Both the position numbers and the translations under genes were made by a program. Shown piece after piece: positions 1 through 37,227 of a DNA stretch of 37,227 nucleotides. The DNA lies in NCBI GenBank assembly GCA_028277265.1, contig JANQGP010000274.1, positions 1-37,227 on the forward strand. The letters run 5' to 3'. The DNA comes from Woeseiaceae bacterium (GTDB lineage Bacteria; Pseudomonadota; Gammaproteobacteria; Steroidobacterales; Woeseiaceae). Within the stretch, counting starts at the first letter, position 1; each line of letters begins with the position of its first letter. The notes beneath the pieces are model-generated. The model worked only from the letters and a program-made list of their open reading frames with translations. It ran no database searches and was not told where the DNA came from.

Positions 1-2783
1 TCTCCCCTCGACATTCCTTCGATGCGAAGGTTGTTGATGTGATCGACGAGCACAATGCCGTTATTCACGACAACCCCGATCAGTATCATGATGCCGATCA
101 TTGCCATGAACGAGAACGTGGTCCCGGTTGCCGCGAAGAACAGAAACACCCCGAAGATCGAAAACACGATCGAGCCGAGGATGATCGAGAAAGGAAGGAG
201 CAACGACTCGAAAAGCGCGGCCATGACAAGAAATATGCATGCGACGCCAAGCAACATGTTCGTTGTCATCGTTGCCTGCGTTTCGTCGTTGCGCTCGAAT
301 CCCCGACCGAATTTCCAGGAATACCCGGGCGGCAATTCGAACTGATCCATCAGTTTCGACACCGGCTCGCGCACGTCCTCCATCGTGGATTCACCCGACA
401 TGGACGCCGTGACCATGACCGATGTCTGGCGGTCCGTGCGCTGGATGGTTTCCGGTGATCGTCCGATCGACAACTCCGAGACGCTGCCCAGCGGGATGCG
501 GCGACCGTCCGGCGTAAACAGCGGCAGGTCGTTCAGCTGTTCGACACTCTGTCGATCGTTTTCTCGGAACGCGAGGCGTACGGCGACTTCACCGAATTCC
601 CCGCGGAATTCGCGCAGGTTCTCGCCGCGCATGGCGATGCTGATCATCTGGGCAATGTCCTGTGCCGTGAGCCCCTGCGATGCGGCCCGCTCGCGATCGA
701 TCAGAACGCGAATCTCCTGATCGCCAGACTCGGCGTCGGTCCGCACGTCCTTGAGTCCTTCGACAGAGGACAGTATCCGGACGACTTCTTCGCCCACCTC
801 GTTGAGCACTTCGGTGGAGTCACCGCTGATCTGCAGGCTGAATCCTTCGCCACCGCCTTGCTGTTCCCAGTTGAAGCTCGGGCTGCCTATGGCTATGAGG
901 GGCAGGTCGGCCTCGATCAGTTCGATGACCTCTTTGGTCGATAACGTCGCTTCGGACTCGTCCGTCAGCAGCAGCGTCGACATGGCGAAGTCCTGCTGGT
1001 AGTAGGAATACACCGACTCGATATTGAACTCTTCCTGGCGGGAGAACAGGTAGTTCTCGATTCTGTCGACGGCGGCTTCAACGGTTTCGACGGAGTGTTG
1101 CCCCTCGATGTGGTAAGGCATCTCCAGGCGGCGGCCCGAATCCTGCGGCCACATGTCGACTTTGACCAGGCCCAGCGCCATCGGGAGTATGCCGATGACG
1201 CAGACGATGACGATCCCGAGCCCGGCCCACCTCGGGTGTTCGACGACCCAGGCGAGGCTGCGCTCGTAGCGCCGGGTCAACCGCGTGATCATGGCGCCCG
1301 CCTTGGGTTCGGGAGGCGCCGGAAGGCGCGCGGCAAGCATCGGTACGAGGGTCTGCGCGATCAGAAGCGATGCGATAAGGGCTACGATGATCGTTACCGC
1401 GACATGAGTGAGGAAGACCATGACGTCCGAGCGTTCGCCGACGATCATCGGCGCGAACACGATAATCGTCGTCGCCGTGCCGGCCAGCACGGCGATGCCC
1501 ACTTCGCGGACACCCTTCAGGGTCGCCTCGAACGGCTTGCCTTTTCCGGCAAGCCGATAGCGAAAGATACTTTCGGTGATGACGACGGCATTGTCGACCA
1601 GCATGCCGACCGCCAGCATGAGCCCCATCATCGAGAGAATGTTGAGGGACAGGCCGGCGAAATACATGGCGCCCAGCGTGATGAGCAGCGAAAAGGGTAC
1701 CGACGCGGTCACGATCAGGGTGGTCGATACCTGGCGCAGGAACAAATAGAGTACGACGATTGCGAGCAGCCCGCCGACCAACCCCGCGTTCAGGAGGTCG
1801 GACAGCGAACCCCGAACGCTCTCGCCCTGGTTGTCGAGCGGAAAGATGTTGATGCCGCGCATCTGGGGCAGTTTCCCGATCTCCTCGACTTCCGCGATGA
1901 CCGCATCGGTTACCGCAACCAGGTTCGCCCCTGTCGTCTTGCTGATCGCGACACCGATCGCGTAGCTCCGGTCCAGGTGGCGGCCGTAGTTCCGCTCGGG
2001 GGTGATCAGATCGACCTCGGCGACATCCGCCAGCCGAAGTCCTTCGGCATTGATGACCAGATCCCGAATCTGCTCGACCGATGTGAATTCGCCGCTCGGG
2101 CGCACGCTCAATCGTTGGTCGCCGGCCGTCAGTTTGCCGGCGCTGACGGCGAAGTTGCTGCTGATCAGCAGGTCGCGCAGTTCGGCGACGTCGATGCCGT
2201 AGGCGGCAAGCGCGCTCGCGCGCAGGAGAATGCGGATCTCCCGCGGGTCGACGCCTTGTAACTGCACGCGGGACACGCCGTCGATACGTTCAAGACGGCG
2301 CTTGAGCAATCGGTCGAGCAGATCGTAGCTGTCCGCGAGATCGCGGTCGCTCGAAATACGGAGCTGCAGAACGGGCTGGTCCGCCAGCGATCCGGTGAAC
2401 ACGAACACCCGCCTGACGTCTTCCGGCAGCGTGTGACGTATGGCATCGATCTTGGCCCGCGCCTCGATCCCCTTGGCCCCCATGCTTTCGTCCCAGTCGA
2501 ACTCCAGCTGCACCTGCGCACGGTTCTCACTGGACCAGGATCGCATGCGCTTCAAACCGGACAGCGTCGCCAGGGCCTCTTCGATGGGCCGTGTGATCTG
2601 CCGCTCGACCTCTTCCGGCGTCGAACCGTCGTAAGGTATCTCGACGTAAATGCCCGGCCACTCGATGTCGGGGAACTTCTCGAGCGGCAACAGCCGGGAT
2701 GCGATGAGGCCGACCAGGGCGAGCGCGACGAAAACGACGACGGTGGTTACGGGCCTCCTGAGCGCCAGTTCGGTGTGTTTCAT
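1..2783 (-). CDS. RND efflux transporter permease (HAE1/AcrB-like), truncated at left window edge
   Basis: Own minus-strand translation from ATG at 2783: MKHTELALRRPVTTVVVFVALALVGLIASRLLPLEKFPDIEWPGIYVEIPYDGSTPEEVERQITRPIEEAL..., with TM4 motif GMLVDNAVVITESI. Open to position 1 without a stop, so absent from the ORF track. ATGA overlap with the preceding permease. Confidence 0.95.
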   Translation of the reverse strand, partial: MKHTELALRRPVTTVVVFVALALVGLIASRLLPLEKFPDIEWPGIYVEIPYDGSTPEEVERQITRPIEEALATLSGLKRMRSWSSENRAQVQLEFDWDESMGAKGIEARAKIDAIRHTLPEDVRRVFVFTGSLADQPVLQLRISSDRDLADSYDLLDRLLKRRLERIDGVSRVQLQGVDPREIRILLRASALAAYGIDVAELRDLLISSNFAVSAGKLTAGDQRLSVRPSGEFTSVEQIRDLVINAEGLRLADVAEVDLITPERNYGRHLDRSYAIGVAISKTTGANLVAVTDAVIAEVEEIGKLPQMRGINIFPLDNQGESVRGSLSDLLNAGLVGGLLAIVVLYLFLRQVSTTLIVTASVPFSLLITLGAMYFAGLSLNILSMMGLMLAVGMLVDNAVVITESIFRYRLAGKGKPFEATLKGVREVGIAVLAGTATTIIVFAPMIVGERSDVMVFLTHVAVTIIVALIASLLIAQTLVPMLAARLPAPPEPKAGAMITRLTRRYERSLAWVVEHPRWAGLGIVIVCVIGILPMALGLVKVDMWPQDSGRRLEMPYHIEGQHSVETVEAAVDRIENYLFSRQEEFNIESVYSYYQQDFAMSTLLLTDESEATLSTKEVIELIEADLPLIAIGSPSFNWEQQGGGEGFSLQISGDSTEVLNEVGEEVVRILSSVEGLKDVRTDAESGDQEIRVLIDRERAASQGLTAQDIAQMISIAMRGENLREFRGEFGEVAVRLAFRENDRQSVEQLNDLPLFTPDGRRIPLGSVSELSIGRSPETIQRTDRQTSVMVTASMSGESTMEDVREPVSKLMDQFELPPGYSWKFGRGFERNDETQATMTTNMLLGVACIFLVMAALFESLLLPFSIILGSIVFSIFGVFLFFAATGTTFSFMAMIGIMILIGVVVNNGIVLVDHINNLRIEGMSRG

Positions 2784-5700
2784 GCGCGCGACTCCGCGAC
2801 CGCCGCGTCGACGACGGGTCCACGCTTGCGATCCATGAGTGAGTAGACGACGGGAATGACCAGTAACGTAAGAAGCGTCGAAACCAGCAGGCCGCCGATT
2901 ACGGTGATCGCCATCGGCGAACGGACCTCCGACCCCTCGCCGAACCCGATCGCCATGGGCAACAGGCCCAGTGCCGTCGTCAGCGATGTCATCAGAATCG
3001 GACGAAGCCTGGCTTCACCGGCTTCCATGATCGCATCGAAACGTGCTTTGCCCTGGGCGCGCAGCTGGTTGATCAGGTCCACGAGCACGATCGCGTTATT
3101 GACGACGATGCCCGCGAGCATGATGACGCCGATAAGCGCCACTATGTTGATCGTAGTACCCGTGACGAACAGGCCGAGCACGGCGCCGACAAGCGCGAGC
3201 GGGATCGTAAACAGGATTACGAACGGGTGGATCAGCGACTCGAACTGCGACGCCATGACGAGATAGACCAGGAATATGGCGAGCGCGAGGGCAAACTGCA
3301 TCGATCGGAACGATTCCGTCATCTCCTCGCTTTGGCCCGAGACGAGGGCGGTAACGCCCTCCGGCATCGGGATCTGACTCACGATTCTCTCGGCTTCCAA
3401 CGCGGCAGCGCCGAGATCCCCGTAGGCGACGTTGGTTTCGATCACGGCGACGCGCTGCTGTGCAACGCGGCGGATTTCTGCCGGACCTTCGGTGATTACC
3501 ACCTCTGCCACGGCGTCCAGCGTCACCGGGCGTTCGGATGACGGGTTCACGATGAGGGACCGAATTTCCGCGACGCTCGACTCGCGCGTGTCGATGCTGC
3601 GCACGAGTACGTCGATCTTGCGATCGCGCCACGTGTAGCGCGTCGCGAGTTCGCCGCGAACGTTGGCGACGACCCGATCGGCAATGTCCCTGACCGCAAG
3701 GCCGAGTTTTGCCGCGCGTTCCTGATCGAAAATGATCTGTATCTCGGGAATACCGCGCTCGACGGTCGACCGGATATCGGCGAAACGGTCCGATGCGGCA
3801 AGCGCCGCTTCGATCTCGCGAGCGGCCCGGGCGATCTGATCGAGGTCGTAGCCGGAAATCTCGAGAGACAGGGGGCTTGCAAACGACATGAGCGACGGCC
3901 GGGAGAACTCGTATTGCACGCCCGGGAGGCGCGACAGCTCGGCGCGCATTGCATCCATCGCCGCTTCTTCATCCGCACGACTGGCGCCTGATGCCAGGGA
4001 GACACTCAACGTGCCGGTATTGTCGCCCGCGTCCACAGGATTCGCGTCGAGTCGATTGCCGGTCCCGGCGACGGAGTAGTCGAGCACAATGGAGTCAATC
4101 CCGTCCGCGACTCGCTGCGCGGCGCGTATGGCGCGATCGGTCTCCTCGAGCGGTGCGCCGGGCGGAAGCCTGAGGTCCACGTTGAACTCACCTTGCGAGA
4201 GCTGCGGTATCAACTCCGTGCCGAGCCGCGGCACCAGCGACATCGTCGCCGCGAAGATTGCCACGGCGGCGAGAACGACGGTGGGGCGGTGATGAAGCGA
4301 CCAGCTGAGCATCGCGGGATAGACGGCTGCGATCGCCCGGTAAAGCGACTGGAACGACCAGGTGACCGGTGTCAGCAGGAGCCGGAGCGCCTCGCCGGCC
4401 CAGCGGAATGCAAACCGGAACAGCCGGACGATTCCGACCACCACGGCGTTGAACAACCAGCTGATGAAACCGAGGATGCGTTTGATCACCCGGAGCACGG
4501 CGTTCTCCGGCTCCCAGGGAGGGGCCGGCTCGGCGTTCTCGTAGCCGTAGCGGCTTCCTATGCTCAGGGCGGACAGCATCGGGATGAGGGTCAGCGCCAC
4601 GATGAGCGAGAACACCAGCGCGAAAGTCACGGTGAGGGCCTGGTCGCCAAAGAGCTGCCCGGCAATACCGGAAATGAAAACCATCGGAAAGAACACGGCA
4701 ATCGTCGTCAACGTGGCCGCAAATACCGCGGATGCGACCTCGGCGGTGCCGTTGACAGCCGCCTCGGCGACGCCCTGACCCTGCTCCTTCTTTCGCACGA
4801 TGTTCTCGAGAACCACGATCGAGTTGTCGACCAGCATGCCGACCGCCAGCGCGATGCCGCCAAGCGACATGATGTTCAGTGAGACCCCGTTGAGGTACAT
4901 CAGCAGGAACGTGCCGATGACGGAGACCGGTATGGCGACGCCGACGATTGTCGTCGCGCGAGAGTCGCTCAGAAAGCCGAACAGAACGATGACCGCGATG
5001 ATGCCGCCGATGACGGCAGCTGCCTTTACGTCGTCGACGGCCGACGATATGAACCGCGATTGATCGTAAATCGTTGTCAGCTCGATGCCGTCGCTGGAAA
5101 GCTCTTCGCGCAAAGACTCGAGGCGCCGCTGCATCCGGTCTGCGACCTGGACGGTGTTCGCATCGCCCTCCTTGTAGACGGCCAGCTCCACGGATTCGAG
5201 GCCATCGACTCGTGTGATCGCCTCTCGTTCCTTGTAGCCGCGCTCGACAACGGCGACATCGCGCAGGTAGACAGGCTGTTCCGATACGTAGGCGACAATG
5301 GCGTCACGGAATTCGCTGACGGACTGGAATTCGTTCAATGTGCGTACCAGGAACCGCTGGTCACCTTCTTCGAGCCGGCCGCCCGACAGGTTGACGTTTT
5401 CGGCCCGTATACGGCTCGCAATCTGGTCGATGCTGACGCCCAGCTGCGAGAGCCGCTGCTGGTCCACGCGAATCTGGATTTCATCCTCGAGTCCGCCGCT
5501 GACCTTGACGGCCGCCGTGCCTTCCACAGCCTCGAGCGTGTTCTTGATCCGGTCTTCGGCCAGGCGCCGGAGCGCCTTGAGCGCAGCCTCCGTGCTCGCG
5601 TCTTCGTCGTAGCGGAGGGCGAGCCGCATCATCGGTTCGCTGGAGGGGTCGAAACGCAGGAGGAGGGGGCGGGCGGCCTCCAGAGGCAGTAACAGGATGT

Positions 5701-6040
5701 CGAGTTTTTCGCGCACCTCGACGGCCGCAACGTCCATGTCCGTGCCCCAGAGAAATTCCAGCGTGACGTCGGACTGACCGGAACGCGATACCGAGCGCAC
5801 GAGCCGGACGTTGCGGATGACGCCGACCGCTTCCTCGATGGGCTTGGTCAGAAGGCTCTCGACTTCGACCGGCGCCGCCCCGGTCAGCTCCGTACGTATC
5901 GTCAGCGTCGGGTACGAAATGTCGGGCAACAGGTTGAGATCGAGGCGCGACAGCGACACGGAACCGAACAGCGCTATCGCGACGGTGAACATCATGATCG
6001 TGACGCGGCGGTGCGTCGCTATTTCAATCAGTCGCCGCAT
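2780..6040 (-). CDS. RND efflux transporter permease (HAE1 family)
   Basis: ORF 2780..6103; start at Met22 (MRRLIEIATHRRVTIMMFTVAIALFGSVSLSRLDLNLLPDISYPTLTIRTELTGAAPVEVE) is preferred. RND features include GMLVDNSIVVLENI. Confidence 0.95.
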   Translation of the reverse strand: MRRLIEIATHRRVTIMMFTVAIALFGSVSLSRLDLNLLPDISYPTLTIRTELTGAAPVEVESLLTKPIEEAVGVIRNVRLVRSVSRSGQSDVTLEFLWGTDMDVAAVEVREKLDILLLPLEAARPLLLRFDPSSEPMMRLALRYDEDASTEAALKALRRLAEDRIKNTLEAVEGTAAVKVSGGLEDEIQIRVDQQRLSQLGVSIDQIASRIRAENVNLSGGRLEEGDQRFLVRTLNEFQSVSEFRDAIVAYVSEQPVYLRDVAVVERGYKEREAITRVDGLESVELAVYKEGDANTVQVADRMQRRLESLREELSSDGIELTTIYDQSRFISSAVDDVKAAAVIGGIIAVIVLFGFLSDSRATTIVGVAIPVSVIGTFLLMYLNGVSLNIMSLGGIALAVGMLVDNSIVVLENIVRKKEQGQGVAEAAVNGTAEVASAVFAATLTTIAVFFPMVFISGIAGQLFGDQALTVTFALVFSLIVALTLIPMLSALSIGSRYGYENAEPAPPWEPENAVLRVIKRILGFISWLFNAVVVGIVRLFRFAFRWAGEALRLLLTPVTWSFQSLYRAIAAVYPAMLSWSLHHRPTVVLAAVAIFAATMSLVPRLGTELIPQLSQGEFNVDLRLPPGAPLEETDRAIRAAQRVADGIDSIVLDYSVAGTGNRLDANPVDAGDNTGTLSVSLASGASRADEEAAMDAMRAELSRLPGVQYEFSRPSLMSFASPLSLEISGYDLDQIARAAREIEAALAASDRFADIRSTVERGIPEIQIIFDQERAAKLGLAVRDIADRVVANVRGELATRYTWRDRKIDVLVRSIDTRESSVAEIRSLIVNPSSERPVTLDAVAEVVITEGPAEIRRVAQQRVAVIETNVAYGDLGAAALEAERIVSQIPMPEGVTALVSGQSEEMTESFRSMQFALALAIFLVYLVMASQFESLIHPFVILFTIPLALVGAVLGLFVTGTTINIVALIGVIMLAGIVVNNAIVLVDLINQLRAQGKARFDAIMEAGEARLRPILMTSLTTALGLLPMAIGFGEGSEVRSPMAITVIGGLLVSTLLTLLVIPVVYSLMDRKRGPVVDAAVAESRA

Positions 6041-7148
6041 CGACACTCTCCTCCGCATTGCCGCCTTCCGCCAAGCCGCTATCCGCCAGGCTGGCTTCCG
6101 CATCGATGACCGTGACCGGAGAATCGGGCTGGAGCCCGACCTGGCCTACCGTGATGACGTCGTCGCCGTCATCGATGCCGCTCGAGATTTCCACCATGCC
6201 ACGGTTGCTGAACCCCGTTTCGACAACGCGCCGAACGGCGATCCCGTCTTCGACAACGAACACGCTGGTTTCCCCGAGGTCCTCGACGATCGCGCTGCGC
6301 GGAACCTGCAACGCGTCGAAACGCGTGTCGTAGACCACGCCGATGCGTGCGAACATGCCCGGTTTGATCCGGCGCTCCTCGTCGCGGATTTCAATCGTAA
6401 TCTTGAAAGTACCGGTCATCGGATCGACGATCGGGCTGACCCGCGTTACCGAGGCGACGATCGGAGGTCCGTCGAGAGCGTCGACATCGAGCCCGACAGG
6501 CTGCCCGGCTGCAATTTGCCGGTACTCGCGCTCGGGGACGTGCAGGTAGGCGACCAGCGGGTCGAAGCTCGTCACGCGAAACAGCGGTTCGCCTTCGCTG
6601 ATCGTGTTGCCCCGCTTGATGTAACGCTCGGAAATCACACCGTCGATGGGCGCGCGGATCTGCGTGTAGTCGAGTTCGAGGCTGGCGAGGTTGAAGGACG
6701 CACGCAGTGCTTCGAGGTCGTACTTGAGCTTCTCGAAGTCGCCTTCGGACAGCAGGCCTTTCTCGCGCAGGTCCTCGTTACGCTCGAAGTCGCGTTCCAT
6801 CTTCCGAAGCCGTGCACGGGATTCGTTCAGTTCCAGCCGCAGCCGGTCGCCATCGAGGCGCGCGAGTACCTGGCCCTCCGTGACGTCGTCGCCTTCCTCG
6901 ACGAGAACCTCGCGAATCTCGCCGTCGACTTTGGCGATGACGTCGGCTTCGGCAAACGCCTCGATGGGGGCAGTGCCCGAATAGACGGCATAGACGTCGC
7001 CCCGAACGGGCTTGTTCGTTTCGACGGGGACGGGCGCGGCGTCCTCTTGTTCGTCTTCCGTGTTGTCACCGTTTTCCGCGCCCTGCTGGCACGCGCTCAG
7101 CAGCAACACGCAGACGAGCGCCGTCGAGCTAATGCGGTGTAGCTTCAT
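6024..7148 (-). CDS. RND periplasmic adaptor (HlyD/MFP family), lipoprotein
   Basis: ORF 6024..7232; start at MKLHRISSTALVCVLLLSACQQG (lipobox LLSAC). Lipoyl/barrel-sandwich motifs GDDVTEGQVLARLDGDRL and YTQIRAPIDGVISERYIKRGNTI. Confidence 0.93.
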   Translation of the reverse strand: MKLHRISSTALVCVLLLSACQQGAENGDNTEDEQEDAAPVPVETNKPVRGDVYAVYSGTAPIEAFAEADVIAKVDGEIREVLVEEGDDVTEGQVLARLDGDRLRLELNESRARLRKMERDFERNEDLREKGLLSEGDFEKLKYDLEALRASFNLASLELDYTQIRAPIDGVISERYIKRGNTISEGEPLFRVTSFDPLVAYLHVPEREYRQIAAGQPVGLDVDALDGPPIVASVTRVSPIVDPMTGTFKITIEIRDEERRIKPGMFARIGVVYDTRFDALQVPRSAIVEDLGETSVFVVEDGIAVRRVVETGFSNRGMVEISSGIDDGDDVITVGQVGLQPDSPVTVIDAEASLADSGLAEGGNAEESVDAATD

Positions 7149-7194
7149 GCATCCTCCCCTATGCCTGGCGCCGGTCCTGCGGCGCCCGTTTCTG

Positions 7195-8271
7195 TCAGCC
7201 GGTGACGCTGTCCGTGCCGTTGTCGCTGGCAAGTACCTTGCTGCCGTTTCTGAGACCGGAATGGCCGATCACGACGACGACGTCGCTCTCGTCGAGACCG
7301 CCGAGAATTTCGACCCTGCCGTCCGACTCGATACCGGTTTCGATTTGACGGCGAGCGACCTCGTCGTCATTGACGACGTACACCATCGTTTCATCGTCCT
7401 CATCAAGCACGGCGGCAAGCGGTATCACCAGTGCGTCCTTGTGTTGCTCGTAGGCAATCGTGAAGCGGCCGAACATTCCCGGCGCCAGGTCGCCAGCGGC
7501 ATTGTCGATGATTGCCGTTGCGCGGAACGTGCCGTTGCGCGTATCGATAGTCGGGCTGATCCTGACGATCGTGGCAGGATGGTCGACACCGGGCATCGAC
7601 GCAACTTCGATGCTGGCACTGTGACCGGCAGAAAACTTCGGCAATTCGACCTGCGGGATCTGCAGGTACGCGACCAGTTCGCTCGTATCGGTGATGCGAA
7701 ATGCCACGTCGTTGACAGCCATGTGCTGTCCAGGCTTCACGTCGCGCGATGCGACGATGCCCGAAATCGGTGCGCGGATCCTCGAATACTCGTAGTTGAG
7801 TCGCTTGAGCTCGTAGGTCGCCTCGAGCGCCTCGAGGTCGTATTGCAGGTTGTCGAACATCGATGCGCTGATCAGGCCACGCGCGTGCAGGTCGACGTTT
7901 CGTTCGTACTCGGTTTGCGCCTGCCTGAGATTGGCTTTGGCGGCCAGCATCTCGAGGCGCAGACGTTCGCCGTCGAGACGGGCGAGTACCTGGCCCTCGG
8001 CGACGCTGTCGCCTTCTTCAACCAGCAGTTCGACAATCTCACCCGCGACGCGCGCGACAACGGGCGCATCCGCGTCCGACGAAATCGTCGCCGTCGCATG
8101 GTAGGTGGCATAAATGTCCGCCCGGAAGGGGCTGGCGACTTCGACCGGGACCGGCGTCGCGGCCTCGACGGCCTCGTCGTCGGTGACACTGGCCTGACCG
8201 ACACCGCAGCCTGACAGCGCGGCCGCGCTCGCGAGGGCCAGAGTGAGGATGATTGATGTTGTTTTCTTCAT
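7195..8271 (-). CDS. RND periplasmic adaptor (HlyD/MFP family), lipoprotein, paralogue of the next gene
   Basis: MKKTTSIILTLALASAAALSGCGVG (lipobox LSGC); GDSVAEGQVLARLDGERL and YSRIRAPISGIVASRDVKPGQ. Confidence 0.93.
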   Translation of the reverse strand: MKKTTSIILTLALASAAALSGCGVGQASVTDDEAVEAATPVPVEVASPFRADIYATYHATATISSDADAPVVARVAGEIVELLVEEGDSVAEGQVLARLDGERLRLEMLAAKANLRQAQTEYERNVDLHARGLISASMFDNLQYDLEALEATYELKRLNYEYSRIRAPISGIVASRDVKPGQHMAVNDVAFRITDTSELVAYLQIPQVELPKFSAGHSASIEVASMPGVDHPATIVRISPTIDTRNGTFRATAIIDNAAGDLAPGMFGRFTIAYEQHKDALVIPLAAVLDEDDETMVYVVNDDEVARRQIETGIESDGRVEILGGLDESDVVVVIGHSGLRNGSKVLASDNGTDSVTG

Positions 8272-8292
8272 GATCCCGAGACCATCACGTTT

Positions 8293-8316
8293 AGTGTTGT
8301 AGTGAAGTATAACACT
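8293..8316 (-). promoter_or_regulatory. Candidate sigma-70 promoter with imperfect palindrome overlapping the -10, upstream of the double-adaptor RND operon
   Basis: Plus strand agtgttgtagtgaagtataacact: AGTGTT/AACACT arms, 9 of 12 positions symmetrical. The minus strand reads TTGCGT-N16-TATACT overlapping it, 22-45 nt upstream of ATG 8271. Confidence 0.4.
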
Positions 8317-8402
8317 AGATAGGTATAACGCAAGCCGCGGTTTCGCCGTTTCCGAAGTTCACGCCGGTAATCAAAAATCAATAACTTGCGTGACCCAAGG
8401 TC

Positions 8403-8425
8403 GTCAGAAAGCGCCGCTTTCTGAC
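8403..8425. repeat. Perfect 11-bp inverted repeat with 1-nt centre
   Basis: GTCAGAAAGCG-C-CGCTTTCTGAC in the gap between the two RND operons. Confidence 0.6.
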
Positions 8426-8457
8426 CATTAGATGCACGAAGTAGGGATTTGGATTGC

Positions 8458-8484
8458 GGGCCGGCGAGAAAGTTTCGCCGGCCC
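8458..8484. repeat. Perfect 10-bp inverted repeat (hairpin) just downstream of the RND permease stop
   Basis: GGGCCGGCGA-gaaagtt-TCGCCGGCCC, 10 nt after the stop at 8494 on the minus strand; no U-tract. Confidence 0.6.
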
Positions 8485-8493
8485 GGGGCTCCG

Positions 8494-11400
8494 TCAGGGC
8501 GCCGGACGTGCCGACGCCGGCGGCGCGGCATGGCGCTCTTTCCAGCGCTTCGCGACATTCGCCTGGATCATGAGCAGGCTCGGGGTGAGCAAGAGCGTCA
8601 GAATTGTCGCGAACGCGAGCCCGCCGGCGACCGAAGACGCCAGCTGCGTCCACCACTGTGAACTGGGTGCGCCGATCGAAACGTCCCGCTCGATCAGGTT
8701 TATGTTGACCCCGAGAACCATCGGCATCAGACCGACGATCGTCGTCACCGTCGTCAGCAGAACCGGGCGCAGGCGAACCGCACAGGTCCGGAGCACCGCG
8801 TCGAACGGGCGCTCGCCGCGATTCCGCAACACGTTGTAGGTGTCGATGAACACGATGTTGTTGTTCACGACGATACCCGCGAGCGTAATGACGCCCACAC
8901 TAGACATGATCACGCCGAAAGGCTTGCCCATGAACAGGTGGCCGAGCAGTACGCCGCCGGTCGAGAACAGCACCGCCGTGAGGATGAGCAACGCCTGGTA
9001 GATGCTGTTGAACTGCGTCACCAGGATAATCGCCATGATCGCGAGCGCCATCAGCATCGCGCGGGCGAGAAAGTCCATGTCCTCCTGCTGATCCTCGGTG
9101 CTGCCCCGAAACGAGAAACTCACGCGTGAATCGATGGCCAGCTCCGGCAATTCGGCCTTGAGTTCCCGAACGACATCGTCGACGAGTACTCCTGCCGCGA
9201 CATCGGCATCGATGACGAGCGTTCGCCGCATGTCGGTGCGCCGGATGGTGCCTACCTTTTGCGCGGGCTCGCGCTGGATGAAGGTGCTGATAGGCACCTG
9301 CCCCTGCTCGGTCGGAATTCTCAGCTCGTCGATCTGCGCAAGGCTTCGGTTGTCCTCCGGATAGCGTACGCGGATATCGATCTCGTCATCGCTGTCGTCA
9401 GGGCGGTACTCGCCGATCTTGATGCCGTTCGTGACGAGCTGCACCATCGCCCCGACGAGCGATACGTCGGCCCCGAAACGGGCGGCCTCGGCGCGGTCCA
9501 CCTTGATCTGCCATTCGATGCCCGGCAGCGGCCGGGTGTCTTCGACATTGATGATCTCGTCGTGCGCGTCGAGGTGCGCCCGCGTGCGATTCACGGCATC
9601 GTTCAGCAAATCCGGGAAGCGGGAAGAAAACTCGATGCGAATCGGCTTGCCGATCGGCGGACCCGGATCGGGTTTGCGTGTTTCGATACGGATGCCGACG
9701 AGGTCGCTGGTCCGTTCGCGGATCTCGTTGAGTATCGCGTCCGCCGGTCGCCGCTGGTCCCAGTCGATGTAGTTGAGCGTCAGCGAGCCGATCTGGTCTT
9801 CGGCCGCCTGGTCACTCGAGCCCGTCTTTGCGTAGAGGTACTTGATCTCGGGCATGCCGAGTATCCGCTCCTCGACCTGCCGCACAAGCCGGTCTCGTTC
9901 TTCGGTGGAGAGGTCACCTCGCGCCCGTATGTCCACCATGCCGAAGGGCTGTTCAACCTCGGGGAAATACTCGATGCCCTTGCCGAATACGAAGAAGGCG
10001 GCGTAGACGGCGAACAGCAGCCCCAAGACGCCCGCCACGCCGAGCCACGGACGGCGCAGCGTCGCTTTGAGGAACCGGATGTACCTGCCCGTGAAACCGG
10101 TGACCTCGTCGAGATTCCCGGTTTCGGCGGCGGCGAGATTGCGTCTTGCTTCATCGGTGTTGGCGCCGGTTCGACCGAATATCGCGCCCAGCGTCGGGAC
10201 GAAGAGCAGGGCCATCGCCAACGATGCCGACAGCACCGCGATCAGCGTAATCGGCAGGTATTTCATGAACTCGCCCGAGGTGCCCGGCCACAGTGCGAGC
10301 GGCACGAACGCGGCGAGGGTCGTGCAGGTCGACGCGATGATCGGCAGGGCCATGCGACGGGCAGCCCGGGCATAGGCGTCGTGGCGCGACTCACCCTCGG
10401 CCATGCGGCGGTCGGCCATCTCCGTGACGACGATCGCGCCGTCGACGAGCATGCCGACGGCCATGATCAGCGCAAACAACACCATCATGTTGATGGTCAC
10501 GCCGAACGAGCCGATCAGCAGAATGCCCATGAGGAAGCTGCCCGGAATCGCCACGCCGACGAGCAGCGCCGAGCGGATTCCGAGGATGCCGATGATGACG
10601 ATGAACACCAGCAGCACGGCCGCGAGCACGCTGTTCTGCAATTCCGTCAGCATATCGTTGACGTCTTTCGACTTGTCGCGTGACGCGACGATGTCGATCT
10701 CGGACGGCCAGTATGCGCGCTCTTCATCGATGACGCGATTGACCTCCTCAATCGTGTCGATCACGTTGGCACGTGAGCGCTGGATCACCTCGATGGCGAG
10801 CGCCGGTTTGCCGTTGAGACGAGCGACGCTCTCCGCATCCTTGTAGGTGCGGCGCACCTCGGCAATGTCCTTGAAATGGACGACGCGATCGCCGACTGCC
10901 TTGATCGGCATGTCGAGGACATCCGCCGCGCTCTCGAACACGCCGGGCACCTTGACCGGGAAACGACCTTCGCTGGCATGCAGCGCGCCTGCGGCGACCA
11001 GGCGGTTGTTGCGGCTGACGAACTGGATGATCTGCGCCTGGTCCAGCCCATAGCTCTCCATCGCGAGCGGATCGACGACGACCTCCATGAGCTCTTCGCG
11101 TGTGCCGACAAGATTGACCTCGAGCACGCCCTGTACGCCTTCGAGCTTTTCCTTGAGGTCCTTTGCGATGGTGGTCAAGGTGCGCTCGGGTACGTCGCCG
11201 GCGAGATTGAGTACCAGCATGGGGTCGAAGCGCGACATCTTGACTTCGTTGACGGTCGGCTCTTCCGTTTCGTTCGGCAGTTTGGCCTGGGCAAGGTCGA
11301 CTTTCTCGCGGACGTCCTGCAACGCCTGCTTCGTGTCAATGCCCGCATCGAACTCGATATGGACGTTCGCGCCGCCTTCATAGGCGTTGGCGGACATCTC

Positions 11401-11634
11401 CTTGACGCCCTCGATCGACCGAAGCTCCTGCTCCATGGGACGGACGAGCAGGCGCTCGGCGTCCTCGGGCGAGATGCCGTCATGCTCGATGCTGACGTAG
11501 ACGAACGGGATCTCGATGTCCGGTTCGGCCTCTTTCGGGATGGTCAGGTACGCAACGACGCCGCCGACGAGTATCACCAGCAACGACAGCACGACCGTGC
11601 GCGATCGCATCATTGCCCGCTCGATGATCTGCAT
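8494..11634 (-). CDS. RND efflux transporter permease (HAE1 family)
   Basis: 1046 aa; MQIIERAMMRSRTVVLSLLVILVGGVVAYLTIPKEAEPDIEIPFVYVSIEHDGISPEDAERLLVRPMEQELRSIEGV; TM4 GMLVDGAIVVTEM. Confidence 0.96.
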   Translation of the reverse strand: MQIIERAMMRSRTVVLSLLVILVGGVVAYLTIPKEAEPDIEIPFVYVSIEHDGISPEDAERLLVRPMEQELRSIEGVKEMSANAYEGGANVHIEFDAGIDTKQALQDVREKVDLAQAKLPNETEEPTVNEVKMSRFDPMLVLNLAGDVPERTLTTIAKDLKEKLEGVQGVLEVNLVGTREELMEVVVDPLAMESYGLDQAQIIQFVSRNNRLVAAGALHASEGRFPVKVPGVFESAADVLDMPIKAVGDRVVHFKDIAEVRRTYKDAESVARLNGKPALAIEVIQRSRANVIDTIEEVNRVIDEERAYWPSEIDIVASRDKSKDVNDMLTELQNSVLAAVLLVFIVIIGILGIRSALLVGVAIPGSFLMGILLIGSFGVTINMMVLFALIMAVGMLVDGAIVVTEMADRRMAEGESRHDAYARAARRMALPIIASTCTTLAAFVPLALWPGTSGEFMKYLPITLIAVLSASLAMALLFVPTLGAIFGRTGANTDEARRNLAAAETGNLDEVTGFTGRYIRFLKATLRRPWLGVAGVLGLLFAVYAAFFVFGKGIEYFPEVEQPFGMVDIRARGDLSTEERDRLVRQVEERILGMPEIKYLYAKTGSSDQAAEDQIGSLTLNYIDWDQRRPADAILNEIRERTSDLVGIRIETRKPDPGPPIGKPIRIEFSSRFPDLLNDAVNRTRAHLDAHDEIINVEDTRPLPGIEWQIKVDRAEAARFGADVSLVGAMVQLVTNGIKIGEYRPDDSDDEIDIRVRYPEDNRSLAQIDELRIPTEQGQVPISTFIQREPAQKVGTIRRTDMRRTLVIDADVAAGVLVDDVVRELKAELPELAIDSRVSFSFRGSTEDQQEDMDFLARAMLMALAIMAIILVTQFNSIYQALLILTAVLFSTGGVLLGHLFMGKPFGVIMSSVGVITLAGIVVNNNIVFIDTYNVLRNRGERPFDAVLRTCAVRLRPVLLTTVTTIVGLMPMVLGVNINLIERDVSIGAPSSQWWTQLASSVAGGLAFATILTLLLTPSLLMIQANVAKRWKERHAAPPASARPAP

Positions 11635-12761
11635 CAGTCGTTGCTCTCGTCGTCGATGATGGCGACGGCGGTTTCGGCGTCGCTCTCAGGGACCGCATCG
11701 ACGATGGTGCCGCTGGACACGTAGCCCTGACCGACCGTGATGATGGTTGCCGTCTCGGGGAGGCCGGCAAGCCAGACGCCGTCCCCGCCGGAAAGGGCAA
11801 TGTCGGCGACCACGAATTCGACTTCGCCGCCACCGTTGACGATCTTTACCCCGACGTTGCCGGCATCGTCGAGAGTCAACAGCGAGGGCGATACGCGGTG
11901 TGCGAGCACGGCCTCGGCCGGAATGCGCAACTCCGCCGTTCCGCCGGCACGCAGCGCGCCATCGGCGTTATCCACTTCGAGCTCGACGGTGAACGTCCGG
12001 GTTGCCTCGTCGGCGACCGGAGCGACATAGCGGATATGGCCGCGAACGGTTTCGCCCGTCGCGAGGCGCGCTTCGGCCGCGTCACCGACGCTGACGTAAC
12101 GCGCATCGAATTCGGACAGATTTGCGGACACGATGATGGTGCGGTTGTCGATGTAGGTTGCGATCGGATCGCCGCGCGAGACGAAGTCACCGACTTCGAC
12201 CATGCGTGCCTGCAGCGCGCCGTCGAACGGTGCACGGATCTTCATGTAGTCCAGATCGAGTTCAGCGCGCTTCAGTTCCGCCCTCGCCGCTTCCAGCAGT
12301 GCAACGGCCTCCTTGAGCTGCGCCTCGGATACGTAGCTTTCGGACTTCAGACGCTCGCGCGCGTCGAACTCGACCTCGCGCTGCCTCACGGTCGCTTTCG
12401 CCTGCGCAAGCCGCGCCGAGCGGTCGCGCTCATCGAGACGCAGGATCAGCTGGCCGCGATCGAGACTGGCGCCACGCTCGGCGCCGATGTATTCGATCCT
12501 GCCGTCCGTTTCGGCGGCAAGGTCGACGATGCGCGCGGGCGCCGTCTTGCCGTTGACAATGATCGTACGCATGACTTCTTCGGCCGATTGCGTGCGAACG
12601 CGCACCGCGTTCTTGTTCGCCGCAACCGCCGGTGTTTCGACCGCCTCCGTTTCGGCGGCATCGCTGCCGAACTGTCCGGACACGAGCCAGAGAGCGACCG
12701 CGACCGCAATGCTCGCCGAAATCGCCCAGGACTTGTGACGTTTGAATCTCTTCAGTTCCAT
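11634..12761 (-). CDS. RND periplasmic adaptor (HlyD/MFP family)
   Basis: 375 aa; N-terminal TM and GASLDRGQLILRLDERDRSARLAQAKATV...LDYMKIRAPFDGALQARMVEVGDFV. TGATG-type overlap (TGA/ATG share 1 nt) with the downstream permease. Confidence 0.93.
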   Translation of the reverse strand: MELKRFKRHKSWAISASIAVAVALWLVSGQFGSDAAETEAVETPAVAANKNAVRVRTQSAEEVMRTIIVNGKTAPARIVDLAAETDGRIEYIGAERGASLDRGQLILRLDERDRSARLAQAKATVRQREVEFDARERLKSESYVSEAQLKEAVALLEAARAELKRAELDLDYMKIRAPFDGALQARMVEVGDFVSRGDPIATYIDNRTIIVSANLSEFDARYVSVGDAAEARLATGETVRGHIRYVAPVADEATRTFTVELEVDNADGALRAGGTAELRIPAEAVLAHRVSPSLLTLDDAGNVGVKIVNGGGEVEFVVADIALSGGDGVWLAGLPETATIITVGQGYVSSGTIVDAVPESDAETAVAIIDDESND

Positions 12762-12773
12762 CAGTGCATTCCT

Positions 12774-13316
12774 CTAGCCTGCCGCCGTCGTCGCGACCGG
12801 CTTCGCCGCCAGCTTGTGGCGGTTGTCTCTAATGTAGGTCTCCATGGCCGCGGTCATGGCTTTGCCGAAACCCAGCACGAACTCGGCGCCCGCCGGCCAA
12901 TCCTGATCGCAGGACGTTTCAAGTTCGCGAAAGAGTTCCTGGTAGCGCGCGATATCCGCGAGGCGGTTATCGAGCACTGCCTCGACCACCTCGGGGCGCA
13001 TGAGATGCGCGAAACACATCGTCGCGAGGAACTCCGAACGTACCTTGTGGCACGGCGTCGTGTTTTCGAGTGCTTCGAGAAGAAACGCACGGCCGGTATC
13101 GGTGATCCGGTAGACCTTGCGATCCGGTTTGCCGTCCTGGGGCACGAGTTCGCAATCGACGAGACCGTCCTCGGCAAGCGACGAAAGGGCCGGGTAGATC
13201 GAACCGTAGCCGGCGGCAAAAAAATGCGCGAACGACGACTCGAATTCCTTCTTGAGGTCGTAACCGGAGGCCGGGCCATCGGTCAGCATGCCGAGACAAA
13301 CTGTCTTCACGTCCAT
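12774..13316 (-). CDS. PadR family transcriptional regulator
   Basis: MDVKTVCLGMLTDGPASGYDLKKEFESSFAHFFAAGYGSIYPALSSLAEDGLVDCELVPQDGKPDRKVYRITDTGRAFL: PadR winged helix. Internal Met19 of the ORF is the likely start. Confidence 0.92.
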   Translation of the reverse strand: MDVKTVCLGMLTDGPASGYDLKKEFESSFAHFFAAGYGSIYPALSSLAEDGLVDCELVPQDGKPDRKVYRITDTGRAFLLEALENTTPCHKVRSEFLATMCFAHLMRPEVVEAVLDNRLADIARYQELFRELETSCDQDWPAGAEFVLGFGKAMTAAMETYIRDNRHKLAAKPVATTAAG

Positions 13317-13342
13317 CAGCAAACACCTGCAGCTGTGCTGTC

Positions 13343-13381
13343 TATATATCGGGGCGATGCATAGTATCAAAACGATATATA
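13343..13381. promoter_or_regulatory. Candidate PadR autoregulatory operator (perfect 9-bp inverted repeat)
   Basis: TATATATCG (13343-13351) ... CGATATATA (13373-13381), 27-65 nt upstream of the padR-like ATG. Confidence 0.45.
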
Positions 13382-13519
13382 AACACCAGCGTTTCGGCGT
13401 AACGAAATGTTTCGCCGGAAAAGGTGTTTCAAGTCAATAAGTTACAGGCGCACAGAACGTGCGCATCGCGCGTCGCGGCCGAGTCGGGGTCCGGATCTGC
13501 GCAGATTCGGCGCGGCCGG

Positions 13520-14935
13520 CTACTCGAAGCACTGGGCGAGGAAGGGGTTCAACAGCCGTTTCTGCGGGTCCAGTTGCTCGCGGATCTTGCGGAAAAAGGC
13601 GAGCCGGTTGGCATAGATCTGTTTGCCGTATTCGGCCCGCATGGCGCGCGACTGATTGAACAACGGGGTGCCGCCCCAGTTCTCGGCGAACTGCGCGAGG
13701 TCGATGACGAAGTCTTCCCAGCCCTTGTCGACCGTCGATGATACCTGCAGCGCAACGAGCGGCTCGTCGAACGACGGCGACAGCACGGCCGACGTGTCAC
13801 GTGCGACACGGTGGCCAATAATCGGCAGGTCGCTCCGGTAACCGGCGCCTTCCAGCGTCTGCTCGCAGAAGTCACGGAATGCCTTGATGACGAGCGAGAA
13901 ATCGGTTGCCGGGAAACACCACGCCGAGTCCAGTACGTTGCGCGCCTTGTGACGACGGCGCCGGCCGCTGGCAGTGACGTTGTTGCCGTTACGCACGAGG
14001 CGGGTGTTCACGAGTCCGTGGGTTGCAGCACTGATTCCGTCCATGAGCCGGTACTTGACCGACGGAATCGGCATCACACGATTGAGCGACCGGAACACGT
14101 TGGGGAGGACCGTGCTTTCTCCCCAGTCCTTGATCTTCCATGGCGTGTCCCAGGCGTTGCCCGGCGAGTCCTCGTAGCGGCGAAGGTCGAGGTACACGCG
14201 GTCCTTGTGCGGCAGGAGGCAGAACTTCATGCCGACGTCGCGGCTGGCCAGGCGATCGACGACGTTGGCAAACGTATCAATGTCCATGCTGCGGTGCTTC
14301 GCCGAAAACGTCGCAATCGGCCGGACGCGGAGCGTGACCTCATAGATCGCGCCGAGCATGCCGTAGCTGAGGCGGACCGTATTGAGCAAGTGTTTCTGTT
14401 GCTGCGTGACTTTCATCAGCTTGCCGGCCGGCGTCACCAGCTTCATGCTGATGGCCTGCGAGGACAGGTAGGTCGACCGCGAGCCGATGCCCGGTCCCAT
14501 GCAGGGCGATGCCACGGCGCCTCCGACCGTCCGCTCCATCTGGTCCAGATTGCCGTCGAGTTCCAGGCCCTGCCTTGCCAGCTCGGACACGAGGGCGCCC
14601 AGGCGGACGCCGGCCTGGACCGTGACGGTGTGGTAATAGTTGTCGATGCCGAGTATGCGATCGAGGCCGGTGGTCTCGACGATCGTGCCGGTCACGACAT
14701 CGTTGCAGTCGGTCGACGCGCTTCCGGATCCGCGCACACGGATCGGTGTCGGCACCCGGTTGGCGGGGTCGAAGCAACGCATCAGGTCGTTGAGCGTTCT
14801 CGGCTTCAGCACCTTTGCCGGGGCGGTGCGGCGAACGAAACGTCCTGTGTCGCGAAATCTTGGTGAAGCCATCCGGGTCTCCAGCTCGTAGTCGATGCCA
14901 AAGACACGTGAGGCGCAACGTGCTGAGCGTTGCAA
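13520..14935 (-). CDS. FAD-linked oxidase (VAO/PCMH-type FAD-binding, D-arabinono-lactone-oxidase-like C-terminus)
   Basis: RVRGSGSASTDCNDVVTGTIVETTGLDRILGIDNYYHTVTVQAGVRLGALVSELARQGLELDGNLDQMERTVGGAVASPCMGPGIG; start may be Met22 at 14872. Confidence 0.85.
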   Translation of the reverse strand: MQRSARCASRVFGIDYELETRMASPRFRDTGRFVRRTAPAKVLKPRTLNDLMRCFDPANRVPTPIRVRGSGSASTDCNDVVTGTIVETTGLDRILGIDNYYHTVTVQAGVRLGALVSELARQGLELDGNLDQMERTVGGAVASPCMGPGIGSRSTYLSSQAISMKLVTPAGKLMKVTQQQKHLLNTVRLSYGMLGAIYEVTLRVRPIATFSAKHRSMDIDTFANVVDRLASRDVGMKFCLLPHKDRVYLDLRRYEDSPGNAWDTPWKIKDWGESTVLPNVFRSLNRVMPIPSVKYRLMDGISAATHGLVNTRLVRNGNNVTASGRRRRHKARNVLDSAWCFPATDFSLVIKAFRDFCEQTLEGAGYRSDLPIIGHRVARDTSAVLSPSFDEPLVALQVSSTVDKGWEDFVIDLAQFAENWGGTPLFNQSRAMRAEYGKQIYANRLAFFRKIREQLDPQKRLLNPFLAQCFE

Positions 14936-15132
14936 TTTCGCAGTGGCGGCCCCGCTGTCATAGGTGCGACCCTTAGACCGGTAGCTTTGCGACGCTGTCT
15001 TTCGACAGGTGTGCCTTTGTCAAACGAGCTATGATCCTTGCACATTAAAAACGGCCGCGCAACGACGCCGTTCGCAGGCCCGATTTAGTCAAATGGCGCG
15101 CATGACATAAGGGATCGAGCGACCGGATTCGC

Positions 15133-16638
15133 ATGGGGATGTTCACGACACTGGTCGGCAGCCGCCTGCCGCCGAAGTACCAGCGATTCTTCAAGCTGCC
15201 CGAGCGCGTCGCGAGCTGGAAGGCCGCAGGCACGCGCTCGTCCGCGCTCGGCCGTGCCGCGTCGTCCTGGCTGCGGCGCGAATCGGCGACCGCCGGCGTC
15301 TATCGTCTCGACTCCGGCTACGATGCACTCGGCGCGCGGATCGGACTGATCGACGTCGCCGAAAAGACCATCGACATCCAGAGCTACCTGATCAAGGACG
15401 ATGTCAGCGGAAACCTCATTGCACTGCATCTCGCGGGCGCGGCGAATCGCGGCGTGCGCGTACGCCTGCTGATGGACGATGCCCTGACCGACGAGGTCGA
15501 CTCCGGGCTGCTGTCGCTCGACGAACACGAGAACATCGAGGTGCGCGTCTTCAACCCGTTCCCGCGCCGCCGTTCCCGATTCATCAGCTTGCTCGCGAAC
15601 TTCAACATCCTCAATCGCCGTATGCACAACAAGAGCTTCACGGTCGACAACCAGGTAACGATCGTCGGCGGCCGAAACCTCGCCGATGAGTACTACCAGA
15701 CCGGCGGCGAAACCGAGTTCATCGACGAGGACCTGCTCGCGATTGGCGCGCCGGTCGATGAAGTCTCCGACGGATTCGATGAATTCTGGAACTCGCCCGA
15801 AGCAATTCCCATGGAAGCGTTTGACAGCCTCGTTGCACACAGCGCCGTCAATCTCTCGCTGCACGAGGCGCGTAAGCTGATTGCCGATCACCGTGATTCG
15901 CTTTTCCTGCAAAACGTGCACGGCGAACTCGTAGACAGGCTTCTGGGCGGCACGCTCGAACTGGTCAATGCGGCCGTCGAAGTCGTCCAGGACCGCCCCG
16001 ACAAGGTACGCAACCTCGTGCGCCGGCGCCCGAGCGTAACGAGCGAGTATTTGCAACGCATGGTGTCGTCGGCGACGCAGGAGCTGATCATCATCTCGCC
16101 GTACTTCGTGCCGCAGAAACAGGGAGTGGAGTTCTTCAGTGCGCTCGCGAAGACGGGGGTGCGCGTCATCATTATCAGCAACTCCCTGGCCTCGACCAAT
16201 CATGCGAGCGTCCACGCCGTCTACGCGCGCTACCGCAAACCATTGCTCGAGCGGGGCATCGAGCTGTACGAGCTTCGGCCGCGGCTCGAGACGATGCCGA
16301 CGGATTCCAAGCTGACGCTGCACTCGAAGGTCGCCACGGTCGATCGCAAGCGGCTGTTCGTCGGCTCGTTCAACCTCGATCCGCGGTCTCTGTACATCAA
16401 CACCGAAATGGGAATGGCGGTGGATTCCGACGAGCTCGCGGGCAACATGGCAGCGAGTATTCTCGAGTCCCTCCCCGACACGGCCTACAAGCTCGAGCTG
16501 TCGCCGAAAGGAAAGCTGCAATGGCTGTTGCGCACCGCGGGCATCGAGGAAGTCATCACGACCGAGCCCCAATCGGGCCTGTGGCGACGTTTCCGGACCA
16601 AGCTCATGAGCCTGTTGCCGATCGAGGAGCAGATGTGA
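15133..16638 (+). CDS. Phospholipase D family / cardiolipin synthase C-like protein
   Basis: Two HKD motifs: MHNKSFTVDNQVTIVGGRNLADEYY and LHSKVATVDRKRLFVGSFNLDPRS. Confidence 0.9.
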   Translation: MGMFTTLVGSRLPPKYQRFFKLPERVASWKAAGTRSSALGRAASSWLRRESATAGVYRLDSGYDALGARIGLIDVAEKTIDIQSYLIKDDVSGNLIALHLAGAANRGVRVRLLMDDALTDEVDSGLLSLDEHENIEVRVFNPFPRRRSRFISLLANFNILNRRMHNKSFTVDNQVTIVGGRNLADEYYQTGGETEFIDEDLLAIGAPVDEVSDGFDEFWNSPEAIPMEAFDSLVAHSAVNLSLHEARKLIADHRDSLFLQNVHGELVDRLLGGTLELVNAAVEVVQDRPDKVRNLVRRRPSVTSEYLQRMVSSATQELIIISPYFVPQKQGVEFFSALAKTGVRVIIISNSLASTNHASVHAVYARYRKPLLERGIELYELRPRLETMPTDSKLTLHSKVATVDRKRLFVGSFNLDPRSLYINTEMGMAVDSDELAGNMAASILESLPDTAYKLELSPKGKLQWLLRTAGIEEVITTEPQSGLWRRFRTKLMSLLPIEEQM

Positions 16639-16706
16639 CCATAACCTGTTTGAAAACGTCGACTTGTATGGTCGACAATGACCGATCGAAATAGCAGGAG
16701 CCAGTC

Positions 16707-17558
16707 ATGCGTTGGAGAGGCCGCAGACGCAGCACGAATGTCGAGGACCGGCGCGGCGCCCCCGCACCGAAGCTGCTGGGTGGCGGTATCGGGACGATCG
16801 TAATCGTTCTCGTGGCGCTGTATTTCGGTGTTGACCCGAGACCACTGCTGCAGATGGTGGACAGCGGCACCGCCACGTCGACAGGTTCCCGGCCGACGGC
16901 GGAAGAACTCGCCGATGACCCGCTGGCAGACATGGTGCACGTCGTCCTGGCGGACACGGAAGACGTGTGGACCGAGATTTTCGCGGAACAGGGTCGCGGC
17001 TACGAGGCGCCGGGTCTTGTCCTGTTCACGGGGGCGACGCAATCGGCCTGCGGGCTCGGCCAGGCCGCGATGGGCCCGTTCTATTGTCCTGCGGATCGCA
17101 AGGCCTATATCGACCTGAGCTTTTACGAGCGGATGCGCCGGCAGTTCAAGGCGCCCGGGGACTTCGCGCAGGCCTATGTCATCGCGCATGAGATCGGCCA
17201 CCACGTGCAGAACCTGCTCGGAATTTCCGGAAAGGTTCACAGGTTGAGGCAGCAGGTGGGCAGTGCCGAGGCGAATGCACTTTCGGTACGGCTCGAATTG
17301 CAGGCGGACTGCCTGGCCGGCGTCTGGGCGATTCGCGCCGATCGTGCCAGCAGCATCCTCGAGGCCGGCGACATCGAGGAAGCACTGAATGCGGCCAGCG
17401 CGATTGGTGACGACACGTTGCAGCGACGCAGTCGCGGCACCGTCGTGCCCGAATCGTTCACGCATGGCACGTCGGAGCAGCGTCAGCGCTGGTTCCGCAA
17501 GGGTCTCGGCAGCGGTGACCCCGACACCTGTGACACGTTCGGCGTCGACCAGGTGTGA
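16707..17558 (+). CDS. ypfJ: Neutral zinc metallopeptidase, YpfJ/KPN_02809 family
   Basis: HEIGHHVQNLLGISGKVHRLRQQ, one N-terminal TM, and the YpfJ-type QSACGLGQAAMGPFYCPADRKAYIDLSF. Confidence 0.9.
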   Translation: MRWRGRRRSTNVEDRRGAPAPKLLGGGIGTIVIVLVALYFGVDPRPLLQMVDSGTATSTGSRPTAEELADDPLADMVHVVLADTEDVWTEIFAEQGRGYEAPGLVLFTGATQSACGLGQAAMGPFYCPADRKAYIDLSFYERMRRQFKAPGDFAQAYVIAHEIGHHVQNLLGISGKVHRLRQQVGSAEANALSVRLELQADCLAGVWAIRADRASSILEAGDIEEALNAASAIGDDTLQRRSRGTVVPESFTHGTSEQRQRWFRKGLGSGDPDTCDTFGVDQV

Positions 17559-18517
17559 TCGCGGCGACGGCGGCAGCCGCCCGGGCGGCTGCGAAGCGAA
17601 TCGCGCCTCTCATCGAGGCTACACCACTGGTCCATTCGGCCGCATTCAGTGATGAGCTCGACGCCGACGTCTGGTTCAAGCTCGAGAATCGCCAGACGAC
17701 GGGTTCGTTCAAGCTTCGCGGCGCGAGCAACCGTCTGCTGACGCTCTCCGGCAAGCAGCGGGCGAGCGGCTGCGTTGCGGCATCGAGCGGCAATCACGGC
17801 GCGGCCGTTGCCTGCGCGTCGCAACAACTGGGTATCGATTGCGTCGTGTTCGTGCCGGAGCAGACGTCGCCGGCCAAGATTGCGAAGATCCACTCGTTCG
17901 GTGGTGAGGTCCGCTTTTTCGGCACCGATGGCCTCGATGCGGAAGAACACGCCCGGGCGTTCGCAGCCGAGCACGGCAGGTTCTACGTGTCACCGTACAA
18001 CGATGAACAGGTGGTGGCGGGTCAGGGCACCTGCGGCATCGAAATCATCGAGGCGCTGCCCCGACTGAACGCGGCATTCGTTGCCGTCGGCGGCGGCGGG
18101 CTGGTCGGCGGAATCGGCAGCGTGTTCAAGGAACACGATGCGGCGATTCTGGTCTATGGATGTCAACCGCTGGCATCGCCGGTCATGGCCCGGTCGATCG
18201 GGGCCGGCGAAGTCCTGGACATGCCGAGCGGTGTGACGCTGTCGGACGGCACCGCAGGCGGTATCGAACGGGGATCCGTGACGTTCCCCCTCAACCGGGC
18301 TGTGGTCGATGACTGGATTATCGTTGATGAGGCGGCCATTGCCGGTGCGATGCGACGCTACATGGACTGCGAGGGTGACGTCATCGAAGGCGCGGCCGGC
18401 GTCGCAGTTGCCGGGCTGTTGGAACGTCGCAGCGAAATCGCCGGAAAAAACGTCGTTGTCGTCATCTGCGGGGGCAACGTGTCCGAGGAGACACTGCAAG
18501 AGGTTCGCCGGTCTTGA
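17555..18517 (+). CDS. PLP-dependent threonine/serine dehydratase-like enzyme (fold type II)
   Basis: KLENRQTTGSFKLRGASN (PLP lysine), SSGNHGAAVA, VGGGGLVGG. GTG start overlaps the previous stop (GTGTGA). Confidence 0.9.
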   Translation: MIAATAAAARAAAKRIAPLIEATPLVHSAAFSDELDADVWFKLENRQTTGSFKLRGASNRLLTLSGKQRASGCVAASSGNHGAAVACASQQLGIDCVVFVPEQTSPAKIAKIHSFGGEVRFFGTDGLDAEEHARAFAAEHGRFYVSPYNDEQVVAGQGTCGIEIIEALPRLNAAFVAVGGGGLVGGIGSVFKEHDAAILVYGCQPLASPVMARSIGAGEVLDMPSGVTLSDGTAGGIERGSVTFPLNRAVVDDWIIVDEAAIAGAMRRYMDCEGDVIEGAAGVAVAGLLERRSEIAGKNVVVVICGGNVSEETLQEVRRS

Positions 18518-19863
18518 TTAAGCATGCTGCCGGATTCGTCGTCGCCGCGCTGGCCATCATCTGCGCACCGCCCGCCCTTGCCTCGGCGACTGCGTTCGTC
18601 AACGTGCAGGTCGTGCCGATGGACGACGAGCGTGTGGTGTCGGGGCAGACCGTCGTGATCGGCGACGGCAGGATCGTCGCCATTGGTTCCGTCGACGAGG
18701 TGCCGATCCCCGAGCACGCTCATATCGTCGACGGCACCGATCGTTTCCTGATGCCCGGCCTCGCCGAGATGCATGCGCATGTGCCGGATGCAGGGTCACC
18801 GAACATCGATCGATACTTCAGTCTCTATGTGGCGAACGGCATCACGACGATTCGCGGCATGCTTGGCCAGCCCTCCCACCTTGGACTTCGGGACGCACTG
18901 GAGACCGGTGAAGTCTTCGGGCCCCGGCTTTACACATCCGGCCCCTCGCTCAACGGTCGGTCGGTGGACGGCCCGGCGCGGGCGCGAGCGATGGTCGAGG
19001 AGCAACATGCGTCCGGTTACGACTTCATCAAGCTGCACCCCGGCCTGAACAGCGCCGAGTTCGATGCGATCGCAACGACGTCCCGTGAGCTCGGCATTCC
19101 GTTTGCGGGACACGTGCCGGTTGCCGCGGGCGTCGACCATGCGCTGCAAACCGGAATGGCGACCATTGACCACCTCGACGGCTATTTCGCGGCGGCCTTG
19201 CCGCCCGGGAGCACCGGGCTCGGAGGTTACGGCGGTTTCTTCGATGTCATGCTGGTCGAGCTGGTCGACGCCGATCGCATTACCGAGCTTGCCGCTGCGA
19301 CGGCTGCTTCGACCACGTGGAATGTCCCGACCCAGGTTCTCGTTGAACTGCGTATCAACGAGGTGAGCGCCGAAACGCTGAGCAACTGGCCCGAAATGCG
19401 GTACATGCCGGAGGCAACGGTCGCTCGATGGGCCGAGCGGAAGGCGGCGACCCTGACGGAGCGCGGCTTCGATCCCGAGACGGCCGCGCTCGCGATCGAC
19501 GAGCGGCGGCGGCTCATTCTCGAGTTGCACCGCGCCGGCGCCGGGTTGCTTCTCGGATCCGACTCGCCGCAGGTGTTCAGTGTGCCGGGCTTCTCGATTC
19601 ATCGCGAACTCGAGGTCCTGGTTGCTGCCGGACTCAGCCCCTACGAGGCGTTGCGGACAGGGACGGCGTCGGTGGCCGAGTTTTTCGGCAGCCGCGGCGG
19701 CGTGGTCGCCGTCGGACGCGACGCCGACCTCGTTCTGCTCGACGCGGACCCGCTCGCAGATATTCGCAATGCCAGCCGGATTCACGGCGTCATGCTCCGC
19801 GGCGTGTGGTTGCCGGCCAGCGAACTCGAAGCGCGCATCGCCCCTTATCGCCGGGAAAACTGA
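18514..19863 (+). CDS. Exported amidohydrolase family protein
   Basis: Signal peptide; GLAEMHAHVP, GHVPVAAGVDHAL, LLLGSDSPQVF, GRDADLVLLDADPLADI. TTG start overlaps the previous stop. Confidence 0.88.
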   Translation: MIKHAAGFVVAALAIICAPPALASATAFVNVQVVPMDDERVVSGQTVVIGDGRIVAIGSVDEVPIPEHAHIVDGTDRFLMPGLAEMHAHVPDAGSPNIDRYFSLYVANGITTIRGMLGQPSHLGLRDALETGEVFGPRLYTSGPSLNGRSVDGPARARAMVEEQHASGYDFIKLHPGLNSAEFDAIATTSRELGIPFAGHVPVAAGVDHALQTGMATIDHLDGYFAAALPPGSTGLGGYGGFFDVMLVELVDADRITELAAATAASTTWNVPTQVLVELRINEVSAETLSNWPEMRYMPEATVARWAERKAATLTERGFDPETAALAIDERRRLILELHRAGAGLLLGSDSPQVFSVPGFSIHRELEVLVAAGLSPYEALRTGTASVAEFFGSRGGVVAVGRDADLVLLDADPLADIRNASRIHGVMLRGVWLPASELEARIAPYRREN

Positions 19864-19936
19864 CGGCGTTGCAACCAAAACCGGCCGGGAAGCGTCCAAT
19901 AAGTGCAAAGTCGCAAGCGGGAACAAGGGGAACGAT

Positions 19937-20647
19937 ATGCGCAATTTTGCTCTGGCAACGCTCTTCCTGGCAGGACTCGCCGGGCCGGCTGCCGCCGACT
20001 ACTCGGAATCGCGGGAGCTCTCCGTCGACGCCAGCGGCGCGAGCCGGCTGGAACTCGTAACGGGAGCGGGCTCATTGATCGTCCAAGGTGTGAATGGTCT
20101 CGATGCCGTCGAAGTCGACGCAAAAATCGTTGTCGGCGCCATTCGGGACGGCAAAGGCCGCGAGATGATAGAGAAACACGCCGTGCTCGAGCTCGATCGC
20201 AAGGGCGACAGGATCCGGCTGATCGCCGAGTTCGACAACGGCGTCCGGAGCTGGGGGTCGGGTGGCCGAATCGATGTCGTCGTGCGTGCGCCGGCCGGTC
20301 TCGAGCTGTCGATCGACGATGGATCGGGTTCGCTCAGGGTCCGGGACTTCGATGCCGACGTCAGGATCGAAGACGGATCGGGTTCGGTCGTTGTCGACTC
20401 GGTGGGCGCGCTGAATCTCGACGACGGGTCCGGCTCGATCAAGGTCAGGAACGCGGCGGGCGACGTCTACATTAACGATGGATCCGGCAGCATCACGATC
20501 GACACGGTCGATGGCACGGTGACGATCGATGACGGCGCCGGCGGCATCGATGTATCCGGAGTGACCGAGGACCTCGTCATCATCGACGACGGCAGTGGCG
20601 GCATCAGGTTCAACGACGTGCGCGGCAAGGTCGAACAGGACGGCTGA
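19937..20647 (+). CDS. Secreted DDGSGS-repeat (beta-solenoid / DUF4097-like) protein
   Basis: Internal ATG of ORF 19580..20647 gives MRNFALATLFLAGLAGPAAADYSESREL..., a signal peptide followed by six repeats of 17-19 aa. Confidence 0.8.
   Translation: MRNFALATLFLAGLAGPAAADYSESRELSVDASGASRLELVTGAGSLIVQGVNGLDAVEVDAKIVVGAIRDGKGREMIEKHAVLELDRKGDRIRLIAEFDNGVRSWGSGGRIDVVVRAPAGLELSIDDGSGSLRVRDFDADVRIEDGSGSVVVDSVGALNLDDGSGSIKVRNAAGDVYINDGSGSITIDTVDGTVTIDDGAGGIDVSGVTEDLVIIDDGSGGIRFNDVRGKVEQDG
20315..20640 (+). repeat. Six tandem protein repeats of 17-19 aa, consensus (D/E/N)DGSGSxxVxxxxGxVxI
   Basis: IDDGSGSLRVRDFDADV / RIEDGSGSVVVDSVGAL / NLDDGSGSIKVRNAAGDV / YINDGSGSITIDTVDGTV / TIDDGAGGIDVSGVTEDL / VIIDDGSGGIRFNDVRGKV. 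Confidence 0.85.
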
Positions 20648-20748
20648 CAGCCTGCCAATAAGCCAGTTTCGGGCTCAGCGCGCCAGGCTGCCGGTCCGCA
20701 TCTGCTAGACTCTCTCTAAAACGCTTCGTCCGGCGGAGGGGAGGGTTT

Positions 20749-21177
20749 ATGAAACTCGTGCAACACCTGCTCGACGCGAAAGGGAACGAGATCATATCGA
20801 TCGCCCCGGATGCGTCTGTCTTCGATGCAATCAAGCTGATGGCCGGCAAGGGCGTCGGTTCTCTCGTCGTGATGAAAGGCGGCGATATCAAGGGCATCGT
20901 CACGGAACGCGATTATGCGCGCAAAGTTATCATCAGAGGGCGGTCATCCGAATCGACGTCCGTCGGCGAGATCATGACCGCCGACGTGGTCACAACGACG
21001 ACGGATCAAACGGTGAACGAGTGCATGGCGTTGATGACCGAGAAAGGCGTTCGACACCTTCCTGTCGTTGCCGATGCGAAGGTCGTCGGCATGATATCCA
21101 TGCGCGATCTCGTCCACGCGATTATCGTGGACCAGCAGGAAGAGATCGAGCAGCTCGAGCATTACATCAGCGGCTAG
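20749..21177 (+). CDS. CBS domain-containing protein (tandem CBS pair)
   Basis: APDASVFDAIKLMAGKGVGSLVVMKGGDIKGIVTERDYARKVI...TDQTVNECMALMTEKGVRHLPVVADAKVVGMISMRDL; strong SD before the ATG. Confidence 0.93.
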   Translation: MKLVQHLLDAKGNEIISIAPDASVFDAIKLMAGKGVGSLVVMKGGDIKGIVTERDYARKVIIRGRSSESTSVGEIMTADVVTTTTDQTVNECMALMTEKGVRHLPVVADAKVVGMISMRDLVHAIIVDQQEEIEQLEHYISG

Positions 21178-21211
21178 CAGCCTGTTCAAAAAGCACTTCG
21201 CGGAGCGCAAT

Positions 21212-22093
21212 GTGAAGGAAGTTCCCGGGTACGACCGGCGCGTCATGCGTCTCTTCGACACCTACGTGCACGGGCAGATGAGCCGGCGCGAATTCCTCGA
21301 CCGGCTGGCAACCGTCACGGCGTCGACCACGGCTGCCGCCGCGATCCTCGCGAGCCTGAGTCCCGACTACGCGCTCGCGCAACAGGTCGATCCTGACGAC
21401 AAGTCGATTCGTGCATCGTACAAGCGCTACGGATCGCCGAAGGGCGCCGGCGTCATGAACGGATACTTCGCGCGTCCCGCGGCGACGGGCCACAAACTGC
21501 CGGCCGTGCTCGTCATCCATGAAAACCGCGGTCTCAACCCCTATATCGAGGACGTCGTCCGGCGACTTGCCGTGGCCGGGTTCATCGCGTATGCGCCGGA
21601 CGCGCTGACGCCACTCGGCGGCTATCCGGGGAACGACGGCGAAGGGCGCGCGTTGCAACGCCAGCGTGATCGCGACGAGATGGCCGAGGACTTCATCGCG
21701 GCTGTCGACTTCCTCATCAAACACCCGGATTGCACGGGCAAGGTCGGTGCCGTCGGTTTCTGTTTCGGCGGCAGCATGGTCATGCAGCTTGCCGTTCGGG
21801 TTCCCGAGCTCAGAGCGGGAGTCGCCTTCTACGGCCGCCACCCTGATCCACGCCTCGCATCGTCCATCAATGCGCCGCTCCTGTTCCATCACGCTGAACT
21901 CGACGAGCGCGTCAATGCCAGCTGGCCGGACTTCGAAGCTGCACTCGAAGCGGCCGACCGCGAGTACACGAACTACGACTACGACGATGTCGGCCACGGA
22001 TTTCATAATGACACCACGCCGAGGTTTGACGAGGCGGCCGCACGGCTCGCCTGGGAGCGGACCCTGGCGTTTTTCGCCGCAGAATTGCAATGA
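21212..22093 (+). CDS. Dienelactone hydrolase family protein with Tat-type signal
   Basis: SRREFLDRLATVTAS (Tat-like), IHENRGLNPYIEDVVRRLA, VGFCFGGSM nucleophile elbow, GHGFHND. Confidence 0.9.
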   Translation: MKEVPGYDRRVMRLFDTYVHGQMSRREFLDRLATVTASTTAAAAILASLSPDYALAQQVDPDDKSIRASYKRYGSPKGAGVMNGYFARPAATGHKLPAVLVIHENRGLNPYIEDVVRRLAVAGFIAYAPDALTPLGGYPGNDGEGRALQRQRDRDEMAEDFIAAVDFLIKHPDCTGKVGAVGFCFGGSMVMQLAVRVPELRAGVAFYGRHPDPRLASSINAPLLFHHAELDERVNASWPDFEAALEAADREYTNYDYDDVGHGFHNDTTPRFDEAAARLAWERTLAFFAAELQ

Positions 22094-22632
22094 AACTCAG
22101 GCCCCTGCATATCTGGCTCTTCGTTCTGCTTGCAATCCTTTTGCTGGCGTGGTCGCAGGTCGCGGCCGACGAGGACAACCGGACGATCATCGGACCGCGC
22201 AATCCGCCGCTCGCCGAGGGCGCCGAGGCCCTCAACGCCGGCGATGCCGAGGAAGGCGTACGACTGAGCCTTCGCGGGCTCGAGATGGCGCAAGGCAATC
22301 GTGAGCGCAAGAGCGCGCATTCCAATCTGTGTGCCGGATACCTGTTGATGGACAAGCCGTTGACGGCTCTCGGGCATTGCGATGCGGCCATCGCGATCGA
22401 CCCGGATTTCTGGCGAGCCTACAATAACCGCGCGCTCGTTTACCTTCGCCTCGATCGGTTCGAGGAATCCGAAGCCGATATCGCAAAGGGCCAGGCGTTA
22501 CGGCCCTCGTCGGTCAAGCTCAAGGAAACGCGGGGATTGCTCCTCGACGAAACGGACCCGGTTGTCGAGAGCATCGAAGTCGATGAACGGCGAAGCGTGG
22601 TGAATGGCGGCCAGGACGATGCTGGCAACTAG
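22090..22632 (+). CDS. TPR-like repeat protein with N-terminal TM/signal
   Basis: NAGDAEEGVRLSLRGLEMAQGNRERKSAHSNLCAGYLLMDKPLTALGHCDAAIAIDPDFWRAYNNRALVYLRLDRFEESEADIAKGQAL; ATGA overlap with the upstream gene. Confidence 0.8.
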   Translation: MKLRPLHIWLFVLLAILLLAWSQVAADEDNRTIIGPRNPPLAEGAEALNAGDAEEGVRLSLRGLEMAQGNRERKSAHSNLCAGYLLMDKPLTALGHCDAAIAIDPDFWRAYNNRALVYLRLDRFEESEADIAKGQALRPSSVKLKETRGLLLDETDPVVESIEVDERRSVVNGGQDDAGN

Positions 22633-22990
22633 CGTTGCGCTGATGCTGCTGGCAACCGATCCCGCGTCCTCGGTGGATGGCATATCGAGGACGGACTCCG
22701 CCACGAACCGGGTCCCGTTGCACACCGTGATTCCGGACTACCCGAGGACTGCACGTCGCGATCGCATCGAAGGCGAGGTCCAGGTGTGTTTCAACATCAC
22801 CCGACGAGGGTATCCGACGCGTATCGCCGTGCGTCGCAGTACCCACCGCGTATTCGAGAAGCCGTCGCGCAGAGCCGTGCGAAAATCCACCTGGCTGCCG
22901 ATCGGCAGCGACGAGCCGACGACGGGCATCAAGGCGTGCCGCACGTTTCGCTTCAATCTCGTGCCGGTGTCGGCCGACGAGCGAGATTGA
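22604..22990 (+). CDS. TonB C-terminal domain (energy transducer-like) protein
   Basis: VIPDYPRTARRDRIEGEVQVCFNITRRGYPTRIAVRRSTHRVFEKPSRRAVRKSTW; start possibly ATG 22619; overlaps the end of the TPR gene. Confidence 0.75.
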   Translation: MAARTMLATSVALMLLATDPASSVDGISRTDSATNRVPLHTVIPDYPRTARRDRIEGEVQVCFNITRRGYPTRIAVRRSTHRVFEKPSRRAVRKSTWLPIGSDEPTTGIKACRTFRFNLVPVSADERD

Positions 22991-23576
22991 GGATACGGGT
23001 CGCGGCCTGCTCCAGGGTTCCGCCGATGCTGATGAGGCCCCCAGGATGTCCCGCCATCACCGCGATACCCACGTTCGCAAGGTCGCCGTGTATGTAGAGC
23101 CGTCTGAACTCTCCGGCCATTGCCGGCGTACCGTACGCGACCGCCGGATCGGTCGTCGGCAAGACGTCGCGAGCGCTGTTCCACAACTCGTCACTGTGCA
23201 CGTGCACGACCGCGCGGATGCCCAGGTTGACCCTGTAGATCGCAGCATGTGTCATCGCTTCGGAGGACGCTTCGACCGGGCCGCAGCAGTGCACCCGGTT
23301 GGTTTCGATATCGCATGAGGTAACCAGCGTATAGTGAGACCGGTCGGTGACTTCGAGGTGCCCGGTCTGGGTACCGCTGATGAAAAACTGGCCGGGCTGA
23401 CCGGCATGCACGCTGATGTTGCCGTAACCGACCTCGTGCTCGTCGTCGTAACCGATGAGTCCGAGGGCAAACAACTCGCGGCGCCAGCGATCGAGTTCCT
23501 CGGCGACGGCGGCTGCCGGAGGCGGTCCGGGGGCCCAGACGCTTTCGTACTTGATGTAACCTTCGTCGTACGTCAC
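22953..23576 (-). CDS. Class II aldolase/adducin family protein
   Basis: GYGNISVH, FFISGTQTG, GPVEASSEAMTHAAIYR, AVVHVHSDELW, MAGHPGGLI: class II aldolase glycine loop, active-site acid and metal histidines. GTG start overlaps the mtnA stop. Confidence 0.85.
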   Translation of the reverse strand: MTYDEGYIKYESVWAPGPPPAAAVAEELDRWRRELFALGLIGYDDEHEVGYGNISVHAGQPGQFFISGTQTGHLEVTDRSHYTLVTSCDIETNRVHCCGPVEASSEAMTHAAIYRVNLGIRAVVHVHSDELWNSARDVLPTTDPAVAYGTPAMAGEFRRLYIHGDLANVGIAVMAGHPGGLISIGGTLEQAATRILNLARRPTPARD

Positions 23577-24661
23577 TTCTCGCGCATCTCCGGAAAAAGG
23601 CCGAGCAGGCCGTCTTCGGAGGCGTCGCAGACACCGCGTTCCGTGATCAGGCCCGTCACGAGCCGCGCTGGCGTGACGTCGAACGCGTAGTTGCTGACCG
23701 GCGTGTCGTTCGCCGTCGTGCAGACACGTAGCGGTTCGCCGTCGTGCACCCCGTAGATGTGGCTGACCTCCTCCGGTTCGCGCTCCTCGATCGGAATTTC
23801 ACGAATGCCTTCGCGGCTGTGCCAGTCGATCGTCGTCGACGGCAGCGCGACGTAAAACGGAACGCCGTTGTCGAAAGCGGCCAGCGCCTTGAGGTAAGTA
23901 CCGATCTTGTTGGCCACATCGCCGCAGCGTGTCGTACGGTCCGTCCCGGTGATGACGACGTCGACCATGCCGTGTTGCATCAGGTGTCCGCCTGCGTTGT
24001 CGACAATCAGCGTGTGCGGCACGTCGCTCGCAGCGAGCTCCCAGGCCGTCAGCTGCGAACCCTGGTTGCGAGGCCGGGTTTCGTCGACCCAGACGTGCAC
24101 GTCTATGCCCTGCTGCTGCGCGAAGTAGACGGGCGCGGTTGCAGTACCGTAGTTGATCGTGGCGAGCGCCCCCGCGTTGCAGTGCGTCAATACGTTGACG
24201 ACACCGTTCTTTCGAGCCGCGATGTCCGCGAGCAGGCGCACGCCATGCTCGCCGATGCCGCGGCTGATCTCGATGTCTTCGTCGCAGATGGCCTGCGCCT
24301 CGTCACGGAGGGCCTCGGGCAGCCCGGTGTCGCCGGTGTCGCCGACGACGGCGAGCATGCGTTCGATACCCCAGCGCAGATTGACCGCGGTCGGCCGTGA
24401 CTTCAGAAGTCGGGTGGCCGCCTCGCGGACAAACGTCGACGACGGGTTCTCGACCGCAGCGAGATAAAGGCCCCATGCGGCCGTGGCGCCGATCAACGGA
24501 GCGCCCCTGACGTACATTTCCCCAATCGCTTTGTCGGCGTCCCGCCAGGTGAGGAGGTCATGAACGACGTAGTCGTGCGGCAAGAGCCGCTGGTCGATGA
24601 TCTGGACGATCGACGCGTCGTCGGGCTTGAGCCAGATCGTGCGGAAGTCGGCGGCAGTCAC
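23573..24661 (-). CDS. mtnA: S-methyl-5-thioribose-1-phosphate isomerase
   Basis: IDQRLLPHDYV, MYVRGAPLIGATAAWGL, VLTHCNAGALAT, VWVDETRPRNQGSQLTAWEL, ITGTDRTTRCGDVANKIGTY. Confidence 0.95.
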   Translation of the reverse strand: MTAADFRTIWLKPDDASIVQIIDQRLLPHDYVVHDLLTWRDADKAIGEMYVRGAPLIGATAAWGLYLAAVENPSSTFVREAATRLLKSRPTAVNLRWGIERMLAVVGDTGDTGLPEALRDEAQAICDEDIEISRGIGEHGVRLLADIAARKNGVVNVLTHCNAGALATINYGTATAPVYFAQQQGIDVHVWVDETRPRNQGSQLTAWELAASDVPHTLIVDNAGGHLMQHGMVDVVITGTDRTTRCGDVANKIGTYLKALAAFDNGVPFYVALPSTTIDWHSREGIREIPIEEREPEEVSHIYGVHDGEPLRVCTTANDTPVSNYAFDVTPARLVTGLITERGVCDASEDGLLGLFPEMREK

Positions 24662-24671
24662 GAGGCCGCAA

Positions 24672-25571
24672 TCAGCCTTCGAGCCCGGCGGCCAGCCGGG
24701 CCGAACGCAGCGTGTTGAACATCAGCATCGTGATCGTCATCGGCCCGACGCCGCCGGGAACCGGCGTCACGGCGGCGGCGACCTCGAGCGCCTCATCGTA
24801 GTCCACGTCGCCGGTGAGTTTCGTCTTCGTCTCGCCGTCGACCTCTTTCTCGATGCGATTGATGCCCACGTCGACGACGACGGCGCCCGGCTTCAGCCAG
24901 TCGCCCTTGATCATGTCGGGCTGGCCGACGGCCGCAATCACGATATCGGCTTCGCGGACCACGCCCGGCAGGTCCTTCGTACGGCTGTGGCATATCGTTA
25001 CGGTCGCATTGCGCTGCAGCAGCAGGGCCGCCATCGGTTTGCCGACGATGTTGGACCGACCGACAACGACGGCGCTGAGTCCCGAAAAGTCGCCGCCGAG
25101 TTCATCTTCGATCATCAGGATACAACCGGCCGGTGTGCAGGGTACGAACGCGTCCGCGGTATGCCCGGCGGACAGTTTGCCGACGTTCACGAAGTGGAAA
25201 CCGTCAACGTCCTTGGTCGGCGCTATCGATTGTGTAACGGCCAATTCGTCGAGATGGCCGGGCAGTGGCAGCTGCACGAGAATGCCGTGGATCGAATCGT
25301 CGCGGTTGAGTTCGTCGATGAGTCCGAGGACGTCCTCCTGGGAAGTATCCCCGGCGAGCGAGTGTTGCACCGAGTGGAAGCCACAGGCCTCGGCACGCCG
25401 CTTCTTGTTGCGGACGTAGACCTGGCTTGCGGGGTCCTCGCCGATGATGACGACGGCCAGCCCCGGCTTGACGCCGTGGTCCGCGAGCAATGCGGCAGTC
25501 TGTTCGGTAATGGACTCGGCCAACTGTTCGGCCTTGGCCTTGCCGTCAATACGTGTGGCGGTCATCGTCAT
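24672..25571 (-). CDS. folD: Bifunctional methylenetetrahydrofolate dehydrogenase/methenyltetrahydrofolate cyclohydrolase
   Basis: [72 protein letters not shown]. Confidence 0.97.
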
Positions 25572-25713
25572 TAGCCCTGCAGTTCGGGAAGCGGGCCGTA
25601 GGGTAACGTGTCGCCGGACCGGTTTCTACTCGGGGACGTCCGGTGTCATGCGTTCGGTCATGGCTCGGGATAGAATGCGCGTTGTTCCCGACGAGCATTC
25701 TGATTTGAGAACC

Positions 25714-26610
25714 ATGCTTCAGCAGCTGCGCGGCCTGTTCGTTTTCGCAGGCTTTGCGATCAATACGATCTTCTGGTTCGTGCCCGTATTCCTTCTCGGT
25801 ATCGTCAAACTGCTCGTTCCGATCGCGTCGATTCGTCGCGGGCTGACGCGTTTGCTCATGAAGATGGGCGAGGCATGGGTCGCGATCAACTCCGCCAACC
25901 TCGCGACGTTCGCGTCCATAGACTGGAAGTCACGCGGTTTGGAGGGTCTGCGACGCGATCGCTGGTACCTCGTGATGTCCAACCACCAGACCTGGGTGGA
26001 CATCCTCGTATTGCAGAAGGTATTCAACCGGCGCGTGCCGTTCCTGAAGTTCTTCATCAAGCAGCAGCTGATCTGGTTTCCGTTTCTCGGCATCGCCTGG
26101 TGGGCGCTCGACATGCCGTTCATGAAACGCTATTCGCCGAAGTACCTGGCGGCGAACCCGCACATGAAAGGCAAGGATCTCGAGACCACGCGGCGCGCAT
26201 GCGCGAAGTTCCGCAATACACCGACGTCAGTGATCAATTTCGTCGAAGGTACGCGTTTCAGTGAGGCCAAGCGCGACGCGCGAAACGTACCGTATCGCCA
26301 CCTGTTGCAGCCGCGCGCCGGCGGATTCGCGATTGCGATGGCGTCAATGGGTGAGCTGTTCGACGCCGTGCTGGACGTGACGCTCGTCTACCCGGATGGT
26401 CCCGCCGGTTTCTGGGAGGTATGCTGCGGGCGCCATGTCGAAGTACTGGTCGACGTGCGCGAGCGACCGATCGAGCGCTGGCTCTTCGAGGGAGACTACG
26501 AGAACGATCGTGAATTCCGGCGGCGCGTACACAGCTGGCTCGGCGACATTTGGCAAGAGAAGGACGACCTGATACAACAGATTCTCGATAGTCGGAGGTC
26601 GCATGACTGA
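25714..26610 (+). CDS. PlsC/YihG-like acyltransferase
   Basis: Start MLQQLRGLFVF inside ORF 25444..26610; SNHQTWVDILVLQ (HX4D), FVEGTRFSEAKRD. Confidence 0.88.
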   Translation: MLQQLRGLFVFAGFAINTIFWFVPVFLLGIVKLLVPIASIRRGLTRLLMKMGEAWVAINSANLATFASIDWKSRGLEGLRRDRWYLVMSNHQTWVDILVLQKVFNRRVPFLKFFIKQQLIWFPFLGIAWWALDMPFMKRYSPKYLAANPHMKGKDLETTRRACAKFRNTPTSVINFVEGTRFSEAKRDARNVPYRHLLQPRAGGFAIAMASMGELFDAVLDVTLVYPDGPAGFWEVCCGRHVEVLVDVRERPIERWLFEGDYENDREFRRRVHSWLGDIWQEKDDLIQQILDSRRSHD

Positions 26611-26974
26611 TAGCCGCCAATACGATACCGTGTCGTTCGACGTACGCGATAACGCGACAATGCTGTTCTTCGCCAGGACCTCCGAGGTCGGCGAGATCAA
26701 CGACTACCTGTTGCTGATGCGTACGATCGAAGAGGATTTCGACGAATCCATTTACATCGAGATCAATGAGCAGCAGTTCGGCGGTCACAACCTGATTCGT
26801 GAGGCTTCGCTGACCGGCAATGTCCTGACGCTGCGCCTCGTCGAGCCCGCCAAGGAACTCGGCGACACGACGGATATCGTGCTCACCTGGTCCGAGACAA
26901 CGGACAACCTCGATGCGATAGAGGTTGGTGCATTTCGAGTGCTTGGCGACATGCTGGTCGGCGGCAACGCCTGA
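26603..26974 (+). CDS. Small protein, possibly Imm10-family immunity-like
   Basis: 123 aa; INDYLLLMRTIEEDFDESIYIEINEQQFGGHNLIREASLTGNVLTLRL resembles the Imm10 pattern (YLLLQR...YIEIN.Q...); overlaps the previous gene by 8 nt. Confidence 0.45.
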   Translation: MTDSRQYDTVSFDVRDNATMLFFARTSEVGEINDYLLLMRTIEEDFDESIYIEINEQQFGGHNLIREASLTGNVLTLRLVEPAKELGDTTDIVLTWSETTDNLDAIEVGAFRVLGDMLVGGNA

Positions 26975-26982
26975 AACCCACG

Positions 26983-27291
26983 GTGGCGCAGGCCGAATTC
27001 AGCCTCTATATCGTGCGCTGCAATGGCGGCACGCTGTACACGGGCATCGCAACCGACGTCCACAAGAGAGTCGAAGAGCATCGCGCCGGCCGACGCGGCG
27101 CCAGGTACCTGCGGGGCCGTGGTCCGATCGAACTCGTATTCGCCGAAGTCGCCGGCGATCGGGTCCGCGCATCGCAACTGGAGTATCGCGTCAAGAAACT
27201 GCCGCGCAGCGAGAAGCTCGCATTGATCGACGGCCGGCGCGATCTCGCCGATCTGCTCCGGGATCAGGTGCTCGGCGATGACGGCGCGTAA
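26983..27291 (+). CDS. GIY-YIG nuclease superfamily protein (YhbQ-like)
   Basis: SLYIVRCNGGTLYTGIATDVHKRVEEHRAGRRGARYLRGRGPIELVFAE; GTG start. Confidence 0.9.
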   Translation: MAQAEFSLYIVRCNGGTLYTGIATDVHKRVEEHRAGRRGARYLRGRGPIELVFAEVAGDRVRASQLEYRVKKLPRSEKLALIDGRRDLADLLRDQVLGDDGA

Positions 27292-28289
27292 AGCGCGATC
27301 GGCTTGCCGAACTCGGGCAGCAGGACGGTGCTGTCCGGGTCCCAGGTTTTCTGGAAGTCCCGGAACCACTTCGCCGTCTTCTCGATGTTACCCAGGAACC
27401 TGGGCCCCGGGACGATCTCGCCGAACGGCCGTGTGAAATCGTCGAAGTGAATAGGGTAGACGATCTTTGCACCGGTCGTCGTAACGAGCTCCTGCCAGTA
27501 GGTTTCCGCGTACTCCCGGTCGAGTGTCGTCAGGCCGCCCACGCTGAGCATCACGACATCGGCGGCGATACCCTCGAGCCCCCGTGCGACAAATCCGGCG
27601 CTGCCCTGGACGATCGTTGTTCCCTGCGGGTGTTCGATCACGATCGAGTAGCTTGCACCTGCCTTCCACGCGGTAATCGGCTGCGGAATCGCCAGTGGCT
27701 CGTCGATCGTTCCCGGCAACGGCGGGTCGCCGCGCCAGCCGATCGGCGCGTGCCTCGAACGCAGAATGCGTACCCTGAATTCGCCGAACTCGTATGCCTG
27801 GCCGGGCTGCACGACGATGATCTGGTCCTCCGGGACACCGGCACCGCGCGCGATATTCGCGGTCGATTCCGATCCGATGACCGAGGCGCTGGAACGGTTT
27901 GCGATCGCGCCAACGTCCATCGCGTGATCGTAGTGCGAATGCACCGGGATGATCGCGGCGAGCCGCCGCATCCGGAACTCGTGCATCGCGTAGTTGATGG
28001 TTGCCGCATCGTTGACCACGGGACGCCGAAACACAGAGTCCCGCAACGTCGGCCGGGAAAAGAAGCCGTCGATCAGGATTTGTGTTTCGCCATCGTCGAA
28101 CAGCAGCGTCGTCACTCCCAGCCAGGTCACGACGACCGAGGGAGAGTTCTCCGGAGCCGTCGGCGCGAAGGCCCAGCCCGTGCTCTCGAGCGTCGGCCGA
28201 TCGTGCCACAACCACACGGCGGTCATCGCGAGGACGACGATCACGGCCAGCGCGATCGTGATTGCCCGAATGACACGCAATCGCCACAT
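27264..28289 (-). CDS. Membrane-anchored MBL-fold metallo-hydrolase
   Basis: Start MWRLRVIRAITIALAVIVVLAM inside ORF 27264..28754; VTWLGVTTLLFDDGETQILIDGFFSRP and IPVHSHYDHAMD. Confidence 0.88.
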   Translation of the reverse strand: MWRLRVIRAITIALAVIVVLAMTAVWLWHDRPTLESTGWAFAPTAPENSPSVVVTWLGVTTLLFDDGETQILIDGFFSRPTLRDSVFRRPVVNDAATINYAMHEFRMRRLAAIIPVHSHYDHAMDVGAIANRSSASVIGSESTANIARGAGVPEDQIIVVQPGQAYEFGEFRVRILRSRHAPIGWRGDPPLPGTIDEPLAIPQPITAWKAGASYSIVIEHPQGTTIVQGSAGFVARGLEGIAADVVMLSVGGLTTLDREYAETYWQELVTTTGAKIVYPIHFDDFTRPFGEIVPGPRFLGNIEKTAKWFRDFQKTWDPDSTVLLPEFGKPIALYAPSSPST

Positions 28290-28308
28290 ATACTCTATCA
28301 ACAGGCTG

Positions 28309-29514
28309 CTAGCTGACCACCCACCCCGCCGCGCGGCCGGCCCAGGGTGCCACGTAGTTGCCGAGCGCGTAGCCGAGCAAGGCGAGCAGGATCGACGCGG
28401 GCACGAGGTTAGGGCGGTGATGGGCGGCAACGATCGGTGCCGAGGCCGCCGCGCCGATGTTTGCGGCCGATGCAATCGCCACGCTGTGTACGTCGACGCG
28501 AAACAGCCAGGCGCCCGCGAGCATGAACAGGCCGTGGACGAAGATCCAGATGAACGCACCGGCAACGAAGACTGGCGCATCGCCGAGACCCGAGAGTTCC
28601 GCGCGTGCCCCCATGCCGGCGACGAAGATATACACGAGCGCCGTGCCGAGCGCGGTCGAGTTGGGCAAATCCGAAACCCGGGTCGTGGACAGCAGCAGCG
28701 CGATGGTCGTGACGAGCAGGATGCGCACCGTCGTCTCCGAGAAGACGTCGGCAAGCGCCGTGTTTTCCGCGATCCAGACAGTCAGGCCGGGCGCCAGCGC
28801 GTGACCGATGGCCGTGACACCGATGACGACCGCCGCGAGGTAGAGGTACTGCGGCATTGTCGGTGCCTCGTCCTGTTCGACATGCATTTCCGCTGCCGCG
28901 TCCATCGCCGCCAACCGCTCGGGCGGCACGCGCGCCCAGGCGTTGAATTTGTCGGCGAAGTCCCGCGACATGAGCAGCAGCGGCAGCCAGACGAGGTAGA
29001 TCACGTTGTCGGCGACGATCGCGAGCCCGAGTTGTGCAGGAGGGGTATTCAGCATTTCGGCCGTTGCGAGCATGTTCGCAGTACCGCCGATCCAGCTGCC
29101 CGCCAGCGCGCCGAACCCTTTCCACGCGTCGTCGGGCAACCACTGGTGGACGGCGACATAAGCGACGATACAACCGACGAAGACACCGGCGGTGCCCATC
29201 AACATGACGAGCACGCCCTTGCCCATAATCCTGACGACGGCCGGCACGTCGACCTTGATCAGCATGAGCACGATGAACACGGGCAGCGCATATTGGCTAA
29301 GGCCCGAGTAGATGATCGATGAGCTCGGGATCACGGTGTAACCGCCGATCGGAAGATTGCTGAGAACCACCGGGGTTGCATAGATGAACAGCAGCGGCGG
29401 GACGTATTGGAAGAACTTCGCGTCGGTAACCTGCGCGAGCAGGAAGAAGAATGCCGCCACTATGCACAGAACGGCCAATACGCCGATCGGTGATGTAATT
29501 AGTATGTTCTCCAT
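28309..29514 (-). CDS. DUF819 family membrane protein
   Basis: 401 aa, polytopic; GSWIGGTANMLATAEML, ASAANIGAAASAPIVAAHHRPNLVPASILLALLGYALGNY. Confidence 0.88.
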   Translation of the reverse strand: MENILITSPIGVLAVLCIVAAFFFLLAQVTDAKFFQYVPPLLFIYATPVVLSNLPIGGYTVIPSSSIIYSGLSQYALPVFIVLMLIKVDVPAVVRIMGKGVLVMLMGTAGVFVGCIVAYVAVHQWLPDDAWKGFGALAGSWIGGTANMLATAEMLNTPPAQLGLAIVADNVIYLVWLPLLLMSRDFADKFNAWARVPPERLAAMDAAAEMHVEQDEAPTMPQYLYLAAVVIGVTAIGHALAPGLTVWIAENTALADVFSETTVRILLVTTIALLLSTTRVSDLPNSTALGTALVYIFVAGMGARAELSGLGDAPVFVAGAFIWIFVHGLFMLAGAWLFRVDVHSVAIASAANIGAAASAPIVAAHHRPNLVPASILLALLGYALGNYVAPWAGRAAGWVVS

Positions 29515-29586
29515 GCATCGCGCCTCAGGCCGTTCCTGGCGCCCGAGTATAAAGCATCGATAACGCGGAGGCGTGCGGTCGGGCGA

Positions 29587-30306
29587 TCAGCCGAAACTGA
29601 TTTGTGCGGCGTAGTCTTTGCGCGCGGCCGCGTCCCGCAGCACCGCTGAGTTGACCGTGAGCCAGACGGCGTCCCAGTCTTCGATACGGCTCGGCCCGAA
29701 GACGTGCTTGGCGACGAAGCTCTCGAGATCGCGAACGTGGATGACGTTCTTCGGCGGCGGTGACGTGAATTCGACCGAACCGGTGAAGATGACGAGGTTG
29801 TCGACGGGCACGTCAGGCACGACCTTGCGCAGCGCGCGCGTGCGGCCTTCGTTCTGGATCACCGGATTCAGAAAGCGGCGGCGGTGCGCACCGCCGACGT
29901 TGGTCCACTGTGCTTCGTCTGCTCCGCCGAAGACGATGCCATCGAAATGCTTGGTCTGGATGCAGAGGATGCCGCCCGCGGTCAGGATTGCGTGGTCGAT
30001 CCTGGCCAGGCCGCCGTAGGCGCCTGGCAGGATGAAGTCGTGCAAGACGTCCGGGCTGCGCTTCGCGAGCGCCCTGCGGATACGGACCTGGCCGACCTTG
30101 CCCGTGAACCAGTGTGTAACCTGGTTGGCCAGCGATCGAAAGATCAATGTCAGAAGCAACGCCGCCGCGATCGTGAACAGGAAAAACGCCGGACCGACAC
30201 TCGTGATTCCGGTCTGCGCGCCGGCATCAGCCGCCACTGCAGGCAGCGCGATGAGCGGCGTGCTCGTGACCAATCTGCGGACCGTTTTCGACATAAGCCA
30301 CAGCAT
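29587..30306 (-). CDS. NERD (nuclease-related) domain protein with N-terminal TM
   Basis: GQVRIRRALAKRSPDVLHDFILPGAYGGLARIDHAILTAGGILCIQTKHFDGIVFGGADEAQWT...FLNPVIQNEGRTRAL. Confidence 0.8.
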   Translation of the reverse strand: MLWLMSKTVRRLVTSTPLIALPAVAADAGAQTGITSVGPAFFLFTIAAALLLTLIFRSLANQVTHWFTGKVGQVRIRRALAKRSPDVLHDFILPGAYGGLARIDHAILTAGGILCIQTKHFDGIVFGGADEAQWTNVGGAHRRRFLNPVIQNEGRTRALRKVVPDVPVDNLVIFTGSVEFTSPPPKNVIHVRDLESFVAKHVFGPSRIEDWDAVWLTVNSAVLRDAAARKDYAAQISFG

Positions 30307-30348
30307 AGGCCCGTCCGGGTTTCCCCGAAAGCCTACCAGGTCACGTTT

Positions 30349-31152
30349 TCAGGTTTTGCCCGGGTAGGCGAGATAGTAGCCGTCGATTTCCGCGACGCGG
30401 ATTGGCGCCTCGTAGATCGCCGACAGCCGCTCTGCGGTCAGTACGTCCCGCTTCCTGCCGTCGGCCACGATACGACCCGCCTTGAGCAGGATGACGCGGT
30501 CGACGTCCGGCGGAATCTCGTTAAGGTGATGCGTCACGATGACGACGTTCCGGCCGGCCCTGACGAGCTCGCGAATGCGCTCGAGATAGTCGAAGCTGGC
30601 TGCAAAATCGAGTCCCGCGGTCGGCTCATCCAGGATCAGCGTGTGCGGCCGATGGACGAGGGCGCGCGCGAGCAGGCAGCGGCGCTGCTGGCCCGTGGAC
30701 ATTGATTTGAGCGGCGTTGCGGCCAGGTCGCCGACACCGAGTTCGTCGAGGGTTCCGCGTGCGGCTTCGACCTGGTCGTCGTCGACGCGGCCGGCAAGTA
30801 CGCCGTGAACGCCGATGCTGGAAAAGAAACCCGAAACGACGACTTCGAGCGCGGTCGTCGTCGGTGTATAGCGTTGTTGCAGGTCCTGCGACACGACACC
30901 GATGTGCTTCCTGAGCTCCCAGACGTTCCACGTATCCCGTCCGAGAATGCGGAACACCGAGCCGTCTTTGACGACCGGATACAACTCGCGATTGATCGAT
31001 TTGAGCAGTGTCGTTTTCCCGGCGCCGTTAGGGCCGACGATTGCGACGCGCTCGTGCTGCTCGATGGTCAGATCGAGACTGTCGAAAACACGTGTCGTAC
31101 GACGCCAGATCGTGGCGTTGCGGATTTCTACGAGCGGCGGTTCAGGCTGCAT
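30349..31152 (-). CDS. ABC transporter ATP-binding protein (no permease nearby)
   Basis: GPNGAGKTTLLK Walker A, MSTGQQRRCLLARAL signature, LILDEPTAGLD Walker B; start at Met6 of the ORF. Confidence 0.92.
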   Translation of the reverse strand: MQPEPPLVEIRNATIWRRTTRVFDSLDLTIEQHERVAIVGPNGAGKTTLLKSINRELYPVVKDGSVFRILGRDTWNVWELRKHIGVVSQDLQQRYTPTTTALEVVVSGFFSSIGVHGVLAGRVDDDQVEAARGTLDELGVGDLAATPLKSMSTGQQRRCLLARALVHRPHTLILDEPTAGLDFAASFDYLERIRELVRAGRNVVIVTHHLNEIPPDVDRVILLKAGRIVADGRKRDVLTAERLSAIYEAPIRVAEIDGYYLAYPGKT

Positions 31153-32557
31153 GGGTCTTCCAACCACCGCGTCGGAACACGATGATACAGAGAATGGTCA
31201 GCAGCGATTCTGCCACGACTTCGGCGATGAAGACGCCGTTTGCGCCGAACGGAAATCTCGTGGCGAGAACGAAAGCCAGCGGGATCTGGACGAGCCAGAA
31301 CGCGACCAGGTTCAGGGTCATCGGCGTCTCGGTATCACCGGCGCCGTTCATTGCCTGGACGATCGTCATGCCGGCGGCGTACAGCGGAAAGCCGATCGCA
31401 ATGATTCGCAGGCAGTTCGCGCCGAGTTCCAGCACGTCCGGGTCGAGGGTGAACCAGCCGGTTATGGTTTTCGCGAATACGAACATGACGGCCGCCGCCG
31501 AGGTCATGAACACGACGTTGTATTTCGCGGCCCGCCACGCCGAGGCTTCGGCCCTGTCGGGCTTCCCGGCCCCCAGATTCTGGCCAACGAGCGTGGCCGC
31601 GGCATTGCCGAGCCCCCATGCCGGCAGAAAGATGAACTCCATCATGCGAAGGGCGATCGTGTAGGCGGCAATCGCGGAACTGCCGAACATCGCGATGATG
31701 CGCATCAACGCAATCCAGCTCGCGGTCGCGATCAGGAACTGTGCGATTCCGCCGAGCGAGATACGCACGAGCCGCCATGCCAGTGTCCCGCGGAACCCAA
31801 GGTGCCGTGCGGCGAAGTGCAACCGACCGCGGCCGTTCAACAGGAACCAGAGCTGGTACGCGACGCCGGTACCGCGTCCGATGGTCGTCGCGACCGCGGC
31901 GCCCGTGACGCCCATCTCCGGAAACGGTCCGATCCCGAAGATGAAACAGGGGTCGAGCACGATATTGACGCCGTTGGCGATCCACAGGGACCGCAAGGCC
32001 ACGGCGGCATCGCCGGCGCCCCGGAATGCTGCGTTGAGAAGGAACAGGTAGACGATACTGAACGAACCGCCGAGGAGCACCGCGGTAAATCCCGCGCCTT
32101 GACGGATGACGCCTTCGGAGGCGCCCATGAGCTCGAGCAGGTTTCGCGCATAGATGACACCGATTACGCCGATCACGATCGACATCAGCAGGCCGATCCA
32201 GATCGACTGTCCCGTAACGCGGGCGGCGCCATCGACGTCTTTCGATCCGATTCGCCGGGAAACCATCGCGGTAACGCCCATGCCGAGACCGATGGCGACG
32301 GCATACAACACCGTGACGAGTGCTTCGGTGATGCCTACCGCGGCCACCGCATCGGTTCCGAGCCGGGAGACGAACGCGATATCGACCACGGCGAAGATCG
32401 ACTCCATCGCCATCTCGAGCATCATCGGGACTGCGAGCAGGCCGAGCGCGCGCCCGATCGGGCCCGTGGTGAATTCTTCGTCGTTATCGCGCAGCGCCTC
32501 GCGCAGGAACTCGACCGTCCTGCCCAGAAGCCCCGGCAATGACGGCGCCCTGCTCAT
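31142..32557 (-). CDS. MATE family efflux transporter
   Basis: 471 aa; PMMLEMAMESIFAVVDIAFVSRLGTDAVAAVGITEAL, AAATLVGQNLGAGKPDRAEASAW. Confidence 0.92.
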   Translation of the reverse strand: MSRAPSLPGLLGRTVEFLREALRDNDEEFTTGPIGRALGLLAVPMMLEMAMESIFAVVDIAFVSRLGTDAVAAVGITEALVTVLYAVAIGLGMGVTAMVSRRIGSKDVDGAARVTGQSIWIGLLMSIVIGVIGVIYARNLLELMGASEGVIRQGAGFTAVLLGGSFSIVYLFLLNAAFRGAGDAAVALRSLWIANGVNIVLDPCFIFGIGPFPEMGVTGAAVATTIGRGTGVAYQLWFLLNGRGRLHFAARHLGFRGTLAWRLVRISLGGIAQFLIATASWIALMRIIAMFGSSAIAAYTIALRMMEFIFLPAWGLGNAAATLVGQNLGAGKPDRAEASAWRAAKYNVVFMTSAAAVMFVFAKTITGWFTLDPDVLELGANCLRIIAIGFPLYAAGMTIVQAMNGAGDTETPMTLNLVAFWLVQIPLAFVLATRFPFGANGVFIAEVVAESLLTILCIIVFRRGGWKTHAA

Positions 32558-32602
32558 CGTGGTGCTATGCTGGCGTTATCACCGCACCGGGGTGCGAAGA
32601 CG

Positions 32603-32761
32603 ATGCCCACGAGCCTGATTCTCATTCTGATCATGATCGCCCTGATCATCGTGTACACGATCGCCAAGGTCATCAGCTACAACCGCCTGAGTGAACAGCA
32701 ATGGAAGGAAGTGGACAAGAGCAAGCTCAAGGAGTGGGATGACGACGACGACTGGGACTGA
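32603..32761 (+). CDS. Small single-pass membrane protein with acidic C-terminal tail
   Basis: MPTSLILILIMIALIIVYTIAKVISYNRLSEQQWKEVDKSKLKEWDDDDDWD (52 aa). Confidence 0.65.
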   Translation: MPTSLILILIMIALIIVYTIAKVISYNRLSEQQWKEVDKSKLKEWDDDDDWD

Positions 32762-32844
32762 CGCGGTCGGCCCGCGCCAACGGTAGGGTTCGGCTCCGGA
32801 ATTGGATTACACTAGGCGCGGACGAAGTACTGCAGGATCGGCAT

Positions 32845-33768
32845 ATGGGGACAGTCAGGCTCGGGCACCAGGGATTTTACCTGGCATTGCTCACGAGTGC
32901 GTTGCTGCTGGGCGGTTGTGACAAGCCGGCCGAAACCGCGGACGAATCCGACAAGGCAGCGGGTCGCGAGAACGTGGAGGCGATGTCCCGCGAGCACGCG
33001 GAGGATACGACGGAGCCGAGCCCGGCGGCTCGGGAAGCGCCCGCACGCTCCGTCATTTCCGACGCCAGACTGCCTTACGCCGAGGTCGGAAACGAGCTGG
33101 TCTACGGCTATTTCAGTGCACCGGCCGACGTCTTCGAGCCGCTGCCCGCCCTGATCGTCATCCACGAGTGGTGGGGTCTGAACGACAATGTGCGCGCAAT
33201 GGCCGACCGTCTCGCCGCGGAAGGCTACATGGTGCTGGCTGTCGATCTCTACGCGGGCAGCACGGCCGACACACCCGAAGCGGCCCGCCGGCTGATGCTC
33301 GGTGTCGTGGAGAATCCCGATGCGGCTCGTGAAAACCTGCGCATGGCGCATGATTTTCTCAGCACGGCAGGCGCGCCGCGCATTGGCTCGCTCGGCTGGT
33401 GCTTTGGCGGCACCTGGTCGCTGAACGCGGCGCAGCTTCTCGGTGACGACCTCGACGCTGCCGTCATCTACTACGGTCAGGTCACCGCCGACGAGGAGGA
33501 GCTCGCCGCAGTCTCGGCGCCGATCCTCGGTTTGTTCGCCGCAGATGATCGGGGCATCAAGGTCGACTCGGTCAACGCGTTTCGCGAGGCTCTCGATCGG
33601 CTCCGCAAGCCCAACGAGATTCATATCTATCCGGACGTAGGTCATGCTTTCGCCAACCCGACGGGGCGCAACTATCATGCTGAAACCGCGCAGGATGCGT
33701 GGGCGAAGACGCTCGACTTCCTGGGACGCTACATGTCGTCGGCCGAAGAATCCTCTGATGCGTCCTGA
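32845..33768 (+). CDS. Lipoprotein dienelactone hydrolase family protein
   Basis: LLLGGC lipobox; IHEWWGLNDNVRAMADRLA, SLGWCFGGTWSL, YPDVGHAFANPTG. Confidence 0.9.
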   Translation: MGTVRLGHQGFYLALLTSALLLGGCDKPAETADESDKAAGRENVEAMSREHAEDTTEPSPAAREAPARSVISDARLPYAEVGNELVYGYFSAPADVFEPLPALIVIHEWWGLNDNVRAMADRLAAEGYMVLAVDLYAGSTADTPEAARRLMLGVVENPDAARENLRMAHDFLSTAGAPRIGSLGWCFGGTWSLNAAQLLGDDLDAAVIYYGQVTADEEELAAVSAPILGLFAADDRGIKVDSVNAFREALDRLRKPNEIHIYPDVGHAFANPTGRNYHAETAQDAWAKTLDFLGRYMSSAEESSDAS

Positions 33769-34268
33769 CGGTCCTCTGCGGGTGGACGTTCGCAAGTCAG
33801 CCTGAGCTGCAACGGGGCACTCGTAAAATGTATCGTCGAGATTCCGTCCTTGTCACAACGCAGGGAAGCGTGCGCCGTAACGAACCCGGGCACCAGGAGT
33901 TCATTCACGGAGTTGTCATCGTTGCTGATGCAGAATTGGCGCGATGCCGCGAGCGTCATCTGTCGCCGCGGCACGGTGAGCGTGGTCTCGACCGCCCGTT
34001 GGCCCTCGAGACGCTCCGCACCGACGGACTTGAACGTGTCCAGGACGCTGAGCGTGAGCGAGGCCGGTATTCCGCTGCAACGTATCGCGGCGCGAAGCCC
34101 GAATTCGATGGCAGGCAGGTCGATGAGACGCAGGCGCGCATCGCGCGGCGCTACGCCGACCCGGGTCTCCTGGGCCGCAATGACGATAGCGCCGTCCGCC
34201 GCGGCCGATTGAGCGGCGAGGCATGCCGTCGCGAGCAGCGCCAGAATGGGAACCCCTTGCTGATTCAT
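33729..34268 (-). CDS. Exported protein of unknown function (DUF3019-like)
   Basis: MNQQGVPILALLATACLAAQSAAADG signal peptide at internal Met16; 3' end overlaps the convergent hydrolase by 40 nt. Confidence 0.6.
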   Translation of the reverse strand: MNQQGVPILALLATACLAAQSAAADGAIVIAAQETRVGVAPRDARLRLIDLPAIEFGLRAAIRCSGIPASLTLSVLDTFKSVGAERLEGQRAVETTLTVPRRQMTLAASRQFCISNDDNSVNELLVPGFVTAHASLRCDKDGISTIHFTSAPLQLRLTCERPPAEDRQDASEDSSADDM

Positions 34269-34315
34269 CGGCCTAAGGCTACGGCAAGGCGACACAAAAA
34301 CGAAGGTCTGCAAGG

Positions 34316-34588
34316 TTGATCAGGAAGGCGGTACATTTCACGTACAAGGCAGCCCGACGCATCGTCGTCGGTGTCGTCGGTGCGACCGTGTTGCTGCTCG
34401 GCATCATCATGATAGTGACGCCCGGACCCGCACTCGTGGTCATCCCGATCGGCCTTGCGATCCTGAGTATCGAGTTCACATGGGCGAGAGCCTGGCTCCG
34501 GCGCCTGCGGGAATCGATAAGTACGCGCAACAACAACGACCTCGGGCAGCGGGCCGAGTCTCACCGCCAGCGCGTCACGAACGACTAG
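34316..34588 (+). CDS. PGPGW-like small transmembrane protein
   Basis: RRIVVGVVGATVLLLGIIMIVTPGPALVVIPIGLAILSIEFTWARAWLRRLR; TTG start. Confidence 0.75.
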   Translation: MIRKAVHFTYKAARRIVVGVVGATVLLLGIIMIVTPGPALVVIPIGLAILSIEFTWARAWLRRLRESISTRNNNDLGQRAESHRQRVTND

Positions 34589-34617
34589 GGTCTGTTAGCA
34601 CTGGGCGATTGCCCTGG

Positions 34618-34647
34618 AAAAAAAAGGGCGCCGGAGAACCGGCGCCC
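34618..34647 (-). terminator. Intrinsic (rho-independent) terminator
   Basis: Minus strand GGGCGCCGG-TTCT-CCGGCGCCC-TTTTTTTT: perfect 9-bp stem, 4-nt loop, U8. Confidence 0.92.
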
Positions 34648-34800
34648 GAGTTGATGCGGCAGGGGGGGAATTGCCGCCGGGCCATCGAGGCCCGTTCACG
34701 CCGAACACTGCCGGCGCATTTTCCGGTCCGGCCCGCCAGGTCGTCAGGGGGAGAGAAGATCCTGGCGGGTGTCCGACCGGAAGGGGACTCTGCAGGTGAG
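34618..34800 (-). ncRNA. Candidate structured 3'-UTR sRNA with C-rich loops
   Basis: Minus strand: long hairpin (34721-34782) with loop ATCTTCTCTCCCCCTGACGA; hairpin CGGGCC-N5-GGCCCG (34678-34694); hairpin GCGGCA-ATTCCCCCCC-TGCCGC (34656-34677); then the terminator. Confidence 0.5.
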
Positions 34801-34802
34801 GC

Positions 34803-35084
34803 TTACTCGTTTCCTGCAATCAGCGTAGAACTGGTGTCCGCCAGCCGGATATCAAGGTCTATCAGCACATCCCGTGCGATCGATTCCGCGGCGCGGGCCG
34901 CAGCGTCTTCGCTGGCTTTTTCCGCGATTCTGAGCGCGCTGGCCGCCGCATCTTCTGCGACCGCCGTGTTGGTGACGTCCCGGGTTTCCTTTGCAAGGGC
35001 ATCTTCCGCGGCAAAGGAAACGCCGATCAGGACGACCACCGCAGCAAGCAGCGCCAGGTGGTTTTCCAGATTCTTCAGTCTCAT
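34803..35084 (-). CDS. Small Ala-rich exported/membrane-anchored protein
   Basis: 93 aa MRLKNLENHLALLAAVVVLIGVSFAAEDALAKETRDVTNTAVAEDAAASALRIAEKASEDAAARAAESIARDV...; SD-like GAGGAAA upstream; sigma-54 promoter upstream and terminator downstream. Confidence 0.75.
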   Translation of the reverse strand: MRLKNLENHLALLAAVVVLIGVSFAAEDALAKETRDVTNTAVAEDAAASALRIAEKASEDAAARAAESIARDVLIDLDIRLADTSSTLIAGNE

Positions 35085-35147
35085 CGTCGTTTCCTCGTTT
35101 CAGTGTCAATTCTGCGTCGGCCTTTCGACCGTGTTCGATCATCGTAT

Positions 35148-35163
35148 TGCACAAGCCATGCCA
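35148..35163 (-). promoter_or_regulatory. Sigma-54 (-24/-12) promoter for the small Ala-rich gene
   Basis: Minus strand TGGCATGGCTTGTGCA against consensus TGGCACGN4TTGCA; GG and GC invariant dinucleotides correctly spaced. Confidence 0.7.
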
Positions 35164-35209
35164 AATCCGAAAACCTTTTTATTTCAGCAACTTAATCAGA
35201 AACAGGTGG

Positions 35210-35264
35210 TTACGAAAATCCGTAAATTACGAAAAATCGTGAGACTATTTACGGAATATCGTAT
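35210..35264. promoter_or_regulatory. Three tandem operator-like palindromes (candidate UAS for the divergent enhancer-binding protein)
   Basis: TTACGAAAATCCGTAA (35210-35225), TTACGAAAAATCGTGA (35227-35242), TTACGGAATATCGTAT (35249-35264). Confidence 0.65.
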
Positions 35265-35275
35265 AGACTGCGCAA

Positions 35276-37075
35276 ATGATCGCCCACCAGGACTATGAAT
35301 GGCTGTTTCGCAAGGCGCCCGTGATGTCCACCTCGATTGCGGAGGACGGTACCTACCTCGACGTCAATGACGCGATGCTGGAGCGCCTCGGCTACTCGCT
35401 CGAGGACATGGTGGGCAGACGGCCCGAGGATTTCGTCACGCCCGAAACTGCCGAGCGCATCGAAGGTGAAATGCGTCCGGCGATGCGCCGCCGCGGCAGA
35501 CTCGAAAACACGCCCGTGAGCTTCGTTACCGCAACCGACGAGATCGTCGACTGCGTGACGAACGCGTTCATCGAGTTCGACCGTGAAGGCGAGTTCGTCC
35601 GCACGATCGCGACGTACACCGAGGCGTCCGATCAGGCACGCGCGAACTACAAGTACCGTGCCCTGTACCGCTCGACCCCCGCCATGTTGCACACGGTCGA
35701 TGGCGACGGCCGCATCGTTACCGTGACCGACCACTGGCTCAGCAAGCTCGGTTTCACGCGCGACGAGGTACTCGGGCGCCCGGTGACCGATTTCATGAGC
35801 GTTGCCGACCAGCGCAAGTACCGCGACGGCCGACTCAAGGAGCTGATTGCCGAAGGCGAGTTCAACAACCTCGAGCGACAGATGGTCACCAAACAGGGTA
35901 CGACGATCGATCTCGTCATGTCGGCGATCCCGCACTACGACGAGGACGGCGCTGTCGATCGCCTGCTCGTCGCGTCCAAGGACGTGACGTCGCGCAACCG
36001 TGCCGAGCGCGAACTGCGACGCACCCTCGCGGAAAACGCCCGGCTGCGCGAAGAACTGCAGCTCGAACGCGACTATTTGCGCGAAGAGGTCAACGTCGCG
36101 ATGAACTTCGGACGCATCGTCGGGACGAGCCAGGCATTGCGGCGCATGTTGAAGAGAGTCGAGGCCGTTGCCGAGACGCCCGCCAGTGTCCTGTTGCAGG
36201 GCGAGTCAGGGGTCGGCAAGGAACTCGTCGCGAGGGCCATCCACAATCGCAGCCCGCGCGCCGACGGGCCGCTGGTCAAGGTGAACTGCGCCTCGATCCC
36301 GAAGGAGCTCTTCGAGAGTGAGTTCTTCGGGCACGTGAAAGGCGCTTTTACCGGCGCGCACCGCGATCGCATCGGTCGCTTCCAGCTCGCCGACGGCGGC
36401 ACACTCTTCCTCGACGAAGTGGGCGAGATTCCGATGGAACTGCAGGGCAAGTTGCTGCGCGTCCTCCAGGAAAGCGAGTTCGAACGGGTCGGCGACGACG
36501 TGACCCGATCGGTCGACGTACGTGTCATCGCGGCGACGAATCGCAATCTCGAGAAACTCATCGTCGAGGGCGAATTTCGGGAAGACCTCTTCTACCGGCT
36601 CAGTGTTTTCCCCGTCGAAGTCCCGCCGTTGCGAGAGCGCGGAGACGATATCGTGCAGCTGGCGCAGCACTTCCTCGAGCAAACCTGCAACGACTTCGGA
36701 CGCGAGCCGTTGACCCTGACGCGCAGTCACGCCGCCAGCCTGAAAGCGTACGACTGGCCCGGCAACGTTCGCGAACTCAAGAACGTCATCGAGCGTGCCG
36801 TCATCCTCTCGCCGGGCAAGGTGCTGCGACTGGACCTGTCCCTGCCCGGCGTGAGTCCGCAATCCGACGGCGCTGCGGCGCCGGAGTCGCAGGACGACGA
36901 TATCCTGACGGACAACGAGATGCGCGAGCTGCAGAAAGCGAATATCGTAAAGGCCCTGAAACGGGCCAATTGGAAGGTCTCCGGCACGGGCGGCGCGGCA
37001 GAGCTGCTCGGCGTCAGGCCGACGACCCTTGCGGACCGGATCAGGACGTTCCGAATCAAACGACCCGCGAAATGA
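35276..37075 (+). CDS. Sigma-54-dependent transcriptional regulator (PAS-PAS-AAA+-Fis HTH)
   Basis: [15 protein letters not shown] Walker A, GAFTGA loop, [13 protein letters not shown] Walker B, C-terminal Fis-type HTH; two N-terminal PAS-like repeats. Confidence 0.96.
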
Positions 37076-37227
37076 CACAGACAAAAACGAGCCTCGGTTT
37101 GCTGGCAGCCCTGCTGCTGGCCGTTTTGCCCGCGTTTGCCGCCGAAGAGAACCTGCCTGTCGGTGTGCGGGCCCTGCTCAACCTTCGCCAGCTGCCGGCC
37201 GACTCCCTGAGCATCTACGTCGAAGAC
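37072..37227 (+). CDS. Exported protein, probable N-terminus of D-alanyl-D-alanine carboxypeptidase/endopeptidase (PBP4/DacB-like), truncated at right edge
   Basis: Own translation from ATG 37072: [56 protein letters not shown] overlap with the regulator; not in the ORF track because there is no stop in the window. Confidence 0.55.

Follow-up and report, generated by a model that had tools for sequence, protein, structure and literature searches.

The window analysed here, a 37,227-nucleotide stretch of DNA from a Woeseiaceae bacterium, contains two divergent genes separated by a 191-bp intergenic region. The forward strand encodes a 599-residue enhancer-binding protein (EBP; 35276-37075) which, as delineated by its open reading frame (ORF) and Pfam matches (Sigma54_activat, PF00158, 3.4e-72; PAS_9; HTH_8), is composed of two PAS domains, an AAA+ sigma-54 interaction domain bearing the GAFTGA loop and a Fis-type helix-turn-helix. 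The reverse strand bears an ORF for a fast-evolving, 93-residue exported or membrane protein of no known family (34803-35084). The genome also encodes rpoN (PF04552, 1.3e-71) and hfq. The helix-turn-helix of the EBP is similar among 14 compared members, and the activator is distinct from PspF, NorR, NifA, GlrR and LuxO, since it falls below the NCBIfam equivalog cutoff for each, the best score being that for NorR (369.6 against a cutoff of 476). Immediately downstream, the start of a DacB/PBP4-like gene, assigned by eye (37072-37227, forward strand), overlaps the EBP stop codon through ATGA (37072-37075) and is a probable operon partner of the EBP. This overlap hints at a link to the cell envelope, though it is not evidence of one. 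A DacB/PBP4-like gene also follows the EBP at loci L113, L154, L156 and L208, and at L107 with one gene between.

The intergenic region bears the hallmarks of a sigma-54 promoter directed toward the small ORF. The -24/-12 element TGGCATGGCTTGTGCA (35148-35163, reverse strand) presents its GG and GC at 10-bp spacing, with a predicted transcription start near 35137, and three upstream activating sequences (UASs) lie 73-127 bp upstream of that start. The proximal UAS TTACGAAAATCCGTAA (35210-35225) matches TTACG-N6-CGTAA perfectly, while the middle TTACGAAAAATCGTGA (35227-35242) and distal TTACGGAATATCGTAT (35249-35264) sites each carry one mismatch. A sequence-only reading of this DNA had proposed the ORF, the EBP, the -24/-12 element and the UAS triplet, and each was recovered where it had been placed. 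It did not list the IHF-like site TTTCAGCAACTTA (35182-35194, forward strand), which differs by one mismatch from WATCARNNNNTTR and occupies the same position as in orthologs. A consensus scan found no sigma-70-like promoter inside the region. Taken singly, neither type of element is significant across the 37-kb window, where 7 -24/-12-like matches were counted against 5.7 expected and 12 UAS matches against 8.8 expected. Three UASs with at most one mismatch were reached in none of 20000 shuffles of the 191-bp region, and these shuffles, together with the conservation across loci described below, rule out a chance origin of the cluster.

Conservation was followed through 113 orthologous loci of a single order, which are related to one another so that counts among them are not independent, and many of the sampled genomes are draft assemblies. 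At nearly all of these loci, and down to 39% activator identity, a divergent -24/-12 element and the start of the activator are some 110 bp apart, with TGGCACG-N4-TGCA kept in the ortholog promoters. Measured from the -24 box, UAS matches are most frequent at -101/-100, -79 and -62 despite a varying length of the 5' leader, and are weaker in the more distant families. Conservation of the UAS and -24/-12 motifs among orthologous loci, the absence of which the sequence-only reading had named as a refutation, was thus observed, with near-fixed spacing of the sites. In about 105 of the 113 loci, the best match to the IHF consensus falls at -29 to -31 relative to the -24 box, and a match with at most one mismatch is present in about 100 loci, compared to about 10 in shuffles. 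Conserved palindromic repeats situated 70-150 bp upstream are among the features by which a sigma-54 enhancer-dependent promoter module is recognized, and they are present here.

As the distal UAS adjoins the EBP start codon (11 bp), the arrangement also suggests that the EBP controls its own gene. It could be argued from this proximity, and from the overlap of the EBP with the gene downstream, that the intergenic sites mainly drive an EBP-dacB operon with the divergent transcript as a by-product. However, the -24/-12 element is oriented away from the EBP, no other block is as well conserved in the other families, and the divergent transcript contains a covarying structure (below); we consider such an arrangement very improbable.

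Of 248 genomes sampled from the order, 126 have an EBP ortholog, in each case as a single copy (PAS-region search, E<=1e-30), and these are distributed among families f1, f2, f3, f5, f6 and f9. A sample of the whole class yielded the EBP in only 3 of 387 genomes, all three belonging to the same order, and thus gave no sign of a spread beyond it. A wider regulon is similarly not indicated: the stringent arrangement of UASs and promoter, for which a genome scan had been proposed, occurs only once in the window's genome, and matches to the UAS by itself do not outnumber those to a reversed control (52 versus 78). Hits of the site-plus-promoter pattern across the class look random. The module therefore looks single-target, and the divergent transcript is likely the sole target of a dedicated, self-contained predicted sigma-54 module. 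This much of the sequence-only reading, which had proposed such a module, is borne out by the unique pattern, by the presence of rpoN and by conservation. Its view that the small protein is the principal output needs revising, as this protein is variable and one genus lacks it.

The portion of the transcript that lies beyond the ORF is extensively structured. The 3' region (34803-34616) has a predicted folding energy of -97.4 kcal/mol (z = -5.4) and closes with the strong intrinsic terminator expected at the gene end (34618-34647, reverse strand), a 9-bp G+C stem (34647-34626) followed by eight T. Folding and covariation delineate four hairpins on the reverse strand, namely SL1 (34721-34782), the loop of which bears UCUUCUCUCCCCCU (34746-34759); SL2 (34698-34717), with a covarying stem; SL3 (34678-34694), a covarying stem formed by GGGCC/GGCCC in the window and most commonly by GGACC/GGTCC in relatives; and SL4 (34656-34677), formed by GCGGCA-loop-TGCCGC with a C-run in its loop. 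In an alignment of 27 sequences of family f1 spanning the four hairpins, changes on both sides were found in 15 of 24 pairs, 94.3% of alignment cells were paired compared to 85.5 +/- 0.7 in shuffles, and the covariation score was 0.342 compared to 0.178 when shuffled; none of 500 shuffles reached the observed pairing and covariation values, and sliding the pairing along the alignment reduced it to 20-44%. The stems vary while the SL1 loop CUCUCCCCC and the SL4 C-run are near-invariant.

A covariance model built from family f1 (R1; 147 positions) matches the window, a member of its seed, at 34654-34805 on the reverse strand with 94.6 bits, and finds non-seed f1 loci down to E = 2e-24. The element is single-copy in the window's genome, where the next match has E = 0.15, and it was present in all 8 tested genomes with the EBP and had no match in any of the 9 tested genomes that lack it. 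Most other families are beyond the reach of R1, and outside f1 the RNA is recognized by its place, its C-rich loops and its terminator only. Across the 113 loci, runs of at least five C number 210, compared to 17 G-runs, with 80 +/- 8.5 C-runs in shuffles, and the C residues in runs of four or more have a predicted unpaired probability of 0.73 compared to 0.29 for other C residues. The RNA matches no Rfam family at threshold; the nearest matches for the window, SorY (29.5 against 111) and suhB/mmgR (27.9 against 41 for suhB), fall below the gathering cutoff, and no family exceeded its cutoff in 14 further loci. At locus L197, a long inverted repeat, GGTGCCGGTGTTACGGTTTCGGT ... ACCGAAACCGTAACACCGGCACC, is found just after the RNA terminator, and its left arm is also present in L196.

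The protein encoded by the small ORF presents a different picture. No Pfam match was obtained for the window's protein and no NCBIfam match for it or four relatives, in keeping with the earlier failure to recognize its family from the sequence, and a search of the genome contigs with this protein recovered four close relatives only. The ORF product ranges from 30 to 115 residues across loci with little shared sequence, being about 45 or about 30 residues in other members of the window's genus and 85-115 residues at many other loci, and mostly begins with a signal or membrane segment. The ORF is nonetheless a real coding sequence under purifying selection, as dN/dS values of 0.03-0.47 in 22 close pairs of orthologs and a pooled pN/pS of 0.35 indicate, and the protein must accordingly matter too. 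In genus g21 of family f9, none of six genomes (L181, L186, L188, L191, L201 and L217) has a start codon with a Shine-Dalgarno sequence plus a stop codon before the terminator. These genomes keep the EBP, the promoter, the C-rich hairpins and the terminator, such that the g21 transcript is a noncoding RNA of about 140-175 nt made up of C-rich hairpins and a terminator.

A role for the small protein as the only functional product, with the 3' hairpins serving just to stabilize the mRNA and end transcription, would agree with the coding signature of the ORF and with its presence in most loci. We regard it as unlikely, as the module is maintained in the six g21 genomes that have no ORF, near-invariant loops on covarying stems are not needed of plain stabilizing hairpins, and the protein itself varies so widely in length and sequence. 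The best-conserved output of the module is the 3' RNA rather than the protein. The sequence-only reading had named this RNA, now seen to be a covarying structured element, among the outputs, but only as an appendage to a protein that proves the less conserved of the two. Two features expected of a dual-function RNA are present, an ORF under selection and a conserved RNA element outside it.

The locus is thus probably a single-target sigma-54 module with a dual-output transcript, of which the RNA would most likely act in trans and the protein would be accessory. The anatomy of the locus, its conservation, the covariation, the predicted accessibility of the loops, the co-occurrence with the EBP and the persistence of the RNA where the ORF has disappeared come directly from the analysis, and the dependence on sigma-54 and on IHF, the pairing in trans and the targets are what we infer. 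A signal sensed by the PAS domains would lead the EBP to bind the three UASs, IHF would bend the DNA between these and the promoter, and sigma-54 polymerase at 35148-35163 would produce a transcript of roughly 520 nt with its 3' end near 34618. This RNA would carry the ORF for the small exported or membrane protein followed by the 3' structured element, the CUCUCCCCC loops of which may pair with G-rich ribosome-binding sites (RBSs) and repress the mRNAs concerned, with those of TonB-dependent receptors as leading candidate targets. The protein, fast-evolving and lost in one genus, would be the accessory output.

Precedents for such pairing led us to look for G-rich RBSs. The C-rich loops of sX13 from Xanthomonas repress mRNAs that bear G-runs near the start codon (PMC3771888), and VcdRP from Vibrio cholerae encodes a 29-residue protein along with a pairing segment in which a run of four cytosines is essential, its targets being the mRNAs of sugar transporters (PMC8672173). 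A discovery scan of seven genomes for the complement GGGGGAGA at 2-11 nt before ATG gave about 22 readable ORFs. At least 7 of these, including one from the genome of the window, are TonB-dependent receptors, as judged from visual inspection and from their similarity to one another. An orthologous pair of genes at L258 and L240 (88% identical protein, aldehyde-dehydrogenase-like by eye) shares an identical RBS, GGGGGAGAGTGACGCATG, across two genomes and is a further target candidate. The association was then counted in G504, a family member resolved as a single 4.06-Mb contig, of which three 400-kb blocks (1.2 Mb; L259-L318) were sampled. GGGGG occurs at the RBS of 7 of 16 receptor genes, one of which was also in the discovery set, compared to 19 of 1006 others (p = 3e-8), and GGGG at 9 of 16 compared to 58 of 1006; receptors and other genes do not differ in GGAG, AGGA, GAGG or AGGAG.

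The interpretation of these counts is tempered by G080 (L319-L338), a control genome from the order that lacks the EBP. Both of just two receptors sampled there have GGGGG, and R1 has no match in G067, a genome of the same genus. The G-rich RBS therefore extends more widely than the module and is no proof of targeting, and its specificity to module genomes is unsupported by this control of two receptors. Receptor genes tend to have G-run RBSs even where the module is absent, possibly a general feature exploited by other C-rich-loop RNAs. The case for TonB-dependent receptors as targets of the RNA is suggestive.

The C-rich loops might instead bind a protein, the RNA functioning as a decoy in the manner of CsrB or CrcZ with no pairing to mRNA. 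A short motif repeated in 1-5 loops per RNA would suit this role, and sigma-54-driven RNAs do include those that titrate proteins, as GlmY sequesters RapZ (PMC6075780). Against this, no known regulatory protein that binds C-runs is indicated, C-rich loops have precedents in pairing, and the G-rich RBS is enriched in one gene class; a decoy seems to us improbable, and pairing in trans remains the favoured reading.

Several characterized systems share parts of this organization. The enteric SgrR-SgrS/SgrT system likewise has a dedicated neighbouring regulator and a short 5' ORF joined to a conserved 3' regulatory RNA with a terminator, the RNA being conserved and the ORF poorly so, to the point of loss in some species, but it has no array of hairpins with C-rich loops, and its targets, ptsG and manXYZ, are known (PMC4021124). 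No sequence relation to SgrS/SgrT was found, and membership is excluded by the regulator, here a PAS-AAA+-Fis EBP and not of the SgrR type. SgrR is not known to be a sigma-54 activator. VcdRP shares the combination of a small protein with a C-dependent pairing segment, but it is transcribed from an ordinary CRP-repressed promoter without an EBP and has one pairing site rather than several C-rich loops (PMC8672173). The sX13 RNA of the Xanthomonadaceae displays stable stems with apical C-rich loops, but no ORF has been reported for it, it always lies downstream of polA and a link to an EBP is not described (PMC3771888). The RNA described here also has C-rich loops, differing in number and arrangement from the three stems of sX13; its place is next to the EBP at each of the 113 loci rather than downstream of polA, and the Rfam search detected no homology. 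A similar promoter anatomy is that of glmY in the Enterobacteriaceae, a sigma-54 sRNA promoter with three UASs, IHF and the adjacent QseEF regulator genes, which differs in its UAS (TGT-N12-ACA), in the use of a two-component response regulator and in having no ORF (PMC6075780). By analogy, the module would work like SgrS/SgrT from a promoter like that of glmY, while being a member of neither, because regulator, UAS sequence and RNA differ. In PspF-pspA and other divergent EBP-target modules, the EBP diverges from its target and the UASs overlap the control region of the EBP itself, as they do here, although the target of PspF is a protein operon. PspF is not known to carry PAS domains, and its UAS differs. 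Overall, the module appears to represent a new family of bacterial RNA regulators with two outputs, possibly acting to limit outer-membrane nutrient receptors.

A different feature is seen in the small proteins of other families. Many of these begin, after the signal peptide, with a motif such as IDEIVVTAPR, MEEVTVDGA or MEELVVTAPR, sometimes twice per protein (for example L172, L176, L177 and L179, within the range L164-L213), which is similar to the TonB boxes found on receptors encoded by the same genomes (LEEIVVTAQK, LEEVVVTGSR). A regular expression for this motif was written after seeing the examples, and a position-specific scoring matrix (PSSM) from 24 receptor boxes is the fairer test. 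By this PSSM, p<0.01 against their own shuffles is reached by 16 of the 37 small proteins from other families, compared to 1 of 27 in f1, and 51% of the other-family proteins pass a threshold passed by none of 44 exported controls. The window's small protein has no TonB box (p = 0.33), so the TonB-box small protein is a hypothesis for the relatives and not for the protein of the window. We tentatively entertain an order-wide, sigma-54-switched double brake, in which the C-rich loops of the RNA would block receptor synthesis and a small periplasmic protein would compete for TonB through its TonB box. It is conceivable, if still doubtful, that the one or two boxes per protein in several families (IDEIVVTAPR, MEEVTVDG) serve this purpose, and equally speculative that the protein arm has been changed in other lineages, as in the window, or lost. 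If true, the double brake would be an analogue of SgrS/SgrT for outer-membrane transport, and the TonB-box small protein an uptake inhibitor of a kind for which no report was found in the literature searched.

Dual-function RNAs are few. SgrS/SgrT and VcdRP are without a sigma-54 activator module, whereas the family described here would bring its own EBP and extends over several bacterial families of one order. Its natural variants, from an ORF of about 100 residues through a 30-residue peptide to no ORF, offer a way to study how an mRNA turns into a regulatory RNA, or a regulatory RNA into an mRNA. If the receptors are indeed its targets, TonB-dependent uptake in these bacteria, most of them uncultured, would have a candidate regulator in this module.

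Follow-up and report, generated by a model that had tools for sequence, protein, structure and literature searches.

The window analyzed here, a stretch of 37,227 nucleotides from a Woeseiaceae bacterium, raises the question of whether a set of hairpins on its minus strand, two of them with C-rich loops, belongs to a regulatory RNA and, if so, what would turn that RNA on, what else it would encode and which mRNAs it would reach. The original prediction described four hairpins downstream of a small open reading frame (ORF) as a candidate small RNA (sRNA) whose loops pair with Shine-Dalgarno (SD) regions under sigma-54 control. All four are present letter for letter on the minus strand between 34782 and 34618. 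The first, HP1, has the stem CCCGCCAGG/CCTGGCGGG (34769-34761/34740-34732) and the loop ATCTTCTCTCCCCCTGACGA, and it is enclosed by an outer stem in which TTCCGGTC (34782-34775) pairs with GACCGGAA (34728-34721). Outer stem and HP1 together occupy 34721-34782, with a C5 run in the loop at 34751-34747, and were delimited from sequence, fold, covariation and loop conservation. HP3, CGGGCC-TCGAT-GGCCCG, follows at 34678-34694 on sequence and covariation, and HP4, GCGGCA-ATTCCCCCCC-TGCCGC, at 34656-34677 on the same four kinds of evidence as HP1, with a C7 run at 34668-34662. The series ends in a Rho-independent terminator found by a terminator scan, GGGCGCCGG-TTCT-CCGGCGCCC with T8 (U8 in the RNA), at 34618-34647. 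A fifth small hairpin, termed P2 and additional to the original four, lies between HP1 and HP3 at 34698-34717 and is recognized by fold and covariation.

The minus strand folds far more stably than its composition would suggest. Over a 211-nt stretch the fold reaches -107.1 kcal/mol (z -5.63), and none of 200 dinucleotide shuffles was equally stable. A plus-strand RNA was considered and rejected, as its fold is weaker (z -3.03) and the U-tract suits the minus strand only. Within the predicted full transcript of the window species the two C-runs have an unpaired probability above 99%, and across predicted transcripts they are unpaired with probabilities of 0.96 and 0.90, compared to 0.36 for all C residues.

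Comparison among relatives indicates that this structure is under selection. In an alignment of 79 copies with 36 base pairs, double changes occur in 27 of the 36 pairs, and 280 cells show a double change. Column shuffles give 119.8 +/- 10.4 such cells, and no slid register gives more than 100. The alignment was fitted to a model, which favors a covariation signal, yet both the shuffled and the slid controls fall far below the observed count. The compensatory covariation by which the original prediction proposed to be judged is thus strong. Stems are rewritten among species, for example as GCCAGG/CCTGGC, GATCAGG/CCTGATC and GTCCGGGG/CCCCGGAC, and the loops are kept: the CUC and CCCC columns of the HP1 loop are 97–100% conserved compared to a mean identity of 64% in the HP1 stem, and the CCCC columns of the HP4 loop are 96–100% conserved (79 copies each). 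A C-run of at least four is present in HP1 in 79/79 and in HP4 in 77/79 aligned copies, so that the loops are C-rich in relatives, as anticipated. Exposed and conserved C-runs in hairpin loops, the defining feature of C-loop anti-SD riboregulators, therefore appear to be present in this family of sequences. A cryptic coding region in the RNA core was also considered and rejected, as its length differs between copies in all phases and stops occur in most of them.

The other loops bear on a different possible function, in which the RNA would mainly titrate a CsrA/RsmA-type protein through GGA in its loops, like other activator-driven Csr/Rsm RNAs. The HP3 loop is often AGGAN in relatives, and GGA is found in the P2 loop of 57/79 copies, in the HP3 loop of 49/79 and in both loops of 44/79. 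GGA in multiple hairpin loops, as expected of a titrating RNA of the RsmY/CsrB type, is therefore a feature of only these 44 copies, and the window species has it in neither P2 nor HP3, whereas almost every copy retains the C-runs. Titration as the main role is accordingly quite improbable.

The terminator of relatives consists of a GGCGCC- or GGAGCC-type stem followed by a T-run. Many relatives (including loci L071, L084, L088 and L139) carry an extra conserved branched domain (ACCGCTCCGTGTCGGATCGGCCCGCTGA...) inside the terminator stem, which is absent from the window species. A loose regular expression placed this domain in about 50 of 77 loci, an unreliable count given that the expression also scored the window locus. 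On the far side of the terminator, a gene for a PGPGW transmembrane protein (34316-34588, plus strand; Pfam 3.2e-20) runs convergently into it, and antisense traces of this gene seem to come after the RNA in many relatives.

What would turn the RNA on is suggested by the DNA upstream. The activator, the small ORF and the sigma-54 promoter to which the original prediction alluded are all present. The activator gene (35276-37075, plus strand, divergent from the RNA) encodes a protein of 599 amino acids of PAS-PAS-sigma54 AAA+-Fis type according to Pfam, with Sigma54_activat at 3.4e-72, two PAS stretches and HTH_8. A pattern match to a sigma-54 promoter, TGGCATGGCTTGTGCA, lies on the minus strand at 35148-35163 and places the predicted transcription start near 35137. 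Between promoter and activator, pattern matching also identified three enhancer-like palindromes of the type TTACG-N6-CGTAA, to which no strand is assigned: TTACGAAAATCCGTAA (35210-35225), TTACGAAAAATCGTGA (35227-35242) and TTACGGAATATCGTAT (35249-35264). Their centers are located approximately 80, 98 and 120 nt upstream of the predicted start.

This arrangement is nearly invariant. The promoter letters TTGGCA...TGCA are kept in 79–81 of 81 loci and TGGCA...TGCA in all 81; the search expression fixed part of the promoter but left the preceding T, the CA after GG and the T and A around GC open, and these positions are invariant all the same. The number of palindromes between promoter and activator is three in 79 loci and four in the remaining 2. 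The proposed sigma-54 link is thus borne out: the promoter is near-invariant, and each of the 81 loci has three or more enhancer palindromes. In 12 whole genomes the tandem-palindrome pattern matches essentially this locus alone, which points to a regulator dedicated to this locus and perhaps also acting on its own gene. A conserved -24/-12 promoter with enhancer sites beside an activator gene is what a sigma-54-controlled RNA with its own activator would be expected to have, and it is found here. Qrr, CrcZ, GlmY and NrsZ are regulatory RNAs that an enhancer-binding activator likewise drives from a -24/-12 promoter. The window locus differs from them in that it has no Rfam match at gathering score, its activator is adjacent and divergent, and its RNA carries an ORF.

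That ORF, taken from the ORF list, occupies 34803-35084 on the minus strand and encodes 93 amino acids with a hydrophobic N-terminus of signal-peptide or membrane type, preceded by the SD sequence GAGGAA. The order on the minus strand is promoter, ORF and then hairpins. The product has no Pfam or NCBIfam match. An ORF with an SD-like site occurs at the same position in 81/81 loci, in size classes of about 25–37, 45–52 and 81–108 amino acids, and the shared N-terminal segment has a dN/dS of ~0.14 in frame compared to >1 in shifted frames, which indicates that the small ORF is under purifying selection. ORF and RNA are both constrained and are flanked by one promoter and one terminator, for which a single transcript, as in dual-function RNAs of the RNAIII or SgrS type, is predicted. 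The RNA is probably the 3′ part of one predicted transcript of ~520 nt that also encodes the small protein. The sRNA candidate as first proposed is upheld by the sequence tests, with the correction that it is most likely this 3′ part.

Since the ORF is equally constrained, the protein may matter as much as the RNA or more. Taken to its limit, the small protein would be the sole functional product, and the hairpins would serve its mRNA only as a stabilizing 3′ UTR and a terminator. Structured 3′ UTRs are known to protect mRNAs, and the universal ORF with its SD site and low dN/dS fits such an arrangement. A protective 3′ UTR needs stems, however, and not two invariant loop C-runs amid rewritten stems. 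Moreover, about half of the species have a protein shortened at its C-terminus to 30–52 amino acids, and their RNA is still complete. A locus that serves the protein alone is consequently unlikely, though less so than the titration of a CsrA/RsmA-type protein.

Because the RNA probably shares its transcript with a small protein, the layout resembles RNAIII more closely than a stand-alone sRNA. RNAIII of Staphylococcus aureus is about 0.5 kb long, encodes a small membrane-active peptide and directs C-rich loops against SD regions. These C-rich loops have been described in PMC2837412. The window RNA shares the length of ~0.5 kb and the combination of a small membrane-type protein with C-rich loops that would act on SD regions, but it differs from RNAIII in phylum, promoter system, sequence and fold. 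The small protein showed no relation to delta-haemolysin by any test made.

As far as sequence searches indicate, almost every genome of the genus retains the locus, and it also occurs in further genera of Woeseiaceae. The activator is present in 70/73 genomes of the genus, and a covariance model found the RNA beside the activator in 46 genomes of the genus and in 8 Woeseiaceae genomes outside it. Nearly all genomes have a single RNA match; G022 and G245 have a second one, which consists of pieces at contig ends, as expected for a split or duplicated assembly. Outside the genus, a 369-genome sample of the class, searched with stricter filters, gave no match to the RNA. The sole out-of-family match, in G235 (activator 68% identical), was set aside as probably a mis-binned contig.

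The activator is absent from G162 and G230, which belong to a Woeseiaceae genus with reduced genomes. G162 (genus g24, about 1.8 Mb) also has no match to the RNA or to Hfq, and activator, RNA and Hfq have possibly been lost jointly there. Those genomes with the RNA that were checked encode Hfq. This does not imply that the RNA depends on Hfq, and sX13 of Xanthomonas provides a precedent for Hfq independence (PMC3771888).

The Rfam search proposed for the locus was run, and no family reaches its gathering score there. Two weaker matches were examined and rejected. Membership in the alphaR8 family (MmgR/suhB RF00519, SisA-D) is contradicted by a score of 27.9 bits on the window copy against a gathering score of 41, with no match in six relatives at E values up to 0.3; SorY of Rhodobacter (RF02651) scores 29.5 bits over the last hairpins and terminator against a gathering score of 111, with relatives unmatched. 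The alphaR8 sRNAs share with the window RNA a C-rich single-stranded core (UUUCCUCCCU) and a Rho-independent terminator, but the window RNA has two C-loops in hairpins, an ORF and putative sigma-54 control. Elsewhere in the window, a c-di-GMP-I riboswitch (14942-15025, minus strand, 68.2 bits) immediately precedes an ORF on the same strand (13520-14935, up to 471 amino acids), which by eye resembles an FAD-linked oxidase.

The closest likeness among sRNAs is to sX13, which uses C-rich loops to repress mRNAs with G-rich start regions independently of Hfq (PMC3771888). Like the window RNA, sX13 has stable stems with apical C-rich loops, and the mRNAs it represses are G-rich near the start (PMC3771888). 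It is a 115-nt sRNA for which the description consulted mentions no ORF (PMC3771888), whereas the window locus combines a conserved ORF with a sigma-54 promoter and a neighboring activator gene. The likeness is one of architecture, and homology is claimed neither in the original prediction nor here. No sequence relationship to RNAIII or to sX13 was found; by analogy, the functional kind would be that of the C-loop anti-SD riboregulators, to which sX13, RNAIII and RepG belong.

Which mRNAs the loops might reach was approached through ribosome-binding sites. The HP1 loop is complementary to GGGGGAGAG. Among 45 ORFs of at least 100 amino acids preceded by GGGGGAGA-N1-11-ATG in 12 genomes, 16 encode TonB-dependent receptors, even though only 28–54 receptor genes per genome were counted in the three genomes surveyed. 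GGGGG occurs in the ribosome-binding region of 29/70 Woeseiaceae receptors compared to 0/65 other genes (p 1.5e-10), where start codons were set by a heuristic and the exact fractions are approximate. Most receptor G-runs end 4–10 nt from the start codon. The genes with loop-matching ribosome-binding sites thus appear to be a non-random set of mRNAs, and this part of the proposed SD pairing stands; the pairing itself is what we infer.

The set is not specific to genomes that carry the RNA. Control receptors from related families without a detectable RNA copy are led by G-runs in 22/69 cases compared to the 29/70 in Woeseiaceae (p about 0.13–0.16). A Woeseiaceae-specific receptor excess, seen at p 0.009 with the first 30 controls, disappeared when the control was enlarged to 69. 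The flanks of the C-run contribute no detectable added pairing specificity. Since control receptors are almost as G-rich and the flanks are uninformative, the link to receptors lacks specificity for this RNA, and G-run sites on receptor genes are characteristic of the order more widely. The RNA could exploit such sites, which makes the receptors a lead as targets, but co-occurrence is not a demonstration. G057 and G059, from other families of the order, have GGGG receptor sites in 10/16 and 9/17 cases and no detectable RNA copy; an unrelated C-rich RNA or another cause may account for these. Outside the receptors, an aldehyde-dehydrogenase-like gene has the identical leader GGGGGAGAGTGACGCATG in two species (G000:C233:4595 and G029:C6:148352; loci L221 and L184) and is a candidate target of the HP1 loop.

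Precedents make receptor targeting plausible: in addition to sX13, Caulobacter SisA, with its C-rich core, represses TonB-dependent receptors (PMC12559287), and ChvR represses the receptor ChvT (PMC6237742). Caulobacter also provides a precedent for a different partner, as CrfA sponges the C-rich-core SisA-D sRNAs (PMC12559287). By the same principle, the partner of the C-rich loops in the window RNA could be another small RNA, rich in G, with no direct action on mRNAs. An entire class of genes already offers ribosome-binding sites with G-runs, however, and such a sponge pair is very unlikely, the least probable of the explanations considered.

The explanation favored here is direct action on mRNAs. 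A signal would reach the PAS-domain sigma-54 activator, which, on strong sequence evidence, would bind the three palindromes and turn on the -24/-12 promoter. The first part of the resulting RNA of ~520 nt would encode a small protein, either secreted or anchored in the membrane, and the part after it would form hairpins with two C-rich single-stranded loops, closed by the Rho-independent terminator; the RNA might also be processed to a shorter sRNA. By base pairing with trans-encoded mRNAs at ribosome-binding sites that contain G-runs, the loops would keep translation from initiating, and the mRNAs of TonB-dependent receptors are the best present candidates for such repression. Comparative sequence data underlie this scheme, namely the conservation of the locus, its covarying structure, the constraint on C-loops and ORF, the promoter with its enhancer-like sites and the enrichment of G-runs on receptor genes. 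They support the interpretation first proposed, and a family-wide, dual-function regulatory transcript of Woeseiaceae whose C-loops act on G-run ribosome-binding sites is on balance the probable reading. A more far-reaching version, an RNAIII-like master RNA in Gammaproteobacteria that combines an envelope protein with C-loops silencing a large share of the TonB-dependent receptors, is tentative and rather doubtful.

Woeseiales make up 1–22% of the 16S sequences from marine sediments (PMC7082342), and a search of the open-access literature found no study of small RNAs in Woeseia. With a single-copy RNA that is tied to a sigma-54 activator of its own and two products under separate constraint, the locus is a ready entry point into regulation in this group. 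If true, the proposed mechanism would extend C-loop riboregulation to a new lineage, in an RNA whose sequence shows no detectable relation to the known cases. Action of the loops on G-run sites, if it occurs, would also go some way toward explaining why TonB-dependent receptors in this group are marked by such sites. And if the RNAIII-like version were true, one signal would remodel nutrient uptake in a dominant bacterial family of the sea floor.
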